DNA from: Lacticaseibacillus paracasei subsp. paracasei
Lineage (GTDB): Bacteria; Bacillota; Bacilli; Lactobacillales; Lactobacillaceae
Reading direction: 5' to 3'
Assembly (NCBI RefSeq): GCF_000829035.1
Contig: NZ_AP012541.1
Location: 248,001 to 312,000, forward strand
Length of the DNA: 64,000 nt
Shown: one piece after another, positions 1 to 64,000 of the stretch
How the letters are laid out: every line of letters starts with the position of its first letter
How positions within the stretch are numbered: the stretch's first letter is position 1
Program-made: the position numbers and the translations under genes
Notes under the pieces: model-generated
Told to the model about the DNA's origin: nothing
The model's database searches: none
The model's input: only the letters and a program-made list of their open reading frames with translations

Positions 1-65
1 AATCTCCGAGATCAAGTAGTCCCTTAGTAATCAACACGGTTCTAAGCAAAATTTGCGCAAACAAA

Positions 66-91
66 AACCCTCCGCACTGATGCGAAGGGTT
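66..91 (-). terminator. Rho-independent terminator of the first gene
   Basis: Inverted repeat AACCCTCCGCA / TGCGAAGGGTT with a 4-base loop and one mismatch. Read on the minus strand it is followed by TTTTTG. It lies 11 bases past the stop codon of the secreted wall protein. Confidence 0.8.
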
Positions 92-102
92 AAAGCAATC
101 TA

Positions 103-852
103 TTAACCTACGACTTCAACCGTCGCAGTCAAAACTCCGGCTGAAGGAATCTGTGAATTCGGCATTGCAACATCCAATTGATTAGGGTTGCCAGCTGCAA
201 AACTACCAGTATCATTAACAGTCCGATACCAAACAGTGCCATCAGATAATGTAATCTTCAGACGGGTACCTTTCGGGAATACGGAGAGGTTAGCAGCAAC
301 GCCGCCGTAACCCAAACCAGACCCAAGCACGGACGGATCATAGAAACTTAACTTGAAAGTACCTTTGTTGGTGGTTGTTTCTGTCGAAACTGTTGTAGCA
401 GCGCTTGATGAAGCAGAAGCGGCTGAAGCAGCAGATGCTGCCGCAGCATTTTGAGCTGCTTGTTGTGCTTCCTGTTGTGCTTTTTCAGCAGCCGCCTGTT
501 CAGCAGCCGCTTGTTCTGCTGCAGCCTGTTCAGCAGCTGCTTGTTCTTCGGCAGCTTTAGCAGCGGCAGCTTTTTGATCAGCAATCTGATGTGCTGCTTC
601 GGCAATATCATTCGTGCCGACTGTGAAGGTGATTTCTTTTTTAGGATTGATCAGTGAATGTGCATTCGCCTGTTCAACTTTAGCCTCATTGCTTAACACA
701 ATTGACTTTGCGTTTACGTGACTACTATCGTTATCTGCATCGGTGTGATCGGCAATCGCTTCGACCTTTTGTGAATGGTTACTTGCCATCCCTAATAATG
801 GTGCGACACTGAGTAACGCGATGATAGATAATTTAATTTGCTTAGTAAAGAT
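103..852 (-). CDS. Secreted wall-associated protein with C-terminal double-psi-barrel-like (3D/RlpA-like) domain; apparent ATC start
   Basis: The mature part has an acidic N-terminal stretch, then an Ala/Glu/Gln-rich segment with AAAEQ-type repeats (likely coiled or wall-spanning). It ends in about 90 residues resembling 3D/RlpA-type barrels, with GTRLKITLSDGTVWYRTVND and a closing LDVAMPNSQIPSAGVLTATVEVV. The first ATG (789) would give a protein with no signal peptide. The frame continues upstream for 21 codons that read as a good signal sequence (FTKQIKLSIIALLSVAPLLG). The first of these is ATC at 850-852, 9 bases after an AGGAG at 862-866, exactly where a start codon should be. Either ATC is used or an ATG has mutated. 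Function is probably in the cell wall; catalytic residues were not recognised. Confidence 0.7.
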   Translation of the reverse strand: MFTKQIKLSIIALLSVAPLLGMASNHSQKVEAIADHTDADNDSSHVNAKSIVLSNEAKVEQANAHSLINPKKEITFTVGTNDIAEAAHQIADQKAAAAKAAEEQAAAEQAAAEQAAAEQAAAEKAQQEAQQAAQNAAAASAASAASASSSAATTVSTETTTNKGTFKLSFYDPSVLGSGLGYGGVAANLSVFPKGTRLKITLSDGTVWYRTVNDTGSFAAGNPNQLDVAMPNSQIPSAGVLTATVEVVG

Positions 853-939
853 AAATATTCACTCCTAATATTTTGAATAGTCGTCGTTTTGTTCCCCCGA
901 GAACACAAGACGAAGTATATAGGGGTGGTATGTCAGTAA

Positions 940-1000
940 AATACCAACATCATTACAAATATACTCAATTCAGTAATATTGTTACGTTCGTGTAACAAAC
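940..1000. promoter_or_regulatory. Possible WalR (YycF) binding boxes
   Basis: TGTTAC-GTTCG-TGTAAC at 980-996 matches the WalR consensus TGTWAH-N5-TGTWAH on the plus strand. It also forms a 7-bp inverted repeat TTGTTAC/GTAACAA. A second near match, TGTAAT-N5-TGGTAT, lies on the minus strand at about 940-957. Both lie upstream of the minus-strand secreted wall protein, a typical WalRK target class. The rest of 853-1198 shows no gene. Confidence 0.4.
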
Positions 1001-1198
1001 GGAATGTTAAAATTTTTCGTAACAATCAGTGAACTTTTCTCGAAAAAGTGGGTTGAGACCTTGAAGTTACTGTGATATTGGCCAATTTTCTACCACAATT
1101 TGTGAATTTTTTGGAAATTTATGGGAGCCTAAACTTTAACTCTGATCGTTCATGATACAATTCAATGACTGGCCTAAACGGTGCTTTTGAGAATCAGG

Positions 1199-1225
1199 TA
1201 TAATGAAGCTGAACTGTCAAGGAGG
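1199..1225 (+). promoter_or_regulatory. -10 box and ribosome binding site of the DeoR-type regulator
   Basis: TATAAT at 1199-1204 fits a -10 element, but no convincing -35 is seen. AAGGAGG at 1219-1225 sits 8 bases before the GTG start and decides that start. Confidence 0.5.
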
Positions 1226-1233
1226 CCGAATTC

Positions 1234-1992
1234 GTGGCAATGTATCGGGAAAAACGTTTTGAAGAGATAAAAAAACTGTTGGCAGCACGCAGCGAGTTGA
1301 GTATCGAGGATATTATGAAGGCGGTTGGTGTTTCACGAGATACCGCACGCCGAGATATTGTTGCGCTTGATGCGCAAGGCGTTGCGAGACGAACTCGTGG
1401 CGGGTTGGTGTCTCTTAGCTTTGGTCACACGATTCCCAGCTACTCCGCGCGGCTGAAACGATTTTCAACTCAGAAAACAAAGATGGCTAAGTCAGCATTG
1501 ACGTTAATCAAACCTGGCGGCGTTTATTTCATTGATGATTCGACAACCTTATTAAAATTGTCGCAGTCCATTCGACAACCGGTGACAGTTTACACGCACA
1601 GTTTAGACAATGCGATCGCACTTTCAGTTGAAGAACGTGTTAATTTACATCTTTTTGGTGGCAAACTGGATCATCACGCCCGTTTCTTCTTTGAACCAAC
1701 GATGCTTGAAACACTTCGCCGAATCGCCTTTGATGCGGCATTTATCGGTGCAACGGCTATTGCCGAAGATGGGGTTTACTTTTCCTATATGGAAGATGCT
1801 CAGGTGAAGCAGGCGGCGGCGTTATCAGCACGCCGGGTGGTCGTGGTTTCTGAAACCGAAAAGTTTCAGATTGAAGCGCCTTATCGCGGGCTGGAACTCG
1901 GCCAGATTACCACACTTATTACGGATAAAAAATTATCGCAGACGCACAAGCAATGGTTTGCCCCACAGACCCAGTTTCTGCTCGGCGACTAA
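1234..1992 (+). CDS. DeoR-family transcriptional regulator
   Basis: 252 residues, the usual DeoR length. The GTG start is set by AAGGAGG 8 bases upstream. Residues 5-57 form a winged helix-turn-helix with the family signature VSRDTARRDIVALDAQGVARRTRGG. Residues about 75-235 form the sugar-phosphate-sensing domain of the DeoRC/isomerase-like type (FIDDSTTLLKL, THSLDNAIAL, GATAIAEDGVYF). Such proteins usually repress sugar-phosphate metabolism genes. No sugar operon lies next to it: the downstream genes encode a glycosyltransferase and a membrane protein, so its target is not evident from context. Confidence 0.9.
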   Translation: MAMYREKRFEEIKKLLAARSELSIEDIMKAVGVSRDTARRDIVALDAQGVARRTRGGLVSLSFGHTIPSYSARLKRFSTQKTKMAKSALTLIKPGGVYFIDDSTTLLKLSQSIRQPVTVYTHSLDNAIALSVEERVNLHLFGGKLDHHARFFFEPTMLETLRRIAFDAAFIGATAIAEDGVYFSYMEDAQVKQAAALSARRVVVVSETEKFQIEAPYRGLELGQITTLITDKKLSQTHKQWFAPQTQFLLGD

Positions 1993-2076
1993 CAACTGCT
2001 TGACTAAAAAGGGATTGATACCTATTCAACAGCTAATAAATGATCCGGGGATTCGCACGAGTGAGGAGGTGCGTTC

Positions 2077-2859
2077 ATGGTAAAGCCACTCGTCACCATC
2101 ATTGTGCCGGTTTATAATCTTGAAGCCTATGTGGCTCACGGCTTGAAAAGCTTAATTGAACAAACTTATTCTCATTTGCAAATCATTGTGATCGATGATG
2201 CCTCAAAAGATCATTCTCCGCAGATCATTGCGCATTTCGCAGAACTGGATTCGCGTATTCAACCGATTCTGAAGCAGGTGAATCATGGGGTTTCGGCTGC
2301 ACGCAACAGCGGCTTGGCCCTAGCCAAAGGCGATTTAGTTGCTTTCATGGATGGCGATGACTGGTACGAGCCGGACTTTATTGCTCACGCCGTTGACATG
2401 ATGGCGCGTGGTTGGGATCTCATTGCGATGCCGTTTTATCGGGATGATCCTGACCCGCGACCGGTGCATGAGGCTTTACGCAAGCCTAAGCAACTCACGC
2501 GGGAAGGCCTAATTCGGCAAATGCTTCATCCAATTGGTTATATTCGCGGTTATTTATGGAATAAAGTTTTTCGACGTGATGTCATCGAGCAAGTAAGGCT
2601 ACGTTTTGATGAAAGCATGACAATTATGGAAGATGAACTGTTCACGGCGACTTACGTGATGGCCACTCACCGGTTTCTTTACACCGGGCATCCAGCTTAT
2701 CATCATGTTGTTCGTCGAGACTCAGCGACCCAATCGTTGGGGATCATCGGTGCGGTTCCGCAGCAGCTATATGCGCTTTGGCGGATTCATCAAGTTTTAC
2801 GAGTCGCACGACGAACAGAAAAGGTCACTAAGAAAGAGGCAATTAAGATTGAACATTGA
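2077..2859 (+). CDS. Family 2 glycosyltransferase
   Basis: 260 residues with a GT-A fold N-terminus: LVTIIVPVYNLEAYVAHGLKS, then VIDDASKDHS for nucleotide-sugar binding, NHGVSAARNSGL, and the DxD-like metal site FMDGDDWYEPDF near residue 90. The C-terminal half carries EDELF, the likely catalytic-base region of GT2 enzymes. No membrane helix is obvious, so it is probably a cytosolic, membrane-associated enzyme adding a sugar to a wall or surface polysaccharide. GAGGAGG lies 6-8 bases before the ATG. It is followed after 18 bases by a DUF975 membrane protein, so the two are probably co-transcribed. Confidence 0.9.
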   Translation: MVKPLVTIIVPVYNLEAYVAHGLKSLIEQTYSHLQIIVIDDASKDHSPQIIAHFAELDSRIQPILKQVNHGVSAARNSGLALAKGDLVAFMDGDDWYEPDFIAHAVDMMARGWDLIAMPFYRDDPDPRPVHEALRKPKQLTREGLIRQMLHPIGYIRGYLWNKVFRRDVIEQVRLRFDESMTIMEDELFTATYVMATHRFLYTGHPAYHHVVRRDSATQSLGIIGAVPQQLYALWRIHQVLRVARRTEKVTKKEAIKIEH

Positions 2860-2877
2860 TCATTGGAGGCGCGGGCG

Positions 2878-3621
2878 TTGACAGAACATTTAATGACTTA
2901 TCGCCAGCTTAAGCAAAAAGCAAAAGGGCAATTAAAAGAAGGCACGAATCGGCGCGATTTGATGCTGGCTTATTTGTTACCGAGTTTAATTCAGGCAGCT
3001 GTCGCTATCATCACGTACTTGATGGTCTTCGCCTTAATTCAAAAATTCGGCATTGACAAAGCTTTGACTGATCCAGATGGATTCCAGAATTATCTGCAAA
3101 GTGGCAATCGTACCGGAAGTATGAATACGATTCAAAGCTTGGTCAATACGATGCTGATTCAAGGGGTCAATTTTGGCGTGCTAGATCTTGTACGCCGTAA
3201 AGAGCGAGTTCAACCACTGCATGCGCTGCTAGGCCTATTTAACGGTCAGTGGTTCTGGGGTGCCATCTCATTATGGATCTTTATGTATTTCTTGACGTTG
3301 ATGGGGCTGTCATTTTTCTTGATTCCTGGAATACTACTTGCATTGGGCTGGCGTCAGGCCTTTTGGGTCTTTAAAGATGGTCATGAAACCAATCAGCGCT
3401 TTTCCTCGATATCGGCGTTGATCGGTTCTTGGCGACTGATGCGCGGCTTCAAAGGCGATTTGCTCGGCCTGTATGTTTCCATGATCGGTTGGTATCTTCT
3501 GGAAAACATCACGTTCCATTTATTTGACTGGGCGATCAATCCATACTTGCAATTGGTTCACGCTAACTATTATGAAAATCGGCGCGCTTACAAGATCGCG
3601 GCTCAAGCGGCTCAATCATGA
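2878..3621 (+). CDS. DUF975-family integral membrane protein
   Basis: 247 residues from the TTG at 2878. An in-frame TTG at 2863 exists, but GGAGG at 2865-2869 is placed 8 bases before 2878 and overlaps the earlier codon, so 2878 is preferred. The N-terminus is charged (MTYRQLKQKAKGQLKEGTNRRD). It is followed by several hydrophobic segments and the DUF975 hallmark region around FLIPGILLALGWRQAFWVFKD, with aromatic-rich C-terminal helices ending in NPYLQLVHANYYE. The family is of unknown function, found in Firmicute membranes. It lies directly after the glycosyltransferase gene. Confidence 0.85.
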   Translation: MTEHLMTYRQLKQKAKGQLKEGTNRRDLMLAYLLPSLIQAAVAIITYLMVFALIQKFGIDKALTDPDGFQNYLQSGNRTGSMNTIQSLVNTMLIQGVNFGVLDLVRRKERVQPLHALLGLFNGQWFWGAISLWIFMYFLTLMGLSFFLIPGILLALGWRQAFWVFKDGHETNQRFSSISALIGSWRLMRGFKGDLLGLYVSMIGWYLLENITFHLFDWAINPYLQLVHANYYENRRAYKIAAQAAQS

Positions 3622-3729
3622 CTAAAGCTGAATCGTTGTCGCCAGCTGCGAGACGGGGTATACTGACCGCGATCTCAACAAAATGAATTGTATATCGGTA
3701 TTAGCATTTTGAAGGTGAGGCAAAAGACG

Positions 3730-4062
3730 ATGGAAACTGAAGCCTATATGACACTTGCCGAAGTGAAAGCTCGGCAAGCCGCCTTAAAAGATAAAGTACC
3801 GCTAGATCAGGCTATTGCTGAAAATATTCAAAACTGGGCTCAGTGGTTGCTTGATGAAGGTTTCGAGGGCAGTTACTTCACGGCTAAGATTGACGGTGAT
3901 ACTATCAACATTACCGATTTAGATGGCCACCCAGCCGCCAGCATCAGCACCGATCCGCCAAGTTACGTCGAAGCATTTAAAGACAGTGATCGCATGACGA
4001 TGATGGCCATTCAAACCAAACTACGCAGGTTGATCGATCGGCAGGTTTTAAAGTCGCAGTGA
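3730..4062 (+). CDS. Small protein of unknown function
   Basis: 110 residues from ATG 3730, chosen because GGTGAGG at 3714-3720 is 9 bases upstream. An earlier in-frame TTG at 3688 lacks a site. The product is acidic and soluble with no membrane segment, starting METEAYMTLAEVKARQAALKD and containing an alternating hydrophilic stretch (YFTAKIDGDTINITDLDG) that could be a beta hairpin. I do not recognise the family. Codon use is like its neighbours. It reads toward lepB and is separated from it by a hairpin repeat and a strong terminator. Confidence 0.7.
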   Translation: METEAYMTLAEVKARQAALKDKVPLDQAIAENIQNWAQWLLDEGFEGSYFTAKIDGDTINITDLDGHPAASISTDPPSYVEAFKDSDRMTMMAIQTKLRRLIDRQVLKSQ

Positions 4063-4168
4063 GCGCGAGCCAGCGCGTTTAGAAACCGGAGCATAGGTGG
4101 CCTCGAACCTAAATGGCCATTTAGGTTCGAGGTTCTTATGTGTAGGTTTCTGCGATGGCGAGCGCGTT
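4061..4168 (+). repeat. Dispersed hairpin repeat, copy 1
   Basis: Flanks GAGCGCGAG...GTTTAGAAACCGGAGCATA and TTATGTGTAGGTTTCTGCGAT..GAGCGCGTT pair with each other around a core that is a perfect 32-bp palindrome starting CCTCGAACCT. The same framework recurs at 13829-13943, 56942-57103 and 59202-59323 with different but self-complementary cores. Confidence 0.85.
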
Positions 4169-4284
4169 ATAGACAGCAAGCCAAGCATCAAAAAGCGAAA
4201 ACGACCGCAGATCAATCAAGCTCGTTTAGGCTCGAGTCACTTATGTATGAGCTCCGGTAGTGACAACCAAACAACGTTTCACCC

Positions 4285-4337
4285 AAAAGCACCGCCAGTC
4301 GCTAACCATTAAAAGGTTAACGACTGGCGGTGCTTTT
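4285..4337. terminator. Bidirectional terminator between convergent genes
   Basis: AAAAGCACCGCCAGTCGCTAACC (4285-4307) pairs with 4315-4337 with a single mismatch. The A tract and T tract on either side allow it to act on both strands, for the small protein gene (plus) and lepB (minus). Confidence 0.9.
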
Positions 4338-4352
4338 GAGTGCTTTGTCAGA

Positions 4353-4952
4353 CTAGTAAAGTTTCATCTGATTCAATGGCCAATAGCGCCAAACAACAAC
4401 TGATTGAATTTTTGACTTATCAACAAATCCAAAATCGCGGCTGTCATGGGATACTAGCCGATTATCACCCATCACGAAGTATTTGCCGGCTGGTACCTTA
4501 GCGGATTTCGTTGAGGAAAGGGTTTTGATGTTGAAGTCATTGGTGAATTTAATCGTTGAAGCATCAAGTCCCTGCTGACTGGCCCATTTATTAATCTCGT
4601 CGGTGGCAAACTTTTTGTTCAAGTATGGTTCGGCAATCTTCTTGCCGTTCACTGACAATTGATTATCTTTTGAACTAACGGTGTCACCTGGCATGCCAAT
4701 GACACGTTTAATATAGAGAGAACCAGGCCGATCAGGGGCATTAATAACCACGATATCGTTTCGCTTAGGCTTTTTGACGCGGATAGAATACAAACGATCG
4801 CCGTTTTCCAAAGTCGGTTGCATCGAAGTTCCTTGCACCACATCTTTGCTCAACACATAGCGCATCAGTAGTTGACTGGCAAAGAAGATAACGGCAAAAA
4901 GGACAAGGAATTCGAGCACCGTTTTTAAGGTGGAATGACTGTTATTTTTCAC
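4353..4952 (-). CDS. lepB: Type I signal peptidase
   Basis: 199 residues; GTG start preceded by GGAAGG. It has one N-terminal membrane anchor (residues about 10-30, LKTVLEFLVLFAVIFFASQLL). Box B carries the catalytic serine in GTSMQPTLENGD. The catalytic lysine is in YIKRVIGMPGD. Box E is seen in GDNRLVSHDSRDFG. The enzyme cleaves signal peptides of secreted proteins on the outer face of the membrane. Size and single anchor are typical of Gram-positive SipS-type enzymes. Ends at a bidirectional terminator. Confidence 0.95.
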   Translation of the reverse strand: MKNNSHSTLKTVLEFLVLFAVIFFASQLLMRYVLSKDVVQGTSMQPTLENGDRLYSIRVKKPKRNDIVVINAPDRPGSLYIKRVIGMPGDTVSSKDNQLSVNGKKIAEPYLNKKFATDEINKWASQQGLDASTIKFTNDFNIKTLSSTKSAKVPAGKYFVMGDNRLVSHDSRDFGFVDKSKIQSVVVWRYWPLNQMKLY

Positions 4953-5029
4953 AATGACACCTTCCGGAACAGAATAACTTCAGTCTACCACAAGCCGAAC
5001 GCTCGCGACTAGGAAGATCACCGGTCAAT

Positions 5030-5968
5030 TTAATCGTATTTTGGGAAAAAGCCGCTATTTTCGGCTTGCCGGCATAAGTCGACAATTTGCGCATATTCGG
5101 CTAACATCAGGCACCAACGATGCGGCAAACTTGTATACCCGTAGGCAAGTCCAGCTAAACCGCCAACAAGCGCGCCAGTTGTATCGGTAGCGCCACCTTG
5201 GTTCACGGTTTGTAAGACGGCATCGTGATAGTCCGGTTTACTTTGCAGTGCCTTAAGTGTACGTGCTAATAAACTGATCGGATCGGTAGCACTCCCATCA
5301 GGCCACTTATCATCTGCCAAAGCTGCTTGAAAAGCTTCAAAAACTGGCTGGTAAGGCTGCGTGGTTCCAAAATAACTACCTGCTTTGTCGATACCAGTGG
5401 CAATGGCACTCGGTAAATCTGGCGTCGCGCCAAGTAATTCAACGGCAATTTGCATGTAAATGCCAGCAGCAACCAAGTTTTCAGCGTCTTGGTTAGTAAT
5501 ATGAACAAAAGTTTCAAGCACCTTAACACCTTCAGCTTTTTGAAAAAGACTCGTGTCAAACGTTTGATAGGCGAAAAAGGCGAATGGCAAGATTCGAATG
5601 AGTGCCCCGGGTTCTTTGGCGGCGGCAACTGATTGGCCAGTTTTAAGTGCTGTTTCAATGCTTGGCCAGATATCCGGACTGCGTTTGCCATAAGGAGCAT
5701 ACTTACCCGCGGTGAACCAAGCCTGGTAAGCCTTGATTAAGGCTTGTTCATCAAAACCGTGCTGCAAGGCATCTAATCCGGCTAACGCGAGTCCAGTTTC
5801 GTCAGAGTAGGTGCCAGCAGGTTGGCTAAAGGTGCCATAACCCTTCATGGTGGTCACCGGTGCTGCGGTTAATTCAGCCGCATTTTGTCCCTTAACTGGC
5901 AATCCCAACGCATCACCGATCGCAAAACCAACGGTGCCGTGAATCAAGCGTGATTCCATGATACCCAT
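5030..5968 (-). CDS. ADP-ribosylglycohydrolase-family protein
   Basis: 312 residues, the normal length for DraG/ARH-type enzymes. The metal-binding motifs appear in order: GDALGLPVKG near the N-terminus, a modified first motif YSDETGLALAG, and the C-terminal GGATDTTGALVGGLAGLAYG. Family members remove ADP-ribose from proteins or related N- or O-glycosides, using two Mg ions. A run of G (AGAGGGGGA) precedes the ATG. It is monocistronic, with lepB downstream on the same strand. The substrate cannot be told; the changed first motif (SDET for the common TDDT) may alter activity. Confidence 0.85.
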   Translation of the reverse strand: MGIMESRLIHGTVGFAIGDALGLPVKGQNAAELTAAPVTTMKGYGTFSQPAGTYSDETGLALAGLDALQHGFDEQALIKAYQAWFTAGKYAPYGKRSPDIWPSIETALKTGQSVAAAKEPGALIRILPFAFFAYQTFDTSLFQKAEGVKVLETFVHITNQDAENLVAAGIYMQIAVELLGATPDLPSAIATGIDKAGSYFGTTQPYQPVFEAFQAALADDKWPDGSATDPISLLARTLKALQSKPDYHDAVLQTVNQGGATDTTGALVGGLAGLAYGYTSLPHRWCLMLAEYAQIVDLCRQAENSGFFPKYD

Positions 5969-6346
5969 TTAGGTTCCCCCTCTATATATATGTCGTGTCG
6001 TGATTTTGACATTTTCTCAGGTCATCCGAGGCACACTTAACCTTGTCAAAGGGCAGACCACATATAAATTCTTTGATATTACTATGGAGCTATTATTTCG
6101 CTAGAACGCATAAAATTGCAAAAAATTTGCTCCGTTGTAAAAATAACCATGCTGTGATAGCCTAGCAAGCAGTGACTATTTTCAGAAAGAGCGTGAATAA
6201 GGGAGCTAGAGCCAGTGTCATCATTGTGTCAATTGGCATTGAGGCCACCCGCATGCAAACTGTCACAGCTTGCGAAGTGGTTTCAGCAAACGCTCTAAGC
6301 AACCAATCAGCTGTCGTTTTTTATACGTTTTAGTATAGGAGGAATC
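5969..6346. other. 378-base gene-free gap between divergent genes
   Basis: It holds the upstream regions of the minus-strand glycohydrolase (TATATATA near 5981 could be its -10) and the plus-strand ABC-F gene (AGGAGG just before its ATG). No RNA gene, repeat or small ORF with a ribosome site was recognised. Confidence 0.5.
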
Positions 6347-7894
6347 ATGAGTGTTCTTACCGTAACCGGCCTGTCACAGCGCTTTTTAGACAAAGTGTTG
6401 TACCAAGATGCCAGTTTTCAAGTAAATATCGAAGACCACCTTGGCGTGATCGGGCAAAATGGGGTCGGCAAGAGTACCCTCATTAAGATTCTGACAGGGG
6501 CACTGACGCCTGATGCAGGTAAAATCGTCTGGCAGAAGCACTTACATGTTGGCTATTTGGATCAGTATGCGAATCTTGTACCCGGCCAAACAGTTATTGA
6601 ATTTTTGCGGACCGCGTTTAGTGATCTCTACCGTAAAGAAGCAAAAATGAATCAGATTTATGCCGATTATGCTAATCATCCCGATGACGATTTACTGGCC
6701 AAAGCAGGCGAGCTGCAACAAGAGCTTGAAGCGGGCGATTTTTATGATCTGGAAACAACGATTCAAACTGTTGCTGAAGGCCTTGGGATTACAGCAATGG
6801 GGATGGATCATCCTGTTGAAGCATTGTCTGGCGGCCAGCGATCGAAGTTAATCTTGGCAAAATTGTTACTTGAAAAGCCGGATATGTTGCTCCTGGACGA
6901 ACCGACAAACTATCTTGATGTGTCGCATATTGCCTGGCTAACGGACTGGCTCCAAAATTTTGAGGGCGCGTTTATCGTGATCTCACATGATTTTGATTTT
7001 CTAGAAAATGTAACCAATGCTGTCTTAGATATTGAGTTCGGGCAAATCACAAAATACACCGGAACGTTAAAACAAGCCATGCGCCAAAAAGAGGCCGATC
7101 ATGAGACTTATTTGAAGGCTTTTGCCAAGCAGCAAGAGACGATTAAGAAAACTGAGGCGTTTATTCGGAAGTTTAAGGCAGGCACGCGCGCCACGATGGC
7201 TAAAAGCCGTGAAAAGCAGCTGGCGCGAATGGACAAATTGACGCCTCCTGGGACGCGATCCAAGGCGCATTTGGCGTTTCCGTATGCGCCTGTTAATCGA
7301 CAAATCTTGGTGGATGTTAACGATTTGGTTGTTGGCTATGACAAGCCATTATTACAACCAATGAACTTTTCGGTTGCAAAAGATCAGATCATTGCTTTCG
7401 AAGGCTTCAATGGTGTCGGAAAATCGACGTTGTTAAAAACATTGCTCGGTCTTTTACCGGCGATCAGTGGCAACGTTGAAATAGCTGACAATGTTGTTTT
7501 TGGCTACTATGAACAAGAGTTGCACTGGGATCAACCTAAACAAAGCCCAGTGCAGTATTTGGAGCAACGGTTCCCAGCGCTCACGCAGAAAACCGTTCGA
7601 CAGGTCTTATCACGCACTGCACTGACCAGTGAAGAGGCGAACAATCCTCTGACGATGTTGTCAGGGGGCGAACAGGCTAAGGTCAAGTTGGCTGACCTAA
7701 TGCTCCAAACGACTAATATTCTAGTGATGGACGAGCCGACGAATCATTTGGACGACGACACCAAAAACGCTTTGCGTGAAGGCTTGCAACAATATCCTGG
7801 CGCAGTTTTACTAGTTTCCCATGAAGCTGGCTTCTATGATAGTTCCTGGGTTGACACAGTTGTGAACGTTGAACAGTTGCAAGTTAAAGCCTAA
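6347..7894 (+). CDS. ABC-F family ATPase (two ATP-binding cassettes, no membrane domain)
   Basis: 515 residues. The first cassette has Walker A GQNGVGKST, signature LSGGQRSK and Walker B LLLDEPTNYLD. The second has GFNGVGKST, LSGGEQAK and LVMDEPTNHLD. The linker between them (about 225-320) is charged and helical, the ABC-F inter-domain arm that reaches the ribosomal P site. There is no transmembrane region, so it is a translation factor or ribosome-protection protein and not an exporter. Which subfamily (housekeeping type or antibiotic resistance) cannot be decided by eye. ATG follows AGGAGG. It is monocistronic with a terminator at 7950-8000. Confidence 0.9.
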   Translation: MSVLTVTGLSQRFLDKVLYQDASFQVNIEDHLGVIGQNGVGKSTLIKILTGALTPDAGKIVWQKHLHVGYLDQYANLVPGQTVIEFLRTAFSDLYRKEAKMNQIYADYANHPDDDLLAKAGELQQELEAGDFYDLETTIQTVAEGLGITAMGMDHPVEALSGGQRSKLILAKLLLEKPDMLLLDEPTNYLDVSHIAWLTDWLQNFEGAFIVISHDFDFLENVTNAVLDIEFGQITKYTGTLKQAMRQKEADHETYLKAFAKQQETIKKTEAFIRKFKAGTRATMAKSREKQLARMDKLTPPGTRSKAHLAFPYAPVNRQILVDVNDLVVGYDKPLLQPMNFSVAKDQIIAFEGFNGVGKSTLLKTLLGLLPAISGNVEIADNVVFGYYEQELHWDQPKQSPVQYLEQRFPALTQKTVRQVLSRTALTSEEANNPLTMLSGGEQAKVKLADLMLQTTNILVMDEPTNHLDDDTKNALREGLQQYPGAVLLVSHEAGFYDSSWVDTVVNVEQLQVKA

Positions 7895-7949
7895 CGTTTC
7901 GAAAAAATCGACGGGCATGACCATCAATGATGTTTATGCTGTTATCTAT

Positions 7950-8000
7950 AAAAAGACTTGCTGCTGTATGAACGTTCATACTGGCAGCAAGTCTTTTTTA
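7950..8000 (+). terminator. Terminator after the ABC-F gene
   Basis: AAAAGACTTGCTGC pairs with GCAGCAAGTCTTTT, and the inner TATGAACGTTCATA is itself palindromic. A run of T follows. Confidence 0.9.
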
Positions 8001-8053
8001 GTCGAAATTTGGATAATTCGGTTTGTGTTTCGAGCATACTGAATGGGTGGTGA

Positions 8054-8794
8054 TTAAACATGCCAGACCAGTTGGGTATAAGTATAAGTCAACCGATCAG
8101 TCACCTGAACATGCGTATTCTCATGGCCGGTGATGGTCTTGGCAAGGCTGGCAACAGTTTTAAGACCAATTGGTGTCGCCAGATCCGGTAACAAGTCGCT
8201 TAAAGTTGTTTGCTCTTCAATTTCGTATGTCAAAGAATGAATTTGAAAAGGTATCCGTTGCGCTGTCAGCCAAACTTTGAATCTTGTCATCCGGGCGGGG
8301 TCCGCCTGATAAACTGGTGGTAGCTGCAATCCTAAAAGCGAGGCCGCTTGTTCAAGCAAAGCGTCAGACTGTGCAGTTTGAAAGTTAAGCACCACGGTTT
8401 GGTTAGCCCAGTTCATCAGCATTTTTAGGTCTTGAGGTTTAAGTGTCGGCAACTGACTGACAAACAACATATCGGCATTAAGCGGCTTGTGTAATTTGCG
8501 CCAGTCAGCCACGATAAATTGAGCTTTAGTATCGACTTGTTGATTCATGCGCTCTTTTGCAAAGGCGAGCATGGCAGACGACCAATCAATGAGCGTCAGT
8601 TCCTGAACCCATGGCATCATTTGAACAGCGTAGCGGCCAGTTCCGGCGGCTAAGTCGACTGCCGAATGCGCAGGCAGCAATTGCGTTGAACGCAGCCATG
8701 CGATGACATCGTGTGCGATAGGCAAACGCGACGCCTGCTCTGCCGCGGCATAATCAGGCGCAAATGCGTTCCAAAAAGCTTGATCCTCTGTCAT
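8054..8794 (-). CDS. Class I SAM-dependent methyltransferase
   Basis: 246 residues. Motif I is AVDLAAGTGRYAVQMM (residues about 43-58), followed by LTLIDWSSAMLAFAKERM (motif for the acidic ribose ligand) and FIVADWRKL. The C-terminal half diverges and probably sets the substrate. The fold is the usual small-molecule or protein methyltransferase type; substrate unknown. AAAGGA lies upstream of the ATG. It is transcribed away from the rRNA operon, with which it shares the intergenic region. Confidence 0.85.
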   Translation of the reverse strand: MTEDQAFWNAFAPDYAAAEQASRLPIAHDVIAWLRSTQLLPAHSAVDLAAGTGRYAVQMMPWVQELTLIDWSSAMLAFAKERMNQQVDTKAQFIVADWRKLHKPLNADMLFVSQLPTLKPQDLKMLMNWANQTVVLNFQTAQSDALLEQAASLLGLQLPPVYQADPARMTRFKVWLTAQRIPFQIHSLTYEIEEQTTLSDLLPDLATPIGLKTVASLAKTITGHENTHVQVTDRLTYTYTQLVWHV

Positions 8795-8838
8795 AGTGCG
8801 TGCTTTTCCTTTCTTGAAAAACTTTTTTAAAAAAGTGG

Positions 8839-8867
8839 TTGACTTGAGTGAGTAAACTGCGTAGTAT
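8839..8867 (+). promoter_or_regulatory. rRNA promoter P1
   Basis: TTGACT (8839-8844), 17-base spacer, TAGTAT (8862-8867). Confidence 0.75.
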
Positions 8868-8925
8868 AGTACGAGTTGTCAGTCATAAAAACAGTTTAAA
8901 CCGCACAGCGATTAAAAAAAAGATG

Positions 8926-8954
8926 TTGACAACGAGTTGCCAATTTGATATTCT
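8926..8954 (+). promoter_or_regulatory. rRNA promoter P2
   Basis: TTGACA (8926-8931), exact 17-base spacer, TATTCT (8949-8954). Tandem P1/P2 promoters are usual for rRNA operons. Confidence 0.85.
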
Positions 8955-8981
8955 TAGTAAGTTGTCGCTTGGCGACAAAGT

Positions 8982-9014
8982 GGTCCTTTGAAAACTGAAC
9001 AAAGTTTCGTTTAA
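8982..9014 (+). other. rRNA leader: antitermination-like box and 16S processing stem (5' arm)
   Basis: GTCCTTTGAAAACTGAACAAAG is repeated in similar form (GTTCTTTGAAAACTGG) before 23S at 10782-10798, as in rrn leader antitermination regions. AAAACTGAACAAAGTTTCGT is complementary to 10726-10745 after 16S with one G-U pair, forming the stem cut by RNase III. Confidence 0.7.
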
Positions 9015-9113
9015 ATGTGCAGGGTCCTTGGTACTTCGGTACCGAGGCAAAAAGTAACATTTGCGAAGTCAATTCGCTAGAACAACAAATTGAGCTATTC
9101 GAACAGCTCATAT

Positions 9114-13821
<4,708 letters not shown>

Positions 13822-13828
13822 TAAGAGT

Positions 13829-13943
13829 GTGAGCAGGAGCGGTTAGAAACCGGAGCATAAGCGGGCCTGAGCGTGATGGCCGGGCTTTGGCCATTGCGGT
13901 CAGGGTCCTTATGTGCAGGTTTCTGCGACTGCGAACACGTTTC
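13829..13943 (+). repeat. Dispersed hairpin repeat, copy 2, inside the rRNA operon
   Basis: It lies between 23S and 5S. Core stem CCTGAGCGTGATGGCC / GGCCATTGCGGTCAGG, with outer arms GTTAGAAACCGGAGCATAA and TTATGTGCAGGTTTCTGCGA. Same framework as copies 1, 3 and 4. It must be transcribed with the rRNA precursor. Confidence 0.85.
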
Positions 13944-14018
13944 GATGACAAGTACGTTAAGTTCAAGGCAGCAATTAAACAATGATAGCCAGTTTTGAGA
14001 GCGCAAAGTTCTCATAAG

Positions 14019-14135
14019 TGTGGTGGCGATAGCAAGAAGGATACACCTGTTCCCATGCCGAACACAGAAGTTAAGCTTCTTCACGCCGAGAGTAGTTGGT
14101 GGGAAACTGCCTGCGAGGGTAGGAAGCTGCCACGC
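14019..14135 (+). rRNA. 5S ribosomal RNA
   Basis: 117 bases starting TGTGGTGGCGATAGCAAGAA and ending GAAGCTGCCACGC. The terminal helix forms between the ends and the conserved CCGAACACAGAAGTTAAGC is present. No tRNA follows. Confidence 0.93.
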
Positions 14136-14143
14136 TAAGTTAG

Positions 14144-14172
14144 GATCTGGTCATTGACCGGATCTTTTTTTA
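14144..14172 (+). terminator. rRNA operon terminator
   Basis: GATCTGGTC-ATT-GACCGGATC hairpin followed by seven T. Confidence 0.9.
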
Positions 14173-14236
14173 TACCTTGATAAGTAAGTGGCAGTCGTGC
14201 TAAATTGCAAGAGCAAGCATGGAAGGGGATCACATC

Positions 14237-14551
14237 ATGGCAATTGAGGCAACGAAAGATAACTTGAAGGCATTGACAGCTGAAGGCACGGTTGTCGTTG
14301 ATTTTTGGGCACCGTGGTGCGGCCCTTGTAAAGTGCTTGATCCGATGTTAACGGCCCTAGAGCAAGAACTGCCAGCGCTTAAAGTGGTTCGTTATAATGT
14401 TGAAAAAGATCATACGTTGCCGAGCACTATGGGCATTATGTCAGTACCCACCTTAGTCATTTATCAGCAAGGAGAGGCGCGCGAAAAAGTGACAGGTGTT
14501 TACCCTAAAGACAAACTTAAACGGTATTTTGAACAGAAACTTGAGGCGTAG
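14237..14551 (+). CDS. trxA: Thioredoxin
   Basis: 104 residues from ATG 14237, selected because AAGGGG at 14223-14228 is 8 bases upstream and the length is then that of standard TrxA. An in-frame ATG at 14219 lacks a site. The active site is WAPWCGPCK. The cis-proline loop is MSVPTLVIY and the C-terminal helix is PKDKLKRYFEQKL. It is a cytosolic disulfide reductant, reduced by thioredoxin reductase. It sits just after the rrn terminator and 2 bases before the exporter genes, so it probably shares their transcript. Confidence 0.93.
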   Translation: MAIEATKDNLKALTAEGTVVVDFWAPWCGPCKVLDPMLTALEQELPALKVVRYNVEKDHTLPSTMGIMSVPTLVIYQQGEAREKVTGVYPKDKLKRYFEQKLEA

Positions 14552-14553
14552 GT

Positions 14554-15330
14554 ATGACACATTCAGTTGAGCGTCAGGATACAGCAATCCAAAATCAAGT
14601 ATTGGCAACATGCTTGCTTGCTGGACGCATTATGATTGAAGGCGGTTCGGAAATGTATCGTGTTGAAGATACGATGCGACGAATTGCTGTGAATGCCGGT
14701 GAGCCACAAACGTTGGTGTTTACGACGCCAACCGGTATATTTGCTAGCATCGAAAATCAGCCGTATATTCAGGAGCGGCCGATTAGCAAACGATCGATTG
14801 ATATGGAAAAAGTGACGCGCGTGAATCAACTCTCTCGTTCGTTTGCGGCTGATCAGATTGATCTAGATGAATTGCACGCGGCATTGATCAAACTGGATCA
14901 GAACACCCCTTTTTTCCCGATTTGGTTGCAGGTGGTGAGCGCGGCAGTTGTCAGCATGACACTCATGGTGTTATTTGCTCAACAGTATGACTGGCTTGAT
15001 ATGCCTTTGGCAGCTGCGGTCGGTGCATTGGGCTTTCTAGTTGATATCAAAGTGAATGCAGTGACCAACATTCGGTTTATTAGTGAATTACTGGGCGCAT
15101 TGGTCGTTGGCTTAACTGCGTGGCTTGGGGTCCGGTTAGGCCTAGGACACAACCTGGACTTTATTATTATTGGAGCGATTATGCCGCTTGTACCGGGGGT
15201 AGCGATTACCAATTCGATTCGCGATATGCTGGCAGGACATTTGCTGTCCGGTATGGCCCGCGGGATGGAAGCCATTTTGAGCGCTTGTGCCATCGGTGTT
15301 GGTATTGCTATGATCTTCCGGTTCTTCTAA
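14554..15330 (+). CDS. ThrE-type exporter, large subunit (DUF1212 / YjjP-like)
   Basis: 258 residues. The N-terminal soluble domain (1-115) carries the family motif CLLAGRIMIEGGSEMYRVEDTM and a tract around TPTGIFASI. The C-terminal half has four to five hydrophobic helices, including FIIIGAIMPLVPGVAITNSIRD. Family members export threonine and serine (ThrE) or, as the YjjP/YjjB pair, succinate. The companion small subunit follows at 15352; single-chain ThrE is a fusion of both parts. Translation start is coupled to trxA, 2 bases upstream. Confidence 0.88.
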   Translation: MTHSVERQDTAIQNQVLATCLLAGRIMIEGGSEMYRVEDTMRRIAVNAGEPQTLVFTTPTGIFASIENQPYIQERPISKRSIDMEKVTRVNQLSRSFAADQIDLDELHAALIKLDQNTPFFPIWLQVVSAAVVSMTLMVLFAQQYDWLDMPLAAAVGALGFLVDIKVNAVTNIRFISELLGALVVGLTAWLGVRLGLGHNLDFIIIGAIMPLVPGVAITNSIRDMLAGHLLSGMARGMEAILSACAIGVGIAMIFRFF

Positions 15331-15351
15331 AAACATAAAGGGGGCGGCATC

Positions 15352-15810
15352 TTGCAGTGGTGGTTTGCTTTACTAGTTCAACTTTTGTTCAGTTATTTGG
15401 CAACGGTCGCTTTTGCTATCATTATCAACGTGCCGCGCAAGGCGTTAAATTTGGCTGGTTGGGCCGGGATGATGGGCTGGTTGGCCTACTGGTTGTTGAT
15501 GGAAGTCGGTAGTGGCCGGATGATGGCCAATTTAGTCGGAGCTTTTGTCATTGGCTTGTGTGGTATCTTTTTTGCGCGCTATAAGAAAATGCCGGTCATC
15601 ATTTTCAACATCCCGGGATTTGTACCTTTGGTGCCAGGCGCTGTTGCTTACCAAGCAGTACGAGCAACTGTCTTAGGCGATCTGGACGGGGCCTTGCAGT
15701 ATGTCAGTCGGGTGGTCATGATCGCTGGTGCCATTGCTGTCGGCTTTATGTTGGCCCAGCTGTTATCAGAAGTGTTGTATAAACGAGCTGTTTTAAAACC
15801 GAAAAAGTGA
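15352..15810 (+). CDS. ThrE-type exporter, small subunit (DUF3815 / YjjB-like)
   Basis: 152 residues; TTG start with AAGGGGG 7 bases upstream. It has four to five predicted membrane helices and the conserved FNIPGFVPLVPGAVAYQAVR, mirroring the MPLVPGVAITN segment of the large subunit, consistent with a shared ancestry of the two halves. It is expected to form one transporter with the product of the preceding gene. The substrate is not evident from sequence. Confidence 0.87.
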   Translation: MQWWFALLVQLLFSYLATVAFAIIINVPRKALNLAGWAGMMGWLAYWLLMEVGSGRMMANLVGAFVIGLCGIFFARYKKMPVIIFNIPGFVPLVPGAVAYQAVRATVLGDLDGALQYVSRVVMIAGAIAVGFMLAQLLSEVLYKRAVLKPKK

Positions 15811-16006
15811 TATAATCATGTTATGCGATGAGTCGAGTAAGCACGCAACTTGTGCTGAAAGCTGCAGCTGACTGGTTAAAAGCCATCCGCCGGATTTGTG
15901 GGGTCAGCGATCTCAAGGTTGTGGAGCCAGCGAGATCCTATCCAAGTCAACTTGGGTACTGCAGAAAAAGGACGTTTTTGCCTTTAAGGGTAAGGACGTC
16001 CTTTTT
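15811..16006 (+). ncRNA. Candidate structured RNA ending in an intrinsic terminator
   Basis: TATAAT at 15811-15816 could start a transcript near 15823. Helices seen: AGCAC/GTGCT hairpin (15839-15855). An enclosing CTGCAG (15862-15867) pairs with CTGCAG (15959-15964). Inside it are GCTGAC/GTCAGC (15867-15872/15903-15908, with two small hairpins), GATCTC/GAGATC (15909-15914/15932-15937) and CCAAGT/ACTTGG (15942-15955). A terminator follows (AAGGACGT/ACGTCCTT, 15966-16006, then TTTTTT). This is a multibranched fold of roughly 190 nt with no ORF. I could not match it to 6S, SRP, tmRNA, RNase P, T-box or a riboswitch I know. It could also be the 3' UTR of the exporter gene. Confidence 0.45.
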
Positions 16007-16054
16007 TATTTGCGATTTAACTAGACTGACTACAAAGACAAACTCTTTTTGCTC

Positions 16055-16114
16055 TAATAACTTTATTAGAATAGAGGGTTGACTTAGACATGCATTTCCT
16101 CTAAGAAAGTTATT
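16055..16114 (+). repeat. Imperfect inverted repeat with promoter-like sequence
   Basis: TAATAACTTTATTAGAATAGAGG (first 20 bases from 16055) is nearly the reverse complement of CCTCTAAGAAAGTTATT (16098-16114). TTGACT-17-TAAGAA (16079-16107) lies inside it. Purpose unknown. Confidence 0.35.
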
Positions 16115-16183
16115 GCCAGGCGTTAGATTGTCATCAAAATAAACATTCAGCAAATTACCAATAAAAATTTCTGAGAAAATAAG

Positions 16184-16212
16184 TTGACTTTCCTTGGTAA
16201 TCATATTAAGAT
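16184..16212 (+). promoter_or_regulatory. Promoter of the liv leader and operon
   Basis: TTGACT (16184-16189), 17-base spacer, TAAGAT (16207-16212). It lies 38 bases before the leader-peptide ATG. Confidence 0.75.
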
Positions 16213-16250
16213 TTTAACCAACCATTAATCTTAACTAGGAGGGCGTATTG

Positions 16251-16343
16251 ATGTCATTGATGTGTATGCAAAGAAAAACAAATCGTAACTGTCATTACGC
16301 TCTTTTAGCCTTGTTGTTGATGCCAGGGACCCGACCGAATTGA
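16251..16343 (+). CDS. Leu-rich leader peptide of the liv operon
   Basis: 30 codons with AGGAGGG 7-8 bases upstream of the ATG. The peptide is MSLMCMQRKTNRNCHYALLA followed by LLLMPGTRPN. Five of six codons at 16302-16319 are leucine (CTT TTA gcc TTG TTG TTG). It is followed directly by alternative hairpins and an intrinsic terminator. This arrangement is that of transcription-attenuation leaders of ilv/leu operons: ribosome stalling at Leu codons when charged tRNA-Leu is scarce would favour read-through. The downstream genes encode a branched-chain amino-acid importer, which fits. Experimental status unknown to me. Confidence 0.75.
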   Translation: MSLMCMQRKTNRNCHYALLALLLMPGTRPN

Positions 16344-16431
16344 TCGTTTAAGATCAACGTGTTGAGCCCCGTTTTCGCATTGGCGATGGGGCGTACGATT
16401 AGCACCCATTCGTCTGAATGGGTGCTTTTTT
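16341..16431 (+). promoter_or_regulatory. Attenuator region with terminator
   Basis: Three hairpins in order: TGATC/GATCA (16341-16356), GCCCC..CGC / GCG..GGGGC (16366-16392), and terminator AGCACCCATTC/GAATGGGTGCT (16401-16426) followed by T6. Alternative pairings exist: GTTGAT in the Leu codons (16316-16321) with ATCAAC (16353-16358), and CGATGGG (16385-16390) with the terminator 5' arm CCCATTCG. These would give mutually exclusive folds. Confidence 0.7.
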
Positions 16432-16485
16432 CTGTTAAGAATCAATGAGATATAGTCATAAGCAATATAATGAGGGGGAACCAAG

Positions 16486-17679
16486 ATGAAGAAGCAAATT
16501 GTCAAAGCAATTATGAGCGCTGGCGTCATCGCCGCTTCGATGCTGGCATTGGCAGGCTGTGCGACAAAGAGTGCCACGAGCAAAGGAAATACGGCAGGTA
16601 ACACGATTAAAATCGGCGTGAACATGGAGTTGTCTGGCGCGGTTGCTGGTTACGGCGAACAGCAGAAACAAGGCATTGAATTGGCCGTGAAACAGATTAA
16701 CGCTGCAGGTGGTATTAAGGTCGGAAATACTAAGAAAAAAATAACGGCCATCTATCGTGACAACAAATCGTCAACGAGCGGCGCGGCTTCAGTAGCTACA
16801 CAGCTGGCGAATACTGACAAAGTGGTTGCGATCGTTGGACCGGCGACAACCAATGACGGAACAGCCTCTATTCCAAACGTGACCAAGGCGGCCGTACCAA
16901 TGGTGAGTCCCAGTGCTACGGATCCAAACTTTACACTTCAGAAAAATGGCAGCGTGCAGCCTTACGTTTTCCGTGCTTGCTTCAATAACGATTTTCAAGG
17001 AGACCATGCGGCGATATTTGCCAACGATACCTTGAAGGCCAAAAACGTGGCGATTATTGCTGACAACTCGACTGATTACGGAACCGGGTTGGCTAAGGCA
17101 TTCAAGAAGAAGTTTAAAGGTAATATCGTGACGACTCAGTATTATCAATCAGGTGATAAAGATTTCAATGCTATGCTGACAGCGATCAAAAGCAAGAAAA
17201 TTGATGCCATCTATGCACCGGGCTATTATTCAGAATTAGGCCTCGTCATCAAGCAAGCGCGGCAGTCAGGCATCAAGGTACCGTTTATTGGTGCAGATGG
17301 CATGGCCGATCCTAAGTTGGCACAAATCGCCGGCGCTGCGAATGCAACTGATATTTATTACACCACGCCATTTTCGACGCTGAGTGCTAACAGCAGCAAG
17401 CTGGTGAAGAACTTTATGACCAGCTTTAAGAAGCAGTATCAAACAGAAGCACCAACGTTCTCAGCACTTGCCTACGATTCGGTTTACATGATCAAGCAAG
17501 CGATTGAAGATCAGAAGGCTGCTGATTCAGCCAGCATTGCCAAGGGCTTGGCCAAGATCAAAAAAATGCCTGCTGTGACAGGCACCACGACCATTGATAG
17601 TCACCATAATCCTGAGAAGCCGCTGGCGGTTGAGCAACTGACACAAGGCAAAATTGCCAAAGTCTATACCGTTAAGTAA
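16486..17679 (+). CDS. livJ: Branched-chain amino-acid ABC transporter, substrate-binding lipoprotein
   Basis: 397 residues. It has a lipoprotein signal peptide with lipobox LALAGC (Cys about 25), followed by a type I periplasmic-binding fold of the Leu/Ile/Val-binding (LivJ) family: IKIGVNMELSGAVAGYGEQQ, AIVGPATTNDGTA, MVSPSATDPNFT, VFRACFNNDFQG. It would be anchored outside the membrane and deliver Leu/Ile/Val to LivHM. First structural gene of livJHMGF. GAGGGGG precedes the ATG. Expression probably passes through the upstream Leu attenuator. Confidence 0.95.
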   Translation: MKKQIVKAIMSAGVIAASMLALAGCATKSATSKGNTAGNTIKIGVNMELSGAVAGYGEQQKQGIELAVKQINAAGGIKVGNTKKKITAIYRDNKSSTSGAASVATQLANTDKVVAIVGPATTNDGTASIPNVTKAAVPMVSPSATDPNFTLQKNGSVQPYVFRACFNNDFQGDHAAIFANDTLKAKNVAIIADNSTDYGTGLAKAFKKKFKGNIVTTQYYQSGDKDFNAMLTAIKSKKIDAIYAPGYYSELGLVIKQARQSGIKVPFIGADGMADPKLAQIAGAANATDIYYTTPFSTLSANSSKLVKNFMTSFKKQYQTEAPTFSALAYDSVYMIKQAIEDQKAADSASIAKGLAKIKKMPAVTGTTTIDSHHNPEKPLAVEQLTQGKIAKVYTVK

Positions 17680-17714
17680 ATGACTGCGGAAGCTTTTTAT
17701 GAGGAGATCATATT

Positions 17715-18593
17715 TTGCAAACCTTGATGCAACAAATCATTAATGGACTCTCACTTGGCAGTATTTACGCTTTACTCGCGCTAGGTTATACCATGGTTTA
17801 TGGGATCATCAAGCTGATTAACTTTGCCCATGGTGATATCTATATGCTCGGCGCGTTTTGGGGCTATTATGCGATTAATTACCTGCACTTCAGTTTTGTT
17901 CCAGCATTGTTGTCGGCGATGGTGATGGCTGCGCTCTCAGGCGTCTTGATTGAATACTTGGCGTATCGTCCGTTGCGAAATTCACCGCGAATTGCGGCGT
18001 TAATCACTGCCATTGGCGTTTCCTTTTTCCTAGAAAATGGCATGTCGTTTCTATTCGGTGCTAATGCCCGGAACTTTCCACAGGTCATCACCACTAAAAC
18101 CTACCAGATACTAGGGGTCGATGTTTCAAATGTGCAACTGCTTATTTTGTTCACATCCTTGGTACTGATGGTAATGCTGCAGTTCATTATCAAGCAAACA
18201 ACGATGGGCAAGGCGATGCGGGCGGTGGCAGTTGATCCAGAAGCCGCTCAACTGGTGGGGATCAATCCCGATCACGTCATTTCCTTCACCTTCGCATTAG
18301 GATCAGCACTGGCTGGTGCAGCGGGTGTCATGATCGGCTTGTATTACAATTCGATTGATCCATTAATGGGAATGGTGCCGGGAATCAAAGCGTTTGTCGC
18401 CGCGGTTGTTGGTGGGATCGGATCGGTCCCAGGAGCGGCTGTAGGGGGCTTCTTGATTGGCTTGCTAGAAACTGGTGTTCAGGCTGTGGGCTTATCGGCC
18501 TACAAAGATGCGGCGGTTTACCTTGTTTTGATCATCATGCTGGTCGTGTTACCTGCTGGATTATTCGGCAAACGTCAACGGGAGAAGGTGTGA
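17715..18593 (+). CDS. livH: Branched-chain amino-acid ABC transporter permease LivH
   Basis: 292 residues; TTG start with GAGGAGA 7 bases upstream. About eight hydrophobic helices. The family start is IINGLSLGSIYALLALGYTMVYGIIKLINFAHGD. The coupling region contains ATTMGKAMRAVAVDPEAAQLVGI-like sequence (TTMGKAMRAVAVDPEAAQL here). Forms the membrane channel with LivM. It lies 35 bases after livJ and 4 bases before livM. Confidence 0.95.
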   Translation: MQTLMQQIINGLSLGSIYALLALGYTMVYGIIKLINFAHGDIYMLGAFWGYYAINYLHFSFVPALLSAMVMAALSGVLIEYLAYRPLRNSPRIAALITAIGVSFFLENGMSFLFGANARNFPQVITTKTYQILGVDVSNVQLLILFTSLVLMVMLQFIIKQTTMGKAMRAVAVDPEAAQLVGINPDHVISFTFALGSALAGAAGVMIGLYYNSIDPLMGMVPGIKAFVAAVVGGIGSVPGAAVGGFLIGLLETGVQAVGLSAYKDAAVYLVLIIMLVVLPAGLFGKRQREKV

Positions 18594-18597
18594 GCCT

Positions 18598-19548
18598 ATG
18601 TTTAAAAATATGCGCAGTAAGCTCATTTGGCTCGCGACGATGATTGCTGGCTTTGTCTTGATCGACATTGGTGAATTAACCGGCGTCATTAACGGGTTTA
18701 TCGAAAATGCGCTGGTCACAATCGGCATTAACATTATTTTGGCAGTCGGTTTGAATCTTATTATCGGATTTTCCGGTCAGTTTTCGCTTGGTCATGCTGG
18801 CTTCATGGCGATTGGCGCTTATGCCACGGCGATCATCACACAAAACATCTCAACGCCGCTTGGGTTTTACCTTGCTATGCTGGTCGGCATGATCGTTGCG
18901 ATCATTGCCGCTTTGATTGTCGGAATCCCCACGTTGCGGCTGCGAGGTGACTATTTAGCGATTGCCACGATGGGCGCCGCCGAGATTATCCGAGTCATTA
19001 TTAATAATTTGAAAATCACCAATGGCCCTGCTGGTATGTTTAATATTCCGCCTTTGGCTTCGTGGCCAACGGTCTATATCTTAATGTGTGTCACTACTGT
19101 GATCGTTGTGAACTTCATTCACAGTCGGGCGGGCCGCGCGGTGATGGCCATTCGTGATGATGACATTGCCGCTGAGTCGATTGGCATCAATCCGACCAAA
19201 TGGAAACTGGCAGCTTTCGTGCTCGGCGCTGCCACGGCAGCCATTGGCGGTTCACTCCATGCGAGTTACTTGCAAACGATTGCTCCCGGAGATTTTGGCA
19301 TCATGAATTCGATTGCTTTGCTGATTATCGTCGTTTTAGGCGGGGTCGGTAGTATCACTGGCACTTTTGTCGCGGCGGTTGTGTTGGGCATCATCGATAC
19401 AGTGCTGCAGAACTTTGGCACTTTGCGAATGGTTATCTATGCGCTGGCACTCATTTTGCTAATGGTTTTCAAACCAGCTGGCTTATTAGGCCATTATGAG
19501 TTGTCGTTCAAGCGCAAGCGCCAGATTCGGAAAGGAGCAGCATCATGA
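18598..19548 (+). CDS. livM: Branched-chain amino-acid ABC transporter permease LivM
   Basis: 316 residues, with eight or more membrane helices and a basic C-terminus (FKRKRQIRKGA). Family hallmarks: NLIIGFSGQFSLGHAGFMAIGAYA and, in the cytoplasmic coupling loop, SRAGRAVMAIRDDDIAAESIGI. It partners LivH. The stop overlaps the livG start (ATGA), which indicates translational coupling. Confidence 0.95.
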   Translation: MFKNMRSKLIWLATMIAGFVLIDIGELTGVINGFIENALVTIGINIILAVGLNLIIGFSGQFSLGHAGFMAIGAYATAIITQNISTPLGFYLAMLVGMIVAIIAALIVGIPTLRLRGDYLAIATMGAAEIIRVIINNLKITNGPAGMFNIPPLASWPTVYILMCVTTVIVVNFIHSRAGRAVMAIRDDDIAAESIGINPTKWKLAAFVLGAATAAIGGSLHASYLQTIAPGDFGIMNSIALLIIVVLGGVGSITGTFVAAVVLGIIDTVLQNFGTLRMVIYALALILLMVFKPAGLLGHYELSFKRKRQIRKGAAS

Positions 19549-20330
19549 CGCAACAATTGGTAATTGATCACGTCAGTAAAGTTTTTGGCGGTTTAAAAGC
19601 CGTCGCGGATGTCACAATGACGATCGAACAAGGGACACTGATTGCCTTGATCGGGCCAAATGGCGCTGGGAAAACAACATTGTTCAATATGTTGACTGGC
19701 GAATCTGGGCCGTCGTCTGGCACGATTACCTTGTATACGGCTGATGGACCAGTTGATATTACGAAAAAGAAAGCCTATCAGGTGGCGAAGCTCGGTGTTG
19801 CTCGAACTTTTCAAAATATTCGCTTGTTTGGCGCCATGACGGTCAAAGAAAATGTTTTAGTGGCCAGGACACATCTTTATCGTGAAAGTTTCATTGGCAC
19901 GATGCTGCGGTTGCCGCAGTTTTATCAACAGGAGGCAGCCGTAGCAACTGCAGCCGACGAATTGTTAGATTTTTTTGAGCTTGCTGATGTGGCCGATGAA
20001 CCGACTGCTAGTTTGCCATATGGTACGCAACGGCGGGTGGAGATAGTGCGGGCAGTGGCCACGAAGCCGCAACTGCTGTTTCTGGATGAACCAGCTGCCG
20101 GGATGAATCCAGAAGAAACGGCAGATCTGGGGCGTTTGATTACTCGGATTCGTGAGCATTTTGGCATCACGGTGGTTTTGATTGAACATGACATGTCGCT
20201 GGTGATGAAATTGGCTGAGTCAATTTATGTACTCGACCATGGCGCCATGATTGCTTCTGGAACCCCTAATGAGATTCAAACTAACGCGCAGGTCATTAGT
20301 GCTTATCTGGGAGGTGAAAACCATGCTTGA
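19545..20330 (+). CDS. livG: Branched-chain amino-acid ABC transporter ATPase LivG
   Basis: 261 residues. Walker A GPNGAGKTT, Q-loop in ARTFQNIRLF, a degenerate signature LPYGTQRRVEI in place of LSGGQ (normal for LivG), Walker B LLFLDEPAAGMN and switch His in LIEHDMS. The LivG-specific long helix-loop insertion after the Q-loop is present (TVKENVLVARTHLYRESF). Overlaps livM by 4 bases and livF by 8 bases. Confidence 0.95.
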   Translation: MTQQLVIDHVSKVFGGLKAVADVTMTIEQGTLIALIGPNGAGKTTLFNMLTGESGPSSGTITLYTADGPVDITKKKAYQVAKLGVARTFQNIRLFGAMTVKENVLVARTHLYRESFIGTMLRLPQFYQQEAAVATAADELLDFFELADVADEPTASLPYGTQRRVEIVRAVATKPQLLFLDEPAAGMNPEETADLGRLITRIREHFGITVVLIEHDMSLVMKLAESIYVLDHGAMIASGTPNEIQTNAQVISAYLGGENHA

Positions 20331-21036
20331 GGTTAAACATCTCGTTGTGAACTATGGTGGCATTCAAGCTGTCAAAGACGTCAGCTTTAGCGTTCAAACA
20401 GGTGAGATTGTCGCCTTGATTGGCGCAAATGGTGCTGGTAAAAGTACGATTCTCAAAACAATCTCCGGTTTGTTGCGACCACGTTCCGGTATCATTGACT
20501 ATGAAGGGCAGAAAATCAATGGCATGGCGGCAGCCAAAATTGTGAAGCAAGGCATCTCGCAAGTGCCGGAAGGTCGACATATTTTTGCTGGTTTGACGGT
20601 AGCCGAAAACCTGCAAATGGGTGCGTTTGGACTGAAGGATAAGCAAGCTGCTGGCGAACAAATAACGATGGTCTATGATCGTTTTCCGGTGTTGAAGGAG
20701 CGGCAACATCAAGATGCCGCAACACTTTCCGGTGGTGAACAGCAGATGTTAGCCATGGGGCGAGCTTTGATGGCAAAGCCCAAATTGCTGTTACTCGATG
20801 AGCCTTCGATGGGCTTGGCGCCGATTTTCATTCAAGAGATTTTTGACATTATCACGAAAATCAACGCGCAGGGAACAACAGTGTTGCTGATTGAGCAAAA
20901 TGCACGCCAAGCGTTGGCCATCGCCGATCGCGGTTACGTTTTGGACAGCGGCACGGTCAAGCTGACCGGGACAGGCGAAGAGCTGCTTGCCGATCCGGCT
21001 GTGCAGGCAACTTATCTGGGGATGCAAGTGCCTTAG
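20323..21036 (+). CDS. livF: Branched-chain amino-acid ABC transporter ATPase LivF
   Basis: 237 residues from ATG 20323. GGGAGGTG at 20309-20316 decides this start, since an upstream in-frame start at 20251 lies inside livG and has no site. Walker A GANGAGKST, signature LSGGEQQML, Walker B LLLLDEPSMGLAP, switch His replaced by Gln in LIEQNARQ as is usual in LivF. Last gene of the operon, followed by a terminator at 21072-21108. Confidence 0.95.
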   Translation: MLEVKHLVVNYGGIQAVKDVSFSVQTGEIVALIGANGAGKSTILKTISGLLRPRSGIIDYEGQKINGMAAAKIVKQGISQVPEGRHIFAGLTVAENLQMGAFGLKDKQAAGEQITMVYDRFPVLKERQHQDAATLSGGEQQMLAMGRALMAKPKLLLLDEPSMGLAPIFIQEIFDIITKINAQGTTVLLIEQNARQALAIADRGYVLDSGTVKLTGTGEELLADPAVQATYLGMQVP

Positions 21037-21071
21037 ATAAGCCTTAGATAAGGGAACAGTTAACAAGCGTC

Positions 21072-21108
21072 AAAAAGCCAAGCCACAATATTTAGGGCTT
21101 GGCTTTTT
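21072..21108 (+). terminator. liv operon terminator
   Basis: AAAAAGCCAAGCC pairs with GGCTTGGCTTTTT; a T run follows. Confidence 0.9.
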
Positions 21109-21142
21109 GTTGTTATTGGTGACAAAAGATCGGTACAAAGAC

Positions 21143-21185
21143 AAATAAACAGGCACTGACAGATGCGTCAGTGCCTGTTTATTTT
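21143..21185. terminator. Bidirectional terminator
   Basis: AAATAAACAGGCACTGAC / GTCAGTGCCTGTTTATTT around a 6-base loop. Lies between the liv operon and the convergent hydrolase gene. Confidence 0.88.
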
Positions 21186-21236
21186 TTGTCTGTATCAGTT
21201 AAGTGAGGTTGGACGGCCCTTTTGTCTTACGATCGT

Positions 21237-22139
21237 TTAAGGATTCTGTCCGGTATCGCCTGGTGCTTGTCCGACGCCTCGACCACTACCGCCTTGCCCT
21301 GGCCGAATGCCCTGTTGGTTTGGTGTAGCGACCATGTATTGACTGATCAAGTTCACAATCTGTCGATTTTGCGGTAGTGAGCTGTGACCCGCTTCGTCGC
21401 CGGAAACGGTGATCTGGGTGTAGTGCGCGACCTGGTTTTGGAAAATATATTTACCCGCTTCCACACTTTCGATTGGGACGGTGCCATCGCCGTCCAGATT
21501 TTCGGTACCAGCAATTGAGTAGACAGTCAAGCTGCTAGGCAACTTGTTGCGGCTAGTAATGAGATCGTTCAGCATTTGTGTTCGATTGTCAGGATTGCTT
21601 TCTTCAAGGTTGTACGGCGTTCCAATGGTCATGAGTCGTGTCATCCGCACATCAGAATCGCTGTAATACTTTTCGAGAAAAAGGGTGAAGATCAAGCCGC
21701 CATTACTGTGACCAATACCACGAAAACGATTGAAATTATAGGTTTTCGCCAATTGCTTAAAGGCAATGTTGAACCACGCCGCCTGTTTCTTGATGTTGTT
21801 ATAACCATCTTTATTGTTTTCGAATGCGACAACGATGTACGGCTCGGTATCACGTGCTGCGATTTTGCCACTGTAAGTTAGTGTCCCATTCGTTTTCACC
21901 GTAATTTTCAGCAAACTATGGCCCGTTGTTTGGGCGTTTAGCTGAGTGATCAAGGTGTTGAACCGATCTTCTGTTGCTGAACTCCCAGGAATCAAAATAA
22001 TCGGTTGCATACGGGAGTTGTGAACAACGCGAGCAGATTTAACGTTTTGTTCCATCCAGCTGGTAGCGGGGAGCATGATAGCCGTTACCGCCAAGACACT
22101 GACCAGTAACAACAGCCATTTTCGCCAGTGTTTAATCAT
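21237..22139 (-). CDS. Secreted or membrane-anchored alpha/beta hydrolase (DUF915 family)
   Basis: 300 residues from the ATG at 22139, which overlaps the PTS stop codon (ATGATTAA) and follows GGTGG. An N-terminal membrane/signal segment (WLLLLVSVLAVTAIMLPATS) is followed by a DUF915 hydrolase: ILIPGSSATEDRFN, nucleophile elbow GIGHSNGGL (Ser), TIGTPYN and acid/His region ending DEAGHSSLPQN. The C-terminus is Gly/Pro/Gln-rich. Probably an exported esterase/lipase-like enzyme. Co-translated with the EIIC gene upstream, a link whose meaning is not clear. Confidence 0.85.
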   Translation of the reverse strand: MIKHWRKWLLLLVSVLAVTAIMLPATSWMEQNVKSARVVHNSRMQPIILIPGSSATEDRFNTLITQLNAQTTGHSLLKITVKTNGTLTYSGKIAARDTEPYIVVAFENNKDGYNNIKKQAAWFNIAFKQLAKTYNFNRFRGIGHSNGGLIFTLFLEKYYSDSDVRMTRLMTIGTPYNLEESNPDNRTQMLNDLITSRNKLPSSLTVYSIAGTENLDGDGTVPIESVEAGKYIFQNQVAHYTQITVSGDEAGHSSLPQNRQIVNLISQYMVATPNQQGIRPGQGGSGRGVGQAPGDTGQNP

Positions 22140-23448
22140 GATGACCACCGACCTTTGCTGATTCAAGATTGATTGTTTCTGCTAGTCGCACAAATGGGAT
22201 ATAGATAAGAACCGAGATTGCTAAGCAGAGGATAGCCACGAGAAGCGATACCCAATTACCATTGGTGCCTAGGAAGGCTGCCAACGGTCCGGGCGTTGTC
22301 GTTGGAATCGTATAAACTGACGGCGGCATAAGACGCAAGCGGATAGCTGCCCATGCAATCGTCATATTAACTAGCGGTGCAATCAAGAACGGCACAAGTA
22401 AAATAGGGTTTAACATGACTGGCCAGCCAATCATGATTGGTGAGCTGATATTGACCAAGCTCGGCAAAAGCGACATGCCAGCTATTCGGCGTAATGGCCG
22501 GGTTTTGGCAACCCAAAGTGTCGCAATGATGAGGGCTAAGGTCATCCCAACGCCACCGAAACTCGCGAAGGGATGGTAAATGGTGCCAATAGTGATCGGG
22601 TTGGGCACGTTGAACAAATTGTTGTGCTCAAGCGCATAATTCAAATTGGCAGTGCTGGTCGTGCTACCGGCTTGCACTGTTAACGGATTAATCGGACCTT
22701 CAATACCAGCCCACCACATGAGGGCATTAATGGTGGTGACCAAGGCCAATCGAATCGACACGTGACTGAGGCTGGAGGCAGGTATCTGAAATGGAATGTA
22801 GAAAAGACCGATGAAACCTTCTGTCGAGATGCGGCTGAGGCTGTAATTGATCGCCACACTGATCACCAGGATCACGACAGTAAGCCAGGTGCCACGCAGC
22901 CCACGGTCAACCAAGGCAACGATTGTATACCGATGCGTTGGTTCTTCGAGGTCCGCACGTGTGAAGCGGAAGAGCCAACCGATAAGCAAGCCGAAAAAGA
23001 TAGCAATAAACAAACCACGATAACCAAAATTATTCATTTGGAAAGGTGATTGGCCATTGCGTCGTGAATCCAAATTAAGAATCATAAATGCCCCGACACT
23101 CGTTAAGGCTGCCAAAGAATCATCTTTGCCATAAGATCGGGCAATAAATTTGGCAACGAAAAACGCCGCCATAACCGCCATCAGATCGAGAGTCACTGTT
23201 TGGATCGACATCAAAATGGTGCGGATCTGGTTATAGTAAGGAATGACGGTGTCAAGATGATAAATGACTGCAAAAAAGCCATTTCGTGAAAACACACTCT
23301 GCGTCAACATTTGAGCCCAAGCACCGACCAGAATAAACGGGAAAATGACGGCAAGGGTTTGTTGGAGCGCGCGATAAATGCGGGTGTGTCGCAACCGAAC
23401 GCTATTGTTAACGAGCACGGGCAGCAATCTCTGCATCAGATTGCTCAT
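22132..23448 (-). CDS. PTS EIIC component (lactose/cellobiose family), orphan
   Basis: 438 residues from the ATG at 23448, 9 bases after AAAAGGGAG. Earlier in-frame starts overlap that site. It is a polytopic protein with the EIIC_2-type substrate-loop region AGIEGPINPLTVQAGS and GGVGMTLALIIATL, and LPSLVNISSPIMIGWPVMLNPILLVPF. No EIIA or EIIB gene lies nearby, so it would have to borrow those from another operon or act otherwise. It is downstream of the TIM-barrel gene and overlaps the DUF915 hydrolase gene. Confidence 0.88.
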   Translation of the reverse strand: MSNLMQRLLPVLVNNSVRLRHTRIYRALQQTLAVIFPFILVGAWAQMLTQSVFSRNGFFAVIYHLDTVIPYYNQIRTILMSIQTVTLDLMAVMAAFFVAKFIARSYGKDDSLAALTSVGAFMILNLDSRRNGQSPFQMNNFGYRGLFIAIFFGLLIGWLFRFTRADLEEPTHRYTIVALVDRGLRGTWLTVVILVISVAINYSLSRISTEGFIGLFYIPFQIPASSLSHVSIRLALVTTINALMWWAGIEGPINPLTVQAGSTTSTANLNYALEHNNLFNVPNPITIGTIYHPFASFGGVGMTLALIIATLWVAKTRPLRRIAGMSLLPSLVNISSPIMIGWPVMLNPILLVPFLIAPLVNMTIAWAAIRLRLMPPSVYTIPTTTPGPLAAFLGTNGNWVSLLVAILCLAISVLIYIPFVRLAETINLESAKVGGHHD

Positions 23449-23583
23449 GGCTGCCATCTCCCTTTTCAATTTTTTAATGGCGCATTATCAATGCTATTCT
23501 AACAAATATTAATATCGCCGAGTAGTTTTCGTATTGAAAAGAAAGTTAAAACAATGATGAGACGCCTTATGAAAGGTCGAGTT

Positions 23584-24267
23584 TTACGATTTCTGCTTTC
23601 GATAGGCCTCCATCTTGGCGTGGAAAGTCGCTTCCGTCACGCCATAGGCCGCAAATGTTACCGCATTAGCGCCAGCTTCGATCGTGGCAGTGATCTGCTC
23701 ATCGGTTTTACCGCCAGAAGCAATAATCGGGAAATTCGGGTGCTTGCTGTCAATGGCCGCACGAACTTCGGCCACAAGATTGGCGGTTTCTTTGCCACCA
23801 GCAATGTTAAAGGCCGCGACACCGGCATCAATTCGGGCGTTAAGATCATCCATATGACGGACAATGGTATAGATCGTTGGAACGTCCACCACACGATTGA
23901 CATTGATGAGCGTTTCAATCGGAGTTGGTGCATTTAACACAACGGCCTGAGCACCGCTTTCTTCCGCAAAAGCGCCAATGGTTGCGGCTCGCAAGCCCTT
24001 GGTTAGCCCGCCGCCGATGCCAGCCAGAATCGGCACGTTAGCCACCGTTGCTACAGCTTGGAGAATGCGCGTATTAGGTGTCCACGGATAGACAGCCAGA
24101 ATCGCATCAGCATCGCAATTCGCGATTACAGCGACGTCCATGGTATAGATGATACTGCGAATTTTTTTACCAAAAAGCGTAATGCCACTGGCCGCTTTAA
24201 TCGCTGAAGGTGCTTGAACAATATCAGTGCGGAGCTTAGAAGTTAAATTCGGGGGCATGTTCGTCAT
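23584..24267 (-). CDS. TIM-barrel protein of unknown function (often annotated as hydrolase)
   Basis: 227 residues with an alternating beta/alpha pattern typical of a TIM barrel: AVIANCDADAILAVYPWT, VPILAGIGGGL, AQAVVLNAPT, AAFNIAGGKET, FPIIASGGKTDEQI, ANAVTFAAYG. The Gly-rich turns (GGG, GGK, SGGKT) suggest a phosphate-binding site at the C-terminal ends of strands. No catalytic signature was recognised. GTGAGG precedes the ATG. It lies 135 bases upstream of the orphan EIIC, so it may act on a phosphorylated product of that PTS. Confidence 0.7.
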   Translation of the reverse strand: MTNMPPNLTSKLRTDIVQAPSAIKAASGITLFGKKIRSIIYTMDVAVIANCDADAILAVYPWTPNTRILQAVATVANVPILAGIGGGLTKGLRAATIGAFAEESGAQAVVLNAPTPIETLINVNRVVDVPTIYTIVRHMDDLNARIDAGVAAFNIAGGKETANLVAEVRAAIDSKHPNFPIIASGGKTDEQITATIEAGANAVTFAAYGVTEATFHAKMEAYRKQKS

Positions 24268-24307
24268 GGAAGTACCTCACTTTCAAGAAACAATTTGATT
24301 AACTTTA

Positions 24308-24463
24308 TTATAATGGATGAGAATAGGTGAAGGCGAGAAGGACACCTTTATGACTGTTTTGCCATAGGTCGGGTGTCCCGAAGCCTTCGAGCTTGCTTTA
24401 ATCAACTGCCTTGCCAAAACGCATTTGCAAGCCACAACTTGGCTTGACGGTACGCGTACTCAT
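24308..24463 (-). other. Possible small interrupted ORF in a hairpin-rich gap
   Basis: ATG 24463 with AGGGG 10 bases upstream opens a 21-codon ORF (MSTRTVKPSCGLQMRFGKAV, then D and TAA). Beyond the TAA the same frame stays open for 29 more codons (SKLEGFGTPDLWQNSHKGVL...). CAAGCC/GGCTTG and TCGG/CCGA hairpins overlap it. It could be a degraded 51-residue protein or a structured repeat. Function unknown. Confidence 0.35.
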
Positions 24464-24497
24464 GATCTATTCACCCCTTTCTATGCACGATTAACCA

Positions 24498-24553
24498 TAC
24501 CATGGTATTCTTAAGGCAATCTGATGAATGCGTCATTTGGTAACCGCATTCAT
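24498..24553 (+). promoter_or_regulatory. Candidate operators upstream of deoC
   Basis: Perfect 12-bp palindrome ATACCATGGTAT (24498-24509), then 9-bp inverted repeat ATGAATGCG (24524-24532) / CGCATTCAT (24545-24553) with a 12-base spacer. They lie 65-120 bases before the deoC start, a position suited to a nucleoside-responsive repressor. No regulator gene is adjacent. Confidence 0.45.
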
Positions 24554-24617
24554 CTTCTGCAGATAAGATAAGCTTTTTGGCTGCGATCAGAAGGCTATTT
24601 ATGACGGAGGCGTAAAA

Positions 24618-25283
24618 ATGGCAAAACCATTGGCAAAGTACATCGATCATACTTTATTGAAACCGGATGCAACACAGGATCAGATTGATGAAGTATTGGC
24701 ACAAGCAAAACAGTACGGTTTTGCATCAGTTTGTATTAATCCCTATTGGGTTGTTCGGGCGGCGGCTAGTTTGCGCGACACGGATGTGAACGTCTGCACG
24801 GTTATCGGCTTTCCTCTCGGGGCAAACACCACCCAGACGAAAGTTTTCGAGACTGGACAGGCAATTGACGAAGGTGCTCAGGAAATCGATATGGTCCTGA
24901 ATATTGGCGAATTGAAGGCAGGGCATGACGATCATGTTCGTGCTGACATTCAGGCAGTTGCTGATATGACCCATGCCAAAGGTGGTTTGCTAAAAGTGAT
25001 CATCGAAGCGGTTTTGCTCACGGATGATGAAAAAGTCACGGCTTGCAAGTTAGCAGCTGCGGCGGGCGCTGATTATGTGAAAACATCTACTGGATTTGCA
25101 GCAGGCGGCGCGACGGTGCACGATGTCGCTTTGATGCGCAAAACAGTTGGCGATAAACTAGGGGTTAAGGCAGCGGGCGGCATTCACACTTATGCTGAAG
25201 CTAAGGCATTGATTGATGCTGGCGCTGATCGTCTTGGTGCCAGTGCAGGGATTCAAATTTTGAAGGAAGCAGGCGAAGCATAA
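24618..25283 (+). CDS. deoC: Deoxyribose-phosphate aldolase
   Basis: 221 residues, a class I aldolase. It converts 2-deoxyribose-5-phosphate into glyceraldehyde-3-phosphate and acetaldehyde. Signatures: [40 protein letters not shown] and the Schiff-base lysine in [16 protein letters not shown], followed by KAAGGIHTY. First gene of deoC-deoB-deoD, which together break down purine deoxynucleosides. GGAGG-like site before ATG. The deoB start follows 1 base after the stop. Confidence 0.97.
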
Positions 25284-25284
25284 G

Positions 25285-26475
25285 ATGGCATTTGATCGCA
25301 TTATCACGATTGTGTTGGATTCAATCGGTATTGGTGAAGCACCTGACGCCGCTAAGTATGATGACACCGGCGCTGACACACTTGGTCATATTGGTGCCTA
25401 TTTTGATGGTAAACTGGCTTTGCCAAATTTGCAGGCCATTGGGTTGGGTAATATTGCTCGACCAACACCAATTGCTGGCGTGACGGCGTTAGGTAGTCCC
25501 AGCGGCTATTTTGGCAAAATGGCCGAAATTTCTGCAGGTAAAGATAGTATGGATGGTCATTGGGAAATGATGGGTTTGCCTGTGACGGAACCTTTAGGCT
25601 ATTTTCCCAAAGGTTTTCCGGCTGAGTTGATTAAACAAATTGAGGAGTTTTCCGGCCGTAAAGTTGTTTTGAACAAACCTTATTCTGGCACAGAAGCGAT
25701 CAAGGACTATGGTGAGCAACAGCTGAAAACTGGCGATCTGATCGTGTATACCTCAGGTGATTCGGTGCTTCAAATTGCGGCGCAAACGGATGTCATTCCA
25801 CTTGAAGAACTTTATCGCATTTGCCGTTACGTTCGCAGCATCACAATTGACGCACCATATCGCATTGGTCGGGTGATTGCACGGCCATATGTCGGGACAG
25901 ACCCCACTACGTTCACGCGGACCAGTGACCGTCATGATTACACACTTAAGCCGGATAAGCCGACAGATCTTGATCGCCTTCAAGGTGCTGGCATTGCGAC
26001 TTATGGCATTGGGAAAATTAACGATATTTTCTCTGGCCAAGGGCTAGATGACGGTGTTCATACCACTAGTAATGTTGATGGCATGGAAAAAACAATTGAA
26101 GCAGTCAAATCGGACCGCCGCGGATTTATTTTCACCAATTTAGTGGATTTTGATGCGATGTATGGCCATCGCCGTAACGCGCAAGGCGACGGGGATGCCT
26201 TGATGACTTTCGATCGACAATTGGGCGACTTAATGACAGTGCTACGGCATCAGGATCTATTGATGATCACGGCGGACCACGGAAATGACCCAACTTTCCG
26301 CGGAACAGACCACACCCGCGAGTATGTTCCGTTGCTAGCCTACAGCAAGCAATTGCCGGGTAATGGCGATTTAGGTATTCGTTCGCCATTTTCAGATCTT
26401 GGTGCCACGATTTTAGATAATTTTGGTGTCACAGGTAATCAAGTTGGCCAGTCGTTCTTAAACCTACTTAAATAA
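25285..26475 (+). CDS. deoB: Phosphopentomutase
   Basis: 396 residues of the alkaline-phosphatase superfamily. It interconverts (deoxy)ribose-1-phosphate and -5-phosphate. Metal ligands are visible: [14 protein letters not shown], the phospho-acceptor region [29 protein letters not shown], and [21 protein letters not shown]. Placed between deoC and deoD, matching its metabolic position. Confidence 0.97.
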
Positions 26476-26503
26476 ACCCACATTTTGAAGGAGAATCATT
26501 GTC

Positions 26504-27220
26504 ATGAGCACACATATTGATGCCCCAAAAGGAGCCATTGCCGACGTCGTCTTATTGCCAGGTGATCCATTGCGAGCACAGTACATCGCGGAAAACTTTC
26601 TGGACAATGCCCAACGTTACAACACGGTGCGGAATGCATTTGGATTCACCGGCACGTTTGAAGGCCGGCGCGTGTCGGTTCAAGCGACCGGGATGGGCAT
26701 TCCTTCGATCTCAATTTATGTTAATGAATTGATTCAAGACTATGGGGTTAAAACGCTCATTCGCGTTGGCACAGCTGGCGGCATGGGCGAAAATGTCAAA
26801 GTTCGCGATGTTGTGCTGGCCCAAGGATCTTCGACTGATAGCAGCATTATCTTGAATACGTTTGGCGCCGGGCTTTATTTTGCCCCACTAGCCGACTTCA
26901 ACCTTCTTCGTGAGGCGGCAAACTTGGCAGATACTAGTGCAATTCGCTATCATGTTGGTAACGTGCTTGGCGAGGATCGCTTTTATAACGATGAGATGGA
27001 TCGTCAAAAACTCATTGATTATGAAGTGCTGGCGACTGAGATGGAAACGCCGGCACTTTATCTACTTGCGGCTAAGTACCATGTGCACGCGTTATCGATC
27101 CTCACGGTTTCAAATCACTTGGTTACAGGTGAAGAAACCTCAGCCCAAGAGCGACAGACCAGCTTTAATGACATGATCGGTCTGGCACTCGGTGTTGCCA
27201 AAACAGTTCCTGATCGTTAG
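26504..27220 (+). CDS. deoD: Purine nucleoside phosphorylase, DeoD type
   Basis: 238 residues. Phosphate and ribose sites: [41 protein letters not shown], and the nucleoside-binding [13 protein letters not shown]. It splits purine (deoxy)nucleosides with phosphate to give the base and (deoxy)ribose-1-phosphate, feeding DeoB and DeoC. GAAGGAG precedes the ATG. No clear terminator follows, though a T-rich run appears near 27280. Confidence 0.97.
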
Positions 27221-27402
27221 ATAACGCATGAAATCTAGTTATACCAGGGCTTTGGCGCTTTGAATTTTACAGTTGAAATATTTTTTTAATGTGCGTACCA
27301 GTAGGAAACGTGTTATTCTGTATATGGTTTCTTAAGAAATGGTAAACGCAAGTAAAACGCAATTTTTGAAAAAATTCAGTTTTGGATTGGAGGAGTACAT
27401 AC

Positions 27403-28896
27403 ATGGTAGATGCAAAGAAAGTATTGTCAGTTACGGCAGGATTCGTTGGTGCTGCCGGTTTGGCAACTTTAGCTACCGGCGCTAATACTGTTTCCGCTTC
27501 AACGGGGACAGTCAATTACAAATCGGGTGCGACCACCGTATGGAATAGTCCATCATGGCATCAAGTAAAACGCTATGTGACTTTTGGTGACAAAGTACAA
27601 GTTCTAGGTCAAAAAGTTGACCGAAACGGTGCTACTTGGTATAAAGTCGGCGACAATCAGTGGATCCCTGGCATTTATTTGAATTTTGACGGCAAGACTG
27701 TCACCGTTCAAGCACCAGAACAAACTGCCAGTCAGGCACCGGTTAGCCAAGCGCCAGCTAGCCAAGCACCTGCAAGTCAGGCACCTGCGAGTCAAGCAGC
27801 CACACAGCCTGATACCCAGACAGCAAACATTCAGTTATATGTTAAAAACATTGGTTCTGCAGTCACAGTTTGGGCAACACCAGCGTACAGTCAGGCAACT
27901 GGCCAGTATCTGGAAGGCAACCAGACGTTGACGGCGGTTGCCCAGTTGCAAGCCAATGGCGAAACATGGTATCGGTTAGCAAATGGCGGTTACGTGCCAG
28001 AACGTTTTGCTAGCACAACACCTGCACCAGCACCGCAGTCATCTGCTGCAACGAGTGTTGCGGCACCGACTGCGCCTGTATCTGATGCAACGGCTTCGAA
28101 CGCAGCTGCTTCAAATGCCGCCGCTTCGGATGCTGCTGTCTCCAGTGCTGCAGCGTCCAGTGCCGCAGCGTCCAGTGCTGCAGCGTCCAGTGCCGCAGCG
28201 TCCAGTGCCGCAGCGTCCAGTGCCGCAGCGTCATTGGCTGTCGCTTCAGAAGCTGCTGCTTCGGTTGCAAATGCCTCTAGCGCTGCTGCATCGTCTGCTG
28301 CTGATTCTAGCGCTGCAGCTGTGCAGACTACGACGCCTGAGTCCAGTGCTGCGCCTGCAACGACACAGGTTGATGCAACTCAGGAACAGCAACAGCAGGC
28401 AGAACCAAGCAATACGGTCAATGCCGAGGAAACGACAAATAACGCGACGCCGACTCCTGCACCAACGCCGACTCCTGCACCAACGCCGACTCCTGCACCA
28501 ACCCCAGCCCCAGCTCCTGTTACGCCGTCACGTCAGGCAAAAATTCAGGCGGTTATCTCAATTGCTGAACAGCAAATTGGGAAACCTTATGTATGGGGTG
28601 GCAAGGGTCCTAACAGCTTTGACTGCTCAGGCTTGATGTATTATGCCTTTTTGAACGGCGCCGGTGTTAACATCGGTGGTTGGACAGTGCCACAAGAATC
28701 TTCTGGTCAGCAAGTCTCACTGAGTGCACTTCAGCCTGGTGATTTGCTCTTCTGGGGCGGACATGGTAGCTCTTACCACGTAGCGCTCTACATTGGTGGC
28801 GGTACAATGATTCAGGCACCACAACCAGGTGAAAATGTGAAGTATACGGCATTAGCTTACTTCATGCCTGATTTTGCTGTTCGTCCTTCACTATAA
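27403..28896 (+). CDS. Secreted NlpC/P60 peptidoglycan hydrolase (p75/Msp1-like)
   Basis: 497 residues from ATG 27403 (GGAGGAG at 27389-27395). Signal peptide VLSVTAGFVGAAGLATLATGANTVSA; two SH3b-like modules (about 33-95 and 135-190, ending GNWYRL-type GETWYRLANGGYVP); a long Ala/Ser and Pro/Thr linker; and a C-terminal NlpC/P60 domain (about 375-497). That domain has catalytic Cys in FDCSGLMYYAF and His in SYHVALYIGGG. In the casei group the major secreted p75 has this layout and acts as a D-glutamyl-L-lysyl endopeptidase needed for daughter-cell separation. The Ser-rich region is of the kind O-glycosylated in L. rhamnosus Msp1. Identification as p75 is by layout and neighbourhood, from memory. 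Confidence 0.9.
   Translation: MVDAKKVLSVTAGFVGAAGLATLATGANTVSASTGTVNYKSGATTVWNSPSWHQVKRYVTFGDKVQVLGQKVDRNGATWYKVGDNQWIPGIYLNFDGKTVTVQAPEQTASQAPVSQAPASQAPASQAPASQAATQPDTQTANIQLYVKNIGSAVTVWATPAYSQATGQYLEGNQTLTAVAQLQANGETWYRLANGGYVPERFASTTPAPAPQSSAATSVAAPTAPVSDATASNAAASNAAASDAAVSSAAASSAAASSAAASSAAASSAAASSAAASLAVASEAAASVANASSAAASSAADSSAAAVQTTTPESSAAPATTQVDATQEQQQQAEPSNTVNAEETTNNATPTPAPTPTPAPTPTPAPTPAPAPVTPSRQAKIQAVISIAEQQIGKPYVWGGKGPNSFDCSGLMYYAFLNGAGVNIGGWTVPQESSGQQVSLSALQPGDLLFWGGHGSSYHVALYIGGGTMIQAPQPGENVKYTALAYFMPDFAVRPSL
28141..28230 (+). repeat. Tandem 15-bp repeat in the p75-like gene
   Basis: Six copies of TCCAGTGCYGCAGCG, encoding SSAAA units. A further three copies of an 18-bp unit encoding PTPAPT-like sequence lie at about 28447-28500. 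Both keep frame, so copy-number change alters only linker length. Confidence 0.9.
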
Positions 28897-28922
28897 GGAT
28901 AACTAATGGCTAAAATTAAACT

Positions 28923-28956
28923 GGAACATTCTCGCGAGAGGGTGTTCCTTTTTTTT
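28923..28956 (+). terminator. Terminator after the p75-like gene
   Basis: GGAACATTCTCG / CGAGAGGGTGTTCC hairpin followed by eight T. Confidence 0.88.
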
Positions 28957-29032
28957 GCTTTTTTTCATTCCGGGGCAAAAAATATCCTGCATTCACGGGA
29001 TATCCAGTACGATTCAACGATTGATAGCTATC

Positions 29033-29280
29033 CTAATCATCATAGTCCGGACTTTTGATCAGTTCAGATGGAGCAGTCTTTGTAGGGGATTTAAAGATGT
29101 ATTTTGCAATGGATGGCGAAATGTTCTTGGCTAAGGCCTGTCCCCAATTTTGTGAGATCTCCAGTAACGCAACATCATGTGGTTGAGTCGAGATCAATGA
29201 CAGAAAATGTCCGGTCCACTAGCGATTTTGTCCAAGCTGTTGGTATGTAAAGCTATAAATTGTTGCCGAGCTTTTTCGGC
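29033..29280 (-). pseudogene. Frameshifted small ORF, possible immunity-protein remnant
   Basis: Read on the minus strand, one frame gives AEKARQQFIALHTNSLDKIA and a second frame continues as ISTQPHDVALLEISQNWGQA, AKNISPSIAKYIFKSPTKTA and ends PDYDD with TAG at 29033. The two frames meet near 29200, so at least one frameshift separates them, and stops lie upstream. The helical, roughly 90-residue character and the position next to two bacteriocin-like peptides suggest a dead immunity gene, but I do not recognise the family. Confidence 0.4.
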
Positions 29281-29347
29281 ACTTCCTTAGATTGATCTGC
29301 TGTTTGAATATTTGGTCCCTAGATAGACTTGCAGGGTGGGTAGCTAT

Positions 29348-29495
29348 CCTATAGACAATATACGATGGGCGGCCGCTTTTTTGTTGCTTTAAATTTTAAC
29401 GTTGATAATTGCTGCTTTTTCGTCGCTAGCAGTGTCAAAAAAGCTAAATAACGACGAAAAAAGCGGATTTTGCTACGTTTATTTTTAAACGGTAT
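29348..29495. repeat. Diverged direct repeat A flanking the peptide locus
   Basis: Shares CGACGAAAAAAG-N2-GATTTTGC-N-ACGTTTATTTTT and upstream blocks (CAATATAC, TTTTAACGTTG) with repeat B at 30490-30640. It contains TTTTTCGTCG/CGACGAAAAA inverted arms. Each copy lies upstream of a minus-strand small gene, so it may carry a promoter or regulator site. Confidence 0.6.
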
Positions 29496-29593
29496 TGAAC
29501 GACATCTCTCTAAGCAAGTGAGATACCTTTAGATGCGTCAGCTTTTTTGGAGTGGGGGATAACTGAGGACAATAGAAAGCTGAAAAGCACAAA

Positions 29594-29625
29594 CAGTGCA
29601 CTCAATAAGTGTGCACTGCGTTTTG
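29594..29625 (-). terminator. Hairpin downstream of the first GG-leader peptide
   Basis: CAGTGCAC / GTGCACTG stem. On the minus strand it is followed by a T-containing run (TTTGTGCTTTT). Weak terminator candidate. Confidence 0.4.
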
Positions 29626-29669
29626 GTCTGATGAGCATCATGCAAGCTTTTGTAGCTTTAGCTCAATGA

Positions 29670-29834
29670 TTACTTAACCCATTTTGCGATTGACTGACCC
29701 ACTTGGTACCCAGCATCAAAGATACCGGTGAAGATACCTTTCATGATGACCTCGACTGACAAATCGCCGCCAACAACCGACACTTGTTCTGTGTAGGTAA
29801 GTTCAGGAAATTGATTCAAAGCTTTTTGATTCAT
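29670..29834 (-). CDS. Bacteriocin-like peptide with double-glycine leader
   Basis: 54 residues; GGAGG 9-10 bases before the ATG. The leader MNQKALNQFPELTYTEQVSV-VGG has the class II pattern (hydrophobic residues at -4, -7, -12 and GG at -2/-1). The predicted mature peptide has 31 residues (DLSVEVIMKGIFTGIFDAGY, then QVGQSIAKWVK). It holds GxxxG (GIFTG) and ends with a cationic Trp-containing tail, as in two-peptide (class IIb) bacteriocins. A second GG-leader peptide is encoded 200 bases upstream on the same strand. No C39-peptidase exporter lies in this window. Confidence 0.75.
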   Translation of the reverse strand: MNQKALNQFPELTYTEQVSVVGGDLSVEVIMKGIFTGIFDAGYQVGQSIAKWVK

Positions 29835-30036
29835 TGTGGCTTCCTCCATTTATCGTGTCTATTTCAAATAACTAGCTATAGAGCTACCTTTTTGATAACC
29901 CACATGAAATTAAGTTTGCAAGACTCCCGTGCCAAACTGCCAAAGCATCAAGATCAAAAGACGGGCAGTAATGGCCAAAGGGAGCTTCTGTGCGAGAACG
30001 CGAAGTACGAATTGCTTTGGCACGTTCACCACTTAT

Positions 30037-30225
30037 TTATACAGTTGCAGGTTTCTTTTCTTGCGTCATGCCATCCGTAAAGCCAGAGAAGACACCGGAC
30101 AGAAATACAGTGAGACTTCCAATGATGACGCCGGTAGCGACAACACCGATGCCGCCTTGACTTTCTGCTAATTCTGAATCATCGATGCACGAAAAGTTTT
30201 TAAGCACTAAGTTATTTTCCAACAT
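30037..30225 (-). CDS. Second bacteriocin-like peptide with double-glycine leader
   Basis: 62 residues; AGGAG 9 bases before the ATG. Leader MLENNLVLKNFSCIDDSELA-ESQGG; mature part 37 residues (IGVVATGVIIGSLTVFLSGV, then FSGFTDGMTQEKKPATV), strongly hydrophobic with GxxxG (GVFSG) and a charged tail. Together with the 54-residue peptide downstream it could form a two-peptide bacteriocin. An alternative is a single hydrophobic signal or toxin peptide. Its ribosome site overlaps the stop of another small ORF upstream. Confidence 0.65.
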   Translation of the reverse strand: MLENNLVLKNFSCIDDSELAESQGGIGVVATGVIIGSLTVFLSGVFSGFTDGMTQEKKPATV

Positions 30226-30230
30226 AAGTT

Positions 30231-30338
30231 TCAGCTCCTAGTATTTTTTGAATGTTTCGGCTTACTACAACCACGGCGATTGTCCATAATGCCCAGCAGT
30301 GCGGAAACCATTGCTGAGGTAGTATCGGCAATTGCCAT
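30231..30338 (-). CDS. Small ORF upstream of the GG-leader peptide
   Basis: 35 codons, starting MAIADTTSAMVSALLGIMDN and ending in a basic RRGCSKPKHSKNTRS tail. AAGGGG lies 9-10 bases before the ATG. Its TGA overlaps the AGGAG of the next gene, so translation could be coupled. No GG leader. It is not recognised and may be a leader ORF only. Confidence 0.35.
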   Translation of the reverse strand: MAIADTTSAMVSALLGIMDNRRGCSKPKHSKNTRS

Positions 30339-30489
30339 GTAGTGTCGCCCCTTCGTTTGGGATAGTACAAGAACACATATGAAAAAGTGTGCTTAGTATG
30401 TCACGGTTGAAGGGGTCAAAAATGATTTCTCTTTCCTCTCCTTCCCGCTAATTGCCGTAGATCTGAGACAAAACTATCTAGGTGCTAGC

Positions 30490-30640
30490 GACCCTGTACA
30501 TAATATACAAGTATTAGGCGATTTATAGGCAGCAGAGAAATTAACGTTGCGTTATTCGGGCTTTTCGTGGCTTATTTAGCCATAAGTTTCAAAATGCGAC
30601 GAAAAAAGACGATTTTGCAACGTTTATTTTTTGCTGTTGA
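30490..30640. repeat. Diverged direct repeat B flanking the peptide locus
   Basis: Partner of 29348-29495 (see shared blocks there). On the minus strand it contains CAACGTTAATTTC, close to the TACGTTAAT half-site known from plantaricin-type bacteriocin promoters, and TATATTAT as a possible -10. Confidence 0.55.
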
Positions 30641-31127
30641 TTAATATGTTTGAAACTAGACATTAACGGTAGGATTAAAAATTACTCAAGATTAAAAACA
30701 ACTTTGGCCACATTCAATGATTAAAATCGAAAAAAATCACCAGTTTCTGAATCGTGATCGCGGCTCAGATAGCACTTGTTGGCCGGCAGTTTCAAGGCTA
30801 TTTTGTTTGGCTGCTTCAAGCTCAAATTTCGTGGGCAAATAGTTTCATGCGCTTGATCAGACGCGAAAGTGACTGGGTAACCCGTGCATTGGAAAAGTCA
30901 GGGAAAAATTTTCAGACGTCAAGCAAAAACGAATGACCTCCTCTTCTTATACAGGGGAAATCATTCGCTTTTTGGTTTTTATCGGGTAATGACTGGGATT
31001 TATGAGTGGGCCACGGCAAAGAACTTTTTTGCCCTTGCGCTTTTTTCCGGGTTATTCGGAACCTAACAAATCATAAATTCTAAGAAGAAATTGTTGCTCT
31101 TAGATAATCGTTTGCAATTCAGCTGAA
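30641..31127. other. Gene-poor stretch with a terminator-like hairpin
   Basis: AAAAACGAATGA / TCATTCGCTTTTT (30925-30973) is a good bidirectional terminator hairpin. Two 60-codon plus-strand ORFs here have no ribosome site and no recognisable product. I see no convincing gene. Confidence 0.5.
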
Positions 31128-32492
31128 TTAAGCCACCGGTGTTTTTTCCATTTCCTGAGCTTTGGCAACGGCTGCCATGGCGACGGCGTTGACCCAGTTG
31201 ATTGGCTGGTCAAAGTTTGGCTGGAAGAGCATGTCGACCATGGCCAATGTTTCGATCGTCATGTGCGTTTGAATCGCTAAGGAGATGACATTGGCACTTT
31301 GGCTGATGTCATGCTTGGAAAAGAAGGCCCCGCCTTTGACTTCGTGCGTTTTAGGATCCCAAGTCAAGCTGCAAAGAACCGGCGTGGTGGTCAGCATAAA
31401 ATCAGGTCGGTAATCCTGCTCAATGGTCACGCTGGCAACCTCAATGCCACGGGCTTTGGCTCCTTCAGTGGTCATGCCAGAGGCAGCAATGGCGTGTTCG
31501 AAAAGTTCAACCGCTGAGCTTGATTGGGTACCGAGATACTTTTCGGTTGGTTTTTCAATATTTTTGCCGACTAAAATACCTTGACGGACGGCATTGGTTG
31601 CTAACGGAATGTAGTCATTTTTGCCAGTCGGGTTGTAATGCACGGTAGCAGTGTCGCCGGCTGCAAAAATAGCAGGATCGCTAGTTTGCATATAGGCGTC
31701 GGTGATCACGGCACCATTTGGCAAGGTCTCCAAATGGTCTTTCAGCAGTTCCGTGTTTGGTCGGAAACCGGTACACAAAATAGCGATATCTGCTGTATAG
31801 CTGCCTTTGTCAGTTGTGACGGTCATCTCACCATCAGTGCCTTGGTCGAAACCGGTGACCATCTCACCCAGTGCTAAATTGACGCCATGATCCGTATAAA
31901 GTTTTTCTACTCGATCTGTAATGGTAGCGTCAAAGTTTTTCGCCAACACACGTGGTAAGCCATCGATCAAAGTAACTTGTTTGTCAGTTAGTGCATACTG
32001 TTCGGCAAGCTCGGCGCCAATATAGCCGGCACCGATCACGATCGCACTTTTAATGGTCGGAGCAAGCGCCTTTAAAGCCTTGGCATCATGCCAATTTTTG
32101 CAAAGATGAACATCCGTGTCGTGAATGCCCGGAATGTTTGGGACGATCGGCGTCGAACCAGTTGTGTAAACCAATTTGTCATATGTATCAGTGGTCACGT
32201 TGCCGGTTTTGAGATCCTTGACTTCAACCGTTTTCGCTACAGGATCAATCGCCAAAACGTCATGCTCCATTTGCATGTTAGCACCCAGCGCAGCCAATGC
32301 TTCAGGACTGGAATAAAACATTTTATCAGGATCACTGATATGATCACCAACCCACAAAGCGATGCCACATGATAGAAATGATAGATTGCTATTTCGTTCA
32401 TAGACAGTCACGTCGTAATCGGGATGCTCTGTCAAAATTTGCTGTGTTGCGAATGTACCGGCATGAGTCGCACCAATAACAAGAACTTTCAT
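31128..32492 (-). CDS. nox: FAD-dependent NADH oxidase (CoA-disulfide-reductase family)
   Basis: 454 residues. N-terminal FAD site VLVIGATHAGTFAT, redox cysteine in LSFLSCGIALWVGD, NAD site SAIVIGAGYIGAELAEQYAL, and second FAD motif PAIFAAGDTATVHYNP. The reductase dimerisation domain is C-terminal. The single active Cys is that of water-forming NADH oxidases (Cys-sulfenate cycle), which remove O2 and regenerate NAD+. AAGGAG precedes the ATG. A strong cre site lies about 110 bases upstream, so CcpA control is likely. Confidence 0.92.
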   Translation of the reverse strand: MKVLVIGATHAGTFATQQILTEHPDYDVTVYERNSNLSFLSCGIALWVGDHISDPDKMFYSSPEALAALGANMQMEHDVLAIDPVAKTVEVKDLKTGNVTTDTYDKLVYTTGSTPIVPNIPGIHDTDVHLCKNWHDAKALKALAPTIKSAIVIGAGYIGAELAEQYALTDKQVTLIDGLPRVLAKNFDATITDRVEKLYTDHGVNLALGEMVTGFDQGTDGEMTVTTDKGSYTADIAILCTGFRPNTELLKDHLETLPNGAVITDAYMQTSDPAIFAAGDTATVHYNPTGKNDYIPLATNAVRQGILVGKNIEKPTEKYLGTQSSSAVELFEHAIAASGMTTEGAKARGIEVASVTIEQDYRPDFMLTTTPVLCSLTWDPKTHEVKGGAFFSKHDISQSANVISLAIQTHMTIETLAMVDMLFQPNFDQPINWVNAVAMAAVAKAQEMEKTPVA

Positions 32493-32583
32493 TAGGTAAA
32501 CACTCCTTCATATATTGATAAGGTTTTCACAAAAAGTGTAACATAATTAGTTGTTCGTGACTAGATTGTCCACGGCTAAAATT

Positions 32584-32613
32584 GTGAAATATTTATTAAG
32601 AAACGCTTTCAAC
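32584..32613 (-). promoter_or_regulatory. cre (CcpA) site upstream of nox, with a possible Rex half-site
   Basis: Minus strand TTGAAAGCGTTTCTTAA (32597-32613) fits the cre consensus. The adjoining plus-strand TTGTGAAATATTTATTAA carries one perfect Rex half-site (TTGTGAA) and a poor second half. Confidence 0.6.
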
Positions 32614-32634
32614 AATATAAAAAATCTTTCAATA

Positions 32635-32670
32635 AAAAATCGATTACCAATTGATAGGCAATCGATTTTT
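32635..32670. terminator. Terminator at the end of the sce7725-like gene
   Basis: AAAAATCGATTACC / GGCAATCGATTTTT hairpin directly after the stop at 32673. Confidence 0.85.
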
Positions 32671-32672
32671 CG

Positions 32673-33521
32673 TTAATGTCGCTGCGCGGGTTGCAACCAG
32701 CGCCCGATGAGTTCGAGATGATGCATGAGCTGATATTTACGAACAATGCCAAGGCCGGGAAAATGATGGCGGGTGGCCGCGGTCATGAACGCACTGGTTC
32801 CAGTTGTTTGCGCATCTGGGTGAAATGGCAGCCATGCCGTTAGTTGATCCAAGACTTCGAAAAACTTGGCTTGCGGATTGGCAAAGTCGTCATTATTAAC
32901 CGAAACGAAGTGATGCAATCGCAATGTGCCATCGCCCGCTGGATAAACCAGATGAATGGCGACAGCTCGTTGCGGATAACCATGCTCGAAATAGTCACTG
33001 GTGGCAAGGGGATAGTCCGCAAAGCCGATACCAGGCAGTGAAGTCGGAGCGTACTGATAAAACTCATCTTGCAAGATACCATAGTCATCCGTGTGTGGAT
33101 AAACGGTGAAATGGTCATTTAAATAAATGGCGTGAGGCAAAGCCAGTCGGCGAACCCGCGCCTCATCAGGCACCAAGGCTAGCTGGCGCCGTGGCAGAAC
33201 TTTTGCTTGCGCTGCTGTCGTTGCGATCACCAGTGCGGCTGGTCGGGCATCAAAAATTCGGGCGGGCTGCACAACGTCACTTAAAACAACAACATGGCGC
33301 GGCGCTGCCAGTAACTGATACGTGCCGACTTGCGGATTTTGAATTACATAGCCCGGATGTGCTGCTTGAACCAGAGCGCTAGTTACCTTCGTGACGCCGG
33401 GGATATCTTTGACCGGTTCAATGACAGGGATGACGGTTTTTGGTAATTGGTGATCGGCAACCAGCTGTGTCACCGCAGCCAGATCATATAATTTACCCCG
33501 GATAATCGGAAAATACTTCAT
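32673..33521 (-). CDS. sce7725-family protein
   Basis: 282 residues. The N-terminus MKYFPIIRGKLYDLAAVTQL and IPVIEPVKD match the sce7725 family pattern (aromatic-P-x-RGK, then VIPIIEPV), which is usually encoded next to a nuclease-like partner. A central DYPLATSDYFEHGYPQRAVAIHLVYPAG and HHFVSVNNDDF are conserved-looking. No catalytic role is established for the family. The start ATG overlaps the stop of the MmcB-like gene (ATGA), and the helicase gene precedes that, so all three are one translationally coupled operon. Confidence 0.7.
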   Translation of the reverse strand: MKYFPIIRGKLYDLAAVTQLVADHQLPKTVIPVIEPVKDIPGVTKVTSALVQAAHPGYVIQNPQVGTYQLLAAPRHVVVLSDVVQPARIFDARPAALVIATTAAQAKVLPRRQLALVPDEARVRRLALPHAIYLNDHFTVYPHTDDYGILQDEFYQYAPTSLPGIGFADYPLATSDYFEHGYPQRAVAIHLVYPAGDGTLRLHHFVSVNNDDFANPQAKFFEVLDQLTAWLPFHPDAQTTGTSAFMTAATRHHFPGLGIVRKYQLMHHLELIGRWLQPAQRH

Positions 33522-34198
33522 CTGTTGGCGTCCATTTTGGCGGTAGCGAGTTCAGCATTCAACGCGTCAATCTCTTCTTGTAAGGCATTGATCGTGGTAT
33601 TGTCGAGCTCCGAAACAAATTGATCATAAAGATTCTTGTCAGGGTGATAAATATCGTAATCGGCTGAGCGTTTTTTCAGTTCAGTAAATAGATCGGCTTC
33701 TGAGAATTGGCCAAGGCCCTTGGCAACTTGTTTGGCCTTGACTACTTCGCGATTGAGGCTGGCGATGAAATGGTCGGTCAAAGTGGCTTCAGGGACTTGC
33801 AGTTCTTGACGGCGAGCTGGTTTGGCGATCGTCAAAGTACCGGGTGTTACCACAGGAACAGCGCTGGCTGCGATTGCGGCTTTAGAGAAGGGATGGTAGG
33901 TAAAAACACCAATCCCATGTGGAATTTCGCTAGCCACCGCCGTGTACAGTCGTTGTGGCAAGACAAAATAGTTGTAATGACCGATAAAGCTGAGTTTGGC
34001 GCTACTATGGAAGTCGGCTTTGGTGACTTTGAGCTCAAAACAACGCCAAATGGTCGCGTCTTGCTGCTTTTGGCGAACCAGGGTATCGACAATTCCGCGA
34101 TCGTCTGGCATCGTCACTTCTTCAACCACGGTGGCCCCTTGTTCTTGCCAGTAGGCATAAAGCGTTTTTTCTAAATCAAGCGTTAGCTGTGTTTTCAT
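33518..34198 (-). CDS. MmcB-like DNA-repair/restriction-endonuclease-fold protein
   Basis: 226 residues. The motif RCFELKVTKADFHSSAKLSF...HYNYFVLPQRLY corresponds to the MmcB family core (E-x-K-x-x-x-x-D-F ... D/N-x-F-Y-F-x-x-P), a PD-(D/E)XK nuclease-like fold. An upstream acidic residue in DDRGIVDTLV could be the first metal ligand. A coiled-coil-like C-terminus (NTTINALQEEIDALNAELA) follows. GGGAGG precedes the ATG, which lies inside the 3' end of the helicase gene (23-base overlap). Probably cooperates with that helicase. Confidence 0.7.
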   Translation of the reverse strand: MKTQLTLDLEKTLYAYWQEQGATVVEEVTMPDDRGIVDTLVRQKQQDATIWRCFELKVTKADFHSSAKLSFIGHYNYFVLPQRLYTAVASEIPHGIGVFTYHPFSKAAIAASAVPVVTPGTLTIAKPARRQELQVPEATLTDHFIASLNREVVKAKQVAKGLGQFSEADLFTELKKRSADYDIYHPDKNLYDQFVSELDNTTINALQEEIDALNAELATAKMDANR

Positions 34199-36560
34199 GA
34201 TGGGCCTCCCAGAAATGCGTCAAGAGTTGAGCTAATTGCGTTGGGTTGTAGCTGACTTGGGCGTGGGTCCAGTGATCTGGAAAAAGGCGGGCATAACGTG
34301 GGGTAATAAAACGTTCGTCAATCAGCAGAATGACCCCGACGTCCTTGGTACCGCGGATGACGCGGCCACCTGCTTGTAACACGTTATTGAAACCCGGCAG
34401 CTGATAGGCATATGCGAAGCCTTGACCGTTCGCCCGATCAAAATAGGCCCGCAGTTGATCGGTTTCAGCATTGATACCTGGCAACCCCACGGAGATAATG
34501 GCAACGCCAATCAGTCGACTTCCCTTGAGATCAATGCCTTCAGCAAAGATCCCGCCAAGCACGGCAAACCCGATAATCGGTTCACTACCAGTTTGAAAAT
34601 GATCTAGAAATGTTTGCCGATCCGCTTCAGTCATGGCATTTTCTTGAGCGCAAACCTTTAGATCGGGATTCGCCGCAGTGAAGGCTTCATAGGCCGTTTT
34701 CAAGTAGGCATAGGATGGAAAAAAGAAGAGATAATTGCCGCTTTTGGTGCGAACTAATGTTGTCAGGCTCGCAATCAACTGCGGCAAATCCTGCGTGCGT
34801 CGTCGATAAGTCGTATTGACACTAGCGTCAACAATAACTGCTTGTTTGGCGGGATCAAATGGGGAGGGCAGCGTATAGGCGAGACTGTTGTCGATCCCGC
34901 CAAGCAACTTTTGAAAATATGCCATCGGTGATAAGGTCGCCGAAAATAAGACGGCACCACGCCCTTTTTTCAAGGCTTCGTCCACAAATTGCGACGGATC
35001 GAGACACAGTTCTTTAACCATAATCTGGCCGTTTTCTTTAGTGACTTCGGTTTTGAATGTCGCGTCATAGAAGTCGCCAATTCGCAGATATTGATTGGCT
35101 AGAAAAAATACCGGCAAAACGAGATCGACAGCAGGTTGCAACGCGGGGGTTGGCGGTTCGCTGAGCCAATCGTGAACGACTTCGGTGAAGCGAAAAAGAA
35201 CTGCGGTGAGGTCATCAAGCGGATCATCTTGAAAGATGGTCGGTTGTGAGGTCAACAAGGTTGAAGTCGTTGCATCAAGGGTATTCAAAATACGTGTCAT
35301 GGCGCGGCGAACTTTTGTCAACGGGGCACTTTTATAAGGGGTTAGCGCTTTTTTTAACTGGACGAAATCTTGATCTGTGATGGCAGCGGTGTACATGTCC
35401 CGCGCGCGACTGACTAAGTTGTGCGCTTCATCGATCAGGAAGAAATTGCTGTCATCTTTTTCGCTAAAAAAGCGTTGCAAAAAAACCAGCGGATCAAAGA
35501 GATAATTGTAATCACAGATGATGACGTCGCAAAATAGGCTGGCGTCCAGTGAAAATTCAAATGGATCGAGCCTATGTTTGCGAGCATAAGTCTCGATGAC
35601 GGGACGTGTCAGTTGATCCTCGTGTTCCAGTAGATCGTGTAAGGCTGGTTTTAGGCGATCATAGTAACCTAACATGTAAGGATTCTTGCTGGGGTCATCA
35701 GGTTCGTCAGCAAATGTGATGGTGTCTTTAGCCGTTAAAGTGATACTTTTGGCGGTTAAACCTGCTTGCGCCATCAAGGCCATCGCCTGTTCAGCCACGC
35801 GTCGAGTGCTTTGCTTGGCAGTTAGGTAAAAGGCTCGCTGGATCAAGCCCGTGCCCATCGCTTTTAAGGTTGGGAAAAGTGCAGAGATGGTTTTACCAGT
35901 GCCGGTGGGAGCTTGCACAAACAAACGTGCTTGGCTGTAGATCGCCTTATAAACAGCGGCGGCTAGCTCGTGTTGGCCAGCTCGGAATTGCGGAAATGGA
36001 AAATCAAGCTGGTCGATGGAGGTGTTGCGTCGTTTGATGATATCACTACGTAGTTTGAGCCAGTCGCGAAATTCTTCAAGTAAATCAGTGAAATCATCAG
36101 CCAACTCGGCGGCACTTTTGACTTCACTGAAACGGCTGACTGTGTCGGTGCTGGTCTGGACATAAACCAGCGTGATTGTTGCTTGATCCAAATGCCGTTG
36201 TTCACAAAGTAGATGGCCATAAATACGTGCTTGCGCCCAATAGCGGTCTTTTGTGTTTTGTGTGGCCTCTTCCCATGGGCGTGCACTGGTTTTGATTTCC
36301 TCAACTGTGAGGCTGGTGTCATCTGTCCAGACACCATCCGCTCGGCCTTCGAGCTGATAGTCTTCATTGTTCACGGTGACGGCGGTTTTGAGGTAAACTT
36401 CCTTTTCGTAATCGGACTCACGGTGAGCAGCTTGAAGTTTACGATGAATTTGGCTACCAATGATGGCGGTGTTATTTGAATTGCTGGTGATTGGATTGAG
36501 GTCGCCGGTGCGAACGGTTAACTCAACGAACTCACGAATACCAATGCGATTGTTTGCCAT
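34176..36560 (-). CDS. PD-(D/E)XK nuclease - DinG/XPD-type helicase fusion
   Basis: 794 residues from ATG 36560, chosen for the AAGGGGGCG just upstream; an earlier frame-open stretch has no site. Residues 30-170 form a RecB/Cas4-like nuclease (IGSQIHRKLQ, EGRADGVW, VEEIKTSAR). From about 190 follows a superfamily 2 helicase: RAGQHELAAAVYKAI, Walker A QAPTGTGKT, DEAH box LIDEAHNLVSRARDM, and motif VI QAGGRVIRGTKDVGVILLIDER. The region where XPD proteins hold four Fe-S cysteines has only scattered Cys here. Acts on DNA, probably in repair. A LexA-like box lies 40 bases upstream. Confidence 0.85.
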   Translation of the reverse strand: MANNRIGIREFVELTVRTGDLNPITSNSNNTAIIGSQIHRKLQAAHRESDYEKEVYLKTAVTVNNEDYQLEGRADGVWTDDTSLTVEEIKTSARPWEEATQNTKDRYWAQARIYGHLLCEQRHLDQATITLVYVQTSTDTVSRFSEVKSAAELADDFTDLLEEFRDWLKLRSDIIKRRNTSIDQLDFPFPQFRAGQHELAAAVYKAIYSQARLFVQAPTGTGKTISALFPTLKAMGTGLIQRAFYLTAKQSTRRVAEQAMALMAQAGLTAKSITLTAKDTITFADEPDDPSKNPYMLGYYDRLKPALHDLLEHEDQLTRPVIETYARKHRLDPFEFSLDASLFCDVIICDYNYLFDPLVFLQRFFSEKDDSNFFLIDEAHNLVSRARDMYTAAITDQDFVQLKKALTPYKSAPLTKVRRAMTRILNTLDATTSTLLTSQPTIFQDDPLDDLTAVLFRFTEVVHDWLSEPPTPALQPAVDLVLPVFFLANQYLRIGDFYDATFKTEVTKENGQIMVKELCLDPSQFVDEALKKGRGAVLFSATLSPMAYFQKLLGGIDNSLAYTLPSPFDPAKQAVIVDASVNTTYRRRTQDLPQLIASLTTLVRTKSGNYLFFFPSYAYLKTAYEAFTAANPDLKVCAQENAMTEADRQTFLDHFQTGSEPIIGFAVLGGIFAEGIDLKGSRLIGVAIISVGLPGINAETDQLRAYFDRANGQGFAYAYQLPGFNNVLQAGGRVIRGTKDVGVILLIDERFITPRYARLFPDHWTHAQVSYNPTQLAQLLTHFWEAHHENTANA

Positions 36561-36600
36561 CACTGCGCCCCCTTGCTTGTCATGGTTAGTTATTAGTATA

Positions 36601-36612
36601 GAACATACATTC
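36601..36612 (-). promoter_or_regulatory. LexA/SOS-box-like operator
   Basis: GAACATACATTC resembles the Gram-positive SOS box GAAC-N4-GTTC with one mismatch. On the minus strand it abuts TATACT (a -10 candidate) upstream of the nuclease-helicase gene. Confidence 0.5.
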
Positions 36613-36864
36613 TCTATGGGGAAGACTGGTGAGTCAGGGTCATGCGCCGTCACGCTCTAGCTCCGCGTCGCAAGCCCCATCCGGCCGGAGATTGCGTAGT
36701 TTGGCACGGCAATTTTAGCGTAACTTTTGAAAACTAAAAATACCGGGTGTTTCTTTGCTTTTATAAATATAAGAGGCATAATAAGGGTGTCAAGACATGA
36801 CAAATACGGCGGCTTGCAAACACTGTCGATCGGTAAGCCGCGACACTGAATGAGGGACATAGAA

Positions 36865-38154
36865 ATGAAAAAGACTAGTTTTTGGCGGCTATTGGGCTTA
36901 ATGGGTGCTGTTTTGTTGTTACTGGCAGCCTGTGGCAAGCAGGGGACGGCTACGAAATCGTCTTCAAGTGCGCCAGTGAAAATCACCTACTGGCATCGGA
37001 TGACGGGGACTTATGATAAATCGTTGAACAAGCTCATCACCAAGTTCAACCAGAGTCAAAAGAAGTATAAAGTTGTCGCAACTTCGCAGGGATCATACAA
37101 TGCGTTGCAACAGAAAATTATGGCAGCCGGCAAATCAAAAACGTTGCCGACCATGGCGCAGTCACCGTATACGAACATTGGCGACTACGTGAAGAACAAG
37201 TTGTTATTGCCATTTGATCCAGAAATGTTAAATGGCGCGGATAAGTTGAGCAATGCTGATTTAAAAGATATTTATCCAAGCTTTTTGTCTGCAGGTAAAT
37301 ATGAGGGCAAGTACTACGGATTGCCATTCTCAGTCTCGACTTCGGTGTTGTTTTATAACAAGAAGTTGATGTCCCAGTACAATATCAGCATACCGAAAAC
37401 ATGGGCCGATTTTGCAGCCGATCAGGAGAAACTCAAGGGAACTGATGTCAACGCGATTGAGTTAGATCAAAGTTATGATGTTGCGCTTGAGGGGATGGCA
37501 TATGGTGCTGGCAGTCAACTAATTACACCGAAACTGAAGGCTAATTTGAATGCACCGAAGACATTGGCAGCTGTGAATCAAATTCTGGATCTGCGCAAGA
37601 GCGGTGCGTTGAAAACTGCTGGCGAAGATCAATACTTCAGTGTGCCATTTGCAAATGGAAAAGCGGTCTTTGGGATTGGTTCTTCGGCAACCGTGCCGGT
37701 TCTTATCCAACAGGCCCCAAAGGATCTTGACTGGGGTACTGCTGTGATTCCGACATACGAAGGTAAACGCAGCAATCCACTGAACGGAAATTACAATGTT
37801 TTGTTTAAAGGGGCTTCTAAAGCGCAACAAGCAGGCGCTTGGGCGTTCCAGAAATTCTTGCTGAAGTCTGAAAATGCATCACAGTGGGCGATGGATTCTG
37901 GCTATGTGCCGGTGACAAAAACGGCATCTAACAGCACGACATTTAAGAATTATCTACAAAAGAACGACAAGTATAAAGCCGCGGTCTCTGCAGTTTCACA
38001 GAGTTTTGCCTCAACTGTCTTTACCGGTTACACCGATTATCGTAATGATTTGATGAGCACTGTCGACAGCACGCTGACCAAGAATGTCAGCGGCGAAACA
38101 GCGTTTAACAATTTGCAAAAGCAGACTGAAACTATTTTAAAAGAAAATAAATAA
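36865..38154 (+). CDS. Sugar ABC transporter substrate-binding lipoprotein (orphan)
   Basis: 429 residues from ATG 36865 (GAGGGA 7 bases upstream; an ATG at 36850 overlaps the site). Lipobox LLAACGKQG (Cys 25 or so). Cluster B solute-binding fold typical of UgpB/MalE-type proteins: ITYWHRMTGTYDKSLNKLI, YYGLPFSVSTSVLFYNKKL, and DWGTAVIPTYEGKRSNPLNG. No permease or ATPase gene adjoins it, so it must work with a system encoded elsewhere. A strong terminator follows at 38163-38210. Confidence 0.88.
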   Translation: MKKTSFWRLLGLMGAVLLLLAACGKQGTATKSSSSAPVKITYWHRMTGTYDKSLNKLITKFNQSQKKYKVVATSQGSYNALQQKIMAAGKSKTLPTMAQSPYTNIGDYVKNKLLLPFDPEMLNGADKLSNADLKDIYPSFLSAGKYEGKYYGLPFSVSTSVLFYNKKLMSQYNISIPKTWADFAADQEKLKGTDVNAIELDQSYDVALEGMAYGAGSQLITPKLKANLNAPKTLAAVNQILDLRKSGALKTAGEDQYFSVPFANGKAVFGIGSSATVPVLIQQAPKDLDWGTAVIPTYEGKRSNPLNGNYNVLFKGASKAQQAGAWAFQKFLLKSENASQWAMDSGYVPVTKTASNSTTFKNYLQKNDKYKAAVSAVSQSFASTVFTGYTDYRNDLMSTVDSTLTKNVSGETAFNNLQKQTETILKENK

Positions 38155-38162
38155 CTTTATTT

Positions 38163-38210
38163 AAAAAAGACTAGAAGGCGAGCGTTGCTTGCCTTGATGG
38201 TCTTTTTTAG
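38163..38210 (+). terminator. Terminator after the binding-protein gene
   Basis: AAAAAAGAC and GTCTTTTTT close a stem with AAGGC/GCCTT inside. Confidence 0.85.
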
Positions 38211-38276
38211 TTTGCGTCTGCTTGCTGTGGTGGGCTATGATGGTCTGAGCAGTTCTAAGCTTTTAAGGAGACTGAT

Positions 38277-38954
38277 ATGGAAATCAATGTACACAAGTTT
38301 CAGGAAGCCATTTTAGATGGCAGCTTCGAGCATACCGAGAATCATCTGACCGCTGCAGCGTTCAAAAAGGACGGCATCGAGGCGGGCTTGACGAAGGTGT
38401 TTGCAGACGTCCGCAAGGCCATCGACAAGCAGCAACTGATTCAGGCCGACCTCGTCATCGATTTTCCTGAGCCGACCATCATCACAGTTGAAACTGGCAT
38501 CATCAATCTGCCGTTTGCGAATGTCAATAAAGTCACGAACTTTCTTGAGGCAGACGAGATTGTGCCGGTTCGGGTCTATTTAGTGGTGGCATCACCATTT
38601 GTGAACGTGTCGGGTTTGAGAATCGATGAAATTGCAACGGCAGCGGATTATCTCACAGGCTTTGAGACGCTCAATAAGCAAATGACCGCTTCCGTTCATG
38701 AGAAACTTGACCATATTCAAGAAGAAATGGCGAAGCCCAAAGAAACCGCAAAACCGGTGCCAGCTAATAAGCAAAAAACACCAGCCAAAAAGACCACGCG
38801 CCGGACGGCAACGAAGCGAACAACGACGCGCAAAACAACCAAGAAAACAACGACAGCGGCGAAAACATCAGCGGCCAAGCCAGCGGCCAAGATAACGAAG
38901 CGGACGACCAAAAAAGCGGCGCCCAAAACCACTCGGCGAACAACTAAGAAATAA
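38277..38954 (+). CDS. Protein of unknown function with histone-like Lys/Thr/Ala tail
   Basis: 225 residues. Residues 1-150 look globular and acidic-neutral (ADLVIDFPEPTIITVETGII, NKVTNFLEADEIVPVRVYLV). From about 155 the sequence becomes a low-complexity basic tail of KKTT, RRTT and AAK units ending TKRTTKKAAPKTTRRTTKK, like the C-terminal domains of histone H1 and some bacterial nucleoid proteins. Nucleic-acid binding is therefore likely, but the head domain is not recognised. AAGGAG precedes the ATG. Terminator at 38974-39005. Confidence 0.7.
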   Translation: MEINVHKFQEAILDGSFEHTENHLTAAAFKKDGIEAGLTKVFADVRKAIDKQQLIQADLVIDFPEPTIITVETGIINLPFANVNKVTNFLEADEIVPVRVYLVVASPFVNVSGLRIDEIATAADYLTGFETLNKQMTASVHEKLDHIQEEMAKPKETAKPVPANKQKTPAKKTTRRTATKRTTTRKTTKKTTTAAKTSAAKPAAKITKRTTKKAAPKTTRRTTKK

Positions 38955-38973
38955 GCTGCTAGTCGCATGCTGA

Positions 38974-39005
38974 AAAGAGTCATTCCATTTGGGATGGCTC
39001 TTTTT
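38974..39005 (+). terminator. Terminator after the histone-tailed protein gene
   Basis: AAAAGAGTCATTCC / GGGATGGCTCTTTTT hairpin. Confidence 0.85.
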
Positions 39006-39118
39006 ACATACCAACAAGACCATCTAGACCCTTTAAAGCGAGGCGGTAACCATTTGAAAGCAAACATACAATAATATTAACGAAATATGAGAATAACGTG
39101 TGAGATATGAAAATCATT

Positions 39119-39147
39119 TTGAATTGAAAGCGATTCCAGCATATTCT
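39119..39147 (+). promoter_or_regulatory. Promoter of the GH20 gene overlapped by a cre site
   Basis: TTGAAT (39119-39124), 17-base spacer, TATTCT (39142-39147). The spacer holds TTGAAAGCGATTCCAG (39124-39139), a cre match, so CcpA binding would block this promoter. Confidence 0.75.
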
Positions 39148-39210
39148 TAACTTGTTGGTGGAATAGGCCAATCTTGTTGCAGAGACCATCCACAAAAGGA
39201 GGTTGAAGTT

Positions 39211-40920
39211 TTGAAGAAGCACGGGTTTCGATTTTGGTTATTGGCGATTGTTGGACTGCTGGGTATGGTGTTGAGTCTGAGTCAGCCGCCCAAGCAGGTA
39301 GCTGCTGCTGATAACACCTTGAAAAGCGTTTTTTCGATTGATGCGGGACGAAAGTATTTTTCCGCGGATCAGTTGAAAACGATCATTGATCGGGCACATA
39401 CAGACGGTTACACCGATGTGCAGGTTTTATTGGGCAACGATGCATTGCGATTGCTACTTGATGACATGAGCGTGACGATCAATGGCAAAACATATGGCAG
39501 TGATGTCGTGAAACAGGCCATACAGGCTGGTAACAAAGCGTACTACGATGATCCAAACGGGAATGCGTTGACGCAAACCGACATGGATGCGGTCTTGAAA
39601 TATGCAGCGGCACGGGATATCAATATCATTCCGGTTATCAATAGTCCCGGCCATATGGATGCCATTTTGACGGCGATGGCGCAACTAGGCATTAAGAATC
39701 CTGCCTTTAATGGGTCTAAACGGACTGTCGATCTTAACAATGACACTGCTATTGCCTTCACAAAAGCGCTATTGAAGAAGTATGTGATGTATTTCAAGGG
39801 TCATGCTACGACCTTCAACTTTGGCAGTGACGAGTATGCAAATGATGTCGATACTGGCGGCTGGGCCAAGTTGCAACAAAGTGGCACCTACAAAAAGTTT
39901 GTGGCATACGTCAACGACTTAGCGGCGATGGCCAAAAATGCCGGCCTGAAGCCGATGGTTTTCAATGACGGGATTTATTATGACAATAACACCAGTTTCG
40001 GGACTTTTGACAAGGATTTGATCGTCTCTTATTGGACAGCTGGCTGGGGCGGGTATGATGTCGCAAAGCCAGAATTTTTGACCGATAAGGGTTTGAAAAT
40101 CATGAATACCAATGACGGTTGGTATTGGGTTTTAGGTCGCGTGGACGGCGATCTCTATAGTTACAAAACGGCGCTAGCTAGTTTAGCAAGTAAAAAATTT
40201 ACTGATGTACCCGGCGCTTCGAGTGCCGTGCCGATTATTGGCAGTATGCAGGCAGTTTGGGCGGATGATCCGAGTGCACAGTTAGACATGCCGGCGCTGT
40301 TGAAGTTGATGGATCAATTTTCGACAGCCTATGCACCTTACTTAGTTCGCCCAGCCGATTACAGTAAAGTTGATGCCGCCATCGCTGCCGTGCCGCGGCA
40401 ACTTAATCAGTACACCGAAGCATCAGTTGCTAAACTTGATGCAGCGTTAAATGCTGTTGTCCGCGGTAAAAAGGCAACCGATCAGGCATTGGTTGACGGC
40501 TATGCCCAGACCATTACTGTCGCCATCAAGGCACTGCAACTGCGGCCAGCCGATTACACAAAGGTTGATGCCGCCATTGCAGCTGCAAAGAAACTTGACC
40601 GGTCACACTATCAAGACCTTAGTGCCGTTGATGCGGCGCTTGCTGCTGTTAATCGTAATCTCAGCATCACCCAGCAAGCCCAAGTTGATACCATGGCTGC
40701 CAAGATTACAGCTGCCATCGCTGCGTTGGTTCTGAAGCCGGCGCCGCAACCCGATCCAAGGCAGCAGCAAGTGCCAACAAAAACGATTGTGAATCCAGAC
40801 CGGTATTTACCAAAAACGGCAGAAGCTTCCGGGTGGGAATTGATGCTAGCTGGGCTTGCCACGATTTTTGGTGTCATTAGCATTGTTTTCTTTTGGCGGC
40901 AACATCGCATGGCCGTCTAA
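39211..40920 (+). CDS. bnaG: Cell-wall-anchored GH20 beta-N-acetylhexosaminidase (BnaG-like)
   Basis: 569 residues; TTG start with AAAGGAGG 7 bases upstream. Signal peptide (WLLAIVGLLGMVLSLSQPPKQVAAA). GH20 catalytic domain about 35-385 with NSPGHMDAIL and the Asp-Glu pair in FNFGSDEYAND, and W-rich strands SYWTAGWGGY and NDGWYWVLG. Two FIVAR-like repeats follow (PADYSKVDAAIAAVPR..., PADYTKVDAAIAAAKK...). Then comes a sorting signal LPKTAE, a hydrophobic helix and a short basic tail. The L. casei enzyme of this type releases GlcNAc from lacto-N-triose outside the cell. The nearby gnb cluster fits. The name is from memory of that work. Confidence 0.85.
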   Translation: MKKHGFRFWLLAIVGLLGMVLSLSQPPKQVAAADNTLKSVFSIDAGRKYFSADQLKTIIDRAHTDGYTDVQVLLGNDALRLLLDDMSVTINGKTYGSDVVKQAIQAGNKAYYDDPNGNALTQTDMDAVLKYAAARDINIIPVINSPGHMDAILTAMAQLGIKNPAFNGSKRTVDLNNDTAIAFTKALLKKYVMYFKGHATTFNFGSDEYANDVDTGGWAKLQQSGTYKKFVAYVNDLAAMAKNAGLKPMVFNDGIYYDNNTSFGTFDKDLIVSYWTAGWGGYDVAKPEFLTDKGLKIMNTNDGWYWVLGRVDGDLYSYKTALASLASKKFTDVPGASSAVPIIGSMQAVWADDPSAQLDMPALLKLMDQFSTAYAPYLVRPADYSKVDAAIAAVPRQLNQYTEASVAKLDAALNAVVRGKKATDQALVDGYAQTITVAIKALQLRPADYTKVDAAIAAAKKLDRSHYQDLSAVDAALAAVNRNLSITQQAQVDTMAAKITAAIAALVLKPAPQPDPRQQQVPTKTIVNPDRYLPKTAEASGWELMLAGLATIFGVISIVFFWRQHRMAV

Positions 40921-40940
40921 TTTCTGACAATAACCGAAAA

Positions 40941-40977
40941 TACGGCCCGCTACGCATCTTTTGCGCAACGGGCCGTT
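40941..40977 (+). terminator. Terminator after bnaG
   Basis: ACGGCCCG..CGCA / TGCG..CGGGCCGT hairpin followed by TT. Confidence 0.75.
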
Positions 40978-41347
40978 TGGTGTTGTGCGCCAACACCATT
41001 TCATAGTGTCACGCAAGGATTTGATGAAATTGTGATGTCATTGAGATGATTTTGGCTGTTTTGACAACTACCTCGCCAGCCTTCACCCGCAAAATAATCG
41101 GCTAGTAAGGTTCCGTCTTGTTATTTAGTTTAATTGAGCCGCAAGTTTACAAAATAAAGGTCAGCGGTCTAGATAGGTACTGTATAATGAACTTGAAAAC
41201 GACGAAAAAGCAGCGCAAAGGCAAATTGGTTAGAAAACGGCGTATTAGCGGACATGAATGAGATGATGGGGTGTTCATCATGGGGTTCAGAGGTTTAACA
41301 TGCGGATTTCTGATCTGAAGCGCTTGTTTAAAAAAGGAGTGGGCATT
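40978..41347 (+). other. 370-base gene-free gap before manA
   Basis: A TATAAT at 41183-41188 is a -10 candidate without a clear -35. The rest shows no ORF with a ribosome site and no repeat that I could recognise. Confidence 0.45.
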
Positions 41348-42319
41348 TTGACAGAACCATTATTTTTAAAACCATACTTCAATCCTAAGATATGGGGCGG
41401 CCGCAAACTCGAAACTGAGTACGGCTTTGACATTCCAGACGGTAAAATCGGTGAGGCTTGGATCATCTCAGGTCATCCGCATGGTCCGGCGACCATTGAA
41501 AACGGTCCATTGAAGGGTAAAACCCTTCGCGAGGCGTGGCATGAAGATCCCGCTTATTTTGGTCCACAACATAGTCAGGAGTTCCCATTGCTCGTGAAGA
41601 TTCTCGATGCTGAAGCTAGTTTAAGTGTTCAGGTTCACCCTGACGATGCTTATGCTGCGGCCCACGAAGCAAAAGGCGAACTCGGTAAGACTGAATGCTG
41701 GTACATCCTGAAGGCTGATCCAGGGGCTTATTTGATCTATGGGCATCACGCCAAAACGCATGAACAGCTCAAAGAAATGATCGAAGCCGGCGATTGGGAG
41801 CACTTGTTGCGGAAATATCCAGTCAAGACTGGCGACTTTGTGTATGTTCCAAGCGGCACGATTCATGCTTTAAACAAAGGCATCGTGGCATTGGAAACCC
41901 AACAAAGTTCCGATACGACTTATCGGCTTTACGACTATGATCGGAAAGATGATCAAGGTCACAAGCGTGAGTTGCATATTAAGCAAAGCCTTGATGTGAC
42001 GACCGTTCCTTTCCATGACCCGAAGCTTGATATCACCAAAGAACAAGTGACAGGCGGGCAAATCACCACGTTTGTTAAACCGCCGCTGTCACCGCATTTT
42101 GCCGTTTATCGCCTTGATGTTGATGGCACCATGACATTCACCCAACAAGCACCTTATACCAATGTAACAGTACTTGACGGTGACGGGACCTTTTCTGCAG
42201 ACGGGAAGGATTACCCGATCAAAACAGGCGATAGTTTCTTGATTCCCAACCAGATCAAGACTTGGGCATTCACTGGCAAATTGGCAATCGTCACTTCTAC
42301 TCCAGGGGTAGACGCATAA
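41348..42319 (+). CDS. manA: Mannose-6-phosphate isomerase, class I
   Basis: 323 residues from TTG 41348, 8 bases after AAAGGAG; an upstream in-frame ATG at 41300 has no site. Zn-binding and active-site motifs: FNPKIWGGRKLETEYGF, PLLVKILDAEASLSVQVHPDD (His), and DFVYVPSGTIHAL (His). Converts mannose-6-P to fructose-6-P. Length and motifs are those of Firmicute ManA. Monocistronic, with a terminator at 42366-42405. Confidence 0.95.
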   Translation: MTEPLFLKPYFNPKIWGGRKLETEYGFDIPDGKIGEAWIISGHPHGPATIENGPLKGKTLREAWHEDPAYFGPQHSQEFPLLVKILDAEASLSVQVHPDDAYAAAHEAKGELGKTECWYILKADPGAYLIYGHHAKTHEQLKEMIEAGDWEHLLRKYPVKTGDFVYVPSGTIHALNKGIVALETQQSSDTTYRLYDYDRKDDQGHKRELHIKQSLDVTTVPFHDPKLDITKEQVTGGQITTFVKPPLSPHFAVYRLDVDGTMTFTQQAPYTNVTVLDGDGTFSADGKDYPIKTGDSFLIPNQIKTWAFTGKLAIVTSTPGVDA

Positions 42320-42365
42320 GGTTGCGGATCATCAGGTGCCCAACATATTCATAAAGACAAAAGTT

Positions 42366-42405
42366 ATCCCTCGACAGGTTTTTAGACCATCGAGGGATTT
42401 TTTTG
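42366..42405 (+). terminator. manA terminator
   Basis: ATCCCTCGA / TCGAGGGAT stem followed by seven T. Confidence 0.9.
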
Positions 42406-42450
42406 TTACTGGTGTGATTAAATGGCTGTCAAACAAAAAATTAGAACGTA

Positions 42451-42466
42451 ATGAGAACGCTTTCTT
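42451..42466 (+). promoter_or_regulatory. cre (CcpA) site upstream of the gnb cluster
   Basis: ATGAGAACGCTTTCTT matches the cre consensus. It lies about 230 bases before gnbR. Confidence 0.65.
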
Positions 42467-42650
42467 ATCGAAATAATTATTTTCCTGATTTGGTCTAATT
42501 ATGGAAATGTCTGTTATCGCTTAATTCATGATTTCAATTTCTTTTTTTAACGAAAATTGGTACATGTTGTCATTTTGAGAACCTGTAAGTCGTTAAAAAT
42601 AAAAATAAGTCGCATGTATTGACTTCACGAACTGGGAACGCATACACTAC

Positions 42651-42668
42651 AAGTGGTTGGTACCACGT
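42651..42668 (+). promoter_or_regulatory. Possible GntR/HutC-type operator
   Basis: GTGGTTGGTACCAC contains the 8-bp palindrome TGGTACCA just upstream of the gnbR ribosome site, a position expected for autoregulation. Confidence 0.4.
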
Positions 42669-42680
42669 GGAGGTGAGATG

Positions 42681-43397
42681 ATGGAAAAGGTTCCGTTGAC
42701 GAAACAGCTGGTAGATCAGCTGGAAACATTCATTAAGGAAAAACTTCAGCCCAACGATAAGCTGCCGTCCGAGCGGGATCTCAGCGAGTTGTATCAGGTC
42801 AGTCGCAACACAGTTCGTGCTGCCTTGAACGAATTGTTCTTGCGCGGTTTCATTTATCGAAGCACTGGTAAAGGTACATTTGTTGCAGAACGATTTGATG
42901 AGCGAACCGATGTCAGTGGGTCCTACAGTTTCACTAAACAGATGTTGGCAATGAACCGTAAACCAGTGACTAGAATCCAGCGTTTAGAAAAAATTGCGGC
43001 ACCCGCCAAAATTGCCAAGCGCATGCGCATCGAACCAGGCACGCCCGTTTACGTCCTTGATCGATTACGAATCGCTGACACGTTACCGATGATGATTGAG
43101 CGCAGTTACTTACCTGCTAACACTGTGCCAGGTCTTAATCAGGAAGCACTATCAAAAACGCCATTATACGATTGGCTGGAAGGTCATTATGGTATTCACA
43201 TTGTTTCGGTCGATGAAGCGTTTTTTGCTGGATTAGTCACGCCGGAAGATGCTGAACAACTTCGAGTTGCACCAGCGTCAGCCTGTTTGAACATTCGGCG
43301 AACAACTTTTGCCGATACCGGCGAGATTGTTGAATACACCTTGAGTGTGGCTCGCGCGGATCAATTTGTTTATCACGTACATCACGTTAATCACTAG
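42681..43397 (+). CDS. gnbR: GntR/HutC-family regulator of the gnb cluster
   Basis: 238 residues from ATG 42681; GGAGG at 42669-42673 is 7 bases upstream (an ATG at 42678 is too close). Winged HTH at 10-75 (KLPSERDLSELYQVSRNTVRAAL, STGKGTFVAE). UTRA effector domain from about 90 to 235 (TPVYVLDRLRIADTLPMMIERSYL, ARADQFVYHVHHVN). UTRA domains bind amino-sugar phosphates such as GlcNAc-6-P or GalNAc-6-P. It precedes the catabolic genes it probably represses. Confidence 0.85.
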   Translation: MEKVPLTKQLVDQLETFIKEKLQPNDKLPSERDLSELYQVSRNTVRAALNELFLRGFIYRSTGKGTFVAERFDERTDVSGSYSFTKQMLAMNRKPVTRIQRLEKIAAPAKIAKRMRIEPGTPVYVLDRLRIADTLPMMIERSYLPANTVPGLNQEALSKTPLYDWLEGHYGIHIVSVDEAFFAGLVTPEDAEQLRVAPASACLNIRRTTFADTGEIVEYTLSVARADQFVYHVHHVNH

Positions 43398-43465
43398 ATA
43401 ATAAAGCATAAGCCAGTCCGGCTTAGGGGCTGGCAAGCAGGTTTCCAATAGGAGGATGAAGAACA

Positions 43466-44647
43466 TTGTTCGAAAAAACAACTGAAGAACTAACCAAGTT
43501 AGGTGCACAAATTACAACTGCTGAAATCAAACAGCAGCCAGAACTATGGCAAGAAGCATTTGATAACTATACCAACGCCAAGGAAAAGATCACGGTCTTT
43601 TTGGATCAGGTGACGGCCGCAGCTAATGGCAAAACCGTTCGCGTTATTTTCACTGGTGCCGGTAGTTCACAATATGTTGGTGACACGGTGACGCCATACC
43701 TACGCGCGCATGGTGATCGCAGCAAGTTCGAATTTGAATCAATTGGGTCAACTGATATTGTGTCTGCACCTTACGATTTTCTGGAAGCAGACACGCCGAC
43801 CATTCTGGTTTCCTTTGCTCGTAGCGGCAACTCACCGGAAAGTTTGAAAACTGTTGAACTGGCTGAACAAGTTGTTCACAATCTCCATCAAATCAGCATT
43901 ACCTGCGCACCGGAAGGCCAATTGGCCAAGAAGTCTGAAACGGAAGACAAGACTTTGTTGCTGTTACAGCCAGCTGGTTCAAATGATAAAGGCTTTGCCA
44001 TGACAGGCAGTTTCTCTTGCATGACCTTGAGTGCCTTGCTGGTATTTGATACCGCCAGTGACACGGATAAGAGCAAGTGGGTGAAAGCCATTGCGGCAAT
44101 GGGACAAGAAGTTGTGGCGCGTGAAGCGGAAGTTCAAAAAGTGCTTGACCTTGATTTTGATCGTATCGTCTATCTTGGCTCCGGCAGTCTTGGCGGCTTG
44201 ACCCGCGAAACTCGCCTGAAGGTGCTTGAACTAACAGCTGGCAAGTATGCCACCATGTTTGACACTTCCATGGGCTTCCGTCATGGTCCAAAGAGTTTCC
44301 TAGATGACAAGACTTTGTTGTTCGACCTCGTTAGCAACAATGCCTACACCCGTCAATATGATATCGATGTCCTTGAGGAAGTTAAGGGTGACGGTATTGC
44401 TAAATCCGTGATGGCAGTGGGCACCAAGCAAGATCAGAACTTCTCAGGCGATGCCTTCTATTTTGAAAATGGCCTTAAAGATCTTCCAGAAGCTTATCAG
44501 GCTCTCCCAGATGTCATGTTCGCCCAGACTGTAGCATTGCTTGCTTCGATCAAAGTTGGTAACTTGCCTGACACACCATCACCAACCGGCACCGTTAACC
44601 GAGTTGTTAAAGGCGTGACCTTGCACGATTACGCTGGTAAAGAATAG
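43466..44647 (+). CDS. gnbE: SIS-domain amino-sugar-phosphate isomerase/deaminase (AgaS type)
   Basis: 393 residues; TTG start 9 bases after AGGAGG. Two SIS domains: VRVIFTGAGSSQYVGDTV and LVSFARSGNSPESLKTVELAE in the first; FDRIVYLGSGSLGGLTRETRLKV and MGFRHGPKSFLDDKT in the second. AgaS-type enzymes convert galactosamine-6-P into tagatose-6-P plus ammonia. Placed between the regulator and the deacetylase whose product it would use. Confidence 0.85.
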   Translation: MFEKTTEELTKLGAQITTAEIKQQPELWQEAFDNYTNAKEKITVFLDQVTAAANGKTVRVIFTGAGSSQYVGDTVTPYLRAHGDRSKFEFESIGSTDIVSAPYDFLEADTPTILVSFARSGNSPESLKTVELAEQVVHNLHQISITCAPEGQLAKKSETEDKTLLLLQPAGSNDKGFAMTGSFSCMTLSALLVFDTASDTDKSKWVKAIAAMGQEVVAREAEVQKVLDLDFDRIVYLGSGSLGGLTRETRLKVLELTAGKYATMFDTSMGFRHGPKSFLDDKTLLFDLVSNNAYTRQYDIDVLEEVKGDGIAKSVMAVGTKQDQNFSGDAFYFENGLKDLPEAYQALPDVMFAQTVALLASIKVGNLPDTPSPTGTVNRVVKGVTLHDYAGKE

Positions 44648-44705
44648 AGCGTGAACTGGCACCAAGCAGCATCAACGAGCAAGTTTAGAGGAGGCAAAAG
44701 AGTTC

Positions 44706-45866
44706 ATGAGTTACTACATTCACGCTGCAAAGTTTTTTCTCAAGAATGTGACTGAAATTGGTGGTTATCTAGAAGTCACCGATGATGGCAAGTTTGGCGA
44801 GTATCTGCCGGAAACAGCTAAGCCAGATGGCGATATTGTTGAACAATCCGGCAAATTGATTGCTCCAGGTTTAGTTGATACCCATATTCACGGGTTGTTA
44901 GGGCATGACGTAATGGACAACGATTGGGATGGCATTGAGACAATGAGCAAGAACTTGCTCAAAGCTGGTGTCACCAGTTGGCTGCCAACCACATTGACCG
45001 GTTCATTTGATCAACTCAATGAGGTTTGCAAAACGATTGCCGCACATGCTGGCGATGAAAGCGGTGCGAAGATTCAAGGCATTTATTTTGAAGGCCCATA
45101 CTTTACAACCAAGCATAAAGGGGCACAGAATCCGAAGTACTTCAAAAATCCAAGTGAGCAAGAATACGATGCTTGGCAGACGTCCGCTGATGGCTTGTTG
45201 AAGAAAATTGCGATTGCCCCAGAACGTGAGGGTGCTGCTGACTTCACTCGGTATGCCACCGCAGACGGCACGGTGGTGGCTTTGGGCCATAGTGATGCCA
45301 CCTTTGAGCAGGCTAAAGCTTGTATCGAAGCCGGTGCAACCGTCTTCACACACACTTTCAATGGTATGAGTCCTTTGAGCCATCGCGAACCTGGTATGGT
45401 CGGAGCAGCGATGTATCTGCAAGGGGTTGATGATGAGCTTATCTGTGATGGTCATCATGTCCGTCCTGAAGTGGCCACCACCTTGATTCGACTGAAAGGC
45501 GCTGAACATATCGCATTGATTACCGATTGCATGCGTGCGGGGATGATGCCTGATGGCGATTACGTCCTTGGCGAATTCCCAGTTTATGTCAAAGACGGGA
45601 TGGCGCGGATGAAAGATGGCGACAGTCTGGCGGGTTCAGTTCTTGAATTGAAAGATGCGTTGACCAATCTCCTTGCTTGGAACGCCGCAACACCAGAAGC
45701 AATTATTCGAATGGCTTCTCAAACACCGGCTGCTTCTTGCAATATCGACGATCAATGCGGCAGTATTTTACCTGGCCGAGCCGCTGATTATCTAGTTTTG
45801 GACGCTGATCTCAAGCTCGAAGCCACCTATCTTGATGGCAAATTAGGCTATCAAGCTGAAGCATGA
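44706..45866 (+). CDS. gnbF: N-acetyl-hexosamine-6-phosphate deacetylase
   Basis: 386 residues, NagA/AgaA family amidohydrolase. Metal site APGLVDTHIHGLLGHD, EGPYF, ALGHSDATFEQA, THTFNGMSPLSHREPG, catalytic Asp in ALITDCMRAGM. Removes acetate from GlcNAc-6-P or GalNAc-6-P. GAGGAGG precedes the ATG. Follows gnbE by 58 bases. Hairpin CTGACAC..CTT/AAG..GTGTCAG at 45872-45903 separates it from gnbG and may be a processing or partial-termination site. Confidence 0.9.
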   Translation: MSYYIHAAKFFLKNVTEIGGYLEVTDDGKFGEYLPETAKPDGDIVEQSGKLIAPGLVDTHIHGLLGHDVMDNDWDGIETMSKNLLKAGVTSWLPTTLTGSFDQLNEVCKTIAAHAGDESGAKIQGIYFEGPYFTTKHKGAQNPKYFKNPSEQEYDAWQTSADGLLKKIAIAPEREGAADFTRYATADGTVVALGHSDATFEQAKACIEAGATVFTHTFNGMSPLSHREPGMVGAAMYLQGVDDELICDGHHVRPEVATTLIRLKGAEHIALITDCMRAGMMPDGDYVLGEFPVYVKDGMARMKDGDSLAGSVLELKDALTNLLAWNAATPEAIIRMASQTPAASCNIDDQCGSILPGRAADYLVLDADLKLEATYLDGKLGYQAEA

Positions 45867-45965
45867 AAGCTTTCCTGACACAAAACCTTGTGAAATAAGG
45901 TGTCAGTGTGTGACACTTAAATATGGCAGCATAAGCTGTTATGAATGAAAGGAGGCCAGCGCTGC

Positions 45966-47759
45966 ATGACGACCTTTTCGATCGATCATGAGTTTATGTT
46001 GGACGGTCAGCCGTTCAAGATTCTGTCTGGCGCGATTCATTACTTCCGAGTCCATCCCAGTGATTGGTATCACAGCCTTTATAACTTGAAGGCACTGGGA
46101 TTTAACACGGTAGAAACCTATGTCCCTTGGAATCTGCACGAGTACAACGAAGGTGACTTTGATTTCAGCGGGATTCTCGACATTGAACGCTTTCTAAACA
46201 CCGCAAAGGATCTTGGCTTATATGCCATCGTTCGACCATCCCCTTACATCTGCGCAGAATGGGAGTTCGGCGGGTTTCCAGCATGGCTGTTAACGAAAAA
46301 GATGCGCTTGCGAACCGACGATCCTGCCTATCTGCAAGCGATTGACCGTTACTACACAGCTTTAATGCCTCATCTTGTGGGTCATCAAGTCACGCATGGT
46401 GGCAATGTCATCATGATGCAAGTGGAAAATGAGTACGGTTCATATGGCGAAGACAAGGACTATCTTGCCGCCGTGGCCGAACTTATGAAAAAGCATGGCG
46501 TTGATGTCCCTCTTTTTACCTCGGATGGTCCCTGGCCAGCAACCTTGAACGCTGGCAGCATGGCCGACGCTGGTATTTTGACTACCGGCAATTTTGGCTC
46601 ACGTGCCGACATGAATTTCGATCGGTTGGCGGCCTTCAATCAAGCTCATGGACATGATTGGCCGTTGATGTGTATGGAATTCTGGGACGGCTGGTTCAAC
46701 CGCTGGGGCGAACCGATCATTCGCCGCGACCCAGAAGAAACTGCCGAGGACTTGCGAGCGGTGATCCAACGCGGCAGTGTCAATCTCTACATGTTCCACG
46801 GGGGAACTAATTTTGGCTTTATGAACGGTACCTCAGCTCGCAAAGATCATGATCTGCCGCAAGTGACTTCCTACGATTACGATGCACCATTGAATGAGCA
46901 AGGCAATCCAACGCCAAAGTACTTTGCCATTCAGAAAATGATCCACGAAGTCTTGCCATCGCAGCCCCAGACAGCACCGCTGGTCAAGCCAGCGATGAGG
47001 CAAGCGGACAATCCGTTGACGGCGAAAGTGTCATTATTCTCAGTACTTGATCAGCTAGCTCAGCCAGTAGCCGCACCTTATCCGCAGACACAGGAGTTTC
47101 TTGGCCAATACACCGGTTATACGTTGTATCGGACAAACCCGCTGATCAGTGGTACCGACAAAGGCACGCCGGCTAAGTTGCGCGTGATTGATGCCCGTGA
47201 TCGGGTTCAAGCCTTCTTTGATGGCAAGTCGCTAGCAACACAGTATCAAGAGGCCATCGGCGATGACATCCTGCTCCCAGAAGTTGAAGGCCGCCATCAA
47301 CTAGATCTGTTGGTCGAAAACATGAGCCGCGTCAACTATGGCTCAAAAATCGAAGCGATTACCCAGTTTAAGGGGATTCGCACCGGTGTCATGGTAGACC
47401 TCCATTTCATTAAGGACTACCTGCAATACCCACTTGACTTGAACAAGGCGCCGCAACTTGATTTCACCGGCGATTGGCAAGCAGGGACACCCGCTTTTTA
47501 TCAATATGGGTTTGATGTGGTGAAACCACAAGATACGTATCTTGATTGTCGTGGATTTGGTAAAGGAGTGATGCTGGTCAATGGTGTTAACATCGGCAGA
47601 TTCTGGGAGAAGGGGCCAACTTTGTCACTATATGTGCCAGCCGGGTTGCTTCACACCGGGCACAATGAGGTCATTGTTGGATTGAAGTCAATATTTGAGA
47701 CAGATTTTAAGAGACATTCAGGACCGCGTTTACCTTCCACAGCTCAAATAAATCATTAA
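45966..47759 (+). CDS. gnbG: GH35 beta-galactosidase with 3' end replaced by IS sequence
   Basis: 597 codons from ATG 45966 (GGAGG 10 bases upstream). GH35 (BgaC-type) catalytic domain: HYFRVHPSDWYHSLYNLKAL, VRPSPYICAEWEFGG, acid Glu in MQVENEYGSYG, nucleophile Glu in CMEFWDGWFNRWG, MFHGGTNFG. The cytosolic enzyme would cleave phosphorylated or free lacto-N-biose and galacto-N-biose. The native sequence runs to about HNEVIV near residue 571. From 47696 the frame enters the IS3 element and adds about 21 foreign residues (ETDFKRHSG...QINH). The native C-terminus, probably some 20 residues, is lost; activity is uncertain. Confidence 0.85.
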   Translation: MTTFSIDHEFMLDGQPFKILSGAIHYFRVHPSDWYHSLYNLKALGFNTVETYVPWNLHEYNEGDFDFSGILDIERFLNTAKDLGLYAIVRPSPYICAEWEFGGFPAWLLTKKMRLRTDDPAYLQAIDRYYTALMPHLVGHQVTHGGNVIMMQVENEYGSYGEDKDYLAAVAELMKKHGVDVPLFTSDGPWPATLNAGSMADAGILTTGNFGSRADMNFDRLAAFNQAHGHDWPLMCMEFWDGWFNRWGEPIIRRDPEETAEDLRAVIQRGSVNLYMFHGGTNFGFMNGTSARKDHDLPQVTSYDYDAPLNEQGNPTPKYFAIQKMIHEVLPSQPQTAPLVKPAMRQADNPLTAKVSLFSVLDQLAQPVAAPYPQTQEFLGQYTGYTLYRTNPLISGTDKGTPAKLRVIDARDRVQAFFDGKSLATQYQEAIGDDILLPEVEGRHQLDLLVENMSRVNYGSKIEAITQFKGIRTGVMVDLHFIKDYLQYPLDLNKAPQLDFTGDWQAGTPAFYQYGFDVVKPQDTYLDCRGFGKGVMLVNGVNIGRFWEKGPTLSLYVPAGLLHTGHNEVIVGLKSIFETDFKRHSGPRLPSTAQINH

Positions 47760-47799
47760 TCGCGATTAATAACTTATTTGAACCCTGGAAAGCATTAAA

Positions 47800-48642
47800 T
47801 CAGGCGGCCATTTGGCTCGTAAGTGTTGCAATTTCAACTTGTAAGGGGGTCTGGTAGCCCAGTGAACTATGAATTCTCTTCCTATTGTAGAAAGCATGCA
47901 CATATTCAAAAAGGACGGCAGCGGCAGTTTCATAATCTTCAAAGACCGGCACTGGATAAACACATTCCTTTTTGAGGGAAGCGTGAAAGGATTCCATTGG
48001 CGCATTATCATACGGACAACCCTTACGGCTGTATGAGTGGCGGATATGTAGTTCAGTTAAACGTTGATTGTAATTATCGCTGGTATACTGTGATCCTAAA
48101 TCCGTATGGATAATCAGGTCCCCAGTAATGGTTCGATTTTTAACCGCGCTTTCAAGGGTCTTTAAGACTAAATCAGTATCCATCTTTTTTGAGAACGAAT
48201 AGCCGATAATCCGTCGTGAGTGCAGGTCCATGATGGTTGATAAGTAACACCAGCCATTACGCTTCGTTTGAATATAGGTCATATCAGCGGTCCATTTTTG
48301 ATTTAAACCAGTGGTCGAGAAATCCTGCTTAAGCAAGTTGGGACGCTGTTCAACCTTGGTTTTGGAAGCCGAAGCCGCTTTCCACTTATTGACGGTAACG
48401 GAGTGGATATCCAGTTCCTTCATGAGCCGGGAAATCCGTCGTGGACTGCACCGAAGCTGCAGTGGTTGAAGTTCCAGATTCAATTCATGGTGGATCTTCA
48501 TAACACCGTATCGCTGCTTAAATTCCGCAAAGATCCGCAGAATCCGTTGTTTCAAGTCCGCATCTTCGGCCCGGCGTTTTGAAGGTTTGGGGGATCGATA
48601 ACGATAATACTGAGCTCTGGAAACACCGAGGATTCGGCACAT
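47800..48642 (-). CDS. IS3-family transposase, OrfB (DDE integrase part)
   Basis: 280 residues from its own ATG, but the frame is open upstream as SPGLPCAEVTNIFDYIHQ to the slippery site, so the active form is the OrfAB fusion. HTH_21 segment (RILRIFAEFKQRYGVMKIHHEL), then the rve core with catalytic D in KWTADMTYI, D in IHTDLGSQYTS and E in APMESFHASLKKE. The frame is intact. Confidence 0.93.
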   Translation of the reverse strand: MCRILGVSRAQYYRYRSPKPSKRRAEDADLKQRILRIFAEFKQRYGVMKIHHELNLELQPLQLRCSPRRISRLMKELDIHSVTVNKWKAASASKTKVEQRPNLLKQDFSTTGLNQKWTADMTYIQTKRNGWCYLSTIMDLHSRRIIGYSFSKKMDTDLVLKTLESAVKNRTITGDLIIHTDLGSQYTSDNYNQRLTELHIRHSYSRKGCPYDNAPMESFHASLKKECVYPVPVFEDYETAAAVLFEYVHAFYNRKRIHSSLGYQTPLQVEIATLTSQMAA

Positions 48643-48695
48643 CTTGGTTACCTGGTGGTGATGGCTTTCTTGGTGAATGTAATCAAAGATATTGG

Positions 48696-48947
48696 TTACT
48701 TCTGCGCAAGGAAGCCCAGGGCTTTTTTTAGGATTTCGTTCTCCTCAGACAGCGAAGCCAGTCGCTTTTCCATCGCTTTGATTTCGTCTGGCGATTTACC
48801 GGATTGAGTTTTGGCCTGGCCCTGGATCCACATATGAACTGTTGAATAGCCAATGCCATATTCTCTGGCCAGTTGAGCAGCTGATTCGCCTTGCTTATAT
48901 AGGTTGATAATGTTTTGTTTGAATTCTTTGTCGTAACGAGTTGGCAT
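48696..48947 (-). CDS. IS3-family transposase, OrfA (DNA-binding part)
   Basis: 83 residues: HTH of the HTH_Tnp_1 type (EFKQNIINLYKQGESAAQLA, EYGIGYSTVHMWI) followed by a leucine-zipper-like helix (EEIKAMEKRLASLSEENEIL). CTAAAAAAAGC near the end (minus strand, 48720-48730) is a slippery sequence. A -1 slip there enters the OrfB frame. Confidence 0.93.
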   Translation of the reverse strand: MPTRYDKEFKQNIINLYKQGESAAQLAREYGIGYSTVHMWIQGQAKTQSGKSPDEIKAMEKRLASLSEENEILKKALGFLAQK

Positions 48948-49010
48948 GTAAAAATTCCTTCCTTTTGAGAGACGATTTATTCATTATACCCTCTCTTAAA
49001 AGTTGTCTCA

Positions 49011-49621
49011 GGAATCAGCTTACATCCACTGATATTCTTGCTCGATTCTCGAACACTTTCTTTGCTCATCGGATTGACAAGATGGTTGATCAAAATAACT
49101 ACAAAGGTATCGAACGTTACTTTCTCGCTGGCGCGCTTCCGTGGGCGCTGTCACGGATGATTCCAGTTGGCTTGGCTTTGGCATTTGGCGGCGGCTTCGT
49201 TACCGACCTTGCCCATGTTTTGAATACCAGCTGGAAATGGTTAGGCGATGGCTTGGCAACAGCTGGTGCCGTCTTGCCTGCTGTTGGGTTTGCCATTCTG
49301 TTGCATTACCTGCCACTTAAGAAACACTTCCCATACCTCATTATGGGCTTTGTTTTCACCGTGCTGTTCACGACACTGTTTGGCAGCGTTCAGACCTTGG
49401 GTACCGCAGTTGCTGGGGTAGCTAAAGGGTTCACTGCTTCCTTCAACGGTTTGTCCATGCTTGCTATGGCATTGATTGCGTTTGCCTTTGCTGCGATCAG
49501 CTATCAACAAACAACAAAGCTGCACGATATCGCAGTTGGCAATGGTAATACAGATGCAGCATCAGGCACAGCCGCAAACAAGACTAATGAACAGGGGGAA
49601 ATCACCGATGATGAACTCTAA
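49011..49621 (+). pseudogene. gnbC: PTS EIIC (AgaC/GnbC-type), 5'-truncated
   Basis: About 200 C-terminal residues remain (NTFFAHRIDKMVDQNNYKGI, ALPWALSRMIPVGLALAFGG, then four or five membrane segments and a hydrophilic tail). Mannose-family EIIC proteins have about 260-300 residues, so the N-terminal substrate-translocation part is missing. The open frame runs back into the IS element with no proper start. The EIIB gene expected between gnbG and gnbC is also absent. Not expected to function. Confidence 0.85.
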
Positions 49622-50429
49622 TAAACCTACGTACAAATTGACCGATAAAGATTTCCGGCAGATTAACCGGCGCAGCCTGTTCGGCTTCCAGTTGGGTTGG
49701 AACTACGAACGGATGCAAGGTTCGGGTTATCTTTACACCATTTTGCCGCAATTGCGCAAAATCTACGGTGATGGCACACCAGAGCTCAAGAAAGTCATGA
49801 AAACCCACACCCAGTTCTTCAACACGTCAAACTTCTTCAATACCATCATCACTGGGATTGATTTGGCGGTCGAAGAAAAAGAAGGGATTGCTGGCGAAGA
49901 AACTGTTGCCGGGATTAAAACCGGTTTGATGGGGTCCTTCGCTGCTATCGGTGATTCAATCTTTGCTGCCTTGATTCCAGCTATTTTCGGGGCGATTGCT
50001 GCACAAATGGCAACGCAAGGCAACCCAGTTGGGGTCTTCATCTGGATCGCTGCTCAAATTGCCGTCATGGTATTTCGTTGGAAGCAATTGCGAATTGCTT
50101 ATAACGAAGGGGTTTCGTTGGTCACAACAATGGCGCATCGATTGGCTGCTTTGACTGACGCTGCTACCTTGATGGGTGTCTTCATGGTTGGTGCCTTGGT
50201 CGCAACCATGATCAATGTTAAGATTGGTTTTGCGCCGAAGATCGGCAGTGTACCATTGGATTTCCAGAAATACTTTGACTTGATCATTCCAAAACTGCTT
50301 CCAGCCTTGATTGTTGGCGCGGTTTACTGGTTGCTTGGTCGTAAGCATATGACCTCAACCCGGGCGATTTTCATCGTATTGATCGTTTCGGTGCTGCTGT
50401 CGGCACTCGGTGTCATTGCTAAGGGTTAA
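49608..50429 (+). CDS. gnbD: PTS EIID (mannose/GalNAc family)
   Basis: 273 residues from ATG 49608; GGGGGAA at 49594-49600 is 7 bases upstream. The longer open frame back to 49476 lies inside EIIC. EIID signature: LTDKDFRQINRRSLFGFQLGWNYERMQGSGYLY, FFNTSNFFNTIITGIDLAVEE, MGSFAAIGDSIFAALIPAIFGAIAA. One C-terminal membrane helix. It forms the membrane complex with EIIC, which is broken here. Overlaps the gnbC stop by 14 bases. Confidence 0.9.
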   Translation: MMNSNKPTYKLTDKDFRQINRRSLFGFQLGWNYERMQGSGYLYTILPQLRKIYGDGTPELKKVMKTHTQFFNTSNFFNTIITGIDLAVEEKEGIAGEETVAGIKTGLMGSFAAIGDSIFAALIPAIFGAIAAQMATQGNPVGVFIWIAAQIAVMVFRWKQLRIAYNEGVSLVTTMAHRLAALTDAATLMGVFMVGALVATMINVKIGFAPKIGSVPLDFQKYFDLIIPKLLPALIVGAVYWLLGRKHMTSTRAIFIVLIVSVLLSALGVIAKG

Positions 50430-50465
50430 TTTGGTATCAGAAACGTTTTAAAGGAGTCTTTCGAT

Positions 50466-50846
50466 ATGAGTAAATTAGTTTTGATTAGTCACGGGCAACT
50501 GTGTGAGGAGCTTAAGAAGAGCGCTGAAATGATCATGGGTCCCCAAGACGATATTGCCACCGTTGCACTGTTGCCAAATGAAGGTCCGGAAGATTTTCAG
50601 GCCAAGTTTAAAGCTGCTGTAGAGGGGCAAGACGATGTTGTCGTCCTTGCCGACCTTAAAGGCGGAACGCCGAATAACGTCGCAGCCCGTGTCTTGGCTG
50701 AAGGCGGCAAGTTCGACCTGTATTCTGGCATGAACCTGCCGATGGTCATCAGTTTCCTGAATGCCCAGATGTTGGACATGAAGCCAGATCTGATCGGCGA
50801 TGGTAAGGCTGGCATTGCTTATATCAATGACATTGTGAAGCATTAA
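50466..50846 (+). CDS. gnbA: PTS EIIA (mannose/GalNAc family)
   Basis: 126 residues. Phospho-His in KLVLISHGQLCEELKKSAEMI. Central VVVLADLKGGTPNNVAARVLA is typical of EIIA-Man. It receives phosphate from HPr and passes it to EIIB, which this locus lacks. AAGGAG precedes the ATG. Last gene of the gnb cluster, with a terminator-like hairpin at 50867-50902. Confidence 0.92.
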   Translation: MSKLVLISHGQLCEELKKSAEMIMGPQDDIATVALLPNEGPEDFQAKFKAAVEGQDDVVVLADLKGGTPNNVAARVLAEGGKFDLYSGMNLPMVISFLNAQMLDMKPDLIGDGKAGIAYINDIVKH

Positions 50847-50866
50847 TCAGCCAAAAGGTTCATGGA

Positions 50867-50902
50867 AAGCTCGTGTCGAGTTGTGACGCGGGCTTTTTCT
50901 GT
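50867..50902 (+). terminator. gnb operon terminator
   Basis: AAAGCTCGTGTC / GACGCGGGCTTT stem (two G-U type pairs) followed by TTT. Confidence 0.7.
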
Positions 50903-50908
50903 ACGACG

Positions 50909-52020
50909 GATTTACAATTCAAGTGCAACAAATTAGTCAAATAGAAAAGACTCATAGCCTGAGTCCTTGTAAAATGGAATCACCACAAGACCAACTACAA
51001 GGAGAACTCGACTATGAGTCCGTACACCCATCTTACCTTAAAAGACCGTGAATCGATACTGCTTGGTATCTCTACAGGCAAAACTCTTGATACCATCGCC
51101 AAAGAGATAGGTCGTTCCAAGAGTACAGTCAGCCGTGAAATTGCACGTAACGGCGGCTGGCGGAACTATTCGGCAGCCACCGCTCAGGACCGCTACCGGC
51201 GGGTTCGCTTGGCTAGCAGGCGTCCTCGGATCCTCGATCGACCGGGGACTCGTGACGCTGTCATTCGATATATCACGGTGCTACATTGGTCGCCTGAGCA
51301 GATTGCCGGTCGCTTGTCACTAGAAGGCAGTCCTATTCGCATCAGCTATTCGACTATCTACAGAGGTATCTACCTAGATAATCTCGGTGTTCCATTGAAG
51401 AGCCATGGTGCTCGCGGGCTACCAAGGCTGCTTCGACACCGAGGCAAGACGCGCAAAATCAAAGGCACCATAAATGAACGCCGGGGGCGCTTCAATGACG
51501 TGCCATCAATTCACGACCGACCCCGGTCGGCAGAAAATCGCAGCTGGTTTGGTCACTGGGAAGGCGATACAGTACGCGGTAAAACAGGACACTCTGCATT
51601 AGTAACATTAGTTGACCGTAAATCACGCTATCTGCTTTCGAAGCGAACGGCCAACGCAAAAGCTGACACTGTTAGAGACGTCATGATTGAGCTGCTTGGT
51701 GCCTTACCAGCTAACCGAGTAAGAACAGTGACTCCTGACCGTGGAAGGGAGTTTGCCCGGTACAGGGAGCTGGCAGAACGTCTGAATACAAAGGTCTTCT
51801 TTCCTGACCCACACGCGCCTCAACAACGAGGAACTAACGAAAACACCAACGGACTGATTAGAGAATACTTTCCCAAGAACACAGACCTAGACCTTCAGAG
51901 CGACCAGGAAATTGAGACTTACATTGAACAACTGAATAATCGACCACGCAAGGTCTTAGGCTGGAAGACGCCATCAGAAGTCTTCATGGGTAAAAAGTTG
52001 CACTTGAGTTGACAATTCGT
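50909..52020 (+). mobile_element. IS30-family insertion sequence 1
   Basis: Ends share imperfect inverted repeats: ATTTACAATTCAAGTGCAAC (about 50910-50930) and the complement of AATTGTCAACTCAAGTGCAAC near 52018. One intact plus-strand transposase. Exact ends and target duplication could not be settled. Confidence 0.8.
51014..52012 (+). CDS. IS30-family transposase
   Basis: 332 residues. N-terminal HTH_38 (LTLKDRESILLGISTGKTLD, IAKEIGRSKSTVSREI), then the DDE domain with D in WEGDTVRGK, D in VTPDRGREFARY and E in GTNENTNGLIREYFPK, the classical IS30 spacing. Intact; GGAG precedes the ATG. Confidence 0.95.
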   Translation: MSPYTHLTLKDRESILLGISTGKTLDTIAKEIGRSKSTVSREIARNGGWRNYSAATAQDRYRRVRLASRRPRILDRPGTRDAVIRYITVLHWSPEQIAGRLSLEGSPIRISYSTIYRGIYLDNLGVPLKSHGARGLPRLLRHRGKTRKIKGTINERRGRFNDVPSIHDRPRSAENRSWFGHWEGDTVRGKTGHSALVTLVDRKSRYLLSKRTANAKADTVRDVMIELLGALPANRVRTVTPDRGREFARYRELAERLNTKVFFPDPHAPQQRGTNENTNGLIREYFPKNTDLDLQSDQEIETYIEQLNNRPRKVLGWKTPSEVFMGKKLHLS

Positions 52021-52106
52021 CACGCTAAAAATGAATTGCCTTAGTTAACAGAATGGCCCTGACGTCAAGAAAATAGTTAGATTTTTCAATAATTGCTTAC
52101 TTAACC

Positions 52107-53155
52107 CTAGATTGCAATAATAAAGTTACCACCTAGAAAGAGGCTTGCTCACTGCTTGAACTGGGGTTTGCCAACGGAGACATTTTCTAGGTTTGTTATT
52201 GATAAGCGCTGTGGCTTGTTGAATATCGGTCTCTGAAACCTGATCAAACTGTGTTCCCTTCGGGAAATAGTAGCGAAGTTCTCGATTGAACCGTTCATTT
52301 GTGCCCCGTTCATTCGGGTGATAGGCGTGGCAAAAGTAAACCGGTATCCGATAGCGCTTTGTAAGCGCCTGATCGCAGGAAAACTCTTTACCGTGATCAA
52401 CCGTCACTGATCGAACCGGACCCGGAAAGTCCACCATCAGTCTTGCAAATCCCTTGAGAACAGCATTTTGTGATAAGTTTTCAAGCTTAGTTGTCGCCAT
52501 TAAACGTGTCACCCGATCGACAATGGTCAAAACAGCAGCCTTTGACCCGCGACCACCGCGAACTGTATCCATCTCTAAATGTCCTTTTTCGGTTCGCCGA
52601 TTAGCTGACTCACTGCGAATCTCAATTGAGGTGCCTACTGCTTGGTTATAGCGCGACCGAAGGTCTTGTCTTCTTTTATGACGTTTACCGTGATCAAAGA
52701 GTTGGCTTGGCTGAAAATCGACTTGTCTTTGATAAATCCAGTGGTAAATCGTGTGTGGCGCACAGTGAACGGCATAACCGACCATTTCAGGGGACCAACC
52801 TAGGTTTAGCTTCTCAGTTACCATCCGCTTCAACTTAGGCGTTAAAATCGAGTGCCGACCACAACGATGCCGACAAGTATCGGCATGATCCTGAGCTATA
52901 ATGGCGCAGTAATCACCTTCAGGGCAACGGTGAAGCTCATGCCTAATAGAAATACGAGAGCGGCCTAAGGTCGCGGCGATGTATTGAATCGTGTGGTGTT
53001 GCATCAGTTCTATCTGAGATCGTTCAATTAAGGTTATAATGGCCATGGGACCTGTCCTTCTCTCTAGATGGTATGTTATGCAAACACCATTTTAGCAAGA
53101 ACGGACAGGTCTTTTTTCACATTTTCTGGGTGGTAACTTTAATTATGCAATCTAG
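52107..53155 (-). mobile_element. IS30-family insertion sequence 2
   Basis: Terminal repeats AGATTGCAATAATAAAGTTACC (start) and the complement of AGATTGCATAATTAAAGTTACC (end), about 30 bp long. CTAG at both edges is either a target duplication or part of the ends. One intact minus-strand transposase. Not the same element as the neighbouring IS30 copy. 90 bases separate the two. Confidence 0.88.
52126..53046 (-). CDS. IS30-family transposase (second type)
   Basis: 306 residues: N-terminal HTH (QIELMQHHTIQYIAATLGRS), then D in HLEMDTVRGGRG, D in SVTVDHGKEFSC and E in ERGTNERFNRELRYYFPKG. Intact. Sequence quite different from the first IS30 transposase apart from the DDE motifs. Confidence 0.95.
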   Translation of the reverse strand: MAIITLIERSQIELMQHHTIQYIAATLGRSRISIRHELHRCPEGDYCAIIAQDHADTCRHRCGRHSILTPKLKRMVTEKLNLGWSPEMVGYAVHCAPHTIYHWIYQRQVDFQPSQLFDHGKRHKRRQDLRSRYNQAVGTSIEIRSESANRRTEKGHLEMDTVRGGRGSKAAVLTIVDRVTRLMATTKLENLSQNAVLKGFARLMVDFPGPVRSVTVDHGKEFSCDQALTKRYRIPVYFCHAYHPNERGTNERFNRELRYYFPKGTQFDQVSETDIQQATALINNKPRKCLRWQTPVQAVSKPLSRW

Positions 53156-53284
53156 GAACACAAAAATTTTGAAATCTTGTCTGTGATTACAAAGCTTGAT
53201 TGATTCCAAGCTTAAATTCTTTTGAATTGATATCAATAACAGTACAATAAAGAAAATCAATCCTAAGTTGAAGGTGGGACCTAT

Positions 53285-54526
53285 ATGGGCGACAAGTCTG
53301 CAATAATTGAACTTATAAAAAATCAAATTACTGCTAAAACAACACAACTAACGACTGATAATATTCAAAAAATAACTAATGATATTCAAAGCTTACTTAA
53401 AATTCTCAATGACTTAGCAACAATTAAATTTGTTGCTACATCCTCAGTAACACAGGAAGATGAGACGACAGCGCTCACAACTGGTCAAGATAGGACACAG
53501 GCTGAAGAAAGACCAATAGCGGTTGCTGAGGTCAAAGACGATGTTGAGCCAGTTACAAGTGAGCAGGTGCCAGCCGCCTCCACCGAGGCAACCTCTGAAA
53601 AAGAAGTGTCATTCTTTTCTGAACATTGGTTGGATCAGCGTCACGCTTACATTGGCCGGTTTCACCTTGATTTAAATGGTGGGCATGTCGGTCCGATTAA
53701 GGTATCAGAGAGTAAGCTACATAAAATGGCAAATGCGCCGACAAATGGAGATTGGGTTAGGGCCGAGGAGATTAAGGACGACGAGCTGCTGCGCTACAAA
53801 ATTACCACGCTGAAACGCGATCCCTTGCCGACCGAAATTGTTCGGCTGCAATTTTTACCGGCTGTCTATAGACAAGATGTCAAACGCTGGTATATTGAGG
53901 TTCAATCGCCTGAGCACGAAACTACCCAGCAATTGTTGCTCGGTGACTATGATGTGCTCTCATTCAAGCTGAAGCCAGGCGATTATATTGACTATGCTTA
54001 CCGGCGGGGGCAAGAAATTGATGGCAAAATCGTTTGGAAGTACACGGCATCTGCTGTAGTCGCCACCCGAATGAAACGCCAATTTGCCAAATCTGCACTA
54101 GAAGCGTCGGCAGAAACAAAGCCTAGTCAGCCAGCGCCAGCCAAGAAGAAGGTCAGCGTGGCACCTGTGCGGCAACTACGCCAGGTTTTCGCCGATAAGT
54201 CACTGTTACTCGTTTGCATTGAAAACTCCGCCATGCCGCGCAAGGTGAAACGGCATGTTGAAGACCGTGGCGGCAAGCTCATTCTCTCGCCGCGTTCAGA
54301 TTCGAACGCCATGTTGAAGAAAAAGGTTCAAAAGGCCGACATGGTCATTGTGACCACCGATTTTGTTGATCATGGACAGATGTATGCTGCTAAAGACGAG
54401 GCTAAGCGAATTGGCAAACCAATTTGGATGGCAAAGAATACCAATGAGCGAAACATGTTGCAATGGTATAAACGTCATTTTGGCACGCAAACGGCGGATC
54501 AAGAGATTGAGCAGGCGGCTGAATAA
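53285..54526 (+). CDS. DUF2325-like protein of unknown function
   Basis: 413 residues. The N-terminal 45 residues are AT-rich in codons and helical (IIELIKNQITAKTTQLTTDN), then an acidic low-complexity linker. The middle domain is at about 115-270 (WLDQRHAYIGRFHLDLNGGH, LKPGDYIDYAYRRGQE). The C-terminal 95 residues resemble DUF2325: LLVCIENSAMPRKVKRHVED, GGKLILSPRSDSN, ADMVIVTTDFVDHG. The start of the gene lies 130 bases after an IS30 element and its base composition differs from the rest. Upstream promoter elements may come from the insertion. Function unknown. Confidence 0.65.
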   Translation: MGDKSAIIELIKNQITAKTTQLTTDNIQKITNDIQSLLKILNDLATIKFVATSSVTQEDETTALTTGQDRTQAEERPIAVAEVKDDVEPVTSEQVPAASTEATSEKEVSFFSEHWLDQRHAYIGRFHLDLNGGHVGPIKVSESKLHKMANAPTNGDWVRAEEIKDDELLRYKITTLKRDPLPTEIVRLQFLPAVYRQDVKRWYIEVQSPEHETTQQLLLGDYDVLSFKLKPGDYIDYAYRRGQEIDGKIVWKYTASAVVATRMKRQFAKSALEASAETKPSQPAPAKKKVSVAPVRQLRQVFADKSLLLVCIENSAMPRKVKRHVEDRGGKLILSPRSDSNAMLKKKVQKADMVIVTTDFVDHGQMYAAKDEAKRIGKPIWMAKNTNERNMLQWYKRHFGTQTADQEIEQAAE

Positions 54527-54546
54527 GGGTGCTGTATAACGGGACA

Positions 54547-54605
54547 AGAAAATGCCCATTTTCAGGTTGTGACGTGTGATCGTCGCCTGAAAACGGGCAT
54601 TTTTC
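54547..54605. terminator. Bidirectional terminator between convergent genes
   Basis: GAAAATGCCCATTTTCAGG pairs with CCTGAAAACGGGCATTTTTC. Confidence 0.88.
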
Positions 54606-54644
54606 TTAGAAGAGTGTGGCTGTTGGTGATTTGGCCTTGCGGGA

Positions 54645-55847
54645 CTATTTTGGGACAGGTGCTTCTTGCTGATGCCAAGTGGCGTAAATCGCGAGTATTC
54701 GATCTAAGGCCTCTTTGAGTAATGGCCGTGGCATGCCAATATTCAGCCGGACGAAACCTTCACCATCGGCCACAAAATAGCTGCCGACGACACAGGAAAG
54801 GTCGCAAGCGGTGAAGAAACGCTTCAACTCGGCTTCATCAGCAAACAGTCGTCGGACATCGATCCAAGCCAGAAAACCAGATTCAGCTGGCATCACCTGC
54901 ATCTCCGGGATCTCAGCAAGCCGGTCACGTAAATAAGCAAAATTGTCAGCCACATAGGCGACCATTTCATCTAACCAAGCGTCACACTTGGTATAGGCTG
55001 CGATCAGGGCAGGTATGGCGAAACTGTTCGGTGAAGTGATTGAATTGGCGGCGAATTGTTGCGCTAACCGATCGCGAATCCCAGCGTCAGGAATGACGAC
55101 ATAGGACGTTTTTAACCCGCCTAAGTTGAAGGCCTTATTAGGCGACAAGCACAAAATACTGTGATCGCGAATCGCTGGGCAAGTCTGCCAGATGCTAGTG
55201 AAGTGGACGCCGGGATAAACAATATCGCGGTGAATTTCATCGCTTACCAGCAAGATGTGGTGCTGAAGGCAAAGATCACCGACCTGTTCGAGTTCCTCAG
55301 CCGTCCAAACACGACCAGATGGATTTTGCGGACTGCAGAGGATGAATACTTTCACATCTGGCCGTGCCATTTTGTCGGCCATATCTTCAAAGTCAAACAC
55401 ATAGCGGTCATTTTCTAGTTTTAACGGGCTGGTGATGAGCTGTCGCTGGTTGTGCTCAACGGCTTCGGCGAACGGATCATAGGCCGGTGTGTTAATCAGT
55501 ACACTTTCGCCAACTGCCGTAAAGGTTTGAACAATATAATGCAAGGTTGGCACTGTACCGTAACTCAATTTCAACCAATCTGCTTCAAGTTCAAGCCCAA
55601 AACGGCGCGCGTTCCAAGCAATAACGGTTTCGTTAAACGCATCTGGGATATAGGTGTAACTATAGTCAGAAACTGCGGCGCGGGCCATAACGGCATCGTG
55701 AATCGGTGGTGCAACAGGAAAGTCCAGGTCAGCCAGATCCATTGGAATCGCGTTAGGCGTTAGGCCGAACTTCTTTGCCAACACACTATCGGCCCATTTG
55801 CGCGCGTTACCGGCTTTACGGTCAAAAAGGGTGTCAAACTGACTCAT
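54645..55847 (-). CDS. MalY/PatB-type PLP enzyme (cystathionine beta-lyase / C-S lyase)
   Basis: 400 residues of the class I aminotransferase fold. PLP lysine in LSPNKAFNLGGLKTSYVV, Asp in LVSDEIHRDIVY, Asn in LCSPQNPSGRVW, C-terminal Arg in FVRLNIGMPRP. MalY/PatB enzymes cleave the C-S bond of cystathionine and cysteine conjugates giving thiol, pyruvate and ammonia. GGAGG 9 bases before the ATG. Overlaps the Xaa-Pro peptidase gene by 14 bases, so it is the last gene of the PTS-peptidase cluster. Confidence 0.92.
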   Translation of the reverse strand: MSQFDTLFDRKAGNARKWADSVLAKKFGLTPNAIPMDLADLDFPVAPPIHDAVMARAAVSDYSYTYIPDAFNETVIAWNARRFGLELEADWLKLSYGTVPTLHYIVQTFTAVGESVLINTPAYDPFAEAVEHNQRQLITSPLKLENDRYVFDFEDMADKMARPDVKVFILCSPQNPSGRVWTAEELEQVGDLCLQHHILLVSDEIHRDIVYPGVHFTSIWQTCPAIRDHSILCLSPNKAFNLGGLKTSYVVIPDAGIRDRLAQQFAANSITSPNSFAIPALIAAYTKCDAWLDEMVAYVADNFAYLRDRLAEIPEMQVMPAESGFLAWIDVRRLFADEAELKRFFTACDLSCVVGSYFVADGEGFVRLNIGMPRPLLKEALDRILAIYATWHQQEAPVPK

Positions 55848-56913
55848 ATTCTTGGTCCTCCAGTAACATCAAGTCTTTACTTGTCTGATTCAGCACCTGT
55901 GCACCAGTATCCGTGATTAGAACATCGTCTTCGATACGGACACCGCCGATGCCGGGCAAGTAGGCGCCGGGTTCAATGGTGACCACCATCCCCGGTTGCA
56001 AAACCGTTTGACTCTGAGGGTTCAGAATCGGTTGATCACCGCCTAGTCCGAGACCATGGCCCAATCCGTGGGTGAAACAATCGCCATAACCGGCAGCGGT
56101 TAACACGCCACGCGCAATCGCGTCAATCTCTCGCGCTTGCACACCGGGTTTTAAGGCATCAATAGCAGTGAGTTGAGCAGTGAGGACGGCATCATGCACG
56201 GTTGCGAGATCGGGCTGCGGTTCGCCGATTGTGAGGGTGCGTGTCATGTCCGACTGATAATCGTTAAGGACAACACCAAAATCAATTGTGATGAATTCAC
56301 CGTTTTTAAGGCGGCGTGCAGTCGCCCGACCATGTGGCAAAGCGCCACATGGGCCGCTAGCGACAATTGGATCGAAAGCCATGGCAGATGCGCCCGCCTG
56401 TAATGCATAAAAGTGCAGCCATGCATTCAGTTCATGTTCGCTGACCCCGGCCCGAATATGCGGTAGCAAATGGGCAAAGACCTGATCTGTGACCTTACAG
56501 GCAGCCGTGATCGCTTGAATTTCCACGGCATCCTTGACCGCTCGACTTTCAGCCAGCAGGCTATCAGCTAAACTCAACGTCCAATTCTGTGCGGTCAGAG
56601 TCTGAAACTCAGGAATGGAGAACCCGGTACTGACAAGTGCGACCCGCCGACATAATTGAGCGCTTAAAAAGCTAACGAGTTCCGGTAAGTATTCGCCTTG
56701 CGGTACTTCAATATTGGTAAACCCACTGGTGTCAGCCGCTTCATTGCGATATCGGCCATCGTGAAATTGTAGCGCTTGGGTGGGGGTAACCACCACATAC
56801 ACGCCACTGCCAGGCAAGGCACCAACGTAGCGTTTGCTTTGACGATCGTGCAGCAGTAAGGCGTCAATTGCCTGCATCGTGAGTGCTTGTTGGATTTTTT
56901 TCAAATGTGTCAT
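55834..56913 (-). CDS. M24-family Xaa-Pro peptidase
   Basis: 359 residues: N-terminal creatinase-like domain (1-125) and pita-bread domain. Metal ligands: two Asp in TIDFGVVLNDYQSDMTRT, His in FTHGLGHGLGLGGDQP, Glu in TIEPGAYLPG and Glu in VRIEDDVLI. Cleaves X-Pro dipeptides or N-terminal X-Pro bonds in the cytosol. AGGAGG precedes the ATG. Separated from the PTS EIIC gene only by hairpin repeat copy 3. Confidence 0.92.
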   Translation of the reverse strand: MTHLKKIQQALTMQAIDALLLHDRQSKRYVGALPGSGVYVVVTPTQALQFHDGRYRNEAADTSGFTNIEVPQGEYLPELVSFLSAQLCRRVALVSTGFSIPEFQTLTAQNWTLSLADSLLAESRAVKDAVEIQAITAACKVTDQVFAHLLPHIRAGVSEHELNAWLHFYALQAGASAMAFDPIVASGPCGALPHGRATARRLKNGEFITIDFGVVLNDYQSDMTRTLTIGEPQPDLATVHDAVLTAQLTAIDALKPGVQAREIDAIARGVLTAAGYGDCFTHGLGHGLGLGGDQPILNPQSQTVLQPGMVVTIEPGAYLPGIGGVRIEDDVLITDTGAQVLNQTSKDLMLLEDQEYESV

Positions 56914-56941
56914 TTTGGCCTCCTATGGGTGCGTTAACTTC

Positions 56942-57103
56942 TAAGCGCGCTAGATCACGATCTCAAACGCGTTCACCAGACCAGAAACCTGTGTGTAAGG
57001 ACCCTGAACGCAATGGCCCAAGCCCGGCCATCACGTTCAGGGCCGCTTACACTTCGGTTTCTAACCGGTCTGGTTCACGCTCTTAAGCGCGCCAGTTCAC
57101 GCT
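56942..57103 (-). repeat. Dispersed hairpin repeat, copy 3
   Basis: Reverse orientation. Core stem CCCTGAACGTGATGGCC / GGCCATTGCGTTCAGGG, outer arms GTTAGAAACCGAAGTGTAA and TTACACACAGGTTTCTGG, with extra flanking AGAGCGTGAAC / GTTCACGCTCT-like arms. It sits between the EIIC stop codon and the peptidase gene. Confidence 0.85.
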
Positions 57104-58429
57104 CTAGAAGTCTAAATCCAGTCCAGCGAGGGTGTCTTCGTCTTCTTTTGAGAAAATGGACTTTTTCGCGGCTTTTTTGGCTTCGAGTTTTAGTTCTGCG
57201 CGTTCCATGACCTTGAAGAATGGCCAGTAAAGGGCGACAGCCAGCACGAGTTGGAGGGCGTTGGCGAAGATGGTGCGGTAGTCGCCGTTGGTTAGGAACC
57301 CTTCAAGGAAAACGCCGACATATGGTGGATTGAAAATCGGCTTGGCGATCCAGCCCCAGTGCATGAAGAACATCGGCAGCGTGCCAATGATGGCACCACC
57401 GAATACATGGGGGATGAACATGATCGGATTGAGAATGATCGGTGCGCCAAACAGGATAGGTTCGTTGATGCCAAATAATGCCGGGAACAACGAAATTTTG
57501 CCGATTTTCCGATAGCGTTTGCTCTTCGAGAGCATGCAGGCAACGACGCAGCCGATGGAAATGCCGCAACCGGTGAAACCGAAGAAACTAGAAACAGCAC
57601 CAGCTGTGTAAAAATGCGGAATGGCTTCGCCGGCGTTCATCGCAGCGATGTTTTCAGCGATAAACGTGACCATAATCGGGCTGGTGATCGGGGAGAAGAC
57701 CGATGAGTGGATGCCAAAGAAAAACACGGTGCAAATCGCAAAGTTGAGCAGTAAGACCGCCCATGGATTGTCCATGCTGCCGACCAGCGGTGCCAGAAAG
57801 CGGGTGAGAATACTTGGCGGCAGTTCGCCAGCAAAGTTCAGGAAGGCGAATCGGCCAGCGATAAACGCGCCACCAGTGATCAAGGTGACTGGAATCAGTT
57901 CGAATGAACGGGAGACAAAATCTGGCACCCCGTCAGGCATTTTCAATGTTAGGTGATGGGTTTTGCACCAGTGATAGAGCTCGACTGTCAGCAAGGCCAC
58001 GATCATGACGGTGAAAAGTCCTCGAGCACCTAGATTGGTGACGTCTAACTGACCGGTTTTAGTGAACGTTGCGACCATCATCAGGAAGGCAAAACCGGAC
58101 AAGGTGACACAGCCTGGAATATAGAGTTTGTAGTGATTGCCTAAGTTGTACGCGATGGATAAACAGGCATACAGACCAATCATGCCGATGGATAACTTCA
58201 CCGGCAGATCGAACAAGTCAGCATTGCTAGTGATGAAAAGCGAGACAGCATTTTTAGGACCGAGCATGTTAGGCAACGCCGGAATAATCGTGAAAATACT
58301 GCCGAGGATGGTGAACGGTGTCATGGCGACCATCCCCGCCTTGATCGCGCTTAGATGACGCTGATTGTCGACCTTGTGTGCGATCGGCATGAAGAAGCGG
58401 TTCATGAAAGACTCGAATTGACTGAACAT
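57104..58429 (-). CDS. PTS EIIC (lactose/cellobiose family)
   Basis: 441 residues from ATG 58429 (GAGAGGGG 8-9 bases upstream; an earlier in-frame start overlaps that site). About ten membrane helices; family landmarks FLAPLVGSMDNPWAVLLLN, FFGIHSSVFSPITSPIMV, GINEPILFGAPIILNPIMFIP. Encoded after its own EIIA and EIIB. The sugar is not evident. The presence of two peptidases and a C-S lyase in the same cluster suggests a sugar or glycoside conjugate. Confidence 0.93.
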   Translation of the reverse strand: MFSQFESFMNRFFMPIAHKVDNQRHLSAIKAGMVAMTPFTILGSIFTIIPALPNMLGPKNAVSLFITSNADLFDLPVKLSIGMIGLYACLSIAYNLGNHYKLYIPGCVTLSGFAFLMMVATFTKTGQLDVTNLGARGLFTVMIVALLTVELYHWCKTHHLTLKMPDGVPDFVSRSFELIPVTLITGGAFIAGRFAFLNFAGELPPSILTRFLAPLVGSMDNPWAVLLLNFAICTVFFFGIHSSVFSPITSPIMVTFIAENIAAMNAGEAIPHFYTAGAVSSFFGFTGCGISIGCVVACMLSKSKRYRKIGKISLFPALFGINEPILFGAPIILNPIMFIPHVFGGAIIGTLPMFFMHWGWIAKPIFNPPYVGVFLEGFLTNGDYRTIFANALQLVLAVALYWPFFKVMERAELKLEAKKAAKKSIFSKEDEDTLAGLDLDF

Positions 58430-58465
58430 CGTATAATCCCCTCTCAAAGTCGTACCGATGAAACG

Positions 58466-58807
58466 TTAGCCAGCGTGCTTTTTTTGATACTTCGCATGGG
58501 TCAGCAGTGCTAGTTTCATAACCGTGGCGCCATCCATTTGGCCATACACATCCTTATCAATGACAGCAAATGGAATGTGCCGTGGATCACAGATTTCCCC
58601 AATGTGGCCAGTTTTATGACCAATTTGTGGTCCTACCAACACGATGTCATAGTTATCGATTTCTTCTTCAAGACCGTCCACGGGAATCGCGTCGAATTTA
58701 AAATCATCTTCGTTTAATTTATGGCTATCTTTGACCACCTTGGCCATATTTTGCATCAACATATTGGTGGAAAAGCCACCGGCACAGCACAAAAGAATTC
58801 GCATCAT
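58466..58807 (-). CDS. PTS EIIB (lactose/cellobiose family)
   Basis: 113 residues. Phospho-Cys loop near the N-terminus: ILLCCAGGFSTNMLMQNMAK (two adjacent Cys, the second before AGG). IVLVGPQIGHKTG follows. AAGGAGG precedes the ATG. Lies between EIIA and EIIC. Confidence 0.93.
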   Translation of the reverse strand: MMRILLCCAGGFSTNMLMQNMAKVVKDSHKLNEDDFKFDAIPVDGLEEEIDNYDIVLVGPQIGHKTGHIGEICDPRHIPFAVIDKDVYGQMDGATVMKLALLTHAKYQKKHAG

Positions 58808-58852
58808 TATTTTCCTCCTTAGGTTTAGGTACGGCCATTGACCGATACCCTG

Positions 58853-59185
58853 TCACACATTGGTTTTCGTTGTTTGGGCTTCAAAAATGGTAATCAAAGT
58901 TTCAATCAAATCGCGTGCGAGTTGGCTGGTCATGTAGTGATCCTGCGCATGTACCATCAGAAGACTCACCGGTTCCGACGTCTGATTAGGATCAAACTCG
59001 CGGCAAATCATTGCCGTCTGGGCGTTATGAGCGGCAACATCAATCGCCTTAGCCTCAGCCAATAAGCTGCGGGCTTTGGCAAAATCCTGTGTTTGCACCG
59101 CCTGCAAGGCCGCAAATGCCTTGGTTTTACTCTCACCGGCATTAGCAATCAACTGCATAATTTCTAATTCTTGGGTCGTTGCCAT
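58853..59185 (-). CDS. PTS EIIA (lactose/cellobiose family)
   Basis: 110 residues, three-helix bundle. Phospho-His in LLMVHAQDHYMTSQLARDL. NAGESKTKAFAALQAV is the usual helix 1 region. AAAGGAG precedes the ATG. First PTS gene after the M42 peptidase, from which it is separated by hairpin repeat copy 4. Confidence 0.94.
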   Translation of the reverse strand: MATTQELEIMQLIANAGESKTKAFAALQAVQTQDFAKARSLLAEAKAIDVAAHNAQTAMICREFDPNQTSEPVSLLMVHAQDHYMTSQLARDLIETLITIFEAQTTKTNV

Positions 59186-59201
59186 TGGGGTTAATCTCCT
59201 T

Positions 59202-59323
59202 TAGAGCGCGAGCAGGAGCGTTTAGGAATCGGAGTGTAAGCGGCTTTGAAGTGAAAGAACCGGTTTTTGGTTCTTTTGCTTCAAGGTCCTTACACGTAGA
59301 TTCCTGCGACTGCGAGCGCGTTT
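59202..59323 (+). repeat. Dispersed hairpin repeat, copy 4
   Basis: Core stem CTTTGAAGTGAAAGAACC / GGTTCTTTTGCTTCAAG, outer arms GTTTAGGAATCGGAGTGTAAG and CTTACACGTAGATTCCTGCG. Stem bases differ from copies 1-3 but still pair. Lies between the M42 peptidase and EIIA genes. Confidence 0.85.
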
Positions 59324-59339
59324 TATCGGTACCAGACGA

Positions 59340-60380
59340 TCAAAATGAACGAGCTTTCTCCGCCGTTGCCACGGTCAGTCGTCGACACATTGCGGCATAT
59401 AAAGCGACCATTTGATCCACATCCTGTGCCTGCGCTAACGATTGGGCACAGTGACCATAGCGGCATGGCAGAATTGTGACGACAGTCGGAATGCCAACAC
59501 CGACTTTATGGGCTTCACCACCGTCAGTACCGCCACCGTTAAACATATCCAGCTGCAGCGGCAGGGAGGCGGTTGCGGCAGTTTCTTTCACAAATTGTTG
59601 CAACGTGCGATTAGGTGCCAAGGTGCGGTCAAAGTGCGTCAGGATCGGGCCGCTGCCGACTTGGCGTTGGTTCACTTCGCTACGTTCGCGCGGATTTTGG
59701 AAGGTGGCGACATCGACGATAAATGCGAGATCAGGCTGGATCAGTTGAGTTGCGGTTTTCGCCCCTCGAATCCCGACCTCCTCACTGCTGGTCGCGGCAA
59801 AACGTAAAGTAAACGGTAACTCATCTTCAGCTAATTCCTGCAGCAGGCGTGCGCCGACATAACAGCCCAGCCGGTCATCAAGCGCCTTACCGCCAAAAAC
59901 GCCATCTGCAGCATACTCGGTGAAGTCAGTCGAAAAAGTGACCATGTCGCCAATGGTGATCCCAAGGGCTGCGACTTCTGCTGCGCTATTGGCACCAACG
60001 TCACATAGAATCTGATCAAATGCGGCCAAACTCTCATCACGAATGACCATACCCGGCAGTTTTTGGCCAGAAACCGTGGTCACGCGGACGCTTTGCCAAT
60101 GACTTGCCAGTGGCTTAACGCCGCCAACCACCATCAACCGCAACAGACCTTCAGGCGTTATCGTGCGCACCATATAGCCGACTTCATCCATATGACCGTA
60201 AATCATGACCGAAAACGCTGGTTTAACCGTTCGTTTCGTGAAAATCAATGAGCCAAGGCCATCAGTCTGAACTTTTAGATCGACAGGCTTTAGATAATCG
60301 CGCAAAATGGTGCGAACCTCGCCTTCGTTGGACGCGATTGCATCTGCGTTACTTAGCGCAGCCATCAGTTGTAAATCCAT
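59340..60380 (-). CDS. M42-family metallo-aminopeptidase
   Basis: 346 residues. Two-zinc ligands: His in VMIYGHMDEVGYMV, Asp in FGGKALDDRLGCYVG, Glu pair in ATSSEEVGIRGAKT, Asp in FIVDVATFQNP, His in LPCRYGHCAQSLA. TDGGEAHKVGVGIPT is also typical. Family members (PepA/FrvX/TET type) remove N-terminal residues from short peptides. AAGGAG precedes the ATG. Overlaps the PRD regulator by 16 bases, hence co-translated. Confidence 0.93.
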   Translation of the reverse strand: MDLQLMAALSNADAIASNEGEVRTILRDYLKPVDLKVQTDGLGSLIFTKRTVKPAFSVMIYGHMDEVGYMVRTITPEGLLRLMVVGGVKPLASHWQSVRVTTVSGQKLPGMVIRDESLAAFDQILCDVGANSAAEVAALGITIGDMVTFSTDFTEYAADGVFGGKALDDRLGCYVGARLLQELAEDELPFTLRFAATSSEEVGIRGAKTATQLIQPDLAFIVDVATFQNPRERSEVNQRQVGSGPILTHFDRTLAPNRTLQQFVKETAATASLPLQLDMFNGGGTDGGEAHKVGVGIPTVVTILPCRYGHCAQSLAQAQDVDQMVALYAAMCRRLTVATAEKARSF

Positions 60381-62158
60381 GTTTGCTCTGCTCCTTCCAG
60401 TGCCGTGCGTAAAATGTTAATGAATCGGGTGAAATCAGTTTGGTGGACGAGTTGCTCGATGACATCTGGCTGTTGCATTAAGGCTGCTAATTGCGTTGTT
60501 AGTGTGCGATGCAACGGTAGCTGATCGCGTTTTAATGCGATTAACCAGACTAACTTAACCGGTCGAGAACTGCCGCCAGCACCATTTGGCAAGACCACCA
60601 CCGCAACGGCGTTCTTTTCAGCATTGAATGACAGGGGATGCGGAATCGCAATGCCGTTGTCATAGATGGTTGCTAAAAAGTTTTCCCGCTGCATCACTGA
60701 TTCGGCATAATCTGACTGACCACAATAAGAAGTCATGGTGGCGGTCAGTGCGAGCAATAAAGCGTGATAATCTGCCGCCTGACTTGTCTGGAAAAACAAC
60801 GCCGGTGTTAGTAAATCGACCAACGTGTCAGTATTATTGCTGCGTGCCGCCATTGATAGTTCGTGACGCAGGTTGGCAAAATCCAGATCAGATGCCAATT
60901 CATCAATCCGAACGACTGGACAGTCAAACGTCTCGGTTAACTCAGTCACCGTGAACAGTAAATCTGGTTCAAGCTCATGAATTGCAGTGAGTTCATTAAG
61001 ACCGAATGTCTGGATCACAGCCTCAGGGAAAATGCGGCGCAATCGTAAACACAATAACGTCGCAATCCCGCCGCCAGTGCCACAAAGAACTGCGATCTTA
61101 TACAGCCGCCGACTCCAAGCCTCGTGTGCCTGTTCGAGCGGGACTAACAGATGAGTAGTCAAATAACCAATCTCGGTTTTTGGTACCGCTATTTGATATT
61201 CGCGAGTCAGCCACTGGGCAAATTGGACCGCCCAGTTGAACGCAATCGGGTAGTCACGGGCCAATGGTTCCAGACTTAACCCTGCCAAACTTTGATGTTT
61301 CTGCAATCGTCCGATCAGTGCCAACACATGAAAATACATGAGCGACAAAAATTCGGGATGGGTGGCGAAATCAGTTTTGTGCCGCATATCTAAAGCGGTG
61401 AAATAAGCTTGCAGTTTTGTTTTCAACAGGTCGTGGTCCAGCCGCGTGGTGAGTTGTTTGTGTTTCGCAGCGAAACTGACGGTCAAAAATTGCCATGCTT
61501 CTTCACTAAGCCGACTATCGGCTAATAAGCCAGCAAAAGCCGCTGTCGTTGGCGCAGGCACGGTTGCCTGGCCTTTGACCGCCAGTGACCAACCAACCTC
61601 GCCAGCAAACTGCGCCGTGATTGCTGGATCCAACCCCAATGGCATTAAACGCTGACACAAAGTCTGATGATGCGGCGGCAAGCCCCGTTGTTGTAAGGCA
61701 TGAATGCGACTTTGCCATTCGCCTTGAAGTCGGATACCGTAATGTGCCTTACGTTCCAATTGCAGTGGTGTGCCAATCAGCAACTTTTCCAACTCGCGTA
61801 AATCGCGTTGCAACTGTTTTGAACTGATCAGCTCGTGCTCGGCTAACTGCGCCACTGTTAGATACTCGGTCGTGGTCAGCAAGGCGTGCATTAAGGCAGG
61901 CAATCGTTTCGCCGGCATGGCCGGTTGTGCTTGATCTTGCAAACTAGCTTGATAAGCAGCAAACTGCGCACTATCGGTGATGGTCAACTGATAACCCACA
62001 TTGCGGGTAACCGTAATGATAAAACCGGTGTTGTCTTCATTTAATTGCCGAAAATCACTTTGCAGTGTTCGCCGCGAGACCCCCAACGTCGCTGCTAAAG
62101 CAGCTGCGGACATCGGCCCGTTGGTTTGTAAAGCGTTGATAATGGTTTGTTCACGCAA
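60365..62158 (-). CDS. PRD-domain PTS-responsive transcriptional activator (LicR/MtlR-like)
   Basis: 597 residues from TTG 62158, 8 bases after GGAGG; an upstream in-frame TTG overlaps that site. N-terminal HTH_11 (INALQTNGPMSAAALAATLG, VSRRTLQSDFRQL). Second HTH region at about 90-145. PRD region(s) about 170-380 with conserved His (TDFATHPEFLSLMYFHVLAL, GYLTTHLLVPLEQA). EIIB-like domain with CGTGGGIATL. EIIA-like domain at the C-terminus with His in GIAIPHPLSF. Controlled by phosphorylation through HPr and the cognate EII. First gene of the PTS-peptidase cluster. Confidence 0.9.
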   Translation of the reverse strand: MREQTIINALQTNGPMSAAALAATLGVSRRTLQSDFRQLNEDNTGFIITVTRNVGYQLTITDSAQFAAYQASLQDQAQPAMPAKRLPALMHALLTTTEYLTVAQLAEHELISSKQLQRDLRELEKLLIGTPLQLERKAHYGIRLQGEWQSRIHALQQRGLPPHHQTLCQRLMPLGLDPAITAQFAGEVGWSLAVKGQATVPAPTTAAFAGLLADSRLSEEAWQFLTVSFAAKHKQLTTRLDHDLLKTKLQAYFTALDMRHKTDFATHPEFLSLMYFHVLALIGRLQKHQSLAGLSLEPLARDYPIAFNWAVQFAQWLTREYQIAVPKTEIGYLTTHLLVPLEQAHEAWSRRLYKIAVLCGTGGGIATLLCLRLRRIFPEAVIQTFGLNELTAIHELEPDLLFTVTELTETFDCPVVRIDELASDLDFANLRHELSMAARSNNTDTLVDLLTPALFFQTSQAADYHALLLALTATMTSYCGQSDYAESVMQRENFLATIYDNGIAIPHPLSFNAEKNAVAVVVLPNGAGGSSRPVKLVWLIALKRDQLPLHRTLTTQLAALMQQPDVIEQLVHQTDFTRFINILRTALEGAEQTWIYN

Positions 62159-62174
62159 TGACTCGCCCTCCAAT

Positions 62175-62190
62175 CAGTAAGCGCTTCCAT
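62175..62190 (-). promoter_or_regulatory. cre (CcpA) site before the PRD regulator
   Basis: Minus strand ATGGAAGCGCTTACTG agrees with the cre consensus and is only about 16 bases upstream of the start, where CcpA would act as a roadblock. Confidence 0.7.
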
Positions 62191-62512
62191 CAACATCGTC
62201 ATTATGCCGGACAATATAACCAACAAAAAGTCCCACTTTTGCACCTGTTGTTGGCAAAAATGTCACCATTGCAAGTTTGTCCAGATGAAAGCTAAGAAAC
62301 CCTGAGCATGCTGGTTTATCTCGTTATCCGTCAGGTAGTTTAACAACAAAACAGATTACTGACGAGGTGAAAGCGACTATAATACGATGAGAATCATTAC
62401 CCGCATAATAAATAGAATAATATTAATAGCGTTGTTTCGTTAATTTCCATCTCCAAAGAGTGTTGTCAAAATATTCTGCAGCAACCATTGGCGATATTTT
62501 TATGCAAACAAA
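62191..62512. other. AT-rich gap between the PRD regulator and pepT
   Basis: Contains the promoter region of the minus-strand PTS cluster. GATGAGAATCATTACC at about 62388-62403 resembles half of a Fur-type box. No ORF with a ribosome site seen. Confidence 0.4.
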
Positions 62513-62546
62513 AAATCGTTTTTCAGATGATTTCTGAAAAACGATT
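62513..62546 (-). terminator. pepT terminator
   Basis: AAATCGTTTTTCAG / CTGAAAAACGATTT hairpin; on the minus strand it is followed by TTTTTTG. Confidence 0.88.
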
Positions 62547-62586
62547 TAGTGAGTAAATGATTGATCGTCATTGTATCAACTGTATG

Positions 62587-63834
62587 TTAGTCAACCGTTC
62601 CAGCTGCATTCAGTTCGGCCATATGGACCAAGGTCTCAGCAATTTTGCCCATCGCTTCAGTCGAAACTACTTCATAAGGACCGTGAAAGTTGATACCGCC
62701 ATTGAACAGGTTAGGCGTTGGAATGCCTTGATAAGTAATTTTTGAACCATCAGTGCCGCCACGGAATGGAATTGTCTTAGGTGTCATGCCAGCCGCTTGA
62801 ATGCCAGCTTCAGCTAAGCGCAGCGGATAGGGATCTTTGTTGATGATGTCGGCCATGTTGTAATACTGGTCATGCATCTCAACTTTAAACCGCGGATGGT
62901 CAAATGGGGCGTTCAACTCATCAATGGTTTTCATAAAGTAGGCTTTGCGCGCATCAAACTTTTGGCGATCAAAATCCCGGATAATATAAACCAACTGAGC
63001 ATCGCTGATTTCGCCATGGAATTTCAGTAACAGGAAGTAACCTTCATGGCCGTCACTGAATTCAGGTCGATCGAACAGTGGCAATGCTGCATCCAATTGC
63101 CGACCAAGTGTATTGGCGTTAATCATCAAATCCTTCGCCTCGCCGGGATGAACCGAGGTACCTTCGATGGTCACCGTTGCCTGTGCAGCGTTAAAGGTTT
63201 CATATTCAATTTGGCCAGGATCGCCATTGTCCAAAGTGTAGGCAAAATCAGTCGCAAATCCCTTAGCATCAAATTTATCCGCACCAGTCCCGATTTCTTC
63301 ATCAGGGCCGAAGCCGAATTTGATCAAGCCATGCTTCACTTCCGGATGAGCCAACAGATAACGGGCGGTGGCTACCGCGCCAGCAATCCCGGCTTTATCA
63401 TCTACCCCCAACAATGTGGTGCCATCACCGGTAATTAAAGTTTGGCCAAAATACCGTTTCAATGCTGGAAACTGCTCAACAGTCAGGCTCAGGCCGTTAT
63501 CAAAATGAATCGGTTTGCCATCGTAATTAGGATGCACTTGCGGTTGCACATTTTCCGCATTGTAATCCGCGGTATCCAAATGCGCGATGATCCCAAAACT
63601 TTTTGTCGGCTTGTCAATGTTGGCCGGCAGTGTGGCCGTCACAAAACCGTTGGCCGGATTAAGACCGACATCTTGGAGTCCCAAGTCCTTCAGTTGTGCG
63701 ACTAAAAGCTTAGCCAATTCAGTCTGGCCTGGCGTTGAGGGCGTGGTGTCACGCCCTGGATAGGAGCGTGTATTGACCTTAGCGTACCGAATAAAGTCAG
63801 ATTGTAACTGTGGCAAATCAATGTGTATTGTCAA
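62587..63834 (-). CDS. pepT: Peptidase T (tripeptide aminopeptidase)
   Basis: 415 residues, M20B family. TTG start with AGGGA upstream. Zinc and catalytic residues: IIAHLDTADYN, LLGVDDKAGIAGAVAT, GFGPDEEIGTGAD, LDNGDPGQIEYE, IPFRGGTDGSKITYQG, and GGINFHGPYEVV. Releases the N-terminal residue of tripeptides in the cytosol, part of peptide nutrition. Monocistronic. Confidence 0.96.
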   Translation of the reverse strand: MTIHIDLPQLQSDFIRYAKVNTRSYPGRDTTPSTPGQTELAKLLVAQLKDLGLQDVGLNPANGFVTATLPANIDKPTKSFGIIAHLDTADYNAENVQPQVHPNYDGKPIHFDNGLSLTVEQFPALKRYFGQTLITGDGTTLLGVDDKAGIAGAVATARYLLAHPEVKHGLIKFGFGPDEEIGTGADKFDAKGFATDFAYTLDNGDPGQIEYETFNAAQATVTIEGTSVHPGEAKDLMINANTLGRQLDAALPLFDRPEFSDGHEGYFLLLKFHGEISDAQLVYIIRDFDRQKFDARKAYFMKTIDELNAPFDHPRFKVEMHDQYYNMADIINKDPYPLRLAEAGIQAAGMTPKTIPFRGGTDGSKITYQGIPTPNLFNGGINFHGPYEVVSTEAMGKIAETLVHMAELNAAGTVD

Positions 63835-63949
63835 TGAAATCCCTGCCTTTCGATGAGAAAAATATTAATATTGCATTGCAATAAGTTTGGATCTGGCTTA
63901 GTATTTTGTCAATAGTTGATTGTTACCGCGATTTTTGGAGGGAATACAT

Positions 63950-64000
63950 ATGTTTAAGTTAAAAAAATGGACACTGATGTTGCCACTCGCTGCATTGGCG
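63950..64000 (+). CDS. Start of a secreted protein or lipoprotein (runs off the window)
   Basis: GGAGGG at 63937-63942 then ATG. The 17 visible residues MFKLKKWTLMLPLAALA are the n- and h-regions of a signal peptide. The product cannot be identified. Confidence 0.75.
   Translation, partial: MFKLKKWTLMLPLAALA

Follow-up and report, generated by a model that had tools for sequence, protein, structure and literature searches.

A predicted leucine-codon attenuator ahead of the livJHMGF importer operon of Lacticaseibacillus paracasei, with related leaders before leuA and leuB

The window, that is the whole stretch of 64,000 nucleotides from Lacticaseibacillus paracasei subsp. paracasei analysed here, contains a livJHMGF-like operon for a branched-chain amino acid (BCAA) importer (Table 1). 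Its substrate is assigned by homology only, because the NCBIfam matches lie under the curated cut-offs. Ahead of livJ a promoter, an AGGAGG motif, an open reading frame (ORF) of 30 codons, a set of competing helices and an intrinsic terminator follow one another in 5' to 3' order. An original prediction made from the letters alone had named the promoter, the 30-codon ORF with its ribosome site, five Leu codons, hairpins and a terminator, and all of them are in place. The region further upstream (9114-15810, forward strand) holds an rRNA operon (16S, 23S, 5S) and, after it, a thioredoxin-like gene and two genes for a ThrE-like exporter. Between the split exporter genes and the liv promoter lies a match to the Rfam family RF02840, Ref68 (Lacto-3 RNA), at 15824-15929 on the forward strand (46.9 bits, cut-off 44).

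Table 1. Features of the liv locus in window coordinates.
Feature	Position	Strand	Evidence
Promoter, sigma-70-type, TTGACT-17 nt-TAAGAT	16184..16212	+	consensus scan; 5 aligned clade genomes
AGGAGG ribosome-binding site of the leader ORF	16237..16242	+	read from sequence
Leader peptide ORF MSLMCMQRKTNRNCHYALLALLLMPGTRPN, 30 codons + TGA (16341-16343)	16251..16343	+	same layout in relatives
Putative regulatory Leu codons CTT TTA GCC TTG TTG TTG	16302..16319	+	core triple Leu in 64/64
Segment 1, GCC + Leu codons; predicted partner C (untranslated state)	16308..16320	+	pairing counts, prior-free scan
Segment A GGGACCCGAC; partner B	16326..16335	+	A:B pairing counts
Segment B GUUGAGCCCC; partner A or C	16361..16370	+	pairing counts; 12-column B:C run (leuA/leuB set)
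Segment C UUGGCGAUGGGGC; partner 1, B or D	16380..16392	+	pairing counts, prior-free scan
Segment D AGCACCCAUUC, terminator 5' arm; partner C (antiterminator) or E (terminator)	16401..16411	+	C:D core conserved; terminator scan
Segment E GAAUGGGUGCU (16416-16426) + T run, terminator 3' arm	16416..16431	+	terminator scan
livJ, branched-chain amino-acid binding protein	16486..17679	+	Pfam PF13458 E 2.2e-55; best PDB 4gnr E 3.3e-77
livH-like permease	17715..18593	+	NCBIfam NF008011 E 6.2e-69, under curated cut-off
livM-like permease	18598..19548	+	NCBIfam NF008450 E 1.9e-57, under curated cut-off
livG-like ATPase	19545..20330	+	NCBIfam NF008449 E 1.2e-82, under curated cut-off
livF-like ATPase	20323..21036	+	NCBIfam NF008626 E 3e-84, under curated cut-off

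The promoter matches the consensus at 9 of 12 positions. As the scan of 801 bp on both strands returned three promoter-like sites with 1.6 expected, this match taken alone is weak. The -35 hexamer is identical in the five aligned genomes of the window's clade and the -10 hexamer varies (TAAGAT, TAATAT, TAGTAT). The AGGAGG motif precedes the ATG at 16251 by 8 nt. Five Leu codons of the ORF are clustered, and a sixth (TTG) is found at codon 3. The terminator has a stem of 11 bp (16401-16426) followed by T's to 16431, with a D:E duplex energy of -20.3 kcal/mol; the scan found one such terminator, and 0.9 were expected by chance. The leader RNA of 225 nt folds at -77.9 kcal/mol compared to a shuffled mean of -55 (z = -5.0), and none of 200 shuffles was as low. 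In the fold predicted for the window RNA without a ribosome, helix 1:C encloses A:B, the terminator is formed, and the ribosome site is paired to the stretch immediately 5' of the Leu triple.

To see where the element occurs we inspected the region upstream of livJ in relatives, as the original prediction had proposed. In the genus Lacticaseibacillus livJ is present in 24 of 30 genomes, and the element stands upstream of it in all 24. Among named loci with a livJ relative it was found in 24 of 77, belonging to Lacticaseibacillus, Lentilactobacillus, Lactiplantibacillus, Loigolactobacillus, Levilactobacillus, Secundilactobacillus, Ligilactobacillus, Paucilactobacillus and one uncultured Lactobacillus. 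The 24 genus genomes and 22 of the 24 named loci form alignment A1 (46 liv leaders); two Lacticaseibacillus loci (L039, L040) were omitted as they apparently stem from the same genomes as L013 and L014. Leu codons, alternative helices and terminator are kept in these 46 aligned leaders. From a subset of 31 leaders, hand-picked against near-duplicates and including the window (alignment A2), we built a leader model, R1. In the 3.0-Mb genome of the window its single match at E <= 1 is the leader described here (150 of 621 candidates scored). In the family search 21 of 26 genomes of the genus match R1, and the five negative ones (G011, G080, G156, G263, G303) are also without livJ.

The element is missing from the other 53 named loci, whose livJ homologues are more distant: none gives an R1 match at E <= 1. 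They belong to Enterococcus, Leuconostoc, Agrilactobacillus, more distant Loigolactobacillus and others. The element is therefore a feature of one operon lineage and not of livJ generally. At one locus (L034, genome G232) the livJ match spans residues 1-239 only, in an open frame of 254 aa, and the leader is kept. Four genomes (L035-L038) carry two livJ-like genes in tandem, the second with 57-60% identity to the livJ of the window; no leader with four or more Leu in eight residues was seen before these second copies, which were left out.

The Leu codons were compared in the 46 liv leaders together with 18 aligned leaders of leuA/leuB genes described below. The core codon triple is Leu in 64 of 64 leaders, i.e. 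in 192 of 192 codons, written as TTG, TTA, CTC, CTA and CTG. Core codons with a third-position pyrimidine are of the C..Y type 11 times and never of the T..Y type, which would encode Phe (Fisher p 8.8e-11, kinship ignored). The conservation of ORF and Leu codons, to which the original prediction had tied its fate, is thus borne out. An in-frame start with a ribosome site is present in 45 of the 46 liv leaders. The exception, L032, keeps the RNA segments, and none of its starts equipped with a ribosome site is in frame with the Leu triple; counted among the 64, it is possibly a decayed leader or a sequencing error. All 46 liv leaders keep the first Leu codon of the triple and the GG of arm A at a distance of 14-17 nt (sd 0.7). 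The distance between A and B varies from 31 to 56 nt, and measured from the same GG the stop codon sits at -4 to +22 nt.

Five helices, 1:C, A:B, B:C, C:D and D:E, are conserved and compete with each other, as judged by sequence comparison. The alternative hairpins of the original prediction are therefore part of a richer set than had been drawn, in which the Leu codons themselves are one arm. For A:B, 94.3% of 404 cells in A1 are paired and five of nine pairs have changed on both sides; the 25 double-change cells compare to 7.1 in shuffles and were reached in none of 500, and the count of doubly changed pairs was matched by 42 of 500. Helix 1:C is paired in 96.8% of 506 cells, with double changes at one of eleven pairs only (columns 15/106, A-U 21, G-C 19), and a shift by 3 still leaves it about 70% paired, owing to the UUR repeat. 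In C:D 82.4% of 414 cells are paired; the inner seven pairs form almost without exception, and the outer two are mostly open. Four of its nine pairs show double changes, a number reached by 409 of 500 shuffles, and its 19 double-change cells were reached by none of 500. The B:C core was counted with an anchored script, since A1 splits it over two registers: 254 of 276 cells are paired, which 6 of 1000 whole-segment shuffles reach; in the liv set a helix longer than 6 bp has no advantage over shuffles. None of these shuffle tests preserves relatedness.

A scan of column pairs free of prior assumptions was run in addition. In the 18 leuA/leuB leaders the longest runs that it recovered were 12 for D:E, 12 for B:C, 9 for 1:C, 8 for C:D and 7 for A:B, besides one run of 7 outside the model (columns 5-11 with 130-136). 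The maximum in 100 column shuffles was 8, with a mean of 0.08 runs of 7 or more. These leaders were found by R1, which models 1:C and A:B, so that these two helices are partly preselected; B:C is not among the R1 pairs, and D and E lie outside R1. In the 46 liv leaders the scan gave 12 for 1:C, 10 for D:E and 7 for C:D (shuffles at most 6). A:B and B:C are absent from it as long runs, as mismatches and a shifted register split them into runs of four. A plain four-segment switch of the trp type was considered and is incomplete, because A:B and B:C are both conserved.

We propose, with a probability of roughly 0.88, that the element is a ribosome-mediated transcription attenuator which senses charged tRNA-Leu and controls the livJHMGF importer. 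The proposal is based on what comparison shows: the ORF with its Leu codons, all five helices, the constant spacing from Leu to A, and the operon. From this we infer the ribosome footprint, the stalling, the direction of the leucine response, the choice of structure and termination itself. If Leu-tRNA is low, the ribosome would stall on the Leu codons and mask segment 1, leaving segment A just beyond its edge; A would pair with B, C would be free for D, and the polymerase would read into livJ. With sufficient Leu-tRNA a ribosome at the stop codon would mask A, B:C and D:E would form, and transcription would end near 16431. If there is no translation, the Leu codons would pair with C, with A:B nested inside, and the terminator would form. 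As untranslated Leu codons would hold C, the default of the switch would be off. The pairings are mutually exclusive as in classical attenuators. Leucine shortage would thus very probably switch the importer on by way of leader and hairpins.

We took a ribosome to cover 12 nt past the first base of the A-site codon and 18 nt upstream of it. On this assumption a ribosome on the first Leu codon would mask segment 1 and halt just short of A, and one at the stop codon would cover at least part of A. To follow the consequences in silico we compared the energies of C:D and B:C in both positions. The difference (C:D minus B:C) moves from a mean of -1.6 kcal/mol (stalled) to +2.8 kcal/mol (stop) in the liv leaders, rising in 43 of 46, and from -5.6 to +3.3 kcal/mol in the leuA/leuB leaders, rising in 18 of 18. 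The shift has the predicted direction in 61 of 64 leaders, and its sign does not always change: C:D is outright favoured in the stalled state in only 24 of 46 liv leaders, and it is favoured even at the stop in 13 of 46 liv and 2 of 18 leuA/leuB leaders. The pair probability of C:D is higher when stalled than at the stop in 41 of 46 liv and 17 of 18 leuA/leuB leaders, and higher than in the unoccupied RNA in 37 of 46 and 15 of 18, respectively. Against an off default, C:D reaches at least 0.5 without a ribosome in 14 of 46 liv and 5 of 18 leuA/leuB leaders. In the window RNA the difference is +0.9 kcal/mol when stalled and +6.3 kcal/mol at the stop, in the predicted direction, and C:D never exceeds an equilibrium probability of 0.07, whatever the ribosome state. 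As C:D is disfavoured at equilibrium, read-through in the window would need kinetic help.

The layout expected of an attenuator is found in three respects. All 64 leaders carry the Leu triple ahead of genes that handle leucine (liv, leuA or leuB), a short predicted ORF with a ribosome site lies ahead of the operon (in-frame start in 45 of 46), and an exclusive choice between terminator and antiterminator appears by comparison (C:D versus D:E), with C:D absent from the equilibrium fold of the window. With ORF, Leu codons, helices and terminator conserved before livJ, the ribosome-stalling attenuator that had originally been suggested gains support.

Mixed codon runs were observed in some relatives: LVAVLII in L180, LAILAVILI in L248 and L254, and VVVVLLLS in L251. 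They suggest that such leaders have an altered amino-acid specificity within the same RNA frame. The mixed Val/Ile/Leu runs also speak for the likeliest alternative, which accepts the attenuator anatomy and takes the signal to be a general slowing of translation or the mixed branched-chain supply instead of leucine alone; any slow-down over the leader, be it by several starvations or by ribosome drugs, would act alike. We regard this as unlikely, as all 64 aligned leaders have Leu at the three core positions and the genes under their control serve leucine synthesis or import.

The N-terminal part of the leader peptide varies widely, and many relatives share ALLLKxKDPT near the C terminus. The KDPT of these relatives is the RNA arm AAGGACCCGAC read in one frame; the same arm is read as PGTR in the clade of the window and in a QRTR frame in others, and 6 of the 46 leaders stop before it. 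Segment A is thus conserved across frames, so that part of the constraint acts at the RNA level, as an RNA switch free of translation (a T-box, a leucine riboswitch or a protein-bound antiterminator) with an incidental ORF would have it. The turnover of synonymous Leu codons and the fixed Leu-to-A spacing point to translation, and we give this alternative little credence. No T-box reached the gathering threshold in the window or the 28 other loci searched, of which 13 bear the element, and none appeared at E <= 10 in 16180-16440. This Rfam search at gathering covered the window, 18 livJ loci (3 with the element) and 10 further loci bearing the element; the search at E <= 10 covered the leader of the window and one leuA leader, and its weak matches all lie under the gathering scores. 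A T-box or another known RNA was therefore rejected as the identity of the element, the only gathering-level matches among the leaders being rli60 in L265 and L271.

The shared ALLLKxKDPT might also be taken as a sign of nascent-peptide arrest, the type known from TnaC and SecM, in which the peptide sequence itself stalls the ribosome. We reject this reading as highly improbable, because the C-terminal peptide follows from an RNA arm that is read in different frames and that some leaders do not reach. Just as improbable is a constitutive terminator that insulates livJ from upstream transcription next to a chance ORF: the terminator is indeed strong, but the promoter is located ahead of it, no promoter-like site turned up in the scan between terminator and livJ, and the conservation of C:D, 1:C and the Leu codons would be left unexplained.

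Returning to the proposed attenuator, we searched for it beyond the liv operon. R1 matches 101 of 397 genomes of the family Lactobacillaceae and 18 of 395 genomes of an order sample, 17 of these inside the family. One order-level match (G677, L184) was rejected as a leader, since the livJ homologue starts about 2.6 kb away. We fetched 60 loci from the matches of R1 and a second model, R2, picked to cover weak and second matches, so that the proportions are no census; four of these loci are leaders that A1 already contains. Downstream genes were typed with eight probe genes selected after the loci had been read. The first probe gene downstream is leuA in 31, livJ in 18 including the rejected L184, leuB in 3, an MFS transporter in 3 and an Fe-ADH-like gene in 2 loci, with SBP_bac_5, SBP_bac_3 and a PEP-mutase-like gene in one each. 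The leuA/leuB leaders are L162-L168, L170-L172, L174-L179, L199-L201, L234-L240, L242-L247, L249 and L252. L182 lies before the peptide-binding SBP_bac_5, L181 and L198 before the Fe-ADH-like gene, L233, L241 and L250 before MFS transporters and L251 before the PEP-mutase-like gene. The SBP_bac_5, Fe-ADH-like, MFS and PEP-mutase-like targets may represent new BCAA-related functions.

The leuA/leuB leaders of Lactobacillaceae have the five segments and the Leu triple in common with the window element. In the 18 aligned ones, unlike in the window, the stop codon directly follows the third Leu; they further differ in a longer uninterrupted A:B hairpin and in standing before biosynthesis genes where the window element stands before an importer. 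The original prediction had regarded the use of such a leader for a transporter as less familiar. That the element precedes an importer holds true, but it is not specific for importers, as related elements stand before leuA and leuB.

R2 was trained on alignment A4, which comprises the 18 leuA/leuB leaders, with L179 (leuA) left out and the window excluded. It finds the leader of the window at E 3.1e-6 (45.3 bits), a match that is reciprocal and not independent because R1 supplied the training rows. At E <= 0.01 R2 is found in 121 of the 397 family genomes, and at E <= 0.001 in 126 of the 365 genomes of an order sample, the majority of which lie outside Lactobacillaceae. Of 17 out-of-family loci (L255-L271) 14 were read: 12 lie before an ilvD-like start and two before an Opp/Dpp-like permease, and these 14 carry short ORFs rich in BCAA codons. 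In a family search the downstream gene of L271 is a dihydroxy-acid dehydratase and that of L266 an Opp/Nik-type permease, the latter under the cut-off. The scan of a joint alignment of the 14 ilvD/opp loci returned B:C only, with 7 columns, which one of 100 shuffles also reached. Helix 1:C is short in L255 (5 bp) and L258 (7 bp), and the automatic choice of segment D was unusable for L261, L265, L267, L270 and L271, as were other segments for L261.

In the enteric trp, his and leu attenuators the regulatory codons lie in one arm, a ribosome at the stop codon favours the terminator, and a lack of translation leads to super-attenuation. They control biosynthetic operons, in contrast to the importer of the window, and are likened to it here by mechanism and not by sequence.

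Among the closest known systems is also Rli60 of Listeria (RF02414, attenuator of the ilv-leu operon). Rfam, run on seven of the 14 loci, reports rli60 in two, L271 (181 bits) and L265 (61 bits, cut-off 60); R2 matches L271 at E 9.3e-8. Rli60 is described as a ribosome-mediated attenuator with a 13-aa leader and a BCAA-dependent reporter output, for which mutants of RBS, ATG and terminator were analysed (PMC5864092). The 13-aa leader of L271, MKTTKSVITILLL, fits this peptide length. In L271, A:B, B:C and 1:C were located by script and C:D was read from the sequence. As judged from L271, Rli60 shares with the window element a short BCAA-rich leader, an AGGACUU../..GAGUCCU hairpin, a terminator, and a segment whose complement occurs in the regulatory codons as well as in the terminator arm. 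It differs in its biosynthesis target ilvD and its Ile and Leu codons, and it has been drawn with four segments (PMC5864092), compared to five in the window element. The architecture is common to Rli60 and the leuA/leuB elements of lactobacilli, from which we infer a relation by descent. RF02414 has no match in the window at gathering and none in 16180-16440 at E <= 10. The window element would thus work like classical attenuators and resembles Rli60, yet by model it is no member of the Rfam family rli60.

Ribosome-mediated attenuation of BCAA biosynthesis in Gram-positives is known or predicted (PMC6123439, PMC5794164). For the ilv-leu attenuator of S. aureus, another Firmicute, with its leucine-rich peptide, a Leu-responsive attenuation was proposed and supported by reporters (PMC5794164). 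In these traits it is like the window element, and it differs in controlling a biosynthesis operon; we liken the two by description. A survey of premature terminators reports ABC-leaders, and its authors state that leader-peptide systems were to their knowledge unshown outside Proteobacteria and Actinobacteria; no word of its main text, as available, starts with leucine, liv or leuA (PMC2965389). A T-box survey covers the LIVCS transporters of lactobacilli, with livJ unmentioned in its available text (PMC2494555). Within the main texts of the library that we searched, we found no paper describing such an attenuator before liv or leu genes of lactobacilli.

Taken together, we lean a little beyond even odds towards a single attenuator family that shares descent with Rli60 and was copied across the order, in which a swap of the codon run changes the specificity and 1:C acts as a lock. 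If so, the targets of this family would comprise ilv/leu biosynthesis, Liv import, Opp-type peptide import and some unassigned transporters and enzymes. The regulatory codons would double as the 1:C lock, so that synonymous choice would be under a joint constraint of coding and pairing.

For the organism itself, the attenuator would tie the livJHMGF importer to charged tRNA-Leu. No 2-isopropylmalate synthase (leuA) was found above the curated cut-off in the genome of the window (best match 25.8 bits), and uptake is therefore probably its leucine supply; judged by its gene content, the source genome (G000) is possibly that of a leucine auxotroph. The family would put transport, peptide uptake and biosynthesis under one RNA device, for which the lactobacillus leaders searched gave no Rfam match. 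Genes controlled by BCAA can be sought with its model, and its members form a natural series for weighing codon identity, spacing and RNA pairing against each other.
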